Source: Tupaia tana (lineage: Eukaryota; Chordata; Mammalia; Scandentia; Tupaiidae). Taken from it: a stretch of 64,000 nucleotides of DNA. The position numbers were made by a program, and so were the translations under genes. The stretch lies in contig JAKSZU010000016.1 of NCBI GenBank assembly GCA_026018925.1, positions 5,252,940 to 5,316,939 of the forward strand, in the 5' to 3' direction. The notes below the pieces were generated by a model. The model did no database searches and was not told where the DNA came from. It saw nothing but the letters and a program-made list of their open reading frames with translations. Shown in pieces: positions 1 to 64,000 of the stretch (positions are counted from its first letter, which is position 1; every line of letters starts with the position of its first letter).

Positions 1-148
1 AGCGTGAAAAATCATTTCATCTCACATGCTTGAAGTGCAAGTTTATCCAAATGGAACCTTCCGAACTCAAATCTCAGTTTTTCATGTCAGCCCTTTTCTA
101 GAAACATGTTTTTCCCCTTAATTAAATTCTTTCTGTTTAAGAGCCAGG

Positions 149-149
<1 letters not shown>

Positions 150-179
<30 letters not shown>

Positions 180-417
180 CAGAAAGATTTTTCCTATAGG
201 ACAGGTGTGCTCTCCAGAAAGAGAGACAGGAAGCAAGAAATCACCTCCTGGGGGAATGGCCACACTGCAATCCCTTCTCCTCCATTCTCCTCTTGGGATT
301 TTTGGGCACACACACACCTGTGCCTGGCATGAGTTTCAAGCTGCTGGGTCCAGGACTCAAACCACGATTGGCCATGTGGGAATCCAGCAACGTACCATTA
401 CACTATCTGCTGGTCCC
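150..417 (-). mobile_element. tRNA-derived SINE, nearly full length
   Basis: The + strand reads T-tract, GA-rich block, then the tRNA-like head ending in tgctggtccc, so the element is on the minus strand. Near-identical flanks (gagccaggc before, gagccagac after) are the likely target-site duplication. Many CpG sites have decayed to TG/CA, so this is an older copy of the family that dominates the window. Confidence 0.93.
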
Positions 418-810
418 GAGAGCCAGACATTAATTTAAAGGTTTTGGATGTTCGATGTCTCTCTCCCGATCCTCTCTGTGGAGTACAGTACATATAGGCA
501 GAAAGCTTTTGTTTTAACTATTTGTGGTTTGGCTTCAGAAGACACAGAGGTGTGAAGTCCTGGACCCCAGAATCATTGCACCTCAGCGCAAGTCATCCAA
601 AAAAAGAAGGCCCCTAAAATGCCTTCTTTTCTCTTTACTATTGCTGGTTGAGTATCTGGCTGAATTACTACTGTGACTCTCAAGAAGTTTAATGAGCTTC
701 AAAGTTTTCTGGCGATACTGCACAATGTTTGGAAGCCTGTTCTACTTTGTCAGTCAGAAATAGAAACTGGGTCTGCATTATTGCATACCTGCTTGTGAAA
801 TGAATTTGAG
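418..810. other. Unassigned sequence between two SINEs
   Basis: No repeat family, splice-flanked frame or RNA gene is recognised here. The composition is mixed and without long tandem repeats. Confidence 0.5.
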
Positions 811-1066
811 TCTTATTTATTTTTTATTTATTTGCCAGAGAGTATATGCACTTGCCAGAGAGAGAGAGATGAGAGGGAGGGGAGAAAGCATTCCCTGTGG
901 GCCATGGTCATGCCCAAATCCCTTCTTCATCTCTCCCCCCCTCTGGGATTTTGGGCATGCATATACAGGAGCCTGGCGTGTGTCTCATGCCGCTGGGTCA
1001 GAGACTTGCACTGCAATATCTGCCATGTGGGATTCAGCTGCCTTAACCACCAGGCCAGAGAGCAGG
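811..1066 (-). mobile_element. tRNA-derived SINE, old diverged copy
   Basis: It carries the same layout as the other minus-strand copies: AT-rich tail, GAGA block, cccttctt/tctgggattttgggca core, and a degraded head ending in accaccaggcca. It lacks the CpG pairs and the crisp head of younger copies. Possible degraded duplication: aatttgagtctt before, aaatctgagcctt after. Confidence 0.8.
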
Positions 1067-2758
1067 CCTAAATCTGAGCCTTGACGTTGGGAGGCTACCA
1101 GTGTTAAGAATCTTGAGCGCTAATTCCCTATTGCCACTTGTCATTCTAAGTGTTGATCTGTAGGGTATCTTGGGCTTTGTCTAGGGAGGATGTGGTTGCA
1201 GTAACTGTTCCAACCACAGCTGCCCGTCAAATCAGCTGCTGGGTGTGGCCAGACAGGTGCAGGACAGCCACACAATAGATAAGCACTTCTACCACCCTCT
1301 CCTCAAGAGCAGGGTCCTCAGCCTGTGCTCCGTGGTTCACAGACCTGTGTTGACATAGGATATGTAGATAGATTCCAGCTTTCACATTAGGCACCACGTG
1401 CTACACCAGATCTCAGTTCTGTTGGCTTTTACATGTGATTCCTTCCATGTTGGACTGCCTCTCCCCAAGGACCCGCCAGGCACCTTCATACGGTTTTCTA
1501 CTCTTCCTGGGGCAGTGCTTGTCGGTGCACTGCCGTGAGAGCATCAGGCAGTGACAGCTCCCAGCGCCTTATATCCAGTGAGGATCTCTGCTGAAGGGTT
1601 TCTGGTTCATAACCAAATGTATTGATTGCAGCCCACCAGTCTGGGCTTAATGTGTATGCAGAAGTGGAGTTTGCCATTATGTGTGGAGCTAAATAGTTCA
1701 TTTTCTTCTGCGGGATAGAATAAAATTGCTCAAGGAAGCATTTGGGATGGAAGATCACAATAGCTAAAAAGCTATGGGAGAAAAAAAATTAAGTTTTTTT
1801 TCCAGAATTGATTACAATATTTCTAAAGATACTATCTTTTCACACACACACAAAAAAATCACACTTTCCATTTGGACTTGTCAGTGTTAGCTTTTAGTGA
1901 AACCTTTTTTTACGGCTCTTTTTGATTAATGGAAAGGAGTCGTTTTATTTTTCTTCAGTGTAATAAAAATCAAGCTGTCTTATGGTGCCCTTCAAAATAG
2001 AAATCAAAGGACGATTTGAACAGAATATTAATACCACTCTTTTAAACTTCTGGGTTTTTACCCTGTTTTAATAAACTAAATTTTAAGATGATCTTCTCCC
2101 TAGAATGCAATCTACATTTTGTGAAAATAGGAGCATTTATGACAGAACTTGATCACAATCTTTCCTGCATTCCTTCCTATTTGCAGAGAGCAGAGAGCAG
2201 AAAGACTGTGGCTCATTCTTTTGTGCAGTGTGTGCCTGCATAAGCCAGACAGAATGTGTGATTAGATGAATTTGGGCATCTCAATCATTTTATTGTAGCT
2301 ATTGTTACAGTTAGGAATTCATGGGGCAGAATTTTTAATTCAAGAATACAGAGTAGATTTTTCTCTTCTAAAAAAATGACTTCTCCATCTTCAGTGGTAA
2401 GACGTTTTAGAATCCGCTGGGCTCGGAGAACACAACGTAGCGTACTTTGCCATGTACAGATTTAGGCTAACCCCGCCCTACAAGAAATCTGAAAACTTTT
2501 ATCGATTAAGATGTTTCCAGCAGCTTCGAGGCTCCTTCAGAGACTTTAATGGGTTTCAAAACTATTTTAATGGTGAGGCCTTCAAATCTCTTTTATATGA
2601 GTTTTTACTGCCGCCATATTTGTATCAACTTATTCCAGTGAAATATCATTTCTAGTTTCTTAAGAATTAGTATGCTCCCTCCCCATGCTGGAGCTTTTAA
2701 TGATGTTTTTACTCTTTGTTCCCTCTTGTCATGAAATTTTAACTCTTCAAATACATCA
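1067..2758. other. Unassigned sequence, no gene recognised
   Basis: About 1.7 kb without a recognisable repeat or gene. The longest open frames are under 90 codons and show no family motifs. Short homopolymer and CA tracts occur near 1,780-1,860. Confidence 0.5.
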
Positions 2759-3140
2759 GGGGTCTTTAAAAGTTCGTGGAGGGAACCAGCAGTTAGCGTA
2801 ACGGCTATGTCGCTTGACTCCCACGTAGTCGACCGCGGTTCGCGTCCCAGACCCAGTGGCTTAAAACTCACACCGGGCGCGTGTGCGTGCGTGCCCAAGA
2901 TCCCGAGAGGAGAATGGAGGAGAAGGGATTGTGGCGTGACCATCCCCCCTGGGGGGTGATTTCTCGCTTTCTGTCTCTATGTCTCTCTCTGTCTGGCGAG
3001 CACACGCGCCCTATAGCGAAAACCTCTCCAAAAAAAAAAAAAAGTTCGTGGAAAAAGACTATGCATGGATTTCAAAAAACATTTGCACCAAAATAAATTC
3101 ATACTTCCATTTCATTTTTCCACCAACTTTTTGAAGTCCT
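2759..3140. mobile_element. Miniature DNA transposon (about 120 bp) split by a SINE
   Basis: With the inserted SINE removed, the left end (ggtctttaaaagttcgtgga, 2,761-2,780) is nearly the reverse complement of the right end (ttttccaccaactttttgaa, ending near 3,140). That gives terminal inverted repeats of more than 20 bp. A related copy lies at 46,076-46,199, and both share an internal aaataaattcatact block. It has no coding capacity, so it is a non-autonomous DNA transposon; mariner affiliation is a guess. Confidence 0.7.
2781..3042 (+). mobile_element. tRNA-derived SINE, subfamily A, young
   Basis: A full-length copy starting gggaaccagcag, with A box tagcgtaacgg, B box ggttcgcgtcc, many intact CpGs, a CT-rich 3' region and a 13-bp A tail. 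The host transposon sequence aaagttcgtgga is duplicated on both sides. It carries the subfamily A diagnostic set: GGAACC head, extra base in GGCTTAAAACTC, GTGACC, and CTCTATGTC. Confidence 0.96.
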
Positions 3141-3211
3141 CACCATGCTATGGATCTGCTTATGTATAGTAGTCCTCCATATGGCCTCAAAGCATTGCAA
3201 TAGCTAAGTTG

Positions 3212-3475
3212 TTTTTTTTTTTTTTTTTTAGAGGTTTTTGCTATAGGGCGCGTGAGCTCGCCAGAAAGACAGAGAGAGACAGAGAGACAGAAAGCGAGAA
3301 ATCACCTCGTGGGGGGATGGCCATGTCGCAATTCCTTCTCCTCCATTCTCTTCTTGGGATCTTAGACACGCACGCACATGCGCCCAGCATGAGTTTAAGC
3401 CACCAGGTCTGGGACTCGAACCATGGTCGACTACATGGGAGTCCAGCGACAGCCATTACGCTAACTGCTGGTCCC
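3212..3475 (-). mobile_element. tRNA-derived SINE, subfamily B
   Basis: The element runs from a long T-tract to tgctggtccc on the + strand. A perfect duplication, aatagctaagttg, flanks it at about 3,199-3,211 and 3,476-3,488. The head and B box are well preserved, with a small deletion in the tcgctggactc part. Confidence 0.95.
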
Positions 3476-3488
3476 AATAGCTAAGTTG

Positions 3489-4189
3489 TTTTTTATCTCC
3501 TGGTGCAGTATTGTACCCTCACCCCCGTGTGCATGTACTCAAACATTCTATCACACAATATCCTACCAAGCATTGATTACGTCTTGCTTCCATAGGCACT
3601 GTATGTGAAGGAAGCCTTTTGAAATGATTGGCTAACATGTTCTTACAGGAAAAGATGACCTAACAGTACTCACACAGTGTGTGCGCACCTCTCTTGTGAA
3701 TGTTGGTGTCACGGCTGCTGGACTTATGGGGAGTGAGCATATAGCTGGGCTGAAGCTGGGCATCCAAAAATAGTTCCTGACTACAGGTGTATTTGGACTT
3801 GAGCTCAGTCTGCTGTGGAAGTGAAGCGCCTGCAGCTAAGCCACCACGCTGCACTCTATTTTGTTACATTCCCACCGCGGCATCAAGGTAACCAAGGCTT
3901 GTCTCCCTCTCCCTCCTCCTAATCTTCTCAGCTTGATCCTGACACCTTCAGCCATAACAGCGCAGTTTCTTTCCTCTTCCTCTGTTCTGTGGACATTAAG
4001 TGTTGGAATCAGAGCGGGTAAATGCAAAGTAATAAGAATAAAAAGCTAATAAAGAAAGTGAGGAAAGGAAGAGAGAGGGAGAAATAGAGGCTCTAGGGCA
4101 GGCATTGTGAAAAGTCTGCTAAGAGGTAGATGGAAATAAGGGCGAAGTGTCTCACTATGGTGTCTGGATGGTTCTAGAATCCTGATTGT
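3489..4189. other. Unassigned sequence
   Basis: No repeat or gene is recognised. It includes a purine-rich AGGAAAG/GAGA patch near 4,040-4,110. Short overlapping open frames on both strands have no recognisable product. Confidence 0.45.
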
Positions 4190-4375
4190 GACTCACATAA
4201 TCCTTCCAACAAATCTTTGTGGACTGGCATCCTAATTTTCCGAAGAGACTATGCAGAAGGTACTTACGTGAAGCTTAAGCAACTTGTCCAAGGTTACACA
4301 GCTGGTAAGCCCCAGAGCCGAATTTGAACCCAGACAGACTGGTGCCGGAGGCCATGTTCATTGTGTACCTCTGCC
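4190..4375 (-). mobile_element. MIR SINE, ancient
   Basis: The + strand carries the reverse complement of the MIR core: gcaacttgtccaaggttacacagctggtaa followed by cagagccgaatttgaaccca and the tRNA-like head. The match to the MIR/CORE-SINE pattern is easily seen despite many substitutions. It is a pan-mammalian relic with no expected function. Confidence 0.85.
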
Positions 4376-4464
4376 TTTATACCAAGAACCGGCCAAGTGT
4401 TCCCAGACAGCTTCCTTTCCCTGGTCTCAATCTCTCTGAATTCTCTGGTACCTGGGGTTACTGC

Positions 4465-4640
4465 CTAGAACAGTATTTTTCAAACTGTCCTTAGCAGGCT
4501 ATTGGGTGATATTGCTCACCCTTAAGTAATTCAAAGAATTCCCCAAAGTTCTCATTTAAAATGCAGATTCCCATGCTCCCTCTGAGAGAAGCAGATTCAA
4601 AGTTTTAAGTGGACCAGCAATCTGTCATTTAAGCACTCCC
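4465..4640. mobile_element. MER5-like hAT MITE relic
   Basis: The opening cagtatttttcaaactgt resembles the terminus of MER5-type elements (cagtggttctcaaact). The internal aaatgcagattcccatgctccc block also resembles the MER5 body. The copy is strongly diverged; orientation is not called. Confidence 0.55.
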
Positions 4641-5449
4641 AGAGACCGTCCTTCAGATGGCCTCTGTAACTCCTTGCCCTGGGAGGGAGCAGGGGCTCCA
4701 CTGCATTCAGAGCAGTTCTACTTCGTGTCTGTTGCATTACTGGGCTTCCATCTACGATTTTCTGCAAGGAGGAGATTCTTCAGCCAAGAGTCAGAAAGCC
4801 ACTGGTCTTAACTGGTTACATACCTGGAGGTCTTTTAGAGGCATGATGACAACTTTGATTAATAAATTACCAACAATGTTAAGTACAGAAACATGAGCAT
4901 AATGTGTATCACTTACTTTGTTTGCATTCCGCCTTATTAAGCTAATTATCAAAATGTACACAATACCATAATATTTTTAAAGTGAAGAATGCATTATAAA
5001 GGGAAACATTAGGTTGGAAAAGCATGATCAAGGTGGAATGCATTTACATAAAATACACGCATTATACTCCCACGTGCTTGCTAGACCTGAGCAAATTGGC
5101 CTGTGAACTCTCTACAGCTAAAGCAAAAAGGAAAAGTGGCCAGTGTTATGATTCTTGTGATAAGCCATTTGCCCAGGAATGTAACCATTCCTATGATCAG
5201 GACCCGAGAGAAATCACCCCAACTGTAACAGGACATTCGGTGCCCTGGGTGACATCTTCACAGGCAACTGTACCGTATCGTGAGGTTCATCTGCTGCTCC
5301 TTACACTTCCCTTTGTGTAATTTAATGATACTTGGGCAAAACCAATTCAGCAAATGTGATCTAATCTAGAGCAGGGTCAAAATGAGGACGTCCAGGTACT
5401 CCGTTCCTCAACGAACAAACATACATTTTAAAGCATTTAGATTTTAGGA
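4641..5449. other. Unassigned sequence
   Basis: No recognisable repeat or gene. The longest frame here (5,024-5,320, + strand, 98 codons) has no family motif and no CpG or codon bias suggesting coding. Confidence 0.45.
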
Positions 5450-5742
5450 TAGGAGTTGCCAAGTCATGGCCTTTGGGTCAAATGTGAATATTTAAAAATT
5501 TACATGTGATTGGGGGAAACAAAAGACTATTTCAGGACATGTGTAATGCTACAGAATTCAAATTTCAGCGTCTGTAAGTAAAATTGTATAGGGACACATC
5601 ATACTCACCTATTCATGATGTTTTGCTTACCTCTGTGCTATAACAGCAGTGCCAAAGTTATGACAGAAGCCATGTGGCCTGGAAAGCCTAACACACCTAC
5701 TATCTGGTCTTTTCAGGTCGAGTTTTCCTGCTTTAGATAATT
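5450..5742. mobile_element. hAT-Charlie-type non-autonomous relic
   Basis: Landmarks of a widespread mammalian hAT-type MER element are visible in order: gttgccaagtcatggcc near the left end, gtaagtaaaattgtatagggacaca in the middle, and gccatgtggcctggaaagcctaa followed by tactatctggtcttttcagg at the right. Divergence is high and no transposase fragment is seen. The exact subfamily name is not assigned. Confidence 0.6.
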
Positions 5743-5834
5743 GAGAAAAAAATGGAACACAGAGCTTCCATCTCATTTTTCTCAATGACCTTTGCTTACT
5801 ACTGAAAAGCAGTGAGTTAAAAGTTACAGTTCCT

Positions 5835-6104
5835 GGGATCAGCAGATGGCATAAAGGTAATGTTGCTGGATTCCCATATAGTTGACTGTGGTTTGAGTCC
5901 CAGACCTGATGGCTTAAAACTCACACGCGTGCGTGTGCATGAGTGCCCCAAATCCCTAGTGGAGAATGGAGGAGAAGGGACTGTGGTGTGGCCATCCCCC
6001 CAGGGGAGTGGGTTTTTGTTTTCTGTCTCTTTGTCTCTCTCAGTCTCTCTCTATCTCTCTAGTGAGTGCACATGCCCTATAGCAAAAATTTCTCTCTCAA
6101 AAAA
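5835..6104 (+). mobile_element. tRNA-derived SINE, older copy
   Basis: The tRNA-like head is degraded (gggatcagcagatggcataaagg) but the B box region ggtttgagtccc is clear. The 3' half has the usual CT-rich run and a short A tail. A perfect 17-bp duplication, aaaagttacagttcctg, flanks it. Confidence 0.95.
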
Positions 6105-6121
6105 GTTACAGTTCCTGACAA

Positions 6122-8874
6122 GCGTTCAGAGTATCCACGTGCTATTTTTCCTATATCAAGGTATACACACGTTTTTAGATAGTCATCTGAGCTGTATGTA
6201 GAAAGAGCCTTCCTCTTCTGAAAGTTGAAGAGCTGACTAGGAGCATATTATACGTTTATGACACAAAGCCGCAGCCAAGAACACACATGTACACAGGGAA
6301 AGAAACAAGCTATTGAATCAGCAAGATCAGCTGTGACCAAGTTTTCCTCTATTTGCTACTTGTTCATTTATCTCGTCACCGGCCAATGTATTCTGATAGA
6401 TACACGAAAGGGAAAGCACCAAAAGTTTATGACAAATATACAGGAGAAAACCTACTTGACTTTTTCCTAGGGGTTGTTTGTGCCTGACATGACTGGATTT
6501 TACTTGTGAGAAGTTTGGGTCCAGCATAAACTCCCTATTGTTTTATGGGGACAGTTTGAGAATGACGAGTTGGAAACAGAAGTGCACTCAAATTCCTTTA
6601 CTGCAAGATAAGGGCTAAAATTTTAGAGACTGGAGAGACTAGAAGGGACTCAGTCATCAACAAACAACTATGTAATCTCATCACAATAACGACCTTGACA
6701 CAGCCTAGGTGCCTGCATATGTATGTTCCCTAAAGAGCAAAATGCGAACCTCTCTAACTAGCTCATTTCTGGTTCATTAGAGTAAGCATGTACCAGTCTC
6801 CTGAGTGTATGTGTCAGTGTGACAACAACATTCTCAGGATGCTTTTCTTTGACTCAAGTAGATTAGAAAAGTTGAGTAGGGTATTTGTTCCCTAATGTTT
6901 CAAAGGTGTAGAGAAGGCCGTCCTGGCTTCGGCCTGTCAATCTGTGTTTAGAAATGTCACCAATAATTTGTAGCCTGCCAGTGCTTGACTCGTGGACCCC
7001 TGGTGCTAATTGGATCCACTGATTTCTGCAAAATCCCCACCTGTCATCAGCTCAGCAGTAGGTTTGGTATTGAAGCTCTAATGAACCCAAGGATGACTTT
7101 AAATAGCCAGTCTTATTTCCTTGGATTTGATTACTGGGCACTAACTTCGGATTTTTAGGGAGGGAACTTCATTCTTTTATAGTCTCTATAATCTTTCGTT
7201 AGGATCTGAACTGCTTGAAAAGCAAGTCACGTTTTATCCAGGAGGACATCCCATTCTTGTTGAAAAGAAGGCTGGAATTTAAGAACTCCATCAGGTTGAT
7301 CTGCTTCAGAAACTACAGGGAAAGTGAACCCTGAATTCTTATTTATTGAGAACTGTATTTTACAACCACAGTAGGAAAAAATCCTTATAGGTATGAGGAG
7401 TCCATTTGGGGAATCCATTTCAGGAATCCAATGGGGAGCGGATGACCTGAGGCTCTGGGTTGCTGCTTGTATTGTTTTGTTTTAATGGCTATTCTTTTGG
7501 TGCTTCAGTTTGGGAGCAGAATTTACTTGCAGGCCTAAAAGCAGAGACTGTCCTTTGACAGGGACTGTCCTCTGGGAGAAGTAGGAGTACGTTTGGATGA
7601 GCTCCAGCGTTGTGTCGTTGTTCTTGGATACCACGGCTGCCAGTCTCTTCCTAGCAGGGTATTCACAAGGGCTGTTGACAATGGAGCGGACTCGGCTACG
7701 CCATCCGCAGTCTGTCACCACCTCCAGTCAGACCCCGCACGCATGTGGAAGCAGCTGTGGTCTTTGTCAGAATATTCTGCTCACGCTCTCTGGGTCAGAA
7801 ATGGTTGTGTGTAGCTAGACAGATAGAACATAAAATGCTTCCTTTCCCCAAACGTACCTCCTTACCTATGTGAAAATCCCACGAAGGCCCAAAAATCGTT
7901 ATGAAATTTGTGCTACTGGTAGGAGGCAGTTTGTTTTTATGGCAGTGAAGAACTTGCGCCCCAGCAGGGAATGCACACTGCATCCTACTACACCATTTGC
8001 CAAAACTCGCAATTTGTTACCTGTCCTCGTAAACAAAGGTCCAAAACTCAATGATTTCACTGCTCATGGAACCCCCAGGTCCTCGCTTCAGCCTTCATCC
8101 ACGCCCCAGAAGAGACCAGTGAGGAAGGGCAGGTTAGTCACACAGCCTGTCACCCGCTCCTGGTGGATCCCTTCTGGTATGTTTGATGTCCTGATTCATC
8201 TGGACTTGAATAATGACTGCAACAGGACTTTGGCATCTTCTCTTGGGAGTTGGTCACATATTCTCTCCATGACCTTGGCACCTTCACATAGTCATTCCTG
8301 GGGGTGTCTGAGCCTGCGCCCTGCACCTTACACTCTCACAGTGGTGTGTTCTGGGACTTACCCCCCAGGTAGAGGTGGTGCACCTCCCATCCCTGCTTGT
8401 TGGTCATCATCTTGCTGAACTCTGCTTAGATTCCTTTGTGAAGTGAGTTCTCCTGCATCTCCTCCTTCGGTTCAGGCATATCTCTAACTTGCAGCTGTTT
8501 CCTCAGCCCTTTCACGCTTCATACTATCCATCAATATGTGAGAGTAAAGGAACAGGGAAGAAAGACAGGAGTGCAGACTCTGGAGCCCCCCTCTAGGCAC
8601 TAGGAGTCTAGGGGAGATGGCTGCTGGAGCCGACTTAGAAGCAGAAAAGCCAACATGGAGAAGAGATGCTGGATATGGTTTTCCAAGACCTGAGGTGGGA
8701 ATTGTGAAACAGAAAAGCAGGCTCTGGAAATCCTGCCATCTGCCATTTTTTGGATCAAATTGCTGGCCTGGATTTTCAGCTTGAACTAGTTTCCTTTCAG
8801 GCCATCGTCTCTTATCTTTCTTCTCGGCCCTCACCATGGCTACGTTTCTTTCCTGCCCACACACATCATCACAT
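6122..8874. other. Unassigned sequence, about 2.7 kb
   Basis: No repeat family or gene is identified. Open frames at 7,870-8,418 (+, 182 codons) and 7,482-7,721 (-, 79 codons) are the most coding-like, but neither matches a protein I recognise, and stops break both strands nearby. A decayed processed pseudogene is possible but unsupported. Confidence 0.4.
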
Positions 8875-9050
8875 TAGACCTGGAGGGTACCTTTGAGATC
8901 ATCTTATGCAACCTCCTTAAATTAGATGTGAAGAATCCAGTCGCAAAGAGGCAATGACTTCTTCAAGGTCACACAGCAAGCTGGTGGAGGAACTGGGCCT
9001 GGAAGCCTATCTCCTGAATCTCAGGCCAAAAGTGTCTTCTCTAATGGATA
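8875..9050 (-). mobile_element. Ancient MIR-like repeat
   Basis: The string cttcaaggtcacacagcaagctggtggaggaactgg with its flank resembles the reverse complement of the MIR/CORE region. The 5' part (tttgagatcatcttatgcaacctcc) resembles another old mammalian repeat context. Family assignment is tentative. Confidence 0.5.
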
Positions 9051-9806
9051 GCTGGTTAAATCTGTGGAATTCAGCAAAAGGTAGCCTGTGCTGAAGCAGC
9101 TGCCTCCAAATGTGCTCAGAAAGTAATGGTGTGCATCAATTTGCCAAAGAGAAATGGCAAGGGGAAGAGCTCACAGCACCGAGAGAAGAAATGTCAGATA
9201 AACCTTCAATTAGCCTTACTCTTCTGTACGAAAACGGAAATTAACATAGCACATAACACCAAATTAAGTGATTTGACTTGGAAGCTACAGTCATTAACAT
9301 CTTCTGGGTTCTCTCCCCTTCATAATTTAAGGTATTTTTCTTTTTTAAAACAAATTTTGGAGACAGGTGTTCTAGACATTAACTACTAAAGATTCTTTAT
9401 CTGTAATCTTTGAACCAGGCAATAAATAATTGGCTAATTATGATTTGGAATTTGGAATAAAATATTTTAAGTAGCTCCTCTAGTTGACAAAGCTCGTATG
9501 ACAAATAATAAGGTGTTGGCCCTGGTCGTCATGCCGGTTTCTGTTCACCGTCTGCCCTCGAGCTGTTCTGTGGTATATTAGGGAGCCATGTTTTCCTGAT
9601 TGACATGTGCGAATAGATTGTGCAAAAATGTGGTTCTCTGTACATTGAGTCTCTTCTCAACCATAAATGGATTTTCCTCAGGCGTTAATTACATAGTTTA
9701 AAAAATAAGGACCTCATCCATTTCTCAGGTTGTAAAATGGAAAAAGAATTGGAAGTAACCAAAACTGTCCCCAAAGATCTGCTATGTGACTTCATATTCT
9801 AACTGG
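9051..9806. other. Unassigned AT-rich sequence
   Basis: No repeat or gene is recognised. It is AT-rich with several TTTAAA-like words and no tandem array. Confidence 0.45.
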
Positions 9807-9820
9807 ACTCTCTGTATTAT

Positions 9821-10071
9821 CTATGTTTGTTAGAGGTTTTTGCCTTAGGGCACAAGAGAGAGTGAGAGACAGAGACAATGAGAAGGAAAGTCAGAAATCA
9901 CCTGCCAGGGGGATGGCCACACTGCAATCCTTTCTCCTCCCTTCTCCTCCTGGGACCTTGAGCACACATGCAAACGTGCCCAGCATGAGTTTCAAGCCAC
10001 AGGGTCCGGGACTCAAATTGCAATTGGCCACGTGGGAGTCCAGTGACATAACTGCTACACCTGCTGACTCT
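9821..10071 (-). mobile_element. tRNA-derived SINE, diverged
   Basis: A minus-strand copy lacking a long T-tract; it begins gaggtttttgccttagggca and ends in the degraded head ctgctgac. A near-perfect duplication flanks it: actctctgtattat (9,807-9,820) and actccctgtattat (10,072-10,085). Confidence 0.92.
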
Positions 10072-10260
10072 ACTCCCTGTATTATTGAAACGCTACTTCT
10101 TGAGTGATTGTACGTCATCAGTGTCCTCTGCCTGGGAAATCAGAGCAAGTATCCATAGACAATGTTCAGTCATGGTGAGATGGTAGACAAGGTGACTTCC
10201 CCTGAGACGAGGAAGCCTAGAGACTTCACATGTGATATGAATAGGAATGCATGTGTTGTT

Positions 10261-10541
10261 GTTTTTTTGTTCTTTTCTTTTTTTTTTTTTTTGAGAGGTT
10301 CTTTGCTATAGGGTGCGTGCGCTCACCAGACAGAGAGAGACGTAGAGACAGAAAGCAAGAAATCGCCCCCCAGGGGGGATGGTCACGCTGTATTCCCTTC
10401 TCCTCCATTCTCCTCTCGGGATCTTGGGCACGCACGCACACGCACCTGACGTGAGTTTTAAGCCACCGGGTCCGGGACGCGAACCGTGGTCGACTACGTG
10501 GGAGTCCAGCGACATAGCCATTACGCTAACTGCTGGTTCCC
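10261..10541 (-). mobile_element. tRNA-derived SINE, subfamily A, young
   Basis: A full-length copy with intact CpGs, a T-rich tail and the head read as tgctggttccc. The duplication tgcatgtgttgtt occurs at about 10,248-10,260 and again just after 10,541. It has all four subfamily A markers: GGAACC, GGCTTAAAACTC, GTGACC and CTCTACGTC. Confidence 0.96.
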
Positions 10542-10646
10542 TGCATGTGTTGTTTTTGATCTTGAGTTTCAATGCCTAAACAGATATGTGTATACACACG
10601 GTTCAGTCTTCGTTCTGATTACGTCCTTCCTTGAGAAGCCACGATT

Positions 10647-10860
10647 TTTAAATTTTTTTTAATACTGGGTGCATGTACTTGCTGGAGTTAGGCAGAGAGA
10701 GAGATAGAAGGAAAGTGAAAAATCACCTCCCAGGGGAATGGCCATGTCACGATCCCTTCTCCTCTATTCTCCTCTTGGGATTTTGTGCATGCACACATAC
10801 ATAGCTGGCTTGTTTCTCAAGCCCAGTAGATCCGGGACGCAAATAGCACAGTTGGCTGGA
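10647..10860 (-). mobile_element. tRNA-derived SINE, head partly lost
   Basis: It shows the GAGA block and the cccttctcctctattctcct core, but the terminal tRNA head is degraded or lost after gatccgggacgcaaat. Flanks gagaagccacg and gagaagccaag suggest the duplication. Confidence 0.85.
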
Positions 10861-10870
10861 GAAGCCAAGT

Positions 10871-11464
10871 CTTTAGTTTGAATAACGTCCTTGTGGCCGA
10901 GTATAACTTCTTTAAGTACATCTGGTTATGGAGGCTGTGTTTGTCAATTTGCTCACAGCACACACCTCATAAACCTCTCCGAGGCATCGGTAGGGAGTTT
11001 TAGTACACAAAGGTGTGGACAGTGAGCAAATCTATGGACAGAGTGTGAAAACAAAGGACCTTGGCAAGCAGTTGCAGTCTTTCAGGCTCTGTGTTCATTA
11101 CAGATTTTCCTGTTTGGGGTCTTCCTATGTCGCTATGTTCCCTATTTTCTGGCTTTTAGTTACTTGCACAGTCAGCCCTTGGAAGAATCCCTAGACTGGG
11201 GATATTGACCACCCCCCATACACACACAGAGGTATACTTTACCTCATCTCATTCCTTGTTGTCAGCCCTGGTCTCTCTTATTTAAAGGCCCTACTTTACC
11301 CTTCCAGAGTAGAGCATGAAGCTGCCACTTTCTCACCATAGCGCCAGTTCCATTTTCTAGGTATAATCTGGTTTCCCTCTCGACAATTCCTTGGACGTTT
11401 GAGGAATGCCTCCTGTCTGGCAGTGTTAGAAATCCCTACTGTAAACAGCCCTCCTGGGAAGCCC
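10871..11464. other. Unassigned sequence
   Basis: No repeat or gene recognised; a short CACACACA run lies near 11,220. Confidence 0.45.
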
Positions 11465-11567
11465 AAAGGTGACTGTTTCCCGTTGGGAAAGTGCTTTCTC
11501 ACTTTCTCCCTTGCTCTCTCTCTGGTGAGTACATGTGCCATTTGGCAAAATTAAAAAAAAAAAAAAA
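11465..11567 (+). mobile_element. SINE 3' fragment (5' truncated)
   Basis: Only the tail half is present: a TTTCTCACTTTCTC block, tctctctggtgagtacatgtgcc, then a 16-bp A run. The tRNA head is missing. No clear duplication is found, so truncation at insertion or later deletion are both possible. Confidence 0.75.
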
Positions 11568-11576
11568 AGAGCGTAC

Positions 11577-11809
11577 CTTTGGTCCAGCCCTATGGTTAAG
11601 GAAGCCAGATCTTACATGGCCAACCATGGTTTACATCCTAGCCTCAAGGCTTGAAAATCATGCTAGGCACATGTGTGTGCATGCCTGTCATCCCAACAGG
11701 ATGAAAAAATGGAGGAGGACGGATCGCGGTGTGACTATGCTCCATGGGAGTTGCTTTCTCACTCTTCCTCTCTCTTTTCTGTCTCTCTCTGGCAATTAAA
11801 AAAAAAATC
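11577..11809 (+). mobile_element. tRNA-derived SINE, old copy
   Basis: The head is degraded (ggtccagccctatggttaagg), followed by the conserved core catgcctgtcatccc...aaaatggaggagga and a CT-rich run ending in an A tail. It lies directly behind the truncated SINE tail. Confidence 0.78.
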
Positions 11810-11816
11810 TAGTTTT

Positions 11817-11960
11817 GTCATATAAGTAAACTTAGACAAGTACTTTCTTTTTTAATCTCATTTACATCATTTGTAAAATGAGATCAGTAAAAAAGTATAC
11901 CAACTTTACAAGGCTGTGAAGATTAAAGATGATACATATGAAATACTAGCAGAATGCCAT
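11817..11960 (+). mobile_element. MIR SINE 3' part
   Basis: The order acaagtactttctt, aatctcatttacatcatttgtaaaatgaga, then aaggctgtgaagattaaa matches the 3' half of MIR in sense orientation. The tRNA-like head is not preserved. Confidence 0.7.
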
Positions 11961-12056
11961 AAATATAAACAGAAAATAAAAATAAATGTAATAAATAAAT
12001 AAGTAAATCCTGTAAATATAAATATAAAATAAATAAAAATATAAATAAATGTAGTG
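11961..12056. repeat. A-rich low-complexity (AAATA)n tract
   Basis: Irregular units of aaata/aaataa run for about 95 bp between the MIR relic and a SINE insertion. It is a simple-sequence tract with no gene. Confidence 0.8.
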
Positions 12057-12059
12057 GTT

Positions 12060-12237
12060 TTTTTAATTACTTATTTATTATTGTTAATATTATTTTTCAC
12101 ATGAGTTTTGCCAGAGAAAGACAAAAGAGAGAGAGAGAGGAAGAGTGAGAAAGCAAGCTGCCAGGTCTGGGACTCAAACCATGGCCAGCCATGTGGGAAT
12201 TCCAACACCTAAACCACCATGCCACCTGCTGGCTCTG
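12060..12237 (-). mobile_element. Short-form tRNA-derived SINE (internally deleted)
   Basis: After the tail and GAGA block it goes directly to agcaagctgccaggtctgggactc, skipping the approximately 80-bp core with the cccttctcctcc motif. Two other copies share nearly the same junction (20,250-20,437 and 38,954-39,097). Likely duplication: tgtagtgg on both sides. Confidence 0.85.
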
Positions 12238-12272
12238 TAGTGGGTTATTACTAAGTCAAGAAATACAGAATA

Positions 12273-12527
12273 GGGACCAGCAGTTGGCGTAATGGCTATG
12301 TTGCTGGACTTCCATGTAGTCGACTGCAGTTCAAGTCCTGGACCCGGTGGCTTAAACTCACGCTGGGCACGTGTGCGTGCATGCCCAAGATCTTGAGAGG
12401 GGAATGGAGGAAAAGGGATTGCGACATGGCCATCTCCCCTGGGGGGCGATTTCTCACTTTTTGTCTCTCTGTTTCTCTCTGTCTTTCTGGCGAGTGCATG
12501 CTCCCTATAGCAAACACTTCTCCAAAA
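12273..12527 (+). mobile_element. tRNA-derived SINE, subfamily B
   Basis: A full-length copy beginning gggaccagcagttggcgtaatgg, with B box region agttcaagtcc, GTGGCC-class core (tggccat) and a short A tail. Duplication aagaaatacagaata / aagaaatacaaaata flanks it. Confidence 0.95.
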
Positions 12528-12542
12528 AAGAAATACAAAATA

Positions 12543-13579
12543 TAATAGCAGACTATGCTACTACCTCAAATCCAACCTTAATTTAGCCTATATTGGAGAA
12601 AGGAGGATACTGCAAAGGGTACATAGATAGGCATAAAACACCCCAAATATCAATAGTAATTGGATGGTTTTTATCCCTCCTTCTTGCGTGTGAAATATAA
12701 GCCTCCTGTCAAGAAAGACCATCACTTGTGGGTAGTTTGTGCTCCTATGCATGAGGGAGCTCCCAGAATGCAAGGCCCAACTGATTCTTTACTTGGGCCT
12801 GTTCTCAGGGGTTTACTTACAGCTGGTGACGTGGGGACATAAAGTCGTATCTCTCCTCAGACAAGAAATAGGCTTACACCTTGTTTAAATGCAATGGATT
12901 ACACAGAAATGGTTTATTACTTGCTGAAGATAATATGTAGAGTGTTCTCAACTGGACTGGTTTGAGGTGTGTTTCAAGTTATTTCAGTTCTCTCTACAAG
13001 CTAAATGATGTATAGTGATTGAATGTATAAAAACAAATTAAATAATAATAATAATAATTAAATAAATGCAGTGCATTAGCCAAGCTCAGTCCTCCTCAGC
13101 TGTCATGCAAACCCACTGTGTATCCATTTGGGCTCACATTGCTTCATGGCCAGGGAATGTGAGGGTAGGCAAGTGAACCAGTGAAAGTATGCAGTACTAA
13201 TGCTGCTTGCTGTACTGTGAGTAATAAGGTCCTTTGTCTCTGACCCAGGAACCTTGTATTTTTTGTCAACATTCATGATGGAGTAATAGACTAATTTATT
13301 AGTTTACACTCAGGATAAAATCCCAGAGCCAACACTTCCCTTTCCCTGAAGTATTAGGATTATATCAAGAATATATTTGTAAATTCAGTACCAAGCTGTA
13401 GGATCTGATCCTCATTTTTCTGAAGCATTCTCTGGAACATTCCATCCAGAAAGATGCATCCACATGATCATGTTCAAGGGTTGTAATCAAGGTGCTCACA
13501 CTGACACATAGATCATTTAACACTCAGGGAAAATGATGATGAATGCTTGTATGTCCATTTCTAAGGATAATTCTTCATA
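12543..13579. other. Unassigned AT-rich sequence
   Basis: No gene recognised. A short AAT microsatellite lies at about 13,045-13,066. Confidence 0.45.
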
Positions 13580-14220
13580 GGTTCTTCATGGTCATAAAAT
13601 GAACTACAAACTCCTTTCCAGGACACAAATAATTCTATGACCTTCTTGCTACTAAACCCTCACCCTTTGACACCCATACTTCTTCCCAGTTGTGTTGTTG
13701 ATGTCCAGAATAATTACATTTTTTGCCATACATCTAACTATTCAAGAAGTACCTGGTGATGGTACATAATCTAGCAGGCTATGTGTTAGAACTGGGAGAA
13801 GACGGGGACCATCGGGTGCCCGTCACCTGTCCTCTCTTGTGCAGCCCAGCCCCCTGAATGCTGTGATACAAACATAGGCTTCTCTAATACAGACTCACTC
13901 AGGTCCTTCCTGATTTCTCTTCGGATCTGCCTCCTCCAGAGATTTCCCACTCAGTCTCAGGTTGCCTTCCTTTGTACTATTGACTATGGAGGGTATATCT
14001 CTGCCAAAACCATGGTCTCACTTATGTCAGTCAATTGTTTACTTATGTGACCTGTTTTCTTGACCCCTCTCTCCCCTCCACACTCTGGTCATATTCAATG
14101 TTATTTTCCATTTTAATGTAGGATGTATATCTTATTCACATTTTTTTCTCTTAGGGCTTTGTAAAGCACCTGATATATAGTAAATGTTAATATCTATGTC
14201 ATAGAATCAATGAGTGACTT
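13580..14220 (+). mobile_element. L2-like LINE 3' region, diverged
   Basis: The string ttagggctttgtaaagcacctgatatatagtaaatgttaatatc resembles the L2 3' end (gcctggcacatagtaggtgctcaataaa). The upstream C/T-rich text is compatible with L2. Divergence is high, so limits are approximate. Confidence 0.45.
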
Positions 14221-14224
14221 ATTT

Positions 14225-16139
14225 ACCAAGGCTCTATTCTGATTTTTGGCTACCCAATATACAATCAGATTTATACAACTGTAGGGCTAGAGAGCTTTTA
14301 GAGACCATTGTTAATTCCCTACATCACAGCTAAGGTATTTTCCAGTTGAATCACAGGAAGAAATACCAATACCAGCTATCCAGTGTATGGAGTTGCAGAA
14401 AGTCTTGTGAACAGAAATAATATCTGAAGTAGGAGCAAATGCAGAAGCTCAGCAGTTAGTTGGATAACTAGTTAGGAGAGCTAGGGACTTGGGGTAAAGA
14501 TGGATTATGTTGAAGTCTGGTCTGCCTTGTTGGGGCAAGCTTCAGAGTCAAGAGCTAGGAAACCTTTACTCAACTGCAAACTTGATGATAAATAAAACCT
14601 TATTCGCTTTCCACTTACAGGGCCACATGATGGAGACATCCAATACATGGAGGGGAGATGAGAAGAACTGTTCAAGATGAGGTAAATGCCTGAGGCACTC
14701 CAAGGGAGAGAAAAGTGGTAGAAAACTGGTTCTTATTAAGTCAACGCAGGTGTGACTCGAGGTCTTCAGTACATGGAGTAACTGTCCTGGCTGGGAGAGA
14801 GGCGGGCAGAAGGAAAGGAGCTTGTTTCTCTACAGGAAATGAACTTCTACAATCCTCTGATGTAGCCCTCTTTTCATTATCTCTTGGTTTTTCTTTCCTT
14901 CTTTCTTTGTGTTTCTTCCACAGAAATTACTATCCACTTTTGGCATCAGTTCAGTTCTTCAAAATGGGGCCACCTGTGAGTGTTAGAGAGCATATGCTTT
15001 TAATCTTCCTGTAAGTCATACTTAGTGTGTCAGTAAAGTTCTACCAGAGTTGAATCTGCCCAAGAAAACATCCAGTAATTTGTGGAATATGATTAAACTT
15101 TGATAAAGCCAGATGAGCTAGGAAGTATCTTTTCTCAAACAATTTACGACTGGGCCAATTTGATATTTGACGTATATCTCAACTGGGTGATTTGCTTCTT
15201 TAACTGAAGGTCACTGTCCTCATTAGAGCTTTTTAACCTACTAGCTTATAATTGTTCAAATACTTCTAAGTTAAAAGAATAAAACAAAACCCTAGTTCTT
15301 TAAGTCTAGATTTAAAAACTACTCCTTGGATGCATGATGATCTTGAACCAGGATCATTGAAAAGTATTTGTTAGGACAGAAAGTGAAGTGTTAACAGAGT
15401 TTCTGATGTTTATAGAAGCAAAAAAGAGGCTTTAAGTTGATATCTTCAAAGAAAACGTGCAGAGGTACTCACTGCGGCCAAATGTTCTTCCCCTGGGCTA
15501 CAAAGCTTTGTGGGGTTGCTCAGGGGGACCCTCCCTGAGATCTCTTTTACTACACGCACTTATTTATAGTCTCTGTTCATCCGTAAACTTACAAGCATGC
15601 ACAATGAAGGTCGTTCTTGATACAGATATTTACAATTCATTCCATAGAAATCTGACAAATACTTTTGTCCCAGAATGTTAAAAGGAACTGTTCTGAGATA
15701 CAAATCCCAGTTACCATGGTCTTTTGTTCATGTACAATTTCACTTTAAATCGTTCCTTCTCCCACTTTTCCCGATTTTATTCCCCTTGCTGGCCAGATCA
15801 ACCTGTTTATTTATAAAAGCTGAATACATGCTGGATAACTGCAGGGTCTGAAGGACCAAAGAGAAGGGGGAGGGACTGAGAGGAACTAAGCGACTTTTCA
15901 GGCTTGTCTTCTGTTCAGCAAAGCTGTCATTATTTTTCTCTCAGAATTCGAAGCTAATGTGCCAAGCAGCCCAAGTGTCTTAACTCTTTTGTTTCTATAT
16001 TTTGCACTTCTTTTTGATGATCGTTAGCTTTGCAGGAAATTTTAAATTTCCCTTAAATATGCAATTTTAACAGGATTTGGAACATTCTTAAGTACCCCTA
16101 CTCTATCTTCTAGTCGACTATTTTTTCTTAAAGCTATGC
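14225..16139. other. Unassigned sequence, about 1.9 kb
   Basis: No repeat or gene recognised. The longest frame (14,715-15,014, +, 99 codons) is C-terminally hydrophobic but has no family signature. Several A/T-rich blocks look single-copy. Confidence 0.45.
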
Positions 16140-16790
16140 CAAAATTTATAATGGAGTTTGATATCATTTTAAATATTTGATAGATTTTTAATTTTTGAAT
16201 AGGTTATATATTACATAGTAAAATATTAAAAGGATATAAAAGATATATCTCTGGCCCTAGATTTCTCATTTCTAGTTCTCCTTTCCGGAGACAACCACAA
16301 ATGCTTGTTTCTTATGCATCTTCCAGAGATAAACATATGCTTGTATGTGTACAGTGTCTGTGTTCATCTCTCCCTCTTTACACAGTGATATTTTACATGG
16401 TGTTTTGTGTATGTTTTCCTTACCTATCTACGTGCTCAGAAAATATGCTAAGTCAAAATATTGAGAAGTACTCTTATTATTTGTATAGCTATACTTTATT
16501 CCATTGCATGGCAATACCATCATTTATTCAACCAATTCCCTGCTCATGAATATTGAAGCTGTTTTAATAGTTTGTTATGACCCTCAATTCTTCAGTGACT
16601 ATCCCTGTTTGCATGTCTTCATGCATACATATGAAATTATCTGTAGGGTAAAGTATTTCATTCAAATTTTTGGGTCAAAGGGAATATAAGCACATTTCAG
16701 TTTTGCTAGATATTGCCAAACTGCTCTCCAAAGATGTTTCACCAGTTTATCCTCTCAACAACATGATTTGTGAATACAGATTTATTTTTA
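16140..16790 (-). mobile_element. Old L1 (L1M-type) 3' fragment
   Basis: The + strand carries landmarks of an antisense L1M tail: tttatgcatcttccagagata, tttattccattgcatggcaataccatcatttattcaacc, gggtcaaagggaatat and tattgccaaactgctctccaaa. These appear in the order seen in old L1 3' regions reversed. It is heavily mutated with no usable frame. Confidence 0.7.
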
Positions 16791-17283
16791 AATGTGCACT
16801 CTCTATGAAGAGAGATAAACCTGCTCAATATTTGCCACTGCATCTTGCAATCAGCAACGAAATGAATCTAGCAGACACCAAATATAATTAAGAGCACATT
16901 AGAGTTACAATTGAAATGAGTCAGTGCAATGCACCTTCTCACCTCCCCCAGAAGATTAAACGTATACTTAATACCCACACCTCGACTCGTGTCCTTGTTG
17001 AGAGTGTTTAATGCCTGCACACAGAGCATCTGACAGCTATGCTCATTGACAGGAGAGAGTGTTCTGTGTGTTGTAGACAAATAAGGTCAATGTCTTAAGC
17101 CGGATGCTGTTTTGTTGGACAGGTATTTAAACTGTGATTTTATATCTCAAAATTCCGCACAGTATTAAACACGATGGCGAGTTCAGCAGGTGTGGTTACT
17201 GCTGTCTGAAACTGCCTACGTGTTGGATGTTGGCTCATAATCACATCGTTTAGACTCAGCCTGAAACAACTCTGTCTGCTTTG
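16791..17283. other. Unassigned sequence
   Basis: No repeat or gene recognised in this roughly 490-bp stretch. Confidence 0.4.
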
Positions 17284-17762
17284 AACATGTCAATAAAAAG
17301 GTCTTGACTGCTGATTTTAGAATTAGAAATTTTAAAGTTATTGTTATTAATGGAGCAAAGTTTCTATAATACATTTCTTGCAAGTAATCATTCTAACACA
17401 TTCAAAAATTCTCAGTTTACACCATGAGGTTCTTTTGTTCTCGCTGATTGGGCTGCGTCCAAGTCCAGCGTCTTCTCTGAATGCTGTGGTGAGTTCTTGT
17501 CCCTCGCCTTGTCAATATGGCTGGATGCTCTGACTTCCCCGGACATCACTCTGCCAGCTACATCAGCAGTCAGTGTTTTCTTGATAGGATGTGACAGCTG
17601 GTAACACAAGAGCCTGATGGTGTGAGGCAAGAATTTTCAAATGTGTAAAAATAATGACCACAGGGATTCATTATAAAATGTCTACTCCATTAATAAAAAT
17701 CTTCAACATTCTTAACTCTAAAATCAGAGGTTGAGGCCACTTTTATTTTTTATTGACATGTT
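17284..17762. mobile_element. Long inverted-repeat element, imperfect arms
   Basis: The segment 17,284-17,415 matches, as reverse complement, 17,628-17,762 with gaps. Shared blocks in order are aacatgtcaataaaaa, ctgattttaga, ttattaatggag, and a weaker acacatt-aaaattct. The roughly 210-bp centre is more GC-rich. The arrangement fits an old non-autonomous DNA transposon with long terminal inverted repeats. No transposase domain or clear target duplication is seen. Confidence 0.6.
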
Positions 17763-17902
17763 AAAAGTAGTCAACATCACTCAGTGAAGCCTCTTCATTT
17801 CAAAGAGTCAAATAAATACCCTTTACAAAGACAAGTTGTAATAACATACCATAGGTGGCGTGGTCGCAGTTCTTTTCATATTATATTTCTATTATTTTCA
17901 GT

Positions 17903-18243
17903 GGTGTGTGTGTGTGTGTGTGTGTGTGCATGTGTGTGTGTGTGGATGTGGATGTGGTGTTTTTTAGACAGGTCTTGCTGCGTCATAATTTCCCTGCTTC
18001 AGCCTTCCAGGTAGCTGGGACCACAGGCGTATACCACCATGCCTGGCTCTTTCAGAGAGGGTCTTGCTATGTTGTTCATGTGACTGTCAGCTCAATCTTC
18101 CTGCCTCAGCCTCCTGAGTGGATGGAACTACAGGCACATACCACTGTGCTCAGCTTTATAAGGTGGGTTGGGAACCGAGCCCAAGCCTCCCATGGGGCTT
18201 CAGTCTACCAAGCAGCAGCATCCGTGCACCGTTGAGGCTGGGC
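17903..18243 (-). mobile_element. Chimeric tRNA/7SL SINE with CA tail
   Basis: Read on the minus strand it has four parts. First is a tRNA-like head with A-box-like cttggtagact and B-box-like gggctcggttccc. Second is a 7SL/Alu-like monomer (ctcaggaggctgaggcagga). Third is another 7SL-like monomer (ccaggcatggtggtatacgcctg). Last is a (CA)n-rich tail, seen as (GT)n from 17,903. Flanks tattttcagt and ctatttccagt are the likely duplication. A second copy is at 58,608-58,922. It resembles Tu-type SINEs of tree shrews. Confidence 0.88.
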
Positions 18244-18289
18244 CTATTTCCAGTCTTTATAACCTACTTTATCCCTTACTATTTTTTCT

Positions 18290-18700
18290 CCTAGCCTTAC
18301 CTTTTAGAGAGTCATTCCTCACTCCATAAACACTCGACTTACCCAAATCCAGTTGGACATATCCCAAATTGAACTTATCTCACCCAGAACCAGTTCCTCC
18401 CCTAGAGGTCCCCTATCAATAAGTAGTGTCACAAAACAACCATAACACATGTCAGCATGCTCTTCTCCATCCTCTGCCCTTCCTGCATGGTCCATCGGAA
18501 GTAAATACTACTGGTCCTACCGCCTACGTAGCTCTCAAATCCCCCCACTTCTCTCTGTCTTCCTGGTCTTATCTGGAGTAACACAAAGCCTCCTAACGAG
18601 TACCTCCATATTTATACTTGCTCCTTCCAGGTCACTTTTCTACATGAGGAATGTAGGAGTCAGATTTCTACTTCAGACCAAATCAAATTACAGGTACTAG
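18290..18700 (+). mobile_element. L2 LINE internal fragment
   Basis: The text from ctcgacttacccaaatccag through ctactggtcctaccgcctacgtagctctcaaat, then agcctcctaacgag and ggaatgtaggagtcag, resembles the L2 segment upstream of its 3' end in diverged form. No intact frame remains. Confidence 0.5.
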
Positions 18701-19299
18701 GTTTACTCTCTCATCTGAAAAAGTAAAAAAAAAAAATGGTTGAGTTACTGGATATCAGGCCACCAGGCATTGAAGGACAAATGTAAATGAGACAAAGGAA
18801 ATAAGATGAGAGGCAGGATTGATTTAGTTTATAGCATAGAGGATGTTTCCTTGACGCGATGAAAGGAGTGGGAGCCACATGGAGCCTAGTAGTCTCTCCG
18901 TGTCAAGGAAAGGGAAACTGGGACAACAGAGGTATCAAAGTGGTGAGATTTCACAGGACAGAGTCCCAGGGAGACTCTGGGTTGGGTGTCTTCCTCAAGT
19001 ATTCAAGTATTCAACCCACTACTTATCAGTGCACGTCAGTGAGGAAACTGCTCTTGTTTGGGAAGAATAAGTCAACGAGGGTTATAAGGGAAAATAAACC
19101 TGGAGCTCAATCAATCAGAATCTACAATAATGCCCATGCTTAGCAGTCTGAGTGGAAAACTTCATAATTTATGGTTCATCAAGCAGAGTACTTGGAGCAG
19201 TTTGCTTACACAGGGAAGAAAATTGTCCCTAGACTTAGAGCTCCATTGGTCCTGCCTAACAATGCATAAAAGCAATACCCAAGAGCATCAAACTGTTTC
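18701..19299. other. Unassigned sequence with A-run
   Basis: No gene recognised; an A12 run lies at 18,726-18,737. The right edge merges into old L1M 5' sequence, so the boundary is uncertain. Confidence 0.4.
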
Positions 19300-19970
19300 T
19301 GAGTAATTTGATCACCTCTTAGGAAAACGAAATGAGACAAAGGAAGTCAAGAAAATTGACAGGAATAGAAAAATATTCAGCAGCTAGCAATGTAAGAATC
19401 ACAATGTCTGGTATCTGACTGAAAATTACCAGGCATGCAAAAAGAAAAATATAAAACGTGATTAATCAAAATCAATTAATCAAAACTGACTCAAATTAAA
19501 ACAAAAACATTAATCACTCTTACTATATTTGTATGATCAAAACACTAAAAAAAGAATGATTTAATGTGTTAAGTAGAGATTTAAGCAATATTCTAAAAGA
19601 ACCCAAATCAAACTTCTACAGATGAAACATCCAAAGTCTGAGATGAAAATACACTGGATGTGGTTAAGAGCAGATTAGACATTGTAGGAGAAAAGATTTG
19701 TGAGCTTGAAGACACAATAAAAGAATCATCCAAAAATCAAACCAAGAGAAACAAATTGTGGAGTGGAGAAAGCATTAGTGAGCCATGGACAACCTGAAGA
19801 GGCCTATCATAAGCATAATTGGGGTCAGACAGAGAAATCACTTGAAGAAATAATGGCCAAAATATTTCCAAATTTGGTAAAATGTACAAATCACCAAATT
19901 CAAAAACCTTAAAAAAAATCCAAGTATAAGAGTAATGAAGAAAACTGCATCAAGATACATCATAATCAAT

Positions 19971-20233
19971 TTTTTTTCTTTTTCTTTTTTTTTTTCTACG
20001 AGATTTTTGCTATAGGGTAAATGTACTCACTGGGAAGACAGAGAGAGAGAGAGAGAAAGTGAGAAATTACCCCTCAGGGGGATGGCCATGCCATTCTCCC
20101 CATTCTCCTCTCAGGATTTTGGGCACACACGCACATGCCCAGAATGAGTTTTAAGCTGCCAGGTCTGGGACTCGAACTGAAGTCAGCCCCGTGGGAGTCT
20201 AGCACCTTAACCACTATGCTACCTGTTGGCCCC
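19971..20233 (-). mobile_element. tRNA-derived SINE inside old L1
   Basis: It runs from a T-rich tail and gagatttttgctataggg to the head tgttggcccc. The host L1 text cataatcaa is repeated around it and around the next SINE, indicating two insertions at the same target. Confidence 0.9.
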
Positions 20234-20249
20234 CATAATAAAAAAAATT

Positions 20250-20437
20250 AATAATTATTTTATGCAATTTTATTTATTATTACCTTTATACAAATTTGAC
20301 TAGAGAGAAAGAGAGGGAGGGAAAGAGAGAGAGAGAAATGGATAGTGAGAAAGCAAGCCACCAGGTCTGGGATGCAAACTATGTTGGTCATGTAGAAGTC
20401 CAGCACCATAACCATCATGCCACCTGCCAGCCCCCAT
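20250..20437 (-). mobile_element. Short-form tRNA-derived SINE (internally deleted)
   Basis: A GAGA block is followed directly by agcaagccaccaggtctggga, as in the 12,060 and 38,954 copies. The head ends ctgccagccccc. The adjoining cataatcaaatt is the third copy of the shared target word. Confidence 0.85.
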
Positions 20438-20537
20438 AATCAAATTCTTAAAATATGAATTTACATATATATAAAGAAAGTATACATGGAGACTTGAAAA
20501 ACTCCATAGAAAGTAGAATTAAAGTATGAGTTTATTT

Positions 20538-20783
20538 ATTTATTTTTTTAGAGAGGTTTCTGCTATAGGGCGCGTGCACTCGCCAGACAGAGAGAGACAG
20601 AGAGACAGAAAGCAAGAAATCACCCCCCAGGGGGGATGGCCACGCTGCAATCCCTTCTCCTCGGATCTTGGGCATGCACACACACGCGCCCGGCATGAGT
20701 TTAAGCCACCGGGTCCGGGACGCGAACCGCGGTTGACTACGTGGGAGTCTAGCAACATAGCCATTACGCTAACTGCTGGTCCC
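20538..20783 (-). mobile_element. tRNA-derived SINE, subfamily B, young
   Basis: CpG-rich with an intact head and B box. A roughly 20-bp piece of the cctccattctcctc core is missing. Duplication aaagtatgagtttattt / aaagtatgtgtttattt flanks it within the old L1. Confidence 0.95.
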
Positions 20784-21540
20784 AAAGTATGTGTTTATTT
20801 TGGGACAAAAAATTTTGAAATCTATGCATAATTTTTTATAATGAGAATTTTTCATGAAACTTTTGAAGACCCAGACCCAACATATTGAAAAGAGCCAAAG
20901 AAAAAGAACACATTAAATACAGAAGAATAAAGCAAAACAGTTTAACTTTCTCAGAAACAATAAACACAAAAGACAGTGGACAATATTTTAAAGTTCTCAA
21001 AGACAAAAACTGTCAACTTAGATTCTTCATCACCTACAACATCATCTTTCAAAGATGAAGGCACAATAAAGACTTATTCAGACAGACAAAGCAGAAATAA
21101 ATTTATTGGCACACACCTGCACTACAAGAAAAGTTACAGGGAGTCCGTCAAGCAGAGGGGAATGATTCCAGATGGACCTCTGTGTCCATACGAAGGAGTG
21201 AGGCGCTCAGGAACAGTAACTACATGGGACAATTAAAGAGTTGCTTCTTATTTCAAGCTTTGGACAAGCTAACTGCTTAAAATAGTAAGTGTGTATTATG
21301 GAATATATATCATATGTTGAAATAAAACATTCAGTAAAATAGCATGATGCCTAGGAGGGGAAGACGGAGGTATATTGTGGTAAAGCCCTTATATGTGAAG
21401 TGCTATAATATCATTTGAAATTAGATCCTGATAAGGTAAAAATGTACAGTATGAACCCTAAAACAATTATAAAATAAAATGGTACAAAGAGTTACAGCTA
21501 ATAAAATAGAAATGATTAGAATCATTAACAAAAATACTTG

Positions 21541-21792
21541 GGCCGGCAGTGGTATGGTGGTGAAGATGTTGGACTCCTACATGACTGATCACAGTTCGAG
21601 TCCCACACCCTGTGGCTTGAAACTCACACTGGGCGTGTGTATACATGCCCCAAATCCCAAGTGGAGAATGGAGAAGGGATTGTGGTTGACCATCCCCTCT
21701 GGGGGGTGATTTCTCACTTTCTCTCTCTGTGTCCCTTTCTGGTGAGTGCATGGACCCTATAGCAAAAACATAAACAAAAACAAAAACAAAAC
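21541..21792 (+). mobile_element. tRNA-derived SINE, old variant head
   Basis: It begins gggccggcagtggtatggtgg and carries B box agttcgagtccc, the usual core and a tail grown into (CAAAAA)n. The old L1 text continues on the far side (actcaatccaaaa), showing it is an insertion. Confidence 0.9.
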
Positions 21793-21830
21793 TCAATCCA
21801 AAAACTTCTGTTTGAGGGCAGGTGACGTAG

Positions 21831-22970
21831 ACTCATTTCTCCCTGTTAAATACAAATGTAAATCCTGGAAAGGACAAAAGAAGCAACTAAAGGAGAACTC
21901 TCAACCATGGAAAAAGGAAAGCAAAAGGAAAGTAAACTGATTAAGGACCTCAGGAACAGAGGAAGAAACAGCAGCTGTGTGTCCTATGATCTCTCCACCC
22001 AACAGAAGAAAGGACTCAGGCCCAGCATTTTCTGACCCACCTCTGTACAGAAGGTGTCACGTGTAAGTTCAGCTCTGCCCTGGATTGTACAAGGCCTTGT
22101 TAGCAAGAACAAGCAACTCACTGCACCAGCAAGGGGGATAGTTTGAGAGTTCAGGAGAAGTGTGCTTTGTCCCCACCTGGGCTGAGACTCACCTTTCCAA
22201 CCCAGAGACACCAGCAGACACCGGGAAGACGCATCCACTGGAAGTAGCACTTGCCCCAGAAGGCACTGAAATTCCCATCAGGGTTGCAACTCCCGCCTTT
22301 CACCCAGCAACAGTGGGAGGCCAGGCAGCACTAAGGAGAGGGATCACTTGACGAAGGAGCAGGTCCAGGAAGACTCCTGGTCTCTGAGGTAGCAGAATCT
22401 CCTTTCCCATTTAGAGGCACTAGGTTTCCTGGTTTGGAGAAATGTACCACTACACATATACCAGAGTGACTCAGGGGGCCCAGTGGCACCAGAGGGGGCA
22501 AGCAGACAAATAGCACCCTTGGCCCAGAAAGTAAATTGTCAACCCACGAATTAGATCAGGACCTCTGTGCTAAACCTAAACAGGGTGATTTTCTGCTACC
22601 ATGAAGGTCTAAATAGGGCCCAGGCTCTCCCACATTAGAATCAAAACGTCCAGTGCATAACTGAAAATCACCTGCATACCTAAATCAGGACTTCTAAAAC
22701 AGTCATCGTAAAATGGTTTGGTAAGGTATTACTCTGTTAAAAGAAATAGGAAAAAAAGTAAATTTCAGCAAACAAATGAAAGTATAGAAAAGAGCTAAAT
22801 GGAAATTATAAAACTAAAAAAGGCAATAAGAGAAGTAAACAACTTGATGGTGAGATCAACAGCATAGCGGGCATGACAGATGAAAGAATCAGAAGTCCAG
22901 GACAGTTAAGTGGAATTCATCTGATATGACAACAGAGAAAATAGAGGACTTAAAAGGAAGTAAGGTTTCT
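21831..22970 (+). mobile_element. Second old L1M fragment (5' region and ORF1 start)
   Basis: Diverged L1M 5' text is visible: ggtctaaatagggcccaggctctcccacattagaatc, then cagtgcataactgaaaatcacctgcatac, then an ORF1-like stretch around 22,790-22,960. The first few hundred bases are GC-richer and only tentatively L1 5' UTR. Confidence 0.55.
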
Positions 22971-23214
22971 ATATGTCACCCTCAGTAGTAAAATGTTGGT
23001 ATAAATTGGTGAGCATAAGATGCATATGTCTTACATATATGGGAATATATATACATGTTTGTATAGGAACACATAATTATTATAAATAACTAAAATAGAT
23101 GTGATTTATATAAAATATATACATAAAATATATTAATATGTATAAATAACATAATCCACGTAAAGTATATATGCATAAAATATATTATTTATTTTAAAAA
23201 TATGATTATATGTG

Positions 23215-23265
<51 letters not shown>

Positions 23266-23861
23266 TCTAAAATACTCAAAACAACTAACAAAGAAAACTA
23301 TATGTGGGGCATTCAAAGCCATTACAAACTAATTAATGTGAAATCCTAAAGTTAATTTGGGTAAGAATCAAAAAAAATTTCATGGATATTAATTACATGG
23401 GGATTTTTAAAATTAATTTATTTTACATACATTCCCTGAGCATCATCACAGTATACACAATGTGATTTCCCATCCAGAATACACTGCACAGTGACTTAAT
23501 CATATATGTTATCATTGACAAATAATTTTCCATTTCTTGTTTCATATATATATGTATATATATTTTCCCCCTATTTATCACTCTCTGCTATTTCCCACTC
23601 TCCTTTCACACTGTCTCTGGTGTCTACAGGTGCTTTCCATTCCTTTTTTTTCCTCCCATATTTTATTGACTCACACTATCTTAATTAATCTAACTACTTT
23701 CAATAGCAAGTTCAGCTTATATATACATATCTGTGAACACATGTCTGACTTTATGCATGAAGCTCTGAGTAGAATGAATATACTATAAAGTAGCACCTAG
23801 CTGAGTCTATACAGCTCACTGTGGTCATTAAATAGATATCAAGAAGAGCAGTTTTAGCTTT
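22971..23861. other. Unassigned AT-rich sequence with (TA)n
   Basis: Very AT-rich, with a perfect (TA)22 microsatellite at 23,219-23,262 and scattered TATA/CATATA words. No gene recognised. Confidence 0.55.
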
Positions 23862-24135
23862 TTTTTTTTTTTTTTTCTTTTTTTGGAGAGGTTTTTGCTA
23901 TAGGGCGCGTGCGCTCGCCAGACAGACAGAGAGAGACAGAGAGATAGAAAGCAGGAAATCACCCCCCAGGGGGGATGGCCACGCCGCAATCCCTTCTCCT
24001 CCATTCTCCTCTCGGGATCTTGGGCACGCACGCACACGCGCCCGGCGTGAGTTTAAGCCGCCGGGTCCGGGACTCGAACCGCAGTCGACTACGTGGGAGT
24101 CCAGTGACATAGCCATTACGCTAACTGCTGGTCCC
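23862..24135 (-). mobile_element. tRNA-derived SINE, subfamily B, young
   Basis: One of the best-preserved copies, with intact CpGs, a T-rich tail, a complete core and head. A perfect duplication agcagttttagctt flanks it (from about 23,847 and from 24,136). Confidence 0.97.
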
Positions 24136-24439
24136 AGCAGTTTTAGCTTTAATAAATCAAAATTTTAAAAAATTGCTAAGAGAGCTTTGCTTATAACTTA
24201 TAGCCAGGAAGCAGGTTAGGATTTTGTTCAAATAGTAGGAATGTGAACCTATCAGCAGCTCAAGGCAAGACAAAAATCCTTAAATCTGGGTAACAAAGCA
24301 TAGAAGAAAATCAGTAATGTTTTAGTCAAAAGTCATAAGATTCTATTCTATTAAGTTCTGTCTCATGTACTTAATCTATCTTCTGCTGTGGTCCAATCTT
24401 CCTGTTTAAATTCTGGAACATACCATTCAACTCTGAACT

Positions 24440-25710
24440 TGTCCTTACCATTAAGTTGGCCATTTTCTTAGTTGTTATAGAACTTCTATTTCTGTGTGTC
24501 TGTATTTAGTTTTCTTGGTTATAGCACTCCCTTCAAAACTTCTTGGAGAGCTGGTTTGGTGTTGGTAAATTCTTTCAGGTTCTGTTTATCTGAGAATGTT
24601 CTTGTCCTTTCTTCCCATATGAAGGACAATCTTGCCAGGTACAATATTCTTGGTTAAATTGTTTTTCCCTTAACACTTTGAATATATTCTCCCATTTTTT
24701 CCTCACTTGCATTGTTTCCAATGAGAGGTCTTCTGTTAGCCTGATGGGATATCCTTTGTAGGTAACTTGACGTTTCTCTTGCCAATCTCAGTATCTTGTC
24801 TTTGTCTGTGGTTTTGGTTAATCTGGTTATAATGTGTCTTGGAGAAGATCTTCTTAGGTTGATTCTATTTGGGGTCCTTTGTATTTCTTGGGACAGGATC
24901 TTTGAGTGCCTCTCTAGGTTTGGAAAGTTTTCTTGCAGAATTTCATGGAATAGATTATCAATATCCTTATTAAGTATCTTCACCTTCTGGGATACCAATT
25001 ATCCAAATGTTTGGACATTTAATGGTATCTAGTATTTCTCATGTATTATACTCATTTTTTGGGCTATTTTCTCAGTCTTTGTGGTGGATTTTTCAAGGCC
25101 AGTGATTCTGTCTTCTACATCTGAAAGTCAATCCTCTGTATGATCTAGTCCGCTTTTAATACTTTCAAGGGAGGTTTTGATTTTCTATATCACAGCCTTC
25201 ATCTCTAACAGCTCCATTTAATTTTTTTATGATGTGTATTTCCTCTTTCAGATCATGCAAGAACCTCCTTACTTCCTGGAAATCATCGGCTCTTTTCTCC
25301 TCTGTCTTCTGGAGTCTGTTGTCTCTCCTTTCTTGCATCTTTGTTACCTTTGTCACTATGAATATTCTAAATTCTTTATCTGACACTTCTGTGAGTTCCA
25401 CTGTACTGCCTGTGGATAAAGAGGAGTTATTCTTTTCCCTTGGAGGAGAGGTATTTTCTTGGTTTCTTATATTTCTTGTGCTCCTATGGTGATTTCTGAT
25501 CATCTGATGGGTTGTGCATATCTTCCTAATACTCGAAGTTCAATCTGAGCGTTCAGAGGTGTGCTGGAGGAGGTGATCTACAATCTCTCTTCTGTTCCAT
25601 TTTTCACTTCTTGTGTGTCAGGTTCAATGGGAATTGAGGAATATTCTGAACCAATCTAGAAATGAATCTGGAGGGAGCAGTCTCAGCAGAAAATCTTCAT
25701 TTTTTAGTCC
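24440..25710 (-). mobile_element. L1 fragment: ORF1 region, antisense, no 3' part
   Basis: On the minus strand it begins with 5' text near 25,700, passes through an ORF1-like coiled-coil stretch (25,503-25,165), then the conserved C-terminal domain (24,998-24,654, with QRTPNRINLRRSSPRHII), and stops near the ORF2 start. It is roughly 80% identical by eye to the matching part of the L1 at 26.2-32.5 kb, so it is a separate, older copy. Lack of a 3' end points to later deletion or rearrangement. Confidence 0.85.
24654..25503 (-). pseudogene. L1 ORF1 pseudogene (RNA-binding protein remnant)
   Basis: Two open pieces in different frames encode the coiled-coil part (residues like EFRIFIVTKVTKMQERRD) and the conserved C-terminal region with the SPRHII motif. 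Stops and a shift separate them. In living L1s this protein trimerises and coats L1 RNA; here it is clearly dead. Confidence 0.82.
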
Positions 25711-25721
25711 CTGAAAGCAAT

Positions 25722-25880
25722 ATTTCACAGCTGAAGTTCAGTAGCCATCTCAGAATCTGCGTGGGGATCTTGTTCAAACAGAAAATCTGATTGACTACGT
25801 CTGGGGCAGCACCGAGGATTCTGCATCTCAGGCAAGCTGCTGATCTGAAGACACCACTTTGAACAGCAAGAATTCATTAG
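25722..25880 (-). mobile_element. MER5-like hAT MITE
   Basis: Read on the minus strand, catctgagatgcagaatcctcgg-like text followed by gccccagac and aacaagatccccacgcagattctga matches the MER5A body in order. Divergence is moderate and limits are approximate. Confidence 0.65.
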
Positions 25881-26172
25881 ATCCCCTTCTTTGACAAAGG
25901 AGGAAGAGATGGCCCTTATTCTGGCTTCCAAAGCATTTTAATGATGAGTGGGTTTAAAGTCATTATAGTTGTTTTATTAATGGCAATTCCTTAAACTCTT
26001 ATCATGAAGGTCTCTGATCTGGTCTTAGTTGCTACCCTTTCCATGTTATGATTTTTATTATTTCTTCAAATCTGTGAACATTCTTAATTTTTTCATTTTG
26101 CTTTAGCTATCCACGATGTTTCTGTCACTAACAAACTCTGCTATGGCTTGGAATGCAAAGAATAGTACTATG

Positions 26173-26869
26173 GAGAAACCCCACTCCCATCTTTCAACCC
26201 CTGGGCCAGGAACTTCGAGGGAGGATCCCCAAGCCAGAGACCCCTCTGTCAGCCAGGTACACTTTTTTTTCCCCTTCCTTTTTCCCTCCTTCTCCTCTTC
26301 TTTCATTTGTAAATTTCTCTCTTCTCATTACCACATAGGAATGCCCTCAATCCTATAGAAACCCCACTCCCATCTTTCGACCCCTGGTGAAATCACGTGC
26401 CGTGCACTAGCGCGACGTGAAACTTTTTCTTTATTCTATTTATTATTTTCTTCCCACTTATTTGGTCCTCACTTCCTCTATCTACACCATTCCTGGCAGT
26501 TTAGATAGGTCTAGAATTACAGTTCTGAAGTATTCTAGTATTTTAAGACTCTCTGGGATCCTCCTTTTCACTTAACCACCTGCGAAGGAGACACTTTTTT
26601 TTGTACACCTGAAGAGAATACTTTTTCTTGGATCACATTGCTAAACACAATAGAAGAGACTTTGGCTGTCTTCATTCCACAGCAAAAAGGAAACACATTT
26701 GCTCCTATTCCAGGAAACGTTCTCTTAAAAGGTTTTTCAAAGGGAACACATCTCTCAATGGTTAGAAGTAGAAGAACCTCAGGTTTGAATAAAGCAGGAA
26801 ATATGTCTCCATTCAAAAGAACACAGTAACTCCCTTCCTTTTCTTGAAAAAATAGAGTACGTTACCAAA
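26173..26869 (+). promoter_or_regulatory. L1 5' UTR, presumed internal promoter
   Basis: It lies between the 5' duplication and ORF1. A 30-bp block beginning gaaaccccactcccatcttt at 26,175 recurs with one mismatch at 26,358, an offset of 183 bp, which suggests a partial monomer-like duplication. Known L1 5' UTRs carry a Pol II promoter; activity of this one is inferred only. A C/T-rich stretch lies at about 26,265-26,320. Confidence 0.6.
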
Positions 26870-27720
26870 ATGTCTGAGATAGAATTTAGAACATTTGTGT
26901 TGAACAAATACTATGAGCTGTAAGAGAAAAGAGACAATGAACTACAGGAGATGAGAAAGTCCTTCCATGATATGAAGGAAGAAATGGACATACTAAGAAA
27001 GAATAAGTTGGAACTTTTAGAGGTGAAGTCTGTAATACAGGAAATCAAAAATTCTCTTGAAAGTATTAAAAGTTGATTAGACCATGCTGAAGGTTGAATC
27101 TCTGATGTAGAAGATAAAACTTCTGACCTAGAGAAAACCACCAAAAAGATAGAGAAAATAACAAAAAAAATAATGAAGATAACATACGAGAAATACTAGA
27201 TTCCATTAGACGTCCTAACATCCGAGTAATTGGTATCCCAGAAGATGAAGAAACTAATAAGTGTATGGAAAACCTATTCCATGAAATCTTGGAAGAAAAT
27301 TTCCCAAGTATAAAGAGGTACTCAAGCATCCAGACCCAAGAAATACAAAGGACCCCAAATAGAATTAACCCAAGAAGATCTTCCCCAAGGCATATCATAG
27401 CCAGACTGGCTAAGACCACAGATAAAGATAAGATACTAAAACTGGTAAGAGAGAAACAAGTGACTTACAAAGGTCACCCCATCAGGCTAACACTGGACTT
27501 CTCAACGGAAACAATGCAAGCAAGGAAAGAATGGGAAGATGTATTGAAAGTGTTAAGAAAGAAACAATTTCAACCAAGATTATTGTATCCTGCAAGATTA
27601 TGCTTCATATGGGAAAAAAAGATGAAAATCTTCTCAGACAAACAAAACCTGAAAGAATTTGCCAGCACCAGGCCAGCTCTCCAAGAAACCCTGAAGAAAG
27701 TACTGTTCCAGGAAAACTAA
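26870..27720 (+). pseudogene. L1 ORF1 pseudogene (ORF1p, RNA-binding)
   Basis: The likely start is ATG 26,870 (MSEIEFRTF). In-frame stops occur at 26,921, 27,074 and 27,095, and a frameshift lies near the A8 run at 27,163-27,170. From about 27,180 the other frame stays open through the conserved C-terminal domain (QRTPNRINPRRSSPRHIIAR) to the stop at 27,718. The N-terminal half is K/E-rich, as in the family's coiled coil. ORF1p binds L1 RNA in the cytoplasmic particle; this copy would not make a complete protein. Confidence 0.9.
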
Positions 27721-27764
27721 AGAAGTAACAGCCAGAAACAAAGGAGTAAAAGGCAACTAAGACA

Positions 27765-30700
27765 ATGGCCAACTTAAACGTTGGGTTAGATCCATTAACA
27801 TTGATAATAATATTGAATGTTAATGGATTAAATTCTCCAATCAAGAGACACAGACTGGCTGAATGGATTAAAAAACAAAAACCCTCTATCTGTTGCCTAC
27901 AGGAAACCCACTTCATGGATAAAGATATACATAGACTGAAAGTGAAGAGTTGGAAAAAGATTTTCCATGCAAATGGGAACCAAAAAAGAGCTGGAGTCGT
28001 AATACTAATCTCTGACAAAATAGGCTTTAAAACAAAAACTGTTCTAAAAGGGTCAATCGATCAAGAAGATATAACGCTTATTAATATCTATGCACCTAAC
28101 ACAGGAGCACCCAAATATGTGAAGGAAAAACTACTAGATCTAAAAAGGGAGATAGACTGCAACACACTAATTGTTGGAGACCTCAACACTGCACTATCCC
28201 TTCTGGATAGATCATCTAGACAAAAAATAGGTAAAGAGATAAAATATCTAAACGATATCATACATCAAATGGACTTAACAGATATCTATAGAACTTTCCA
28301 TCCCAAAACCTCAAGATACATTTTTTTCTCGCTGCCACATAGAACATTCTTGAAGATTGACCACATCATAGGGCACAAAGCAAGCCTCTACAGATTCAAA
28401 AGCATAGAAACTATACCCAGTATCTTCACCAACCATGATGGAATTAAACTTGAGTTTAATTTCAAGAGAAATCCTCAAAAATACTCAAATACATGGAAAC
28501 TTAATAACCTACTCCTGAATGACTCCACAACTACTGAAGAAATAAAGACTGAAATCAAAAGGTTCATGGAAGCCAATGACAATGAGGACACACATTTCCA
28601 TAATCTTTGGGACACTGCTAAAGCAGTCATAAGAGGGAAATTCATAGCAATTAGTGCACATAAGAGGAGCATGGAAAGAAGGCATATGGATCACCTAACA
28701 TCATGCCTCACAGAATTGGAAAAGCAACAGCAAAAAGATCCAAAAATTCCAGGAGAAAGGAAATAATGAAGATCTAAGCAGCAATAAGTGAAATAGAAAA
28801 TAAATGAACTATACAGAAAATAAATGAAAGTAAAAGCTGGTTCTTTGAAAAGATAAACAAAATTGATACACTACTATCAAGACTTATTAAGAAGAAGAGA
28901 GAAAAGAACCAGGTGAATCAGATCTGCAATGAAGCAGGCAAAATAACAACAGACATAGTAGAAATATAAAACATTATTAGGGGATACTATGAACATCTGT
29001 ATGCCAAGAAACAAGATAATCTGGATGAGATGGACAAATTCCTGGACACATATAATCTACCTAGATTGAGCCAGGAAGATACAGAAAGTCTGAATAGGTC
29101 CATAACAAGCCAGGAGATTGAATCAGTTATAAATAACCTCCCAACAAAGAAAAGCCCTGGCCCTGATGGATTCACCTCTGAATTCTACAAAACTTTCAAA
29201 GAAGAGTTAACACCCATTCTGCTCAAGTTATTTCTAAAGATCCAAAAGGATGAATCTCTCCCTAATTCATTCTATGAAGCCTCTGTCACCCTTATCCTTA
29301 AAACAGATAAGGACAGGGCAAGGAAGGAAAACTATAGACCAATATCCTTGATGAATATAGACGCGAAGATTCTCAACAAGGTATTAGCAAATCGTATACA
29401 ACAACTTGTAAAAAAGATTATACATCATGATCAGGTAGGCTTTATCCCAGGAATGCAAAGGTTGGTTCAACATACACAAAACCATAAATGCAATACACCA
29501 TATTAATAGGAAGAAAGACAAAAACCATATGGTCATATCGATTGATGCAGAAAAAGCATTTGATAAGATACAACATCCCTTTATGATCAAGACTCTCAGC
29601 AAAATCGGCATAGAAGGGTCATTTCTCAACACAATAAAAGCTATCTATGAAAAACCCATAGCGAACGTCATCCTCAATGGAGAAAAGCTAAAAGCTTTTC
29701 CACTAAAAACGGGTACAAGACAAGGATGTCCACTTTCTCCACTCCTCTTCAATATAGTACTAGAAGTCCTAGCCATTACAATCAGAAAAGAGGAAAAAAT
29801 AAAAGGCATTCAAATAGGAAAAGAAGAGGTGAAACTCTCTCTATTTGCAGATGACATGACTGTATACATAGAAGACCCAATGGTTTCCATAAAAAAATTT
29901 CTGGAAGTAATACATGAATACAGTAAAGCTGCAGGATACAAAATTGATATCCAGAAATCTATAGCATTTCTGGATACGAACAACAGGCAGACTGAGACAG
30001 AACTGAAAAAAGTTGTTCCATTTACCACAGCCACAAAAAGTATAAGATACTTAGGGATAAATCTAACCAAAGAAGTTAAAGACCTCCGCAAGGAGAACTA
30101 TGAGAAGATAAAAACGAAATTGAAAATGACACAAAAAAGTGGAAGGACATCCCACGTTTCTGGATTGGAAGAATTAATATAATCAAAATGGCAATTCTAC
30201 CCAAATTAATCTACCTATTTAATGCAATGCCAATCAAAGTACCAGACACATTCTTCACAGATCTAGGAAAGACAATCATAAAGTTTGTCTGGAATCATAA
30301 GAGACCCCGTATTGCCAAAGTAGTTCTGCACAAGAAGAGTGGAATGGGCGGCATCTCACTTCCTGACCCAAAATTATACTACAAAGCTGTGGTAATCAAA
30401 ACAGCTTGGTATTGGGACCAGCAGTTAACGTAATGGCTATGTTGCTGGATTCCCACATAGTCGACTGCAGTTTGAGTCCCGGACCCAGTGGCTTAAACTC
30501 ACACCGGGCGCGTGTGCGTGCGTGCCCAAGATCCCGAGAGGAGAATGGAGGAGAAGGGATTGCGGCGTGGCCATCCCCTCTGGGGGGTGATTTCTCGCTT
30601 TCTATCTCTCTGTCTCTCTCTGTCTGTCTGGCGAGCGCACGCACCCTATAGTAAAAAACCTCTCCAAAAAAAAAAAACAAAAACAAAAAACAACAACAAA

Positions 30701-31541
30701 AAACAGCATGGTACTGGCACAGAAACAGACAGGTGGACCAATGGAACAGAATAGAGTCCCCAGAAATGAATGCTCAAACATACAGCCAGCTGATTTTTGA
30801 CAAGGGGTACCAGTCAATCCAGTGGGAAAAGGAAAACCTCTTCAGCAAATGGTGCTGGCAAAACTGGATCTCCACTTGCAGAAGGATGAATCTGAACCCC
30901 TACCTCTCACGTCTGACAAAAACAAAGTCAAGGTGGATCAAAGATCTAAATCTAAGACCTCAAACTATAAAACTGCTCCCGGAAAACACTGGGGAAAATT
31001 TGGGAGACATTGGGGTAGGGAAAGACTTCTTAAATAAGACTCCCAATGCACAGTCAATAATCCCCAAAATAGACAAGTGGGATTACATCAGACTAAGAAG
31101 TTTCTGCATGGCAAAAGACACAGTAATTAGTGTGAATAGACAGCCCTCAGAATGGGAAAATATTTTTGTAAACTATGCATCAGAAAGGGACCCATAACCA
31201 GAATTCACAAGGAACTCAAGCAGCTGTTCTGGAAAAAGACAATCAATCCTATTAAAAGATGGGAGAATGAGTTGGAAAAACCACTCTCTAAAGATGACAT
31301 ACGAATAGCTAAAAGGCATATGAAAAAATGCTCAACATCCCTCATTGTAAGAGAAATACAGATCAAAACAACAATGAGATATCACCTAACCCCAGTCAGA
31401 ATGTCTAAGATTAAAAAAACAAAAAATGACAAGTGCTGGCAGGGGTGTGGTGAAAAGGGAACTCTCTTACACTGCTGGTGGGAATGTAAATTGGTCCAAC
31501 CACTGTGGAGAACAATTTGGAGATTCCTCAAAAATCTATAA
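27765..31541 (+). pseudogene. L1 ORF2 pseudogene (endonuclease / reverse transcriptase)
   Basis: It starts at ATG 27,765, about 45 bp after ORF1. Residues 1-240 or so are the endonuclease domain, with CCLQETH, GDLNTAL and KIDHII motifs; the expected SDH is TNHD, so the catalytic Asp looks like Asn. The reverse transcriptase lies around 29,030-30,180, with FADDM near 29,845. The Cys-rich C-terminus keeps C-x3-C-x7-H-x4-C near 31,430-31,480. Breaks are a stop at 28,764, a shift or deletion before 29,030, shifts near 29,507, 30,183 and 31,180, and two SINEs. A diverged end continues past 31,802 to about 31,950. Confidence 0.93.
30414..30698 (+). mobile_element. tRNA-derived SINE, subfamily B, within L1 ORF2
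   Basis: A complete CpG-rich copy with all parts and a mixed A/C tail. The L1 coding sequence is duplicated as aaaacagcttggtatt and aaaacagcatggtact. It therefore landed after the L1. Confidence 0.97.
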
Positions 31542-31545
31542 ATAG

Positions 31546-31801
31546 GGGAACCAGCAGTTAGCGTAATGGCTATGTCGCTGGACTCCCACGTAGTAGACCA
31601 CGGTTCGCGTCTTGGACCCGGTGGCTTACAACTCACGCTGGGCGCGTGTGCGTGCATGCCCAAGATCCCGAGAGGAGAATGGAGGAGAAGGGATTGCGGC
31701 GTGACCATCCCCCCTGGGGGGTGATTTCTCGCTTTCTGTCTCTATGTTTCTCTCTGTCTGGCGAGCGCACGCGCCCTATAGCAAAAAACCTCTCAAAAAA
31801 A
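31546..31801 (+). mobile_element. tRNA-derived SINE, subfamily A, at the L1 ORF2 3' end
   Basis: A complete copy with head ggaaccagcag and subfamily A markers (TTACAACTC, GTGACC, CTCTATGTT). The L1 text aaaaatctataaatag is duplicated exactly (31,530-31,545 and about 31,801-31,816), giving a second independent insertion into the same L1. Confidence 0.97.
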
Positions 31802-32689
31802 AAAAATCTATAAATAGAACTACCATATGATCCAACAATTCCACTCCTTGGTATCTACCCGAAGGACAGAAGAATACTTAATCGGAAAAGTGCTTGCACA
31901 TCGATGTTTATTGCGGCACTTTTCACCATTGCTAAGTCATGAAAACAACCCAAATGCCCACGGACTGATGAATGGTTAGAAAAACTGTGGCACATATACT
32001 TAATGGAATACTATTCATCCATAATAAACAACAAAACCCTGGCTTTTGAAAGGAAGTGGATGAATATGGAAGACTTACTGCTGAGTGAAGCAAGCCATGC
32101 TATGAAGGAGAGGCATTGTATGTCCACACTTAATATATACCGAGTGTCTGCACTCTATGGCTGAAACTAATTGCCTAAAGGTCATAGAAATGCAGTATAT
32201 AGATGTAAATACCAGATACAATGTGTGTGGAAGAGGAGGGTCTGAGGAAGGACATTTGGGGGAGGGACAGGGAGGCAAAGCATTAATGGCACAAAGAGGC
32301 GTGGTATTATCTGTTGAAGATATTTTGTAGTTTTATCAACAGTACTAGGGAGAAATGTTCACCTGTTTAAATATCCATTTTGTAAGACAAATAATGTGAT
32401 TGAATGTATGGAAGAAAATAAAATGAAAAAAAAAATAATAAAAGAAAAAAAATTAAAATAAAGGAATGAATAAATTAAATTAAATAAATAATTCTTTAAA
32501 AAAAGAATAGTACTATGTATTTGCATCACAAAAAATGAGTGATTCTTCCTGGAATATAGCAATGAAATATTTTCTTAAAGTTTACACAAGCCCATCTGTG
32601 ACTTCTAAATACTTTCTCCACTATGACCTCTTCCTTCATCTTCCATCCAACTTCTTTTTTTAAAATCAATTTTATGATATTTTAAAAAA

Positions 32690-32893
32690 GCTTATTTATT
32701 TACTTCTTCCATGAGAGAGACTGAGAGACAGAGAGATAGACCTCCCTACCAAGGGGATATCTTTCCTTGCAGTCCCAGGCAGTCCAGATCATGACTGTAC
32801 ATGCATGTGCTCACTGTGCTCAGGGAGGTCCGAGAATGCAAACCCAGGTCCTTCTCACACAGGCCCAGTTGCATTATCACTGTGTCTTTGCCT
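32690..32893 (-). mobile_element. tRNA-derived SINE, old copy
   Basis: An AT-rich tail, GAGAGA block, gcatgtgctcactgtgctc core and a degraded head ending tttgcctggcc. It is strongly diverged and no duplication is visible. Confidence 0.65.
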
Positions 32894-33059
32894 GGCCTTC
32901 CACTTCTTAACTGACATTTGTATATCTAATAGCGTCTCAAACTTAACAAGTCACAACAAAGCAGAATCTTCTAAGGCAAATGACACCAGTTTTTATGCAG
33001 CTGCTCAGGTGAAAATTTAGAAATTGTCCCTGATTCTTTTCTCCTCATCTCCAGTCTAT

Positions 33060-33527
33060 TAGGTGTGTCAGTATGCCTTAACTCAGGGTGATTCACAAAC
33101 TTAGCATCTTAACTTCTTCCTGTACAAACTCACCATCTCTCTTCTTGGAAAGCTCCCATGGCCTCCTGATTGGACGTCGGCTTCTACTCAAGCTTTGTCA
33201 CACAGCAGCCAGATCTGGTTACCACAGCTGTCAGTAGCTTCCCATCACACTGAGAATAACACGCAAACGCCCTGCCCTGATGGACAAGACCTTCTGGGAC
33301 CTGTCTCATGACTGGATCTCTTTCTCCAGTTTCATCATTGTCCTCTTTGTACAACCCGCTCTGGCCATCCTGGTCTCCCTGTTATCTCTCAGTGAGAATG
33401 TCAACATCAGAGGCGGGGACCTTGTCTTTTACTCACTGTTGTATCTCCAGAGCCGGCAACAATGCCTGACACAGCATCGGTGTAAAGTATTACTTTTTAA
33501 ATAAATGAATTTACTCATTTATTTTAG
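33060..33527 (+). mobile_element. L2 LINE 3' end
   Basis: The landmark order is cttctactcaagctttgtcacacagcagcc, catcacactgagaataacacgcaaacgcc, gaccttctgggacctg, gcggggaccttgtcttttactcactgttgtatctccag, aacaatgcctgacacagca, and aataaatgaattt at the tail. This is the typical L2 3' end in sense orientation. Confidence 0.85.
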
Positions 33528-33571
33528 AAATACCTAATCCAAAAGAAGGCAGAAAACATGGGAACAGGAAA

Positions 33572-33656
33572 TATTAGGTTGTTCGAAAAGTCATGACACA
33601 TTTTTTGCAGAGAAGAACATAGAAAAAATACATCATGACTTTTTTGGCAACCCGAA
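33572..33656. mobile_element. Mariner-like MITE inserted in old L1M
   Basis: About 85 bp with inverted ends: ttaggttgttcgaaaagtca at the left and the reverse complement of tgacttttttggcaacccga at the right. The L1M text continues on both sides, so it is a clean insertion. The ends resemble mariner MADE1-type termini (ttaggttggtgcaaaagt). Confidence 0.78.
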
Positions 33657-33793
33657 AGATGAGACGAAAGGGAATAGGAAATAGATGAGACAAATACAAA
33701 TAGTGAGGTTATGGGTATAATTTAACCTTTTCTAAAAATTATATTAAATCACAATGCCCTAACACCCAAATTAAAAGGCAGAAATTGTCAAAT

Positions 33794-33803
33794 GGGGGGG
33801 GGG
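33794..33803. repeat. G10 homopolymer
   Basis: A run of ten G within the old L1M; this is unusual for this AT-rich element and is probably a mutational expansion. Confidence 0.9.
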
Positions 33804-35511
33804 AGAAGCAAGAACCATTATATGTTACCTGTAAGAAACACAGTTTAGCTATAAAGGCACAATCAGGTTAAAAGCAAAAATATGGTAAAAAGATGTATCA
33901 TGGTAATGCTAATCATACGTGAGCTACAGTGGTTCTTTTAATGTCAAACAAAAGTTTTCAGAGCAAAGGCTATTAACAGTGATAAAGTAGGTCATTGTAT
34001 AACGTGAAAGCGGTCAGTTCACTATAGACCGCTGTCGTTGTTGGTGTGAATGTGCCTGAGAACTGAGCTTGAAAACACGTGATGCCAAAACCAGTAGAAT
34101 GAATGGATAGACAAATCCAGAGGAGAGACTTCATAAACAAACCCACGCATGCATGTTAAGTGAACTTACCACAAAATTGCAAAGGCAATTCAGTGGAGAA
34201 GCAAAGTCTTACATAAACTGTGCTATTAATAGAACAACTGGATAGCTGTAGATGGAAAAAAAACCTCAGTTCACACCTTGCACCACATACAAAACTGAAC
34301 TCTAAATGGATCATATTCCAAAATATAAAATATAAAGCTATAATGCTTCTAAAGGAAAACATGGGGCAGTCTTTGTGATGTCTGTTAGGCAAAGCTCTTA
34401 TACATGTAATACTGAAAGTGCAATTGATAAAAGAAAAAAATTCAATAAATTGATTTCATCAAAATTGATAACTCTGCTCTTTGAAAGACATTGTGAAGAG
34501 AACGAGAAGACAATCACTGACAGGGAGAAAATATTTACAAATCATCTATGAGTCATGAAACTGCTATCTAGAATATATGAAGAATTTCCCATGCCTCAGT
34601 AATAAAAAGACGATCAAAAATAAAATAGGCAAGAGATCTGAGTAGATAGTTCTCGGAAAAAGATATATGCACGTCAGATAAGCACATGGAAAGATACTGA
34701 ACACCATTATTCATTGGGAGATGCAAATTAAAACCACAATGACATATCACTGCACATTGATTAGAATGTCTGAAGTTAAGAAGATACATGACACTAACGT
34801 TGGCAGGACATGGAGCCACCGTAACTCTCATACATTGCTGGTGGCAACGTGCAAGGATCCAATTCCTTTGAGAAACTGTCAACTTCTTAAAACCCTAAAG
34901 ACATACCTACTGTCCAATTCACCTTCCCTACATCTAGAAATTAAAGCATATGTCTAGATAAAGATTTATTCACAAATGCTTTATGTTGGATCATGCCAAA
35001 CTCTGATGCCAGAGTTTATTTATTCACTCACCTGTCGATGGTCTTTGGACAACAAATGATCAGTAATTACAACATGAGCAAATCTCAAAATAGTTATACT
35101 AAGTGAAAGAAGCCAGCCCCTGTTAAAGGAAATCAAATGTTTTCAGACTGGCTGCTCTCCACAAGCCCCAAAACGAATTTATATATATATAAACTTCTAG
35201 AAAATGCAAACTGATCTCTGGTAAATAAAGCAATAGTGGTTGCTTGGGGAATGGGAGAGGGCTTAGGGAAAGTGAGGCCATAAGAAGGGAGTACAAAGAG
35301 CCCTGAGGACTCACCTGGGTGGCAGAAATGTTCACTGTTTTGATTGTGGTGGTGATGAATGTATATACATAAGTCAAACCTATCAAATTGTGTACTTTAT
35401 TTGTGTGACGTTTATTGCATCTTGATTATACCTAATACATGTTTTCAAAAAGAAAATAAGAGTTGGACTATGTCTTATATTCTGCCATCACATCTTTTTT
35501 GTTTTATCTTG

Positions 35512-35540
35512 TTTTTGTCTAGAAGACACACGTGCTTGCC

Positions 35541-35594
<54 letters not shown>

Positions 35595-35804
35595 CAAGCG
35601 AACAAGTACCCTCCCCTCCAGTTGGATGTGGTCATGCTGAGGTCCTTCTTCTTCCACTTCTCCGTCCCCTCAGGAGTTCAGGCACACATGCACATCTGCC
35701 TGACATGGTCTTCAAGCTGCTGGGCTGGGATTTGAACCTTCGTTAGCCATGAGGGATTCATCCCTGTATGCACAGTGCTTAACCACTGTGCTACTGGTCC
35801 AGCC
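35512..35804 (-). mobile_element. tRNA-derived SINE, old, with (GA)n expansion
   Basis: The family's GAGA block has grown to a long (GA)n run at about 35,547-35,590. The head reads aaccttcgttagccatgaggg through ccactgtgctactggtccagcc, a variant of the tRNA-like head. It is an older copy without a clear duplication. Confidence 0.82.
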
Positions 35805-35965
35805 TATGAACGATTGTTAAAGATGTGTTTCTGACTGTAAGGGAATTATATTGATACATTCTTGAAAGTATCATCAGTACTTCAAATTCATAATATTATG
35901 AAATATGCAATCCAAGAGATCTTAGGGATTCTGTACTTGATTTTTTTAGATGAAGAAACTAAACT

Positions 35966-36427
35966 GGAAGCAAGCAGGTGGCGTGGTGTTTGGGGCACTG
36001 GATTCCCACGTGGCTGGCTGTGGTTTGAGTCTCAACCCTGGAGCCTGAAAAATCACTCCGGGTGCCCAAAATCCTAAGAAGAGAGTGAAGGAGAAAGGAT
36101 TGAGGTGTGGCAACCCCAGGTCCCCTAGGGGGTGAATTTTCACTTTTCCTCTCTGTCTTTTTGTATCTCTCTCCTCCCTGTCAGTGCATGTGCCCTATGG
36201 CCAAAACCTAAAACAGAAAGAGAAAGAAGGAAAGAAAGAAAGAAAGAAAGAGAGAAAGAGAGAAAGAGAGAAAGAGAGAGAAGAGAGAAAGAGAGAAAGA
36301 GAGAGAGAGAGAGAGAAAGAGAGAAAGAGAGAAAGAAGGAAGAAGAAAGGAGAAAGGAGAAAGGAGCAAGAAGAAAGAAGGAAGAAGGAAGAAGGAAGAA
36401 GGAAGAAGAAAGAAAGGAAGAAAGAGA
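35966..36427 (+). mobile_element. tRNA-derived SINE with tail grown into (GAAA)n
   Basis: The body runs from about 35,966 to 36,212 and includes ggtttgagtctcaaccctggagcctga. The purine tail follows. The duplication aagaaactaaact (35,953-35,965) / aagaaactagact (36,428-36,440) encloses both body and microsatellite, so the whole tract belongs to the SINE tail. Confidence 0.92.
36213..36427 (+). repeat. Purine microsatellite (GAAA/GAGA/GAAG)n
   Basis: About 215 bp of uninterrupted purine, mixing GAAA, GAGA and GAAG units, inside the SINE duplication. The unbroken strand asymmetry could form H-DNA. Confidence 0.95.
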
Positions 36428-36440
36428 AAGAAACTAGACT

Positions 36441-38953
36441 AGATAGGATAAACCTATGTGTCCCAAACCATAAGAATGAAGTATATATACTATCTCAGGA
36501 AAATGAGATCTAGTTTCCTGCCGCCCAGAAAAGCTAGTCACAGTGACATTTTAATAAATGGCTGATAATGTTGAGTTTACGTAGCCTCAAACATGACTGT
36601 CGAAAAGGAAATCCATCGGTTGAAAAAGTCAAACAACTTTTGTAAATGTTGAGTATAGCAGAAAATAATCGAGTTTCATCTGGCCATAAATCTCAATAGG
36701 AATATTTTGGTATCTTCTATAGCTCATATTGATGACTTTAAATAGAATGCATTGAATGTATTTAATATTTGCATCTGTGAAAATTAGAACATGGCATAGG
36801 CTTTCAGGATACTTTACTTTCGACTCTCAGAAAAACTGTCATAATATACTGATTTTGCCTTAGGATCAAAATACTTTAATTCCAGCTGCCGGAGGAGAGT
36901 GTTAATATCAATAAATACACATACCCATGGTTTCTTCAGTGCTCATAGGACCCTGTAGAATTTTGCAGCAATGGCCGCTACATACGTATTTACTAGACAG
37001 AGAATGTGCCACTAGTTGATGAGATGTATAACTGCCCTGATTTCAAACAAGGCACTTAAGTACTATTAACTCTGAAACTTTCATCTTCTTTGACTGACGA
37101 ACAGGTGTATTCTCATACCAATGTATGTAAGTAACATTTAGACTATATAATTTTGTTTATTTGTTTATTTATTTATTTGGACATTGGGGTGTTAGAGACA
37201 AGAGTTTTCTCTTTCTTTAGAGAGAAGGCCTTTAAACTTATAATCTTTAGTGAATTGAGTGTATGTAAATAAATGTGCTAAATTATATGTGAGAGCAGAA
37301 ATTTGCAGGAATCTTCTTTCTGGTTCGAAATGACTAAGGATGAGGTAATGGTGGCTCAGCAGTATGCTTTAGTTAAGACTGCACTCAGGAGAATTTGGTT
37401 TGCTTCCCAGCTTCACAGTTGGGCCAAGAAAAGTAATTACAGTGATTAATAATAATATTTGATTTTTCTAGTCCCCAAGCCCACTCCTCAGAGCTGGTAT
37501 TATCTGGGGGCAGAGAAACAAATTGCAGGAAGGAAATGAGAAGTTTGTCCTGTGATTCGAATTCTTGAGCATTTGCACAGTCCCAAAGCTGCTGCGGCAG
37601 ACCCTGCCTCTGTCACTCCGTGAATGTTCACTCGGGATTTCCAGCATCATGTTTTCCTGGTCGCCCCTGAATTGAGGTCCAGAATGGAGGTGATGTTTTC
37701 ACTCTGTAGGGACACATTGTAATTAATACCCCTTACAGAGCACCTCCTCCTGTTCACACATGCTGTTAACGAAGTTGTAAGTGGTGGTAGGGCAGGTTGG
37801 AATGAATCAGGGTCTCTGCTTTGAAAACCATAGAAAACAAAAACAAAAATAGCATATCTTTTGTTTCTTAATGGATCTCATGTTCTCATCTCTGGCAGGA
37901 TTCCGATGGTCAATGAAAGGAGAGTTCCAAGATACCTAAGGTTTAATATAAACGCATAAATGAAAAGAGAGAGAGAAAAGAAAATCCTGCCCAGGGCAGA
38001 GCTGGATGCAAGACTGGAGTAGCCTTGAGCTCTGCCATTACCAGGAGAAGTTGCTATGGGAACCATTGCAAAAGATTAAATATATCAAGAGTACATGATT
38101 GTGAGAAATGGGTGGGAAAGGGAATTATATTAATGTGAAAAGATGGTTCTTCGGCTTGTGAGTTTTTCATATTATTTTTCTAAATCACATTTAAAAACTC
38201 CTTTTAATTCATAAGCATATGATGAATTAGAATAACATATTATTAACAAATAATTCTGTCTTATGCAAAAGAGAAAAAATAAAATGTTTATTTTGCATAG
38301 TAAAACTGAAAAGGTTATGACCTTTTTTTTTTTTTTAACTTGCAGTACCAAAAACATTGCTTTTTTCTGATCCCAGAATAATTTTGGGGTAAAATTCTTC
38401 CATCTCCCCTTTGACTGGTAAAATCACCTGATGGGGTGTGTTGGCAGAGAGGCCTGGGGAGGGCCTTGTTTTTCCTTCAGCCTGTCATGTACCGCAGCAT
38501 GGATACTCCATGTCCACGTTGGCTCCAAGATGTGCGCTAATTTTTTTTTTAACCCTATTGTCTTCTGTTGCAATTCTCCTTAGGGAAAAACACAAACAAA
38601 CAACGCACAATACTCAAAACCAGGAATGCCAAAGCTGAAGAAAAGATGAGTTCCTTAAGACAGTTCTTTAAGATAGAGTTAATCCTGTAATTTCAATGAA
38701 GTGTTCTCAAGGCTCAGGGTCTTTCAATGGAAGCTTTCTTTTTATTACTTTTGTTGATTTTTTTTTTTTTTTTAAAATCTGTGTGCTGTCAGCTCTTAGG
38801 CCTTACTCTGTAGTAGAGAAAGCTAGATCAACAGGCTTCTAACTGGCCATGTCGTCCTGGTCACCCAGAGATAGTCTCCTAAAGTCTCTGCATTACTACT
38901 TTAACATGGTTTAGTCCTTAACCATACTGCCTCTTTGCCCTGTTGGCAGAATT
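36441..38953. other. Unassigned sequence, about 2.5 kb
   Basis: No repeat family or gene recognised. A (TTTA)n-like patch lies at about 37,155-37,180 and T runs at 38,323-38,336 and 38,759-38,773. Frames are all short. Confidence 0.45.
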
Positions 38954-39097
38954 TATTTTTTCAAAGAATTATTAAGTTGACCAGAGAAAGTCAGAGAGAC
39001 GGAAAGCGAGGAAGTAAGCTGCCAGTTCTGGGACTTGAACCATGGTCAGTTGTGTGAGAGTCCAGTCAGCTCAACCACCTTACCACCTGCTGGCCTC
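38954..39097 (-). mobile_element. Short-form tRNA-derived SINE (internally deleted)
   Basis: A GAGA-like block leads directly to agtaagctgccagttctgggactt, as in the other short copies. The head ends cacctgctggcc. Duplication ttggcagaatt / ttggcagaact flanks it. Confidence 0.9.
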
Positions 39098-39108
39098 TTG
39101 GCAGAACT

Positions 39109-39845
39109 GATTATAAAAAGTAAGATTAAAATTTTAAAAACCCATTGTTCCTTAGTTTTAAGTCAACTGTTCAAGTGATACAGGTTTCTGAAGAATGAAG
39201 GGAAAACTCCTCCCTCCTTTGCAATTACTATGGGTCTCGTTTCAAAGCCAATTTCTGTGAGGAGCACAGCGTGCTTTTTGTCCACAGCACAGACCTGCAG
39301 CCTTCATTAAGGCTGTCACAGATGGCTGGAGAGCAGTCGTACGTCCAACAAGATGATGCTCTCCCAAGATTTCTTCCATACAACATCCTGTTCCAGTGAA
39401 ATAGCCAAACAATTTATTTTTTAACAATGCAATATCTACCACAGGCACATAGATGTATTTCACTGGAAACTTTCAAATTTACCAGTAGACTACGTGTACA
39501 TTTTTTTAAAAATACAGCCTCACATTCAAGTCCACATATTTCTCACTCTAAAAATTATTATCCACCATAAGAAAGAAGAAGGGGCATTGTAGCCAGGCGG
39601 GAGCCACGGAACCTTCTTCTCCCATGTGCCAACTCTCAAGGTCAGGGCTCCAGAATAGGTTTGACCTCTGCAGCATTCCCAGGACCCTGGGGCTCCCCCT
39701 TAGCCTGGCATTGCTCACAGTTTGGAAATGTGCTCAGGTCAGGGAGAGCCGAAGACTGGGAAATACGGGATTGGAGATGATCCTTGAGGCCGGAGAAGAG
39801 GCGTATTGGGGAGTTCGAATAGAAAATATGAATAAGAATATTTTA
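39109..39845. other. Unassigned sequence
   Basis: No repeat or gene recognised. Confidence 0.4.
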
Positions 39846-39958
39846 TTGGCATGGTGGCGTGTGCCTAGTATCCCAGCTACTCAGGAGGCTGAGGCAGGAG
39901 AAGAATGAGTTCAAGATTATCCTGGGCAACATTGCAAGAATGTCTCTTAAAATAAATG
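39846..39958 (+). mobile_element. 7SL-derived SINE monomer (Alu/B1-like)
   Basis: The string ggcatggtggcgtgtgcct, then tcccagctactcaggaggctgaggcagga, then cctgggcaacattgcaagaatgtctctta is a single 7SL-like monomer in sense orientation. It has no tRNA head and no second monomer. 7SL-derived SINEs restrict the source to primates, rodents or tree shrews. Confidence 0.9.
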
Positions 39959-41224
39959 AAAGGTATTTCTGTTGGAAAAACAAGTGCTCACTAAGTGTTC
40001 TGTTCATCAATAAGTATCAGTAGACAGCAGCAAACAACCAACATTCACGTGACGTGAAAGGCCACTAGCCACCATCTGATTCTCAAACTCAAGCATGCTG
40101 CCCGTCTTCTGGATAGAGCAGAAGTCCAGCACAGGGAGGCTGTGTCATGCTTACAGACAGCACGGCTCACTAGCCCAGGGCACTCCACACAAAGGCCTCC
40201 TCCTTACCTCCAGCTTGGGAGGGTGGAAGAAGCAAAGTCACGTTGGATAACTGACAACCCCTTTGTTTTGTAGTGAAGGGGCTTCGAGGGCTCTGGCCAG
40301 GAGTAATAGTCTCCAAGTCAAGTGTCACCAGTAATTCCCCCAAACTCCTTTCATGAAGCGCTTTCTGTCCCTTCAGCACTAGAAACGTGCCCATGCTTAT
40401 TTCAAGAGGATGAGAGTTTGGTAATTAAATTAATCCTACCACCACCCTTTGCTGTAGGGCTTCGGCAAGAGCATATTAAATGTATACACCTTGTTCCCTT
40501 TATAGATTTGTTCTGAATGATCTCACTGTGGAAGGAAATCAAATGTAAAGTCATATTTTAATGCATTTAAGACCCGACGTTTACGTTCAGCTGGCTTCTG
40601 TTTCATTTGTGGATATTTTCCTCCTGGAGTGCTGTCAATTGCCACTTGGTTTGATGCCTTTCAAATGCAGCTTGGCAGTAATGCTGACCACATCAATTTT
40701 ATATTCTCTTTTGTCTGACTCAAGGATATCAGACACTGTTTCATCTTAATGAGGTCTAGTTCGACTCCTATTACCAGGCGATTTTCCTCTGGTAAATCAC
40801 AGTGTCCCGGGGTGGCATTGCCCCGGTAATCGCAGGCAGGTGAAGAGCGAACGGTGCTCCCGGGCTCCTGAGCTTCTTTGCTAACTGAGTTATTGCTCCT
40901 GAGCTGAGCTGCCTGCCCTCAAGATCCTGGGCAAGCTCCTAGCCCCTGGATTTCCCTAGTCATGCCTCGTCTCGCCCCTCACAGATGCTCTGACTTGTGG
41001 TATGAAATAAGGTCTCTTTGAGGAGACATGCTACATGGCTCACTTGAAAGGTTTTCTGCTCCTTGTGAAGGGCCACACAGTAAAGCTTTTTCTCTTTGGT
41101 TGTTAAGGAGTGCCTAAGCAAGCCAAAAACACAGCTTTCTCCCAGAAGAACAGAGTTGAATAAATAATAAATATTGAAAAAATTCTTTCTTCCCTGGAAG
41201 ATGCAGTCCAAAAATTCTGAGATG
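39959..41224. other. Unassigned sequence, repeat-free, possibly conserved
   Basis: About 1.27 kb without recognisable repeats. The stretch 40,540-40,760 is AT-balanced, lacks simple repeats and looks like single-copy regulatory sequence; 40,800-40,870 has a local CpG cluster. No frame is convincing. Confidence 0.4.
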
Positions 41225-42010
41225 AATATTTATTGATTCATTTATTTGCCTCTTCATAAAATACTAATTGAATGCCAACTTTGGGAAAGAGATTATTCTA
41301 GCAGATGTGCGGGACACCCAGGTGACTGGCCCTGAGTACTGGGTGGGATTTGGCCCTCGTCTGGGTGGGAGCAGGGAGAGGACGAAGAGCTGGGAAGTGC
41401 ACATTTGTCAGGGGAGGCTGTTTGGAAAGGCAGGGTGCGATCCGAAGACATCACAAATTCTTTTGGTAAGCGGAAGAAAAGAAGACTTTTAATGTCAGAA
41501 GTATGCTTTAGGAACTTAAATCTGAATCTTATCCAAACTATTGCAGCTCTTCCTAAAATGTATAGACTTAGAGATTTTATAAAATCCAAAAATTCCAGGT
41601 GGGCTGCAGTAATGATCCAATCTAGGGCAGGAGCATAGAGAAGACAGTGAAGATTGAGAAACGGGATTGACATTTTAGAAATACCTGTAAGAGAACTGGG
41701 CCATTGATTGCCAACGGTGTTAGAACCAAGAGTGTGAGGACACTGGCTTTGAGGTTTCAAACCTGCATGGCTAGAAGGGTAGTGGAGTCATCCTCAGAAA
41801 CAGAAAATGGTGATGGTTGGGACTGATGGAGGAGAAGAGATGATCAACTAAAGTGGGTCTGGGTCTAGAAGACTGGTAAGAGATTCACGTGACAATATCT
41901 GGCAGACTGTTTGAAATATTGTACTGTGGTTAGAGAAAGATAACTTCAGAGAGAGAAATTTGGGGTAGGATGGTTGAATGCATATGTTTGTGTTGCTCAC
42001 TGTGAAAATA
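41225..42010 (-). mobile_element. L2 LINE, long antisense fragment
   Basis: Reverse-oriented L2 text can be followed: tttattgattcatttattt at the tail end, gggctgcagtaatgatccaatctagggcaggagcatagagaagacagtgaag, gaacgggattgacattttagaaatacctg, and gtgaggacactggc. The 155-codon open frame on the minus strand (41,760-41,293) lies inside this repeat and is not a host gene. Confidence 0.68.
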
Positions 42011-42189
42011 AAGAGAAAAACAAAGAAACGGTCACAACCATTTAGAAACTAAGAGAAAGATGCAGAATCAAAAAAGCACCTGTGAGAAAGATCAGGCGTA
42101 AGCAAGAGTGCAGAGTTGCAGTCACTGGAAGAAGCATATTCATGGAGAATTTATAAAGTTTCTGGTACCGAAGAATGGTGGACCGTTCT

Positions 42190-42310
42190 GGTTGTCCTGT
42201 AGAATCACCTGAGGAGCTTTGCAAAATACAGATACCCGGGATATTCACCTAGAGATTTGGATATGTTAGTCTTGGGGTGATGCCCAAGAACTGCGTTTTT
42301 AAGCAGCTCC
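42190..42310. mobile_element. MER5-like hAT MITE fragment
   Basis: The string gtagaatcacctgaggagctttgcaaaatacagatacccggg through gatgcccaagaactgcgtttttaagcagctccc matches the MER5A pattern in order. Confidence 0.75.
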
Positions 42311-45300
42311 CCAAATAGTAAGCAGAAGAAGGGTGGTGAGACATGTCCCACCCTCTCAAAGGCTTGGTTTCAAAGTTGTAGTAGCTGGGGAGGGTTGCCT
42401 GAAGGATAAACAGTCCATCTATTTTGCTGAATACATGAAATTATGTTCTTAAATTAAGCTGGCCTAGGGCAGAGCTGGCTTTCTGGAAGCATCGTCCTGC
42501 CCTCTCATGGCATAGATGTGACTGAGCTCTCCTTTGGGGTTGATGATTGGCCTTTGAGGGGTGTTAGAACTCAGTCCTTAATAGATCATCATTACATTTA
42601 AAAGCTTCTGAGAATATCACAGATGGACTCAGGAAAAGATTCTCAGTCAGATCTTTGTACCAACACTAGTTGTACTTCTCTTAAACCATTAATTAAAAAA
42701 AAAATTTCAAAAAGAATGTTTTCTTTTCCAGATTGGCTACTAGAAAATTTAGGTCCCAATACACAACCAACCTCCAGTGAAATCCACTGAAGGCCATTAT
42801 TTTTCCTCCCCTATTTTCTTGACTTGCTTTCTAAAGTAGTGTATATACTTTTGTAAGTCACATCAAATCATTGTAAGACTAAGAAGCAACATAAATAATA
42901 ACTAAAATGTAAATTACAATCTTTTAAAAGATTCTAGGCAAAACCCTGAACTTTCTCCCTTCTTTTCCCAGGAGCTGAAACTCTGACTCATAGTATCATT
43001 CATTTACTGGGATCTATGGCAGAAAAACAGTATTTGTGGACACTTCTAGACTTGGAGTGGGCCAGCTATGTTCCCAGTTCATATTGTCATTTGGCACTGT
43101 CCTACGTGACCAGCTTCCAGATAGTTATTTAAAGAAAGTTCCCAAACATAAATATGAACCAAGAAAGAAAGGATTTGGCAACTTTGGAACTCAGGAATTC
43201 CAAACAAACATGAGAATAGAACATTAAGTTTTTAAATCTTGTCAGGCAGACGTTTTGAAATCAAGAGCTGTGATACAATATGAATTTGGGCGAAAATGTT
43301 TCTCTTCCCTCATACACACTCAGAGAGACATACGACACAGAGGGGAATGGCCCCACACTGTACAGATTTGAACTGATTTTCTTCTCTCGGGCAAATTTGA
43401 TCAAAACTTTGTATGCAAAATTTCTCTTGGAAAATGTATGCATTAATCCCAGAGTCAGATACATCTGTAAGTGGTTGAAAATCAAACAGTTCATGCCACA
43501 CTGCCAAAGTGACACCCCATTTAAATTTTTCATAAATGTTTTCCAGATTTGCAAATCCTCTTTGATGTTTTAAATGTAATGAACAAGTGCTGAAATGGTT
43601 TCGCAATGGAAGTGAGGCTTTTTAACCAATAGCTAAAGTGGTTGTCTTGCTCTGATCACCTGGGGACATGAGTTGTCAGTGCCCAAACAGCATCTACCTG
43701 CCTGGGAACCATCAACTTTTTCAGTTAAAACTATTTTGTATATCCCTGCAATTTCCCTTTGAGGGTGCCTGATCCTATCACCACCAAATCAAATTCAACA
43801 CCAAACGAAGCCAATGTGCTTGACAATCTCAGCTCTTTTCAGAGCTAATGTGATTCTCAGCTCTTTTCACAGGGGTTCAGAAGTCTCCAGGGACTCTTAA
43901 TAGGCCAGGAGATAAACCATTGCCTGTAAAGACAGGAGAAAATGTCCTGCTACAATATGCAGGGGATCTCGAGTTGTGTCTTAAAGACTGAGAACATGAA
44001 GAAGTGAAAGAATAAAAGAGCAATCAGAATAAAAGAATAAGTCTTTCCATTACATTAGAGAAGGGTCCAAAACTCCTTCCAATGTGACTCTAGATGAAGA
44101 CGATTCTATTACCAAGAAGCAACGCTCAGCCTCTTCCCCTGATTCCTGGGAATGAAGAGGCCTGGACAGACAGGTCTTCACTGTGAGCAAGTCAACGCCA
44201 CATTCTACGGAGATGACTAACAGACGACGCATTGCACTTCCTGTTAAAGGAGATGAGGAACCGGGACGTGACATTGTCTTTCTATCAGACTGGCTCCCCA
44301 GAGGGGGAGGTGAGTCTAAGATGGTTGTGCTAGGCACTGTTTGGGCAGTGGCTATCCTTCCTCTGGTAGTTGAGGGGTCTGGCCAGGTGGTAGCTGGAGA
44401 AAGGAAAATGGCCGACTGTGCATCTTTGTTTTCTATTCTGAGATCCCAAACAACTGGCCTGCTTTTCCCTCTCCTCCCTAGAGAGTAGCTATTGAATAGT
44501 TGTTCTGATTCTGCCAGAATCCCTGGTGGAGTCAATGTGGGGATATGTGCATCTGTGAGGACAACAAAATGGAGGAAGACGTAGGAAGGCTGGCAGCCTC
44601 CTCAGGAAGGCTCCCCGAAGCACGTGCTGCAGCCAGCAGTCGCATCGTCAAAAGCAAAGCTTGGGTTGTACGGGATGGGGCTGAGTATTTGGAGGTGAAG
44701 GTTGTTTCCGGGTCCTTTCATTAGGACCTCAAATTTGTCATGGTTCTGCAGAGTGATTCCAAATATTTTTTGGAGGATCCTCAGGAATTTACCACCTAAA
44801 AGAAAATTTGGAGTAAGGTCAAAGGGCCAATTGCTTTCCCCCTTTTGAATATACAAATTAAAGAATTTATCTCCTAAGAGCTGGCTTTAATTATCAGTCA
44901 TATGGAAGAGCTGGGATCCTAACTCAGGAACCAGGATATTACGTCGTCTCTCTATCAGACTGGCTTGAGCCTTAACAGACTGATCCAATTAATTGCTCTT
45001 TCCCACTTATTGCTGCCTTTTGTGAGCCATTATTCTCTCTCTTTTGAACTCCACTTCCTGCTCACCACTCAACCTTCACAGTCTCACACAGAGACTCTTT
45101 TTTTCCCCTTCCTTTATCTTGAACTCTTTTGGCTTAAATGTATTTTCAAATCCTTGAAGGAGCACTTGAATTGCATAAGGATGTCACCTGTGTGCTGCAT
45201 TTCTCAGAAAAAGAATGTGCCATTCATTGAAACCCTGACGTTAACTTTCTCTGACCATAATTAGCTCATCCACCCAGTGCAATTAAAACTGTCATCTTGG

Positions 45301-45546
45301 GGAGTCACAGAGAAGCTCAGTAGCTGAGACTACCTACTTTCCTTGCAAGCGCTGAAACATGCTCAGCCCTGCTGATCCGGTCCAGTAGGATGCTGCCATC
45401 CAGCCTGGAAGACAAGAAGGTGCTTGCCAATTCACTCCCAACCCATCGGCTGTGCCCGGAGAGCTTGCCCTGAGAGTGAGCGCAATGAGAATGCTGGTGT
45501 TACAGTCGGTGGGCCAGTTAACTCAGAAGTAGAGTAGGGTAAGGAG
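42311..45546. other. Unassigned sequence, about 3.2 kb
   Basis: No repeat family is recognised. The interval 43,260-43,600 is repeat-free and could be conserved non-coding. At 44,050-44,535 the minus strand has a 161-codon open frame and the plus strand a 101-codon frame; neither shows a domain I recognise. Confidence 0.4.
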
Positions 45547-45561
45547 AAAGGTTTATTGTGT

Positions 45562-45801
45562 GGGACCAGCAGTTGGTGTAATGGCTAAGTCGTTGGACTC
45601 TCACGGTTCAAGTCCTGGACCCGGTGGCTTAAACTCACGCTGGGTGCATATGCACATGTGCCCAAGATCCTGAGAGGAGAATGGAGGAGAAGGGATTGCG
45701 GCGTGGCCATTCCCCCTGGGGGGTGATTTCTCGCTTTCTGTCTCTCTGTCTCTGTCTTTATAGCGAGTGCACACAACCTGTAACAAAAACCTCTCCAAAC
45801 G
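45562..45801 (+). mobile_element. tRNA-derived SINE, subfamily B, deletion in head
   Basis: It begins gggaccagcagttggtgtaatgg. Between the A and B boxes about 15 bp of the usual cccacgtagtcgacc text is missing (ggactctcacggttcaag). Duplication aaaggtttattgtg / aaaggcttattgtg flanks it. Confidence 0.95.
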
Positions 45802-46075
45802 AAAGGCTTATTGTGAACTGTGTATGTGAATTTCAGAGAACTAGTGTGTGTTCTAAGTGTTACTCCTCCTGTAAAAACATGCCTAAGTATTTGGAGGGAA
45901 CAATGAACCTAACCAAGGGCTAGGCAAAGGAAGGAAGGGTGCTTAACCCCCAGAAGCTTCTGGATGGTGAAAGGAGGGCCTGGGCCTTGCCCTTCACCAC
46001 GACCGTGCAGAAGCTCCCTTTCACAGTCCTTCTCCGTCTCCTTTCAGTGCCTCTATCAACCTTTCACCCAAGTAA

Positions 46076-46199
46076 AGGGGTGGGTTTCCCAGAAGTTTAT
46101 GGAAAATGCATATTACGAAAAGTAATGCAAAAATTTCAATTTTTTGAAACGAAATAAATTCATACTTTAATTTTTTTCCATGACTTTTTGAAGTCCCTT
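46076..46199. mobile_element. Miniature DNA transposon, intact copy
   Basis: A second member of the family at 2,759-3,140, without an insertion. It begins ggggtgggtttcccagaagtttatggaaaatgcat, contains aaataaattcatacttta, and ends ccatgactttttgaagtccc. The ends are inverted relative to each other and the left end is diverged. Confidence 0.7.
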
Positions 46200-47099
46200 C
46201 AATAAGGGTGCACTTCCAGCCCTACCCGACTCCTTAACCCTCGGTCCACACACTTTGGACATTCAGGCGCTGATGGCTGGGGCCCTGGTGACTCTGCCTC
46301 ACCCTCGGCTCTCAGATGTTTGTCTTTTATCAGAGGCAAGTGCTTCTATCTAGAAACTCCCTGAGACAAGGCTGGGATCCGTGTGGGTGCAGTAAGCATG
46401 TGCTGACTGGCTGACTCACTTTAGAATAGCTGATCGTGAGGTCTCAGGGTGGGCCAGCAGGGAGGAAGTGTAATGCTGGGCAGAACGGGCTCTTCGGGAT
46501 GTACTACGCTTTAGCTCCTACAGCACTCAAAATAACAACACTGGTTCCGTGAGACTGTGAGTGGTAAGCTGCCTCTGGGAAGCCATCCTGGGGAAGCGGA
46601 ACTAGCTTCTGGGAATCGGGTGAGGGTGGAAAACATCAGGAAGACCTACAGAGTTCAATCTTCATTCCCTTCTTTATGCTCTTCTGTATCGTGTCATTCC
46701 CTTAAAGTGATGGGTTGGAAATAGGGATCCAGACAGGAGTTGGACTGAGAGTTATCAGAGGTAGATCAGCTGCCGAGCCCACCCTCCTCAGATCACAGGC
46801 TTGTACTTTGCAGCTTCATCCTACTGGATCATCTTCACAGCTCGCTGTCCCATGCTGCAGGAAAGGCTCACCCAGTGGCAGCAGAAGGGGCAATGGGCCA
46901 AGCGCCAGGGTCTGCAAAAGCCAATACTTCTGCAGTCATCAAGAAAGCACTGACCAGAGCTTGTTAGGAGGCAAAGACAAGGGTCTCCAGCTGCCCGAGC
47001 ACCAGGAGGGTGCTTCATGAGGAGCTGTCACATGACCTTCTTTGTACTCAGTGCTGTTCTCTTTGCCCCTGGTTCCTGTACGTAGCCCAGTTTCCTTCT
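46200..47099. other. Unassigned sequence
   Basis: GC-richer text with possible very old LINE traces near 46,250-46,430, not strong enough to call. No gene recognised. Confidence 0.4.
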
Positions 47100-47317
47100 T
47101 TTTATTTTCATTTCTGGGTGAGTGTGCTCACCAGAGAGAGACAGAGAGAGGGAGAGGAAAAAAACATTCTCCAATCCCTTCTCCCCCACACCTCCATCCC
47201 ATCAGGATCATATGCACCTTGCCAGGCATGGTTTGTAAGCCACCAGGACCAGAATTCAAACCCCAGTCAGCCATGTGGAATCCAGCTCCCCTGACCACCA
47301 CACCGCCATGCTGGCCC
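47100..47317 (-). mobile_element. tRNA-derived SINE, diverged
   Basis: It has the GAGA block, the atcccttctcccccacacctcc core, and head text accagaattcaaaccccagtcagcc. The flanks tagcccagtttcctt and tagccctgtttctg are the likely duplication. Confidence 0.88.
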
Positions 47318-48172
47318 TTAGCCCTGTTTCTGACTGGCTGGAAATTTCCTTGTGCCAAATTATAGCTCTACAGGCCTTTCGTCTGTTTTTATTAGACACT
47401 AAAGGAACAATATGAAGGCTAAAATATGTATGTAAATGTTAGGGTATTGTGTAAGAATTGTTGTAATTATGAAATACCTTTTTGCCTAGATCTGCAAAGA
47501 CGAAGTCTGTTTAAAAGATAAATTGATCCCCTCCCACCCCCAGCTCATTTCAGTTCAGTCCTTACTAAATCTAGAAGTCTTTGTTATGTTCTTTCCTTGG
47601 TATATAATGAAAAATGTCTCTGGTCCTTTTATGTGTAGAAGAATAAATTGTTTTGCATAATTATAGCTTAAATTTTTTATTGTGGCTAATTTTTTATATA
47701 AATGGTGAAACTGCTATTGTGTGAACTCCATATCTGAAAGTGATCTTCAGCCATGGTTTGGATATTGGTTTGAGCAGCTCTGTCCAGTCGTCATTTCTGC
47801 AGAGATGGGATAAACATTCTGGGCTGGGCATAAGTTGGCCCTATGCCATGTGACTACTGATCCATTGACAGGTGGCTATATTAACTGAGACTCCGAAGTT
47901 TAAATTCCATCTCATTTTAATTAATGATTTTTGAACAGCCACACATGGCCACTGGTCACCATATTAGGTGGGGCAGATTCTGAGGCTGAACAATGGCATA
48001 TGGTCATAGGGATGGAGTGATCCCAGAGCTACAAGGAAGGGCGTCTACTCCAAGACTATCGCCCCACTCACAGCTCATAGTGCTCGAAACCGCTTACTTA
48101 GTGGTAACAAAGCCTGCTATAATTTGATATGTCCCGCAAGTTCATCTGTTGGGTTGTTGCAAGGGGATTAAG
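47318..48172. other. Unassigned AT-rich sequence
   Basis: No repeat or gene recognised. Confidence 0.4.
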
Positions 48173-48186
48173 AGAGTGAAAACTTG

Positions 48187-48560
48187 GGCCAGCCCCACAG
48201 CACAGTGGTTAAGTGCTGTAAATAGAAAACTGTATCCATTGTGCCTAAGGGTTTGAATCCTGGCCCTGGTATTTAAAAAAATATATATATACATACACAT
48301 ATACATATATATATATATGTATATATGTATGTATATATATATGCCAGGAACTTGTGAGTATGCACCCCCCCCAAAATGAAACAAAACACCAAAAATACCC
48401 AAACCTGACAGGATGGCAGAATGGAGAAAAATGGTTTGCATGTGACCACTCCTCACCAGGGGGTGCTTTCTCTCTTTCTCTTTTTTACTCTCTCTCTTTC
48501 TCTCCCTCTCTCTCCCTCTTGTACACATGTCCTCTGGCAATTAAAAAAGTTTTTAGAAAG
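48187..48560 (+). mobile_element. Old tRNA-derived SINE with internal AT microsatellite
   Basis: The head is a classic tRNA-like form (gggccagccccacagcacagtggttaag; B box gggtttgaatcctgg). The 3' half has the usual CT-rich run. Between them a (TA)-rich tract at about 48,279-48,342 has grown. Duplication agagtgaaaacttg / agaatgaaaacttg flanks the whole. Confidence 0.92.
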
Positions 48561-48817
48561 AGAATGAAAACTTGATCCAATTAAGGTATTGAAAGGCGAA
48601 GCTCTGGGAAAGAGATCAGTGATTGGTTAGTGAGGGTGGGACTCCACGACTGAATTCTGGGGGCTGTATAAGGAAAAGAAGTGAGGCAGGCAGAGAAACA
48701 CATGGGCCGTGCTCTTGGCATCCCTGACCATACAGAGAGCCACACTAGGAGGCCGGCCACAGCTTTGGACCGTCCAGTCACCAGAACTGTGGGCCAAGTA
48801 GACATCTATTCTTTTTT

Positions 48818-49063
48818 ATTTTTTGAAGAGGTTTTTTTTTTTTTTTTTTGCTATAGGGTGCATGTTCTCACCAGACAGACAGAGAGAGACAGAGAGACAG
48901 AAAGGAAGAAATCACCCCCCAGGGGGGATGGCCACACCGCAATCCCTTCTCCTCCATTCTCCTCTCTGGATCTTGGGCACGCTCGCACAAGAGTCCGAGA
49001 CACAAACCGCGGTCGACTACATGGGAGTCCAGCGACATAGCCATTACGCCAACTGCTGGTCCC
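48818..49063 (-). mobile_element. tRNA-derived SINE, subfamily B
   Basis: A T17-like tail is embedded next to gctatagggtgca. About 30 bp of the head-proximal part (the acccggtggctta region) is deleted. Flanking tattctttttt / tattctttata is a weak duplication. Confidence 0.93.
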
Positions 49064-49587
49064 ATATTCTTTATAAATTATCCAGTCTCAGGGTTCTCTA
49101 GAAGCTACACAATGGTGGACTAAGTCAAAGTCTAAGTGCAAGTGTCTCTGACTCTTAATTTTTTTGGTACAGGTGGGGTGCTGGTGACTCTAAATAGGGG
49201 AGGACATGGCTTTCCATAAGTCACATGAGGAAATATGTCTCCTTACTGCTGTGACTATCTCTTTAATAAGAGAGGCATTGCTGGCCTCTGAGCACACACA
49301 TGCCAGTTCTTGTTCACAACTGAGCTCAGTCCCTTTCCTGAGAGAGGAGTAAGAGGTGGGAGTCAGAGGACGATGTTTCCAAAATGGACAGTAACAGGAC
49401 GGGAAGCAGCATGTGGAGACGAGAGAAGTCATTAACAATATTGCCCTGTCCCCTCCCAGGCTGACAAGAGACCATGTTAGCGAGGCTGCAAGTCCCAAGA
49501 GGCCTGGTGCAACGCTTCCTTGGTCCAGCCACCTCCAACAGTGGCAACAAATGGGAGTTTTGTAGCTCCTCCTTTGATAAATTCTTT
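49064..49587. other. Unassigned sequence
   Basis: No repeat or gene recognised; short frames only. The 3' edge is the duplicated target of the next two SINEs. Confidence 0.4.
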
Positions 49588-49841
49588 TCTATTTATGTAT
49601 TTATTTTACCTTAGGGCATGTGTGCTGGCTGGAGAGAGACAGAGAGAGGGAAAGTGAGAAATCACCACCCCCTCAGGAGAATGGCCATGCCGCAATCCTT
49701 TCTCCTCCATTCTCCTGGGATTTTAGGCACACATGCCACATGCACCCTGTGTGATTTTCAAGCCCCTGGGTTCAGGACTCAAACTGTGGTTGACCATGTA
49801 AGAGTCCAGCATCTAAACCTCTATGCCACCGGCTGGCCCCC
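49588..49841 (-). mobile_element. tRNA-derived SINE, first of two at one target
   Basis: A diverged copy ending ccggctggccccc. The host word gataaattctt precedes it (49,576) and follows it (49,843). Confidence 0.92.
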
Positions 49842-49853
49842 TGATAAATTCTT

Positions 49854-50116
49854 CTTTTTTTTTTTTTTTGGAGAGGTTTTCACTATACGGCGCGTGCGCT
49901 CGCCAAAAAGACAGAGAGACAGAGACAGAAAGTGAGAAATCACCCCCCAGGGGGGATGGTCACGCCGCAATCCCTTCTCCTCCATTCTCCTCTCGGGATC
50001 TTGGGCACGCACGCACATGAGCCCGGCGTGAGTTTAAGCTACCGGGTCCAGGACTCAAACCGCGGTCGACTACGTGGGAGTCCAGTGACATAGCCATTAC
50101 GCTAACTGCTGGTCCC
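49854..50116 (-). mobile_element. tRNA-derived SINE, subfamily B, second at same target
   Basis: A young, CpG-rich copy ending tgctggtccc. It is followed by a third gataaattctt at 50,117-50,127. It carries GTGACC, otherwise an A-type base, so it mixes the two subfamily patterns. Confidence 0.95.
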
Positions 50117-50127
50117 GATAAATTCTT

Positions 50128-52479
50128 TTTAGGGCAGGCATGGGGTTTTATTTCATTTGGATTCCCTCACAAGACTAGCTCCCAGCAGCCTCTGCAGGAA
50201 ATTTGAGAGTGAAATAGAAGGGTAGCCGAGCTGTTTTTCCACCTCCGCTGGCTCCTTTTCCAGTCGGAACCAGTCGTGTCTCTGCTCCTCTCTGCCTGTG
50301 GAGAAATCACTTGGTAGACCTGGAAGGTGGGACGGTGACTCTCCCACTACCCTTTCTTTGAGGGTTTGAGGCAGTGAGAAAAGGACAGTAGCCGAGAGGT
50401 ATTTTAAATGCCTCAGCTGCCAACTTCTTTGAGGACCACACAAAAGAATGCTAAAGTTGAAAGGTGCCCGGGCTCTTACAAATGATTTATGAATTCCATT
50501 AGCTAGAACTCATTTTACCTTATCTTTGGCAGCTGGCTTGAAAAAAAGGTGAAGAATAACTTGAAAATTTCTGGACTTCACAGACGGAGTTGGCATTTTT
50601 TCCCCTCGTTTATTTATTGGTAGTTAATAGGTAAATGTTGCATGCGGTGCTTTTTCTATACAACTCTCTTCTCTTGCCCGGCTCACCACTTCTTTCCCAC
50701 TTCCCTCCCCCGCCATTACTCAGGGGGTAACATTATTTTCTTTGAAAATGAAAGGCCATGATTCTTCAAATTATTAATCCTGCTTAGCTCTGCAGCCCAG
50801 GGAACTTTAGAGAAAATCATTTCAGATGATATATTCACTGTGGAGGTTTAGAAAGAACTGACCATTCAAGAAAAGAAGGCTTAGAGTTAAGAGTTGACAT
50901 CTTAATAATATTCTTTATTGGTTTGAGCACAGAAAATTTTATTGGCCAAGGTAAAAATCTATAACATGAATACCGTCATATTTTCCTTGTACACTGGTAT
51001 AATGAAATAGTTCTAGAAGCATTCTCAGCTCTTTCAAGTGAGGATGCCATATAAATACAAGTTGGTAATATTCTCCGAGTTCCCCTCTCCTTTTCAGCCA
51101 CTGACAGTTTCTTGGACTAGGACTCACACTTATCTCCAAACTCTCAAGAAAGGAGAAAGAGAGGAAAAAAAAAAAATCAAATGCTTTGAGAAATGTCCGT
51201 TGTCTATAACTTTGCTTCAACATGCTTCTAGTTTCAGGAGGAGAAACAAAATAGAACAAAAAGTCCCTGTTTACAGAGGCAGATGAGGGGAGTGTACCTA
51301 GTGGACGGTCCCAACTTTGAGACAGCCACGTGACAGGCCACTTCTGTCAGCATGGTGTTCGGATCCTTGGATCCAGAAATTTCACTGCTTTAGAAGAACG
51401 CCATAGGTTCATTTTGATTGCTTCACTTCCTGAGCAGAGCTGTATTTTGGTCCTTTGAAAAATTGTCTTGGGTTTTGTGAGTGGTCTCTACACTTCGTGA
51501 ATGGCGTTGGGCTCTGTAATCAGCCCACATCGTGCTATGCCTGCTCTGTGAAGTTAATTGTAGATGGCAGGAATCGTTTCCATTTTACTAAGCATTTGAG
51601 AGCACCTGCTTCATTGGGTCTTTTATTTGGATCTGAATTTTGCCGCACTCGGTATTTGCTGTAAAGTGGAGCTGATGAATATGTGTTTATATTTTCTCCT
51701 CTCCTCCACTCTCATTCATTAATTAATGCTGATTGAGTGGGTGTTAAGTGAGCAGCACTCCGCTTGTTGCTTTAGGGACCAACCTGCTGCAGACCCCTCC
51801 CCACCCCACTCTGCATCACTGGCTTTAAGTCACTTCTGTCTCGAAGTCCTCTGACTTAAGGCTGGCCTTGGTGCCCAGTTGTCTCCTCAAATGAAACATA
51901 TCCAAAACAGGTCCCTGAGGGTAAACTCCATACACTGCGCTCTCCGCCACCCCTCTTCGTCCATTCCTCTGAGATCTGGCCGCCGGCCCCCTGGACCTCG
52001 GGAGCCCCTCACCATCCCTTATCTCATGGTCTGGCCAGTGGCTGGGGCTATGCTGGAGGTATGCCTCCCAACTCTCCCACGGTTAACATCACAAGACTAG
52101 AGGCACCAACCCCAGAGTTACTCTGCTGCTTCTACGATTGACAAGCCGATCTGGTATCAAACCCCCTAAGCAATGTGTGTTTTTACTTGACTTGTGTGTG
52201 CCTTGTGCTTGGCGTGTAAGAGCTGAGCCCGTACTCACGGACGGCTTGGCCCTTTCTCCACCTGCCCTTTCTCCCTAGTAAGTAAATCATGTCTCTCTCT
52301 GCTGGACCTCCAAGCATGCTCTTTGGAACTGTAAACATCGTGAGCAGGCATCTCCAAACCTACGGGCCCTCCCAAACAGTCCCTTTTGCCATGGTTGATA
52401 CCATAGCCATCTTGGTGGCTTTGGCTTAGAACGTCGGCGTGACGTCGTAGTCCCTCTGTCACCTCTCAGATCCAGGTCT
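50128..52479. other. Unassigned sequence, about 2.35 kb
   Basis: No recognised gene. An A11 run lies at 51,166-51,176. Text from about 51,870 onward is GC-richer and might be old L2 upstream sequence, but the match is too weak to call. Confidence 0.4.
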
Positions 52480-52990
52480 TTGATCTGTCCTTTGTGCTGT
52501 TTCTCCATTTTGTCCGACTTGCAGCCTCACTGTCCCCTGTGGCTCGGACATCATTTCACCTGAGGGTTACAGCACCAGCCTCTGAGCTGCCCTGCTTCCT
52601 CTCCTTTCTGTCTCCAGTTCTGCCTACAAGCTAAGACGCTGCTCTGCTCATGGCAGTCTCCTGCTCGGGAGCCTTGGGCGGCTCCCCTTTGTCTGCAGCA
52701 CCGTCTCCACCCCCTGGGGACAGAAGTCAGAGCCTGCCACAGCAGGCCCCTGCAGACCGCTTTTCCAGCCTCCCTCCCACCTGCCTTTCTTACCAGTGTC
52801 CACTTTTGCCCCGCCTTTGCCGATACCTTTCCCTCCATCCACACGCTCTCTCGGGCGGCTCCCTACGTGCTGGGCCATGTGCCCCCTCATCCTGGTCTTG
52901 CTCCCGTGCTGCCCTCTTCATAAAGCGCTTCCAAACTGTCCTTGGTGACCTTTGCCCTCTGGGTTCCTATACCACCTAATAGCGACTAAA
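52480..52990 (+). mobile_element. L2-like LINE fragment, GC-rich
   Basis: C-rich text with tgccctgcttcctctcctttctgtctcc, gctgggccatgtgccccctcatcc and aaactgtccttggtgacctttgccctctggg fits the L2 3' region pattern. No intact frame. Medium-low certainty. Confidence 0.45.
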
Positions 52991-53095
52991 TTAAATTTAC
53001 TTGAACCAAAACATCAGATTTGGCCAAGACCTTAGGACACTGCATTGTTTCCAAATCTCACTTGGCAGGCCGCTGTGAACTGCAAGGTCTATTGG

Positions 53096-53320
53096 CAGGC
53101 AAGTGTGTGAGAGTGCGAGTCTTCCTGGGCTCCCCCGCCTGCCAGGGCCGCGGCTCCACGTGGTGATGAACCATCCCACGTGGCGGCGCACTGGCGGCAG
53201 CCTTGGGAAGCCCTCAGGAGGTGTCCACGCTCTGCTTGCTCCCGGGGGAGCCCGGCCGTGCTCTGAGCAGTCTGAGGTGGGGGCCAGGCAGATCAGAGGC
53301 AGCCCGATGGGAGGAAGTCC
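53096..53320. other. Small CpG-dense patch
   Basis: About 14 CpG sites by eye in about 200 bp, with gccgcggctcc, cacgtggcggcgcac and gagcccggccgtgc. No SINE underlies it. It is too short to be called a classic CpG island and no start site is visible. Confidence 0.55.
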
Positions 53321-56300
53321 TGCTTTCAGGTCCTACAGCAGAAGTTAGAGGGGTGGCTGGGCAAGGACGACCCTCCCCACCCCATACCTCAAGGGAGTTC
53401 TCAGTGGGTTGCCCAGTTTACAGAAACAAGCGCCCCCTCTTACCAGGGTGACTCAGATGTTCCTCTTTAGGTTCATGTAAGCCCCATGCAGGGGCTTAGA
53501 GATCATGCCTGGGGATAAAAGAGACTCTTGGTGCTTTAAGGAGGGATCGATTTGACTTGTACTTGTCTTTTTATTAGTTAACAATGAGGAACAAGATAAA
53601 ATACATCTCCTAGTGAGTCTGACTTTAGTGCGCTTGAGCAGGGCCCAAGTAATCAGAGAGAGGGGCTTCTGCAAGGGATGAACCAGACAGAGCGCCTGGG
53701 CGAGAGAAATACCCCTAGAAATATGGATTTAATTTTGTCATTCATAGGTTACAGTAAATGCTTAAAGTATGCTTTTGTTTATGAGTACTAACTTCAATTA
53801 AGTTAACTTACCAAAGAAAGTCACAGGTGGTGGACTTTTGAAAGAGCTGTTATGAATTGCTTATGGATTATTTATTTCCACAAAATTGTTATTTCAGTTT
53901 CTATCAGGGCTCTTCAAATTAAAAATGGACTTTAGTAGCTACTACCGATATGAAAAATATGTTTATCCTCTGTTTGTCAAGTTCGAAAGATTCTCTTCCT
54001 CGGCCTTTTTGCATCCCGTGTGCAACTAACTTTGCTGCAGACATTTCTTGCCACTTTCAAAGTTTGGAGCTAAAGAAAACTTTTTAAAAGATGGAAGATT
54101 TTTGGTGAAGCAATCATGTACTTTGTACGTTTCTGAGTGTAATAGGGTTAAGTTCTCTTAAAAATAAAAAAGAAAAAGGAAAGAGCATTTGGGCACTTGA
54201 AACCTCATCAACCGCATTTGATCTCAGGAATTATCGAGGCTTATCTTGAATAGGAAAATGCCAGAGACTCAAGTGCTGTACGGCTCAGAGAGCATTTCCA
54301 CTCATCGGGAGGCTGATTAAGCTTATTATTTGCTGTCCAAAAGGCCTCAGGTGCTTATTGACCTGAACCAAACCTGAAAACAGTCAAAGGAGAAAAGGAA
54401 TGTGCTCCCCTTAGAAAGGCCCAAGGAAAGCAGGTCAACACTGTAGAGGTAGACGCTTCTCCTCGGTGCAAGTCGGGGAGCTGAGTTTTTCTACCAAGAG
54501 TATGTGGCTTGGGAAGTCTCGTCTCCCATCATCCCTTGTGGCCAGTGATAGCCAACACTGCATTTATAGAAGCTCAGTCATGTTTCCACACCTGGTTAAG
54601 TGTCCCTGTTTCTTTGCATCCAAAGACGAAGTGAGTTTTATACGTATCTTTTCCGTCAAATATTTGAGCTCTCAGGAGGACTATCAGCAGTCTGTTCTAG
54701 AATTGCTCAGCTTCGAAGCTCAGGTTTATTCAGTACCCACGAAGGATCCTGACGTTTGCCAAGAAAAACAGCACAGCAGCTGCATTTTTTCCTGGTGTTG
54801 TGCAAGCTCTAAAATATTATTTTAAAATCATCACTTAGGGAACGATGGAGAAACTTTGGCCATGTTGGTATTTTTAATTAGGGCCGGTTTGTTAAATGCC
54901 TCCCCCTCTAAACTGTCACTTTTTTGCTCCATTGGCTATGGTTCCTCCCAATTTAGTAAACCTCTCAAATTTTCTTTTCCATAAGCCATTTTAATTTTCC
55001 TACAGAAATATAGGTTAAGATTCTGTGCTTACCAGAAAAAAAAAAAAAAAAAAAAAACAAAAAAAAAACAAAAAAAAAAAAACAACCCACAAAGATGTGG
55101 ATGTTAAAGGAATGCTTTGAAATTCACTTCTATGATAAAATAGGTTGTTATTTTTATTAGTTTATTTACAACCAGTCATTGCTATTGGAAATTATGATCA
55201 ACTCAGTGCTGTGATGGGGCAAGAGAGGCTGTTTTGTTTTTTAAAACATAGGCCGTGTCTCATGTTTTGCATGGAGGCTTGAGAATGATCTGAGGCTGCT
55301 GTAAATTCCCGCCGTTTAGTCCTGCTAATATCTGTTTTGGAGGAGACTGGGTGGGGAAGGTGAGAGAGAGTGGGCGGACATTTTCAAAATATGTCTGTCT
55401 TTACTTGTTTTATGAAGTATCTGATAAATCAAAACATATTTTCTTCCAGAGGGTAAGTTTTCTTATCTCTTTTGTGATTTCAGTGTCTTTCAGCCCAAGA
55501 GAAGCTAGTGGATGACATGTGGAATTTTAGCAGCCGAGATAAACACTCTTCTATTCAACTAAAAAATTTTGAGACACTGGCAAGCTTCCTCATCTTACTG
55601 GGAGGTTTGCTAAGGGACGGTGGGAATGGAGAGTCAAATCAACCAGGGATTTCCAACTTGAGATTTTGCCAGTATTTCTTTTGTATCAGACAACTACAAT
55701 ACAGGAGCGCTTAGCCAACTACAGTATCTAAATTATTCCATTATTGAACCTCAGCCACATACTTGCATGATTCACTGTGTATTTTTCCTACCTTGGTCTT
55801 GTACTATTGTCTCTTTCTCAAAGGAAGTTACCAAACAATTGCCCTCGTACACATGTCACCTCAAGGCTCTTTCATTTTTGTTGTTGTGGAGCTGTGCCTT
55901 TATCTCATTTCCTTACATTTGTTTTCTGCTGCTTCTCAGCAGAGCTGGAATCTCCCACATGAATTAGAGGTTTCAGTTGCATGGCAGTCTTCATTAGGGC
56001 ACTGGCATCCCTGTACAATGTACTCACATTAATAAGCAGGAGATCCCTGAGGTCAAGGGAAGCTTCTAGGAGAGCAAGATCTCACTTGCAAGCAGAATCC
56101 CAGCTCTCGATGGTTATGCAGTTCTTAGAAAGGTGGAAAGAACTGGGGATGGAAATTCAGGCCTGCTGCGAAATTCGAGTTCGTAAAGCTTTGTGGAGGA
56201 ATTGCCAATAATTCATATTCCAGGCAGACGAAGCATCTTGGCCCATCCCATTGAACAAGTTAAGAAGGGTAGAAAGGTCGTCCGTGCTTGTTTCCATTCG

Positions 56301-57494
56301 CGCAGTCCAGGACAGATGTGAGGTCTCTGCTGATCTCCACTTAGCCTTGCTGCTGCACTTACGTTATGACCCAGGGTCATAGAACTCTCCAGATTCTCAT
56401 CTTTCTGGTTTCGATATACCAACCTTTCCTTTACCACTTGTTTGAAAAATGGTTAGAAATTCTCTGAGAAGGAGTTGTCTGTTCTTTTCTTCTTTGTGAT
56501 GTCACCCACACACAGTGCCTTTTCTCGGAGAAGCTCAGGACTGCATGCCACAATTAGAGGACTTAATTTGAAGCTCAGTTATGCCTTGCTGGGTCAGTGA
56601 TCTGTAAGCCGAATTATTGAGACCTGCTGATGACCCGACAAGGAGAAAGCCAACCAGGGCAATTGGAAACAGGAAGAAGTGAGGGAAATGTGGAAATGCT
56701 CAGATGGGTTTGTGTGAGAAGGATGTGCAAGGATCCAAAAGGTCACTAGAAGGTCAAAACATAGTCTGGGGGCCCATTAAAAAGTTACTAGAGGAAAAGA
56801 ACCCAGAAAGTATTGGGAAAGTCACTAAAGCAGGGCAAGTTAGCTGAAAAGGAGGAGAAAGAGTTTTCCGCTGCTGAACTTCTCAGAGCCAGGCTGAGAT
56901 TCACAAAATGTGGATGAATTCTAACTCTTCAGCAGTGCTGCCTTATTTGAACTGTCTTTAGGTCTGTAGTGCCCAGAGGACATGAGCAATAGTAATTATA
57001 ACAGCAATATTTTCTGTTACTAGGTATTAATAACGATAGTAAAATATTTAACATTGAATATTGTGTTGGACTAAGCATACACGCATACTTGCTCCAAAAT
57101 GCTTCAAAGCTGACAGAATATATTTAGAAAGCTTTCAGACCAAAGGACCCAGATGGAGGGAAGGAAGGGACACAGTGAACCTGGGAATATCAGTGAAGTT
57201 CCAGGAGATGTAAAGCCAAGGGAGAATTAGAAACAGACTTCTTTAAAATCTGTCTTCAGAGAGGAATGACAGTGAAAACCGTTTGATTATTTTGCTGACG
57301 CTGGGCCTGGGACAATCTCAAGAAGCAGAAAAGGCACCTGTGAAGTTTGGACTCCCATGGACAGGGCACTGAGAACCTCATCTACACTTCCTTCCACCCA
57401 GACCTATTTCACGTCTTAAATTATGTACAGATATTGATTCGACGTGCAAAATAAGATCATCTAGCACTATACTATGCATTAGGTATTCTTTTTT
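53321..57494. other. Unassigned sequence, about 4.2 kb, largely repeat-free
   Basis: No repeat except an A-rich run at 55,036-55,082. Several stretches (53,820-54,140; 54,180-54,420) have the balanced composition and absence of repeats typical of conserved non-coding DNA. A 119-codon frame at 54,466-54,825 (+) has no recognisable domain. Confidence 0.4.
55036..55082. repeat. A-rich homopolymer tract
   Basis: A21 or more, followed by A runs broken by single C. No SINE body is attached on either side, so it is either an orphan tail or a simple repeat. Confidence 0.9.
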
Positions 57495-57716
57495 AATAAC
57501 TTTTCATGAATTATTGCTTTTAATTCTCACATAATTATTGCATGAGGTAGGCACTTGTTTTCCTCATTGAAAGCTATAAGGTGGATGCCTTATAAAACCT
57601 CAGCCACAGAGAAGTTAAGAAACTTGCCTTACACAGCTAGTGGGTGGCATTGGTAGGATAACGTCCTAGGATGTTTGGCTCCTGGGCTCTGCTATTAGCA
57701 ACTACACTATTCTACT
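57495..57716 (-). mobile_element. MIR SINE, ancient
   Basis: The reverse MIR pattern is clear: attctcacataattattgcatgaggtaggcac, then acagagaagttaagaaacttgcc, then acacagctagtgggtggcattgg, ending in the degraded head. Confidence 0.85.
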
Positions 57717-57913
57717 TTCCAGGCCATTCTTACGCAGTGGTCAGGTAGCTGACACCTGTATGTTTTGGATGACCGAAATTTCCTAAGAGCATGATTCCAA
57801 TGGATGCAATGAAAGTGTTTAATGACAAAGGTTAGAGAACTTGGAAACAGAACTGATGGAAGTCGGGTTTTAAAGCACATAGAAATAAGGCAAGTCAAAA
57901 GTATGGGTCACTC

Positions 57914-58198
57914 GGGAACCAGCAGTTAGCGTAATGGCTATGTTGCTGAACTCCCACGTGGTCGACTGCGGTTCGTGTCCCGGACCCGGTGGCTTACAAC
58001 TCACGCCGGGCACATGTGCGTGCGTGCCCAAGATCCCGAGAGGAGAATGGAGGAGAAGGGATTGCGGCGTGACCATCCCCCCTGGGGGGTGATTTCTCGC
58101 TTTCTGTCTCTATGTCTCTCTCTGTCTGTCTGGCGAGCGCACACGCCCTATAGCAAAAAACCTCTCAAAGAAAAAAAAAAAAAAAGCTAAAAAAAAAA
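57914..58198 (+). mobile_element. tRNA-derived SINE, subfamily A, young
   Basis: A complete copy with all subfamily A markers (GGAACC, TTACAACTC, GTGACC, CTCTATGTC) and a long A tail interrupted by gct. Duplication aaaagtatgggtcact flanks it on both sides. Confidence 0.97.
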
Positions 58199-58214
58199 AA
58201 AAGTATGGGTCACT

Positions 58215-58597
58215 GCAAATTAGCCCACTATCCTTGGGCTGGGAGGTACAGAACCACCTGACAGGCCCCACAGCTCAAATGTAGTGCTTGTTCTCTGTCT
58301 CCAAACCACCCATCAGTGGAGCGGGCGTGGCCTTCTAAGAAAAGCACCAGAAACACACAGTCCATGGTTCTCGAATCTGTTCTGCCAGGAGCATGGAGGG
58401 GAGTAATGTGACTTCTCTGAGAGCAAGACCATGACATTGCCATGGCAATCACGCCACACCTCTCTGGATGATCCTGAAGAATTAGGAATAAAATGAATGT
58501 GAAGGACAGTACCAATTCTATCTTCATTGCCGTTTCCGATGTCACCACACATCGCTCATTTACGTAAGCATGTATGTTATTTTGGGATGATCATTAA
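58215..58597. other. Unassigned sequence
   Basis: No repeat or gene recognised. A 106-codon minus-strand frame has no family motif. Confidence 0.4.
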
Positions 58598-58607
58598 TGA
58601 AGTTGAA

Positions 58608-58922
58608 GTGTGCATGTGTGTGTGTGTGCGTGCATGTGGTGTATTTTTAGCAGGGTCTTGCTAGATCCAGTCTTCCTGTCTCAGCCTCCCAAGTGACTGA
58701 GACCCCGGGTGCTCCCGTCACATCCAGATGCTTCAGACAGGGTCTTGCTCTGTTGCTCACACTGGCTGGGCACTCCCAATCCTTCCGCCTCAGCCTCCGG
58801 AGCCACTGGAACTCCAGGCATGCACCACCTGGTCTAGCTTTCAGGGTGGGCCGGGAATGAAACCCAGGCCTCTCATCTCTGCCAAGCAGCGGCATCTGCT
58901 GTGCTGCCACAGTAGCTAGGGT
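58608..58922 (-). mobile_element. Chimeric tRNA/7SL SINE with CA tail (second copy)
   Basis: The same order as the 17.9 kb copy read on the minus strand: tRNA-like head (gcttggcagagatg; gggtttcattccc), a 7SL-like monomer (ctccggaggctgaggcgga), another 7SL-like monomer (cttgggaggctgagacagga), and a CA-rich tail. Duplication tgaagttgaa lies on each side (58,598 and 58,923). Confidence 0.9.
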
Positions 58923-58932
58923 TGAAGTTGAA

Positions 58933-61439
58933 ATTTTGAATTGACCGAATTTTGAATTTGGTCACGTGTACTAAATTTGCTTTTAGAGCTGGGGAAAAAG
59001 AAAAGACGCATTACTGCCTTGACGGCGACAGTGTCCTGGGTTACCCTTATAGGGCCGACCTTGATTTCAGTGTGAATCTTCAGGCTTACAGCCTAAATAA
59101 TAATCATTCCGTATAAATCTTCTAACCCCTGGGCCCTGAGCAGGTCTAGATTTGCCCCCTGCATTTGGTATCTTTCCCTCTGCATTCTCAACATGATGGA
59201 AATTTAAACAGCCAGGATCATGTTGTTGAAATCAGATTATAAAACTTTATATACTGTCGGTGCCTTTGACTCTATAAAAATTGGCTTTCATGCCCGGCTT
59301 AGATTTGGCATTGGATTAGGGTGAGCTGAACTGCAGCTCTAGAGAAGTCCTTCTGAATTCTCAACCACAAACTCCTGTAACTGAAATCTTAGAAGTGGCC
59401 ACAAGCAGTCTGGTTTCGAAACCTGCCAACATTTTCCTCAAGCAAGCCCGTAACCACGTTCATAATTCACTTTTAAAACTACCCCGTCCTTGTAAGTCAA
59501 TGAGACTAAACAGTGTCAGCTGCCGGCTTCTAGTAGTTTCTCTGATGGCTGTATTAATATTTCTGTGTTCTCACCTCCTTTCCCCGGAGGCATCAACTTG
59601 CATGACTGGAGCTGTTAGTTCCACCCAAGACTTTAGTCTAAGGCAAGCCCTAGACAGATGATGTGGAAGACAGATGTTTCTGAATTCATATTCACAAGCT
59701 TTAGAACTGTATCAGACACTCAGTGAAAGAGTTATTATTTTATCTCACTTACACATTCAGAATTTGGGCTCAGTTGAAGAGTGAGACACAGACAAGCTAC
59801 CTGCCCATGGATAACAGAATATTCTGGCTTCCTTATCTCCCTGCTTTCCTCTATTTCTGTTTATTGCCCCATTTTTCTTTCCCTCTCCTGGGAAGAATAG
59901 CTCAAAACCATGACATTTTCATTGTGTTAAGTTTTCTCTTTTTTCTTTTTGTAAGAAGAGCTCACTTATGAGCTCAGCGTTTAGGTTTTTATTTTCAATT
60001 GCTTTACCTTTGATCTGGATTTTTGTTTTATTCAGTAAATTAAACCATGGCATTAGGATAGTCACTTGGCTTATATTTAAGGGCTTTTTTTTTTTTTTTT
60101 CTAAAATGAATCCAAAGCAAAGATGCTTCTGCATTCCTTAGTAGCATTTGTTGTATTAAAGCTCTTTTTCACCAAAATTGATTTCTAGATCTCGGTAATA
60201 ACCTTTATTAGAGGTTTTCAGCCTGTGCGTAAGCTTTCCAGCCCATTGACTTAGCTTTACGAGAAACCGCTTCTGAATGGTAGAGAATGAGCCTCTTGGA
60301 CTCTCTCTCTTTAGCTTGGGGTTCAAAGGTAGGAAAGTATTGCCCCATCCTTCTTTGATGACTCCTCTTTGGAAACGCCATGCACAGAGCCTACAAGGAG
60401 CTGCACAGGGAATGGTGTGATGTGTTGGCCAACGTCCATAGTTACATTTAAACATTTAAATTGACATTCTCCACCTGGGGTGATTCTTTCAATAACAGTC
60501 CTGTTTGAAAGCCTGTGAGACGAAGGGGAAATGTCTTTAAATTATCCCTCAGCACAGTTTATTTTAGATGCGGTTACTGGTAAAGATAATAACCTTTGTT
60601 ATCGAGGAGCTGGTTTTTTCTCGCTTATCTACTTCCTCTGCTTGGGGAAACCTCACTTCTTATTAGCGCATGTGTATTCACTTAAACAGAGGCTTGGGGG
60701 AGAAATCTGTGGTTTTCGAAGCTCCATCTCTCGACCTGTTACCACTAAATGTTTTTATTAAATCTTCCCACTGATGTCTGTTCCTGATTTCCAGCTTCAC
60801 TGATGCACCTTAGCAGGAGAGGTGAGGCTGGCTGGACAGTGAAGACACAAGACTGTCTTTCCTCTGTTGTAGAATCAGTCTGTGATGTTGCCTCCAGTCC
60901 ACTCAGATTCTTATGTTAGGACTCTCCAATGAAGCCAGGGAGATTTGCAATCTGAGGCCCTGATCATGTGACAGGCGGGACAGTGTGTCTGTCATCTTTT
61001 AGTGTGTCCAAGGGCCTAGGCCTAGCTCCATCAGCAGTGTAAGAGGACCCTAACCAACCCTAATGTTGATTTACAAGTGAGATCAGTTAAAATGTGCATT
61101 GAAAGTGGTCTTAGGTGGAGAAGGAAGTCACGTGGGACAACCTGAGGGAGGTGTGGCAGAAAAGGTTTAGGGTTGCACCACTTCCTCCTTTGAAGATGCT
61201 GCTTGGATTTCGGTTGATGCAAGTGGAAGAGTCTTGAACGACATGTGTGCCTCCACCTCATCCTCTGTCCCTTAGGAAAAAACAGGCAAAATGGAGCGGG
61301 GGGTGGTGAACAAGGAACCAAAGCGAACACCGGGCCTTGGCTCTTCCCATGCCCTAGAGAAGGGCTTGGTTCTGGTGTGCCCTGTGCCCTCTCATCTTTG
61401 TTCTCACGCCTCACGATCCCTCTAGCTCCTTCCTAGTCA
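58933..61439. other. Unassigned sequence, about 2.5 kb, repeat-poor
   Basis: No repeat family recognised. Stretches at 59,380-59,660 and 60,450-60,770 look like single-copy, possibly conserved non-coding DNA. No frame of interest. Confidence 0.4.
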
Positions 61440-61936
61440 CCGGCCCCAGCTCATCCAGTCCTTGGAATAAGTCCAAGCTCCTTAATGGGATGGTCTGTGG
61501 TGCTTCTTACCTCCAGCTTCATCAGCCAGCCGCCCCTCACTGCTCCCGCAGTTCCAGCCACGCCGCCTGTGGGTCAGCTTTCCTGTGTGTGCTTTCTCAT
61601 CTGCAGCCTCCTATACATTCTTGGTATCTCTTCTCTTCCCAGAGAGAAGAGAGCTAGTGGCACCCCACTGCCCTGGTTTCCCCTGGGATCCTCTCCTAGA
61701 GATCCCGATTCAAATGTGTGGGAGAGAGACCCTGGAACAGTCAGTTCCCAGGAATCCTGAAGAGCAGCTGAGTTTGCAGACCAGCTGTAAACATCACGTT
61801 ACTGAGAAGCCCCGGCCTCCCCCAGACTCCGAGTTAAGTTCCCCTCCAAGCTGGACCGTGAAGTCCTTAATTGCGTGTCTTCCCGCTAAATGTCCACTTT
61901 TGGAGGGCGGGGACTCTGTCTTAGAATTAGTTCACC
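61440..61936 (+). mobile_element. L2 LINE 3' region
   Basis: The text gtccaagctccttaatgggatggtctgtggtgcttcttacctccagcttcatc, then cccctcactgctcccgcagttccagccacgccgcc, matches the L2 order. It ends with aaatgtccacttttggagggcggggactctgtctta. Confidence 0.78.
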
Positions 61937-61948
61937 AAATAGTCTTTG

Positions 61949-62244
61949 GGGACCAGCAGGTGGTATAATAGTTACGTTGCTGGATTCTCACATGGCTAAC
62001 TGCGGTTGGAGTCCAGGACCAGGAGGCTTGAAACTCACACCAGGTGCGTGTGCATGTGCCTGTGCACGTGCGTGTGCGTGTGTGCCCAAAATCCTGAGAG
62101 GAGACTGGAGGAGAAGGGATTGCAGCATGGCCATCCCCCCTGGGGAGTGATTTCTCTCTTCTATCTCTCAGTCTCTGTCTCTCTGGCAAGGGTAAGTGCC
62201 CTATAGCAAAAAAAGCTATCTACAAGCAAACAAACAAACAAACA
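61949..62244 (+). mobile_element. tRNA-derived SINE at the L2 end
   Basis: A full-length older copy with an expanded gtgtgcatgtgcctgtgcacgtgcgtgtgcg run in the head-proximal part and a (CAAA)n tail at 62,224-62,246. Perfect duplication aaatagtctttg at 61,937-61,948 and 62,245-62,256. Confidence 0.96.
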
Positions 62245-62335
62245 AAATAGTCTTTGAATTAAACTGAGTAGAAACTGGAGAAGGCACCTTATCAGTTTTA
62301 TCTTTTCCGGCTCTTGTGAAAACAAAAGAAAATTT

Positions 62336-62378
62336 CTTTGGAGCTAGTTTTTAAAATAAATAAAAACTAGCTCCAAAG
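62336..62378. repeat. Perfect 18-bp hairpin adjacent to long inverted repeat
   Basis: The arm ctttggagctagttttta (62,336-62,353) is the exact reverse complement of 62,361-62,378, with a 7-bp AT spacer. It ends exactly where the left arm of the long inverted repeat begins. Confidence 0.95.
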
Positions 62379-62989
62379 CCCTAACAGAATCTATTGAAAA
62401 ACTGTGTATGTTTGTGTGTGTGTATGAGAGAAACAAAAAGTAAAAGAGAGACAAAATGAGAGTGAAAGACAGACAGACAGAGACTACATTAGAGGCAGAC
62501 AGGAAACCAAGCATGTAGGTCTTCTCACTGAGAAAGCATAATGCCTTTTACATCTTGGTATAACAGAAAGATAAAATAAGAAAAAAAAAAAAAAACAAGA
62601 TTTAAAATAAATAAGATAGTAGAAAAATGGCAACACTACCAAAAAAATCTTACAGAAACTGATAATATTGATCTTTGGTTGGTGTTCAAATGTGAACAAT
62701 GCTAGACCCACGCTTACGTAAACTTTTGTGTTTCGTTTTGTTTTGTTTTGTTTTGGGTAAAGATTTACTCCAGTGAAATGTCTGCTTCTCATTTCATCTT
62801 TCTTTTATACCAAAATGTAAAAGGCATTATGCTTTCTCAGTGAGAAGACCTACATGCTTGGTTTCCTGTCTTCCTCTAATGTAGTCTCTGTCTGTCTGTC
62901 TTTCACTCTCATTTTGTCTCTCTTTTTCTTTTTGTTTCTCTCGTACACACACACAAACATACACAGTTTTTCAATAGATTCTGCTAGGG
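62379..62989. repeat. Long inverted repeat, 199-bp arms, about 97% identical
   Basis: The left arm 62,379-62,577 pairs with the right arm 62,791-62,989 as reverse complements of equal length, with about seven mismatches and no gap in my alignment. The 213-bp spacer holds an A run and a (GTTTT)n run. The arms contain GT-, GA- and CAGA-rich text plus a single-copy-like core (aggtcttctcactgagaaag). No target duplication or transposase is evident, and no known repeat is recognised. Confidence 0.93.
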
Positions 62990-64000
62990 CTGGGCAACCA
63001 TAGTTTATCATGGTGGGGTCCTCAAATCTGCAAGATTCCATAATCTGTCTTTGTTCCTTAGCATACTCTTGCTTCTGGAAGGTTCCTGATATAAATTCAT
63101 TTCAAACATGTTAAGAAAAACAATGCCTGGTACTGACTCTTGCTTCTAAGTATGGAAAACATGATTTTATGCTATTAGCTGTTACACTTTTTGTTGGTGC
63201 AGATGCTATTATCTGATTTAAACATCGAAGGGATGATTTTATTTTGTTTGTACCCTGGAGGCTCAAAAGAAGAAAGAAAGAAAAGACAGCACCATTTTGA
63301 AAAGGAAAGCATCCAATAATTAAATCTGCTTTCCCAGAGATGAAGAGCAGATGTTCTGTCTCTTTCGTGGAGTGGGAGTGTGTGGACACTTAGGGGAGCT
63401 GTACCCAGAGCATGTTTCATCATCTTAAAAAGTCAAGGGGTTTGAGGGAAGTCCCTAGACATGGGAGGTCTGGCTGGGATAAATCCGTACTTGTGCAGCA
63501 ACACAAAAGGGAATTTGCCACATTTTTTTGGCAATCGTATAATTTTGAAATTTTCCTCCAAACTCTCAAATGTAAAAGATTGTTATCACCACAAATGAAT
63601 AGTTTTGAAAATGAGCAGGAAAAGAAAACTTTTTTTAACTTGGCTAAGACAGTCTTACTAAGCAAATTGTTACTCACAGCAACTTCTGCAACAGCCTACC
63701 ATGCATGAGAAAAGTCACACCATACAAAAAACAAAGCCAGCATCGGGGTTGCCTCATTAACCATTGTGGGTGCAAAAGACTGAATGTTCTCTTTATTCTA
63801 TTGCATGGGAAATGATTCTAAGGCTATCAGAACCACCTGAGGAGCCCTCTCAAACTCTCTTGCTTAATCATTCTTTCTGTTCTTATACCTCTACTGTCAT
63901 ACGCTCCACCTGAGCCTCCCAGGGCAGACAGATGTAATCTTTTTTTTTTCTTTATTCATGATAGAGGAAGTGTGTGTATGAACAGGCTCATGTGTATGTG
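62990..64000. other. Unassigned right end of window
   Basis: No repeat or gene recognised. The final bases (T-run at 63,940 then ctttattcatgatagagg) could be the tail of a cut-off minus-strand SINE, but this is not supported. Confidence 0.4.

Follow-up and report, generated by a model that had tools for sequence, protein, structure and literature searches.

Introduction

Among the closest described systems are the repair-mediated duplications of the human genome, of which Pace, Sen, Batzer and Feschotte (2009; PMC2671141) report 1,136, including 20 chimeric acceptors with two donors. The same survey gives 824 human duplications within 5 kb, with a mean length of 162 bp, a maximum of 619 bp and microhomology of 2-9 nt; among the copies that it analysed at sequence level, a poly(A/T) tract at an end was seen in 0 of 39 proximal versus 17 of 29 interchromosomal ones. 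Another described system is the fold-back inversion at yeast breaks, reported to span ~5-34 bp and to use 0-5 bp of microhomology, with a median of 2, for its closure (PMC11724301). Two reported sequence preferences also bear on the present locus: the surroundings of template-switch points are enriched in poly(dA:dT) (PMC7954356), and the L1 endonuclease prefers 5'-TTTT/A-3' (PMC5110952).

Here we describe an inverted repeat of Tupaia tana that we assign to a known class of mutation, the proximal inverted duplication with a fold-back junction. The structure was probably made by one local DNA rearrangement, in which a fold-back and a template switch occurred during repair or replication.

Sequences and search criteria

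The window, i.e., the whole stretch of 64,000 nucleotides that was analysed, corresponds to C275:5252940-5316939 of its own 2.95-Gb assembly. The left arm of the inverted repeat was searched against this entire assembly; simple repeats and very common words were skipped, and repeat counts are lower bounds. A sample of 294 kb combined the window with 23 loci, each of 10 kb; a single one of these shares 40 bases with the window. Repeat pairs in this sample were required to lie at most 5 kb apart, with at least 60 aligned bases and at least 85% identity. The sample was also scanned for perfect hairpins with loops of 3-20 nt, and the statements on hairpins below refer to the best 30 of 48 hairpins of at least 14 bp, taken longest first.

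A single-locus inverted repeat

The inverted repeat is real and consists of the following parts (window positions):

62377..62582, plus strand: left arm of the inverted repeat, the inferred acceptor (new copy)
62583..62785, no strand: spacer between the arms, 203 nt, without abundant repeat
62786..62991, minus strand: right arm of the inverted repeat, the inferred donor (original)

In local alignment the arms are 206 nt each, ungapped, with 8 mismatches (96.1% identity), and they are 203 nt apart; repeat scans give a looser extent of 223 nt at 93%. A self-BLAST over arms and spacer (655 columns, E 2e-144) excludes a chance match. The original prediction had placed facing arms of 199 bp at 62379..62989, and this narrower core (62379-62577 versus 62791-62989) is indeed present, with 7 mismatches in 199 positions and no gap. 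Half of the eight mismatches are concentrated in 62554-62582, the final 29 nt of the left arm, and the inner boundary may therefore really be a few bases short of 62582. The spacer carries four TTTTG units at 62736-62755, 30 nt ahead of the right arm.

Read by eye from the alignment, the differences between the arms are five transitions and three transversions, and these eight substitutions accrued as expected of neutral DNA. This mix is relevant to the reading of the structure as a false fold-back made in assembly or library preparation: fold-back of the same molecule gives near-identical arms, yet 8 of 206 positions differ here in a neutral-looking mix, and the 18-bp hairpin and the A15 run described below are found on one side only. 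We regard an artefact as highly improbable.

The Jukes-Cantor distance between the arms is 0.040 (3.9% divergence). The neutral rates assumed here are 2.2e-9 to 4.5e-9 per site per year. At these rates the duplication would be roughly 4-9 million years old, or 2-18 million years with Poisson error, figures uncorrected for possible gene conversion; the event, which had been called recent, is thus recent only in a relative sense. The accompanying claim that the identity of the arms far exceeds that of older repeats in the window holds only in part, since some SINE pairs of the window are 91-95% alike over 132-278 nt.

Besides the two arms, the genome search with the left arm recovered four partial matches (75-79% over 75-86 bases). 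The four weaker matches (L003-L006) are TG/GA microsatellites, which leaves two high-identity places in the assembly, namely this pair. The check that had been proposed, a search of the arm against the genome, therefore points to a single locus with no dispersed copies, for this query and the 2.95-Gb assembly. In the 294-kb sample, 34 repeat pairs fell within our limits and 10 of them were inverted; the arms at 62377-62582/62786-62991 were the sole inverted pair without further copies in the sample.

These searches bear on the suggestion of the original prediction that the structure is an uncharacterised foldback element, and likewise on a MITE-like transposon with long terminal inverted repeats. 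Long near-identical inverted arms around a short non-homologous middle are what such an element would offer. However, no further copy of the arm was found in the 2.95-Gb assembly (with counts being lower bounds and very common words skipped), and no direct repeat of at least 7 nt brackets the whole structure, when 62300-62380 is compared with 62985-63070. Moreover, none of the abundant repeats of the 294-kb sample was matched by the spacer or the outer flanks. A transposon family was rejected on the single locus and the missing flanking duplication, and an origin of this kind is hardly credible.

Compared with the 294-kb sample, the arms, the spacer and the outer and acceptor flanks contain no abundant repeat beyond a SINE that ends near 62240. 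A paralogous empty site was sought in the same sample by means of the acceptor flanks, and none was found, as the flanks match no abundant repeat. The SINE itself (61949-62240) looks tRNA-derived and has ~150 core matches in the sample; by eye, it is flanked by AAATAGTCTTTG at 61937-61948 and 62245-62256, an ordinary target-site duplication.

Junctions of the left arm

The original prediction left out three features: an 18-bp hairpin that abuts the left arm, an A15 run and a 14-nt direct repeat. They are arranged as follows:

62336..62353, plus strand: left arm of the hairpin, CTTTGGAGCTAGTTTTTA, the original flank of the acceptor site and inferred fold-back template
62350..62363, plus strand: TTTAAAATAAATAA, first member of a direct repeat of 14 nt and a possible target-site duplication
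62354..62360, no strand: hairpin loop AAATAAA, 7 nt
62361..62378, minus strand: right arm of the hairpin, TAAAAACTAGCTCCAAAG, the inferred snap-back copy of 62336-62353, with its last 2 nt (AG) common to the donor
62581..62595, plus strand: run of 15 A's (A15) at the left arm's inner end, with no counterpart in the donor arm
62601..62614, plus strand: TTTAAAATAAATAA again, 5 nt past the A15 run, as second member of the direct repeat

The hairpin (62336-62378) has 18 perfect pairs out of 18 and ends exactly at the boundary of the left arm, with 2 nt (AG) of microhomology at the junction. It is the only perfect hairpin of at least 17 bp in the 294 kb outside TA/TG simple repeats: every longer perfect one consists of TA or TG/CA simple repeats, and 16 bp is the length of the next non-simple one. 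The presence of so rare a hairpin at this boundary indicates that the rearrangement was sealed on the left, and hence that the left arm is the acceptor. The opposite polarity, with the right arm as the inserted copy, was considered and rejected: the longest common word in the right arm's own flanks is 7 nt, and the hairpin adjoins the left arm. We infer from these two observations that the right arm is the donor and the original of the two copies.

Several properties of the copy are those of a proximal duplication. It is 206 nt long (at least 50 bp is expected), it was found at one other place in the assembly, and its donor lies in the expected range of distances, from over 50 bp up to 5 kb; the junction consists of 2-nt microhomology with the fold-back stretch as filler. 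At the switch point, the 18-bp hairpin constitutes a reverse-complement copy of adjacent sequence, as expected of a template switch. The restriction of the arm to this locus, the abutting fold-back hairpin and the microhomology together support DNA template switching, and a local inverted duplication by this route, which the original prediction had offered as a possibility, is the reading that we retain. Short-range template-switch events are usually shorter than the 206-nt arm.

The proposed rearrangement would have proceeded in the following steps: (i) a double-strand break or a stalled fork would leave a 3' DNA end at an A/T-rich site (TTTTTAAAATAAATAAAA...); (ii) this 3' end would fold back through TTTTTA/TAAAAA, the 6-nt inverted microhomology present at the site, around the loop AAATAAA, and would copy 12 nt of its own flank (CTAGCTCCAAAG); (iii) by means of AG (2 nt), the end would switch to the complementary strand ~0.4 kb downstream (the distance before insertion); (iv) the right arm would serve as the second template, of which ~204 nt would be copied backwards; and (v) the end would be joined again to the broken site, at an A-run whose A's match.

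The hairpin and the arm could also be the products of two events, the first being a short template switch that made the 18-bp hairpin, and the second a later break of this palindrome, with capture of the inverted copy. Many palindromes are described as fragile sites (PMC7999016), and since all 18 pairs of the hairpin are intact, its age is poorly bounded. Against this stands the junction itself, where the arm begins at the last pair of the hairpin with 2 nt in common, and where a single serial switch needs fewer steps; breakage of a palindrome would, in addition, be more likely at its centre or loop. Two separate events are, in our estimate, quite improbable.

At the other end of the left arm, the sequence continues with A15 (62581-62595), CAAGA, TTTAAAATAAATAA (62601-62614) and then GATAG (62615); the donor arm, in the same orientation, runs on as GCAGACATTT where the left arm enters A15. 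The A15 run without a counterpart in the donor, and the 14-nt direct repeat that brackets the block (62350-62363 and 62601-62614), would also fit an RNA-templated origin: a minus-strand polyadenylated RNA across the right arm would have been reverse-transcribed by the L1 machinery into the TTTTT/AAAA site close by, and A15 and a target-site duplication would be its traces. The duplication would be TTTAAAATAAATAA or AAAATAAATAA, and the 5' junction would have been completed by fold-back of the 3' overhang of the target. We consider this route unlikely, the proposal for the duplication and the 5' junction included.

The donor end has TATAAA ending 18 nt before it, which we take to be a variant poly(A) signal and which speaks for an RNA template, and AAGAAA at 13 nt. 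AATAAA, however, does not occur within the final 45 nt of either arm, and an AATAAA 10-20 nt upstream of the tail would be expected of an L1-mediated templated insertion. The TTTTT/AAAA site lies in the orientation needed by the L1 endonuclease, given its reported preference (PMC5110952). The direct repeat is 14 nt long (at least 5 bp is wanted for an L1 product) and the A15 run, whether added or pre-existing, has a suitable length (10-40 wanted), but the two stand 5-8 nt apart, since the tail is separated from the supposed duplication by CAAGA (5 nt) or CAAGATTT (8 nt). The 14-mer TTTAAAATAAATAA is also not unique to the site: the window contains it a third time, at minus-strand positions 23185-23198 (3 found versus 0.01 expected). 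The template is not distant, as the donor is 203 nt off and no other high-identity place was found in the assembly. Finally, poly(A/T) tracts were reported for none of the 39 proximal copies versus 17 of the 29 on other chromosomes among those analysed at sequence level (PMC2671141), and poly(dA:dT) is described as enriched at template-switch sites anyway (PMC7954356).

It should be noted that under DNA template switching the TTTAAAATAAATAA repeat flanking the left arm together with A15 must be a coincidence. A shared word of at least 14 nt appeared in 49 of 5,000 first-order Markov resamplings of the A-rich flanks, and there are 60 A/T runs of at least 15 in the 294 kb, so that this coincidence carries a real cost.

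Other duplications in the sample

One further local duplication (L008) was found 14-16 kb past the right end of the window, with its two copies in direct orientation:

C275:5330890-5331085: first copy of the direct duplication (3991-4186 of the locus)
C275:5332395-5332592: second copy of the direct duplication (5496-5693 of the locus)

The copies are 94.6% identical over 202 aligned positions, lie 1.3 kb apart and have no further copies in the 294-kb sample. The first copy reaches into the tail end of a SINE, and the second interrupts what we take, by eye, to be L1-like sequence. The pair looks like a proximal repair-mediated duplication, and it shows a local-duplication process at work in this genome. 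It is the only other clear proximal duplication of the sample, and it is direct and not inverted, which counts against the DNA-switch reading of our locus.

Two more pairs are without further copies in the sample: one at 5458-5562/5871-5978 of L013, which is direct and 87% alike over 108 aligned positions, and one in L029, where the copies stand in tandem. All three pairs (L008, L013 and L029) are direct, and together they suggest that the local duplication of short stretches is not rare here. The sequence ahead of the second L013 copy is SINE-like by eye.

RNA folding and gene context

The predicted fold of the region's RNA has an energy of -371.5 kcal/mol, whereas 20 shuffles average -131 kcal/mol. 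The hairpin RNA proposed in the original prediction thus retains its conditional form: if the region were transcribed through both arms, a long hairpin RNA would be strongly favoured, as a consequence of the arms by themselves. The structure requires no function and gives no sign of one, and a cruciform or an RNA hairpin is a possible by-product of the palindrome. No Rfam family was found in the window at gathering score, and reading by eye of 90 stop-to-stop frames of at least 70 aa in 40000-64000 revealed no recognisable exon. Elsewhere in the window, an inverted pair of SINEs of one family lies at 2782-3043/3214-3475, with the members 171 nt apart and 85.7% alike; this pair (2782-3475) is a more usual dsRNA editing substrate than the 206-nt arms.

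Discussion

This single locus shows how one accident of repair or replication can turn single-copy DNA into a long near-perfect palindrome plus a small hairpin, and such palindromes provide material from which fragile sites or hairpin RNAs can arise. Otherwise the structure is an ordinary scar of mutation, and most likely neither a mobile element of a new kind nor an RNA gene. If the copy were RNA-templated, its A15 run and direct repeat, beside a proximal donor, would gain in interest. The left arm would then be a cis retrocopy of nascent, polyadenylated antisense RNA, captured downstream of the RNA's own cleavage site and within 200 bp of it; this we find doubtful. If true, it would run counter to the published split, in which poly(A) was reported on interchromosomal copies only (17 of 29 versus 0 of 39 among those analysed; PMC2671141), and if the A15 run and the direct repeat were made by L1, RNA could be copied back beside its own source.

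With the L1-mediated class 1 templated sequence insertions, as described in PMC5110952, the locus has in common a run of A's, whether added or pre-existing, a short flanking direct repeat that may be a target-site duplication, and a TTTT/A-type site. Unlike those insertions, it has a donor 203 bp off, a tail 5-8 nt away from the repeat and no AATAAA near the donor end.

The likeness to the four-point template-switch mutations (PMC7954356, PMC8794818) consists in a nearby reverse-complement copy, perfect inverted repeats and a poly(dA:dT)-rich setting. The DNA rearrangement that we favour would, however, comprise two serial switches, unlike the four-point model as set out in these accounts.

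The fold-back insertions reported in yeast (PMC11724301) are also short templated inverted duplications at a break, primed by inverted microhomology. The yeast cases described have a 41-nt loop, a short fold-back and an induced break, whereas here a 7-nt loop is combined with a long second template in a mammal-sized genome.

Finally, compared with the proximal repair-mediated duplications of PMC2671141, the locus differs in that its copy ends in A15, as none of the 39 proximal ones analysed there did in a poly(A/T) tract, and in its first template, which would be the site's own flank and would give the 18-bp hairpin. In other respects the described duplications and the present one agree: the donor lies between 50 bp and 5 kb off, the copy has one other place and a length of ~200 bp, and microhomology is found at the junction. 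The duplications of that survey also include acceptors with two templates and an example in opposite orientation (ACSBG2 exon).
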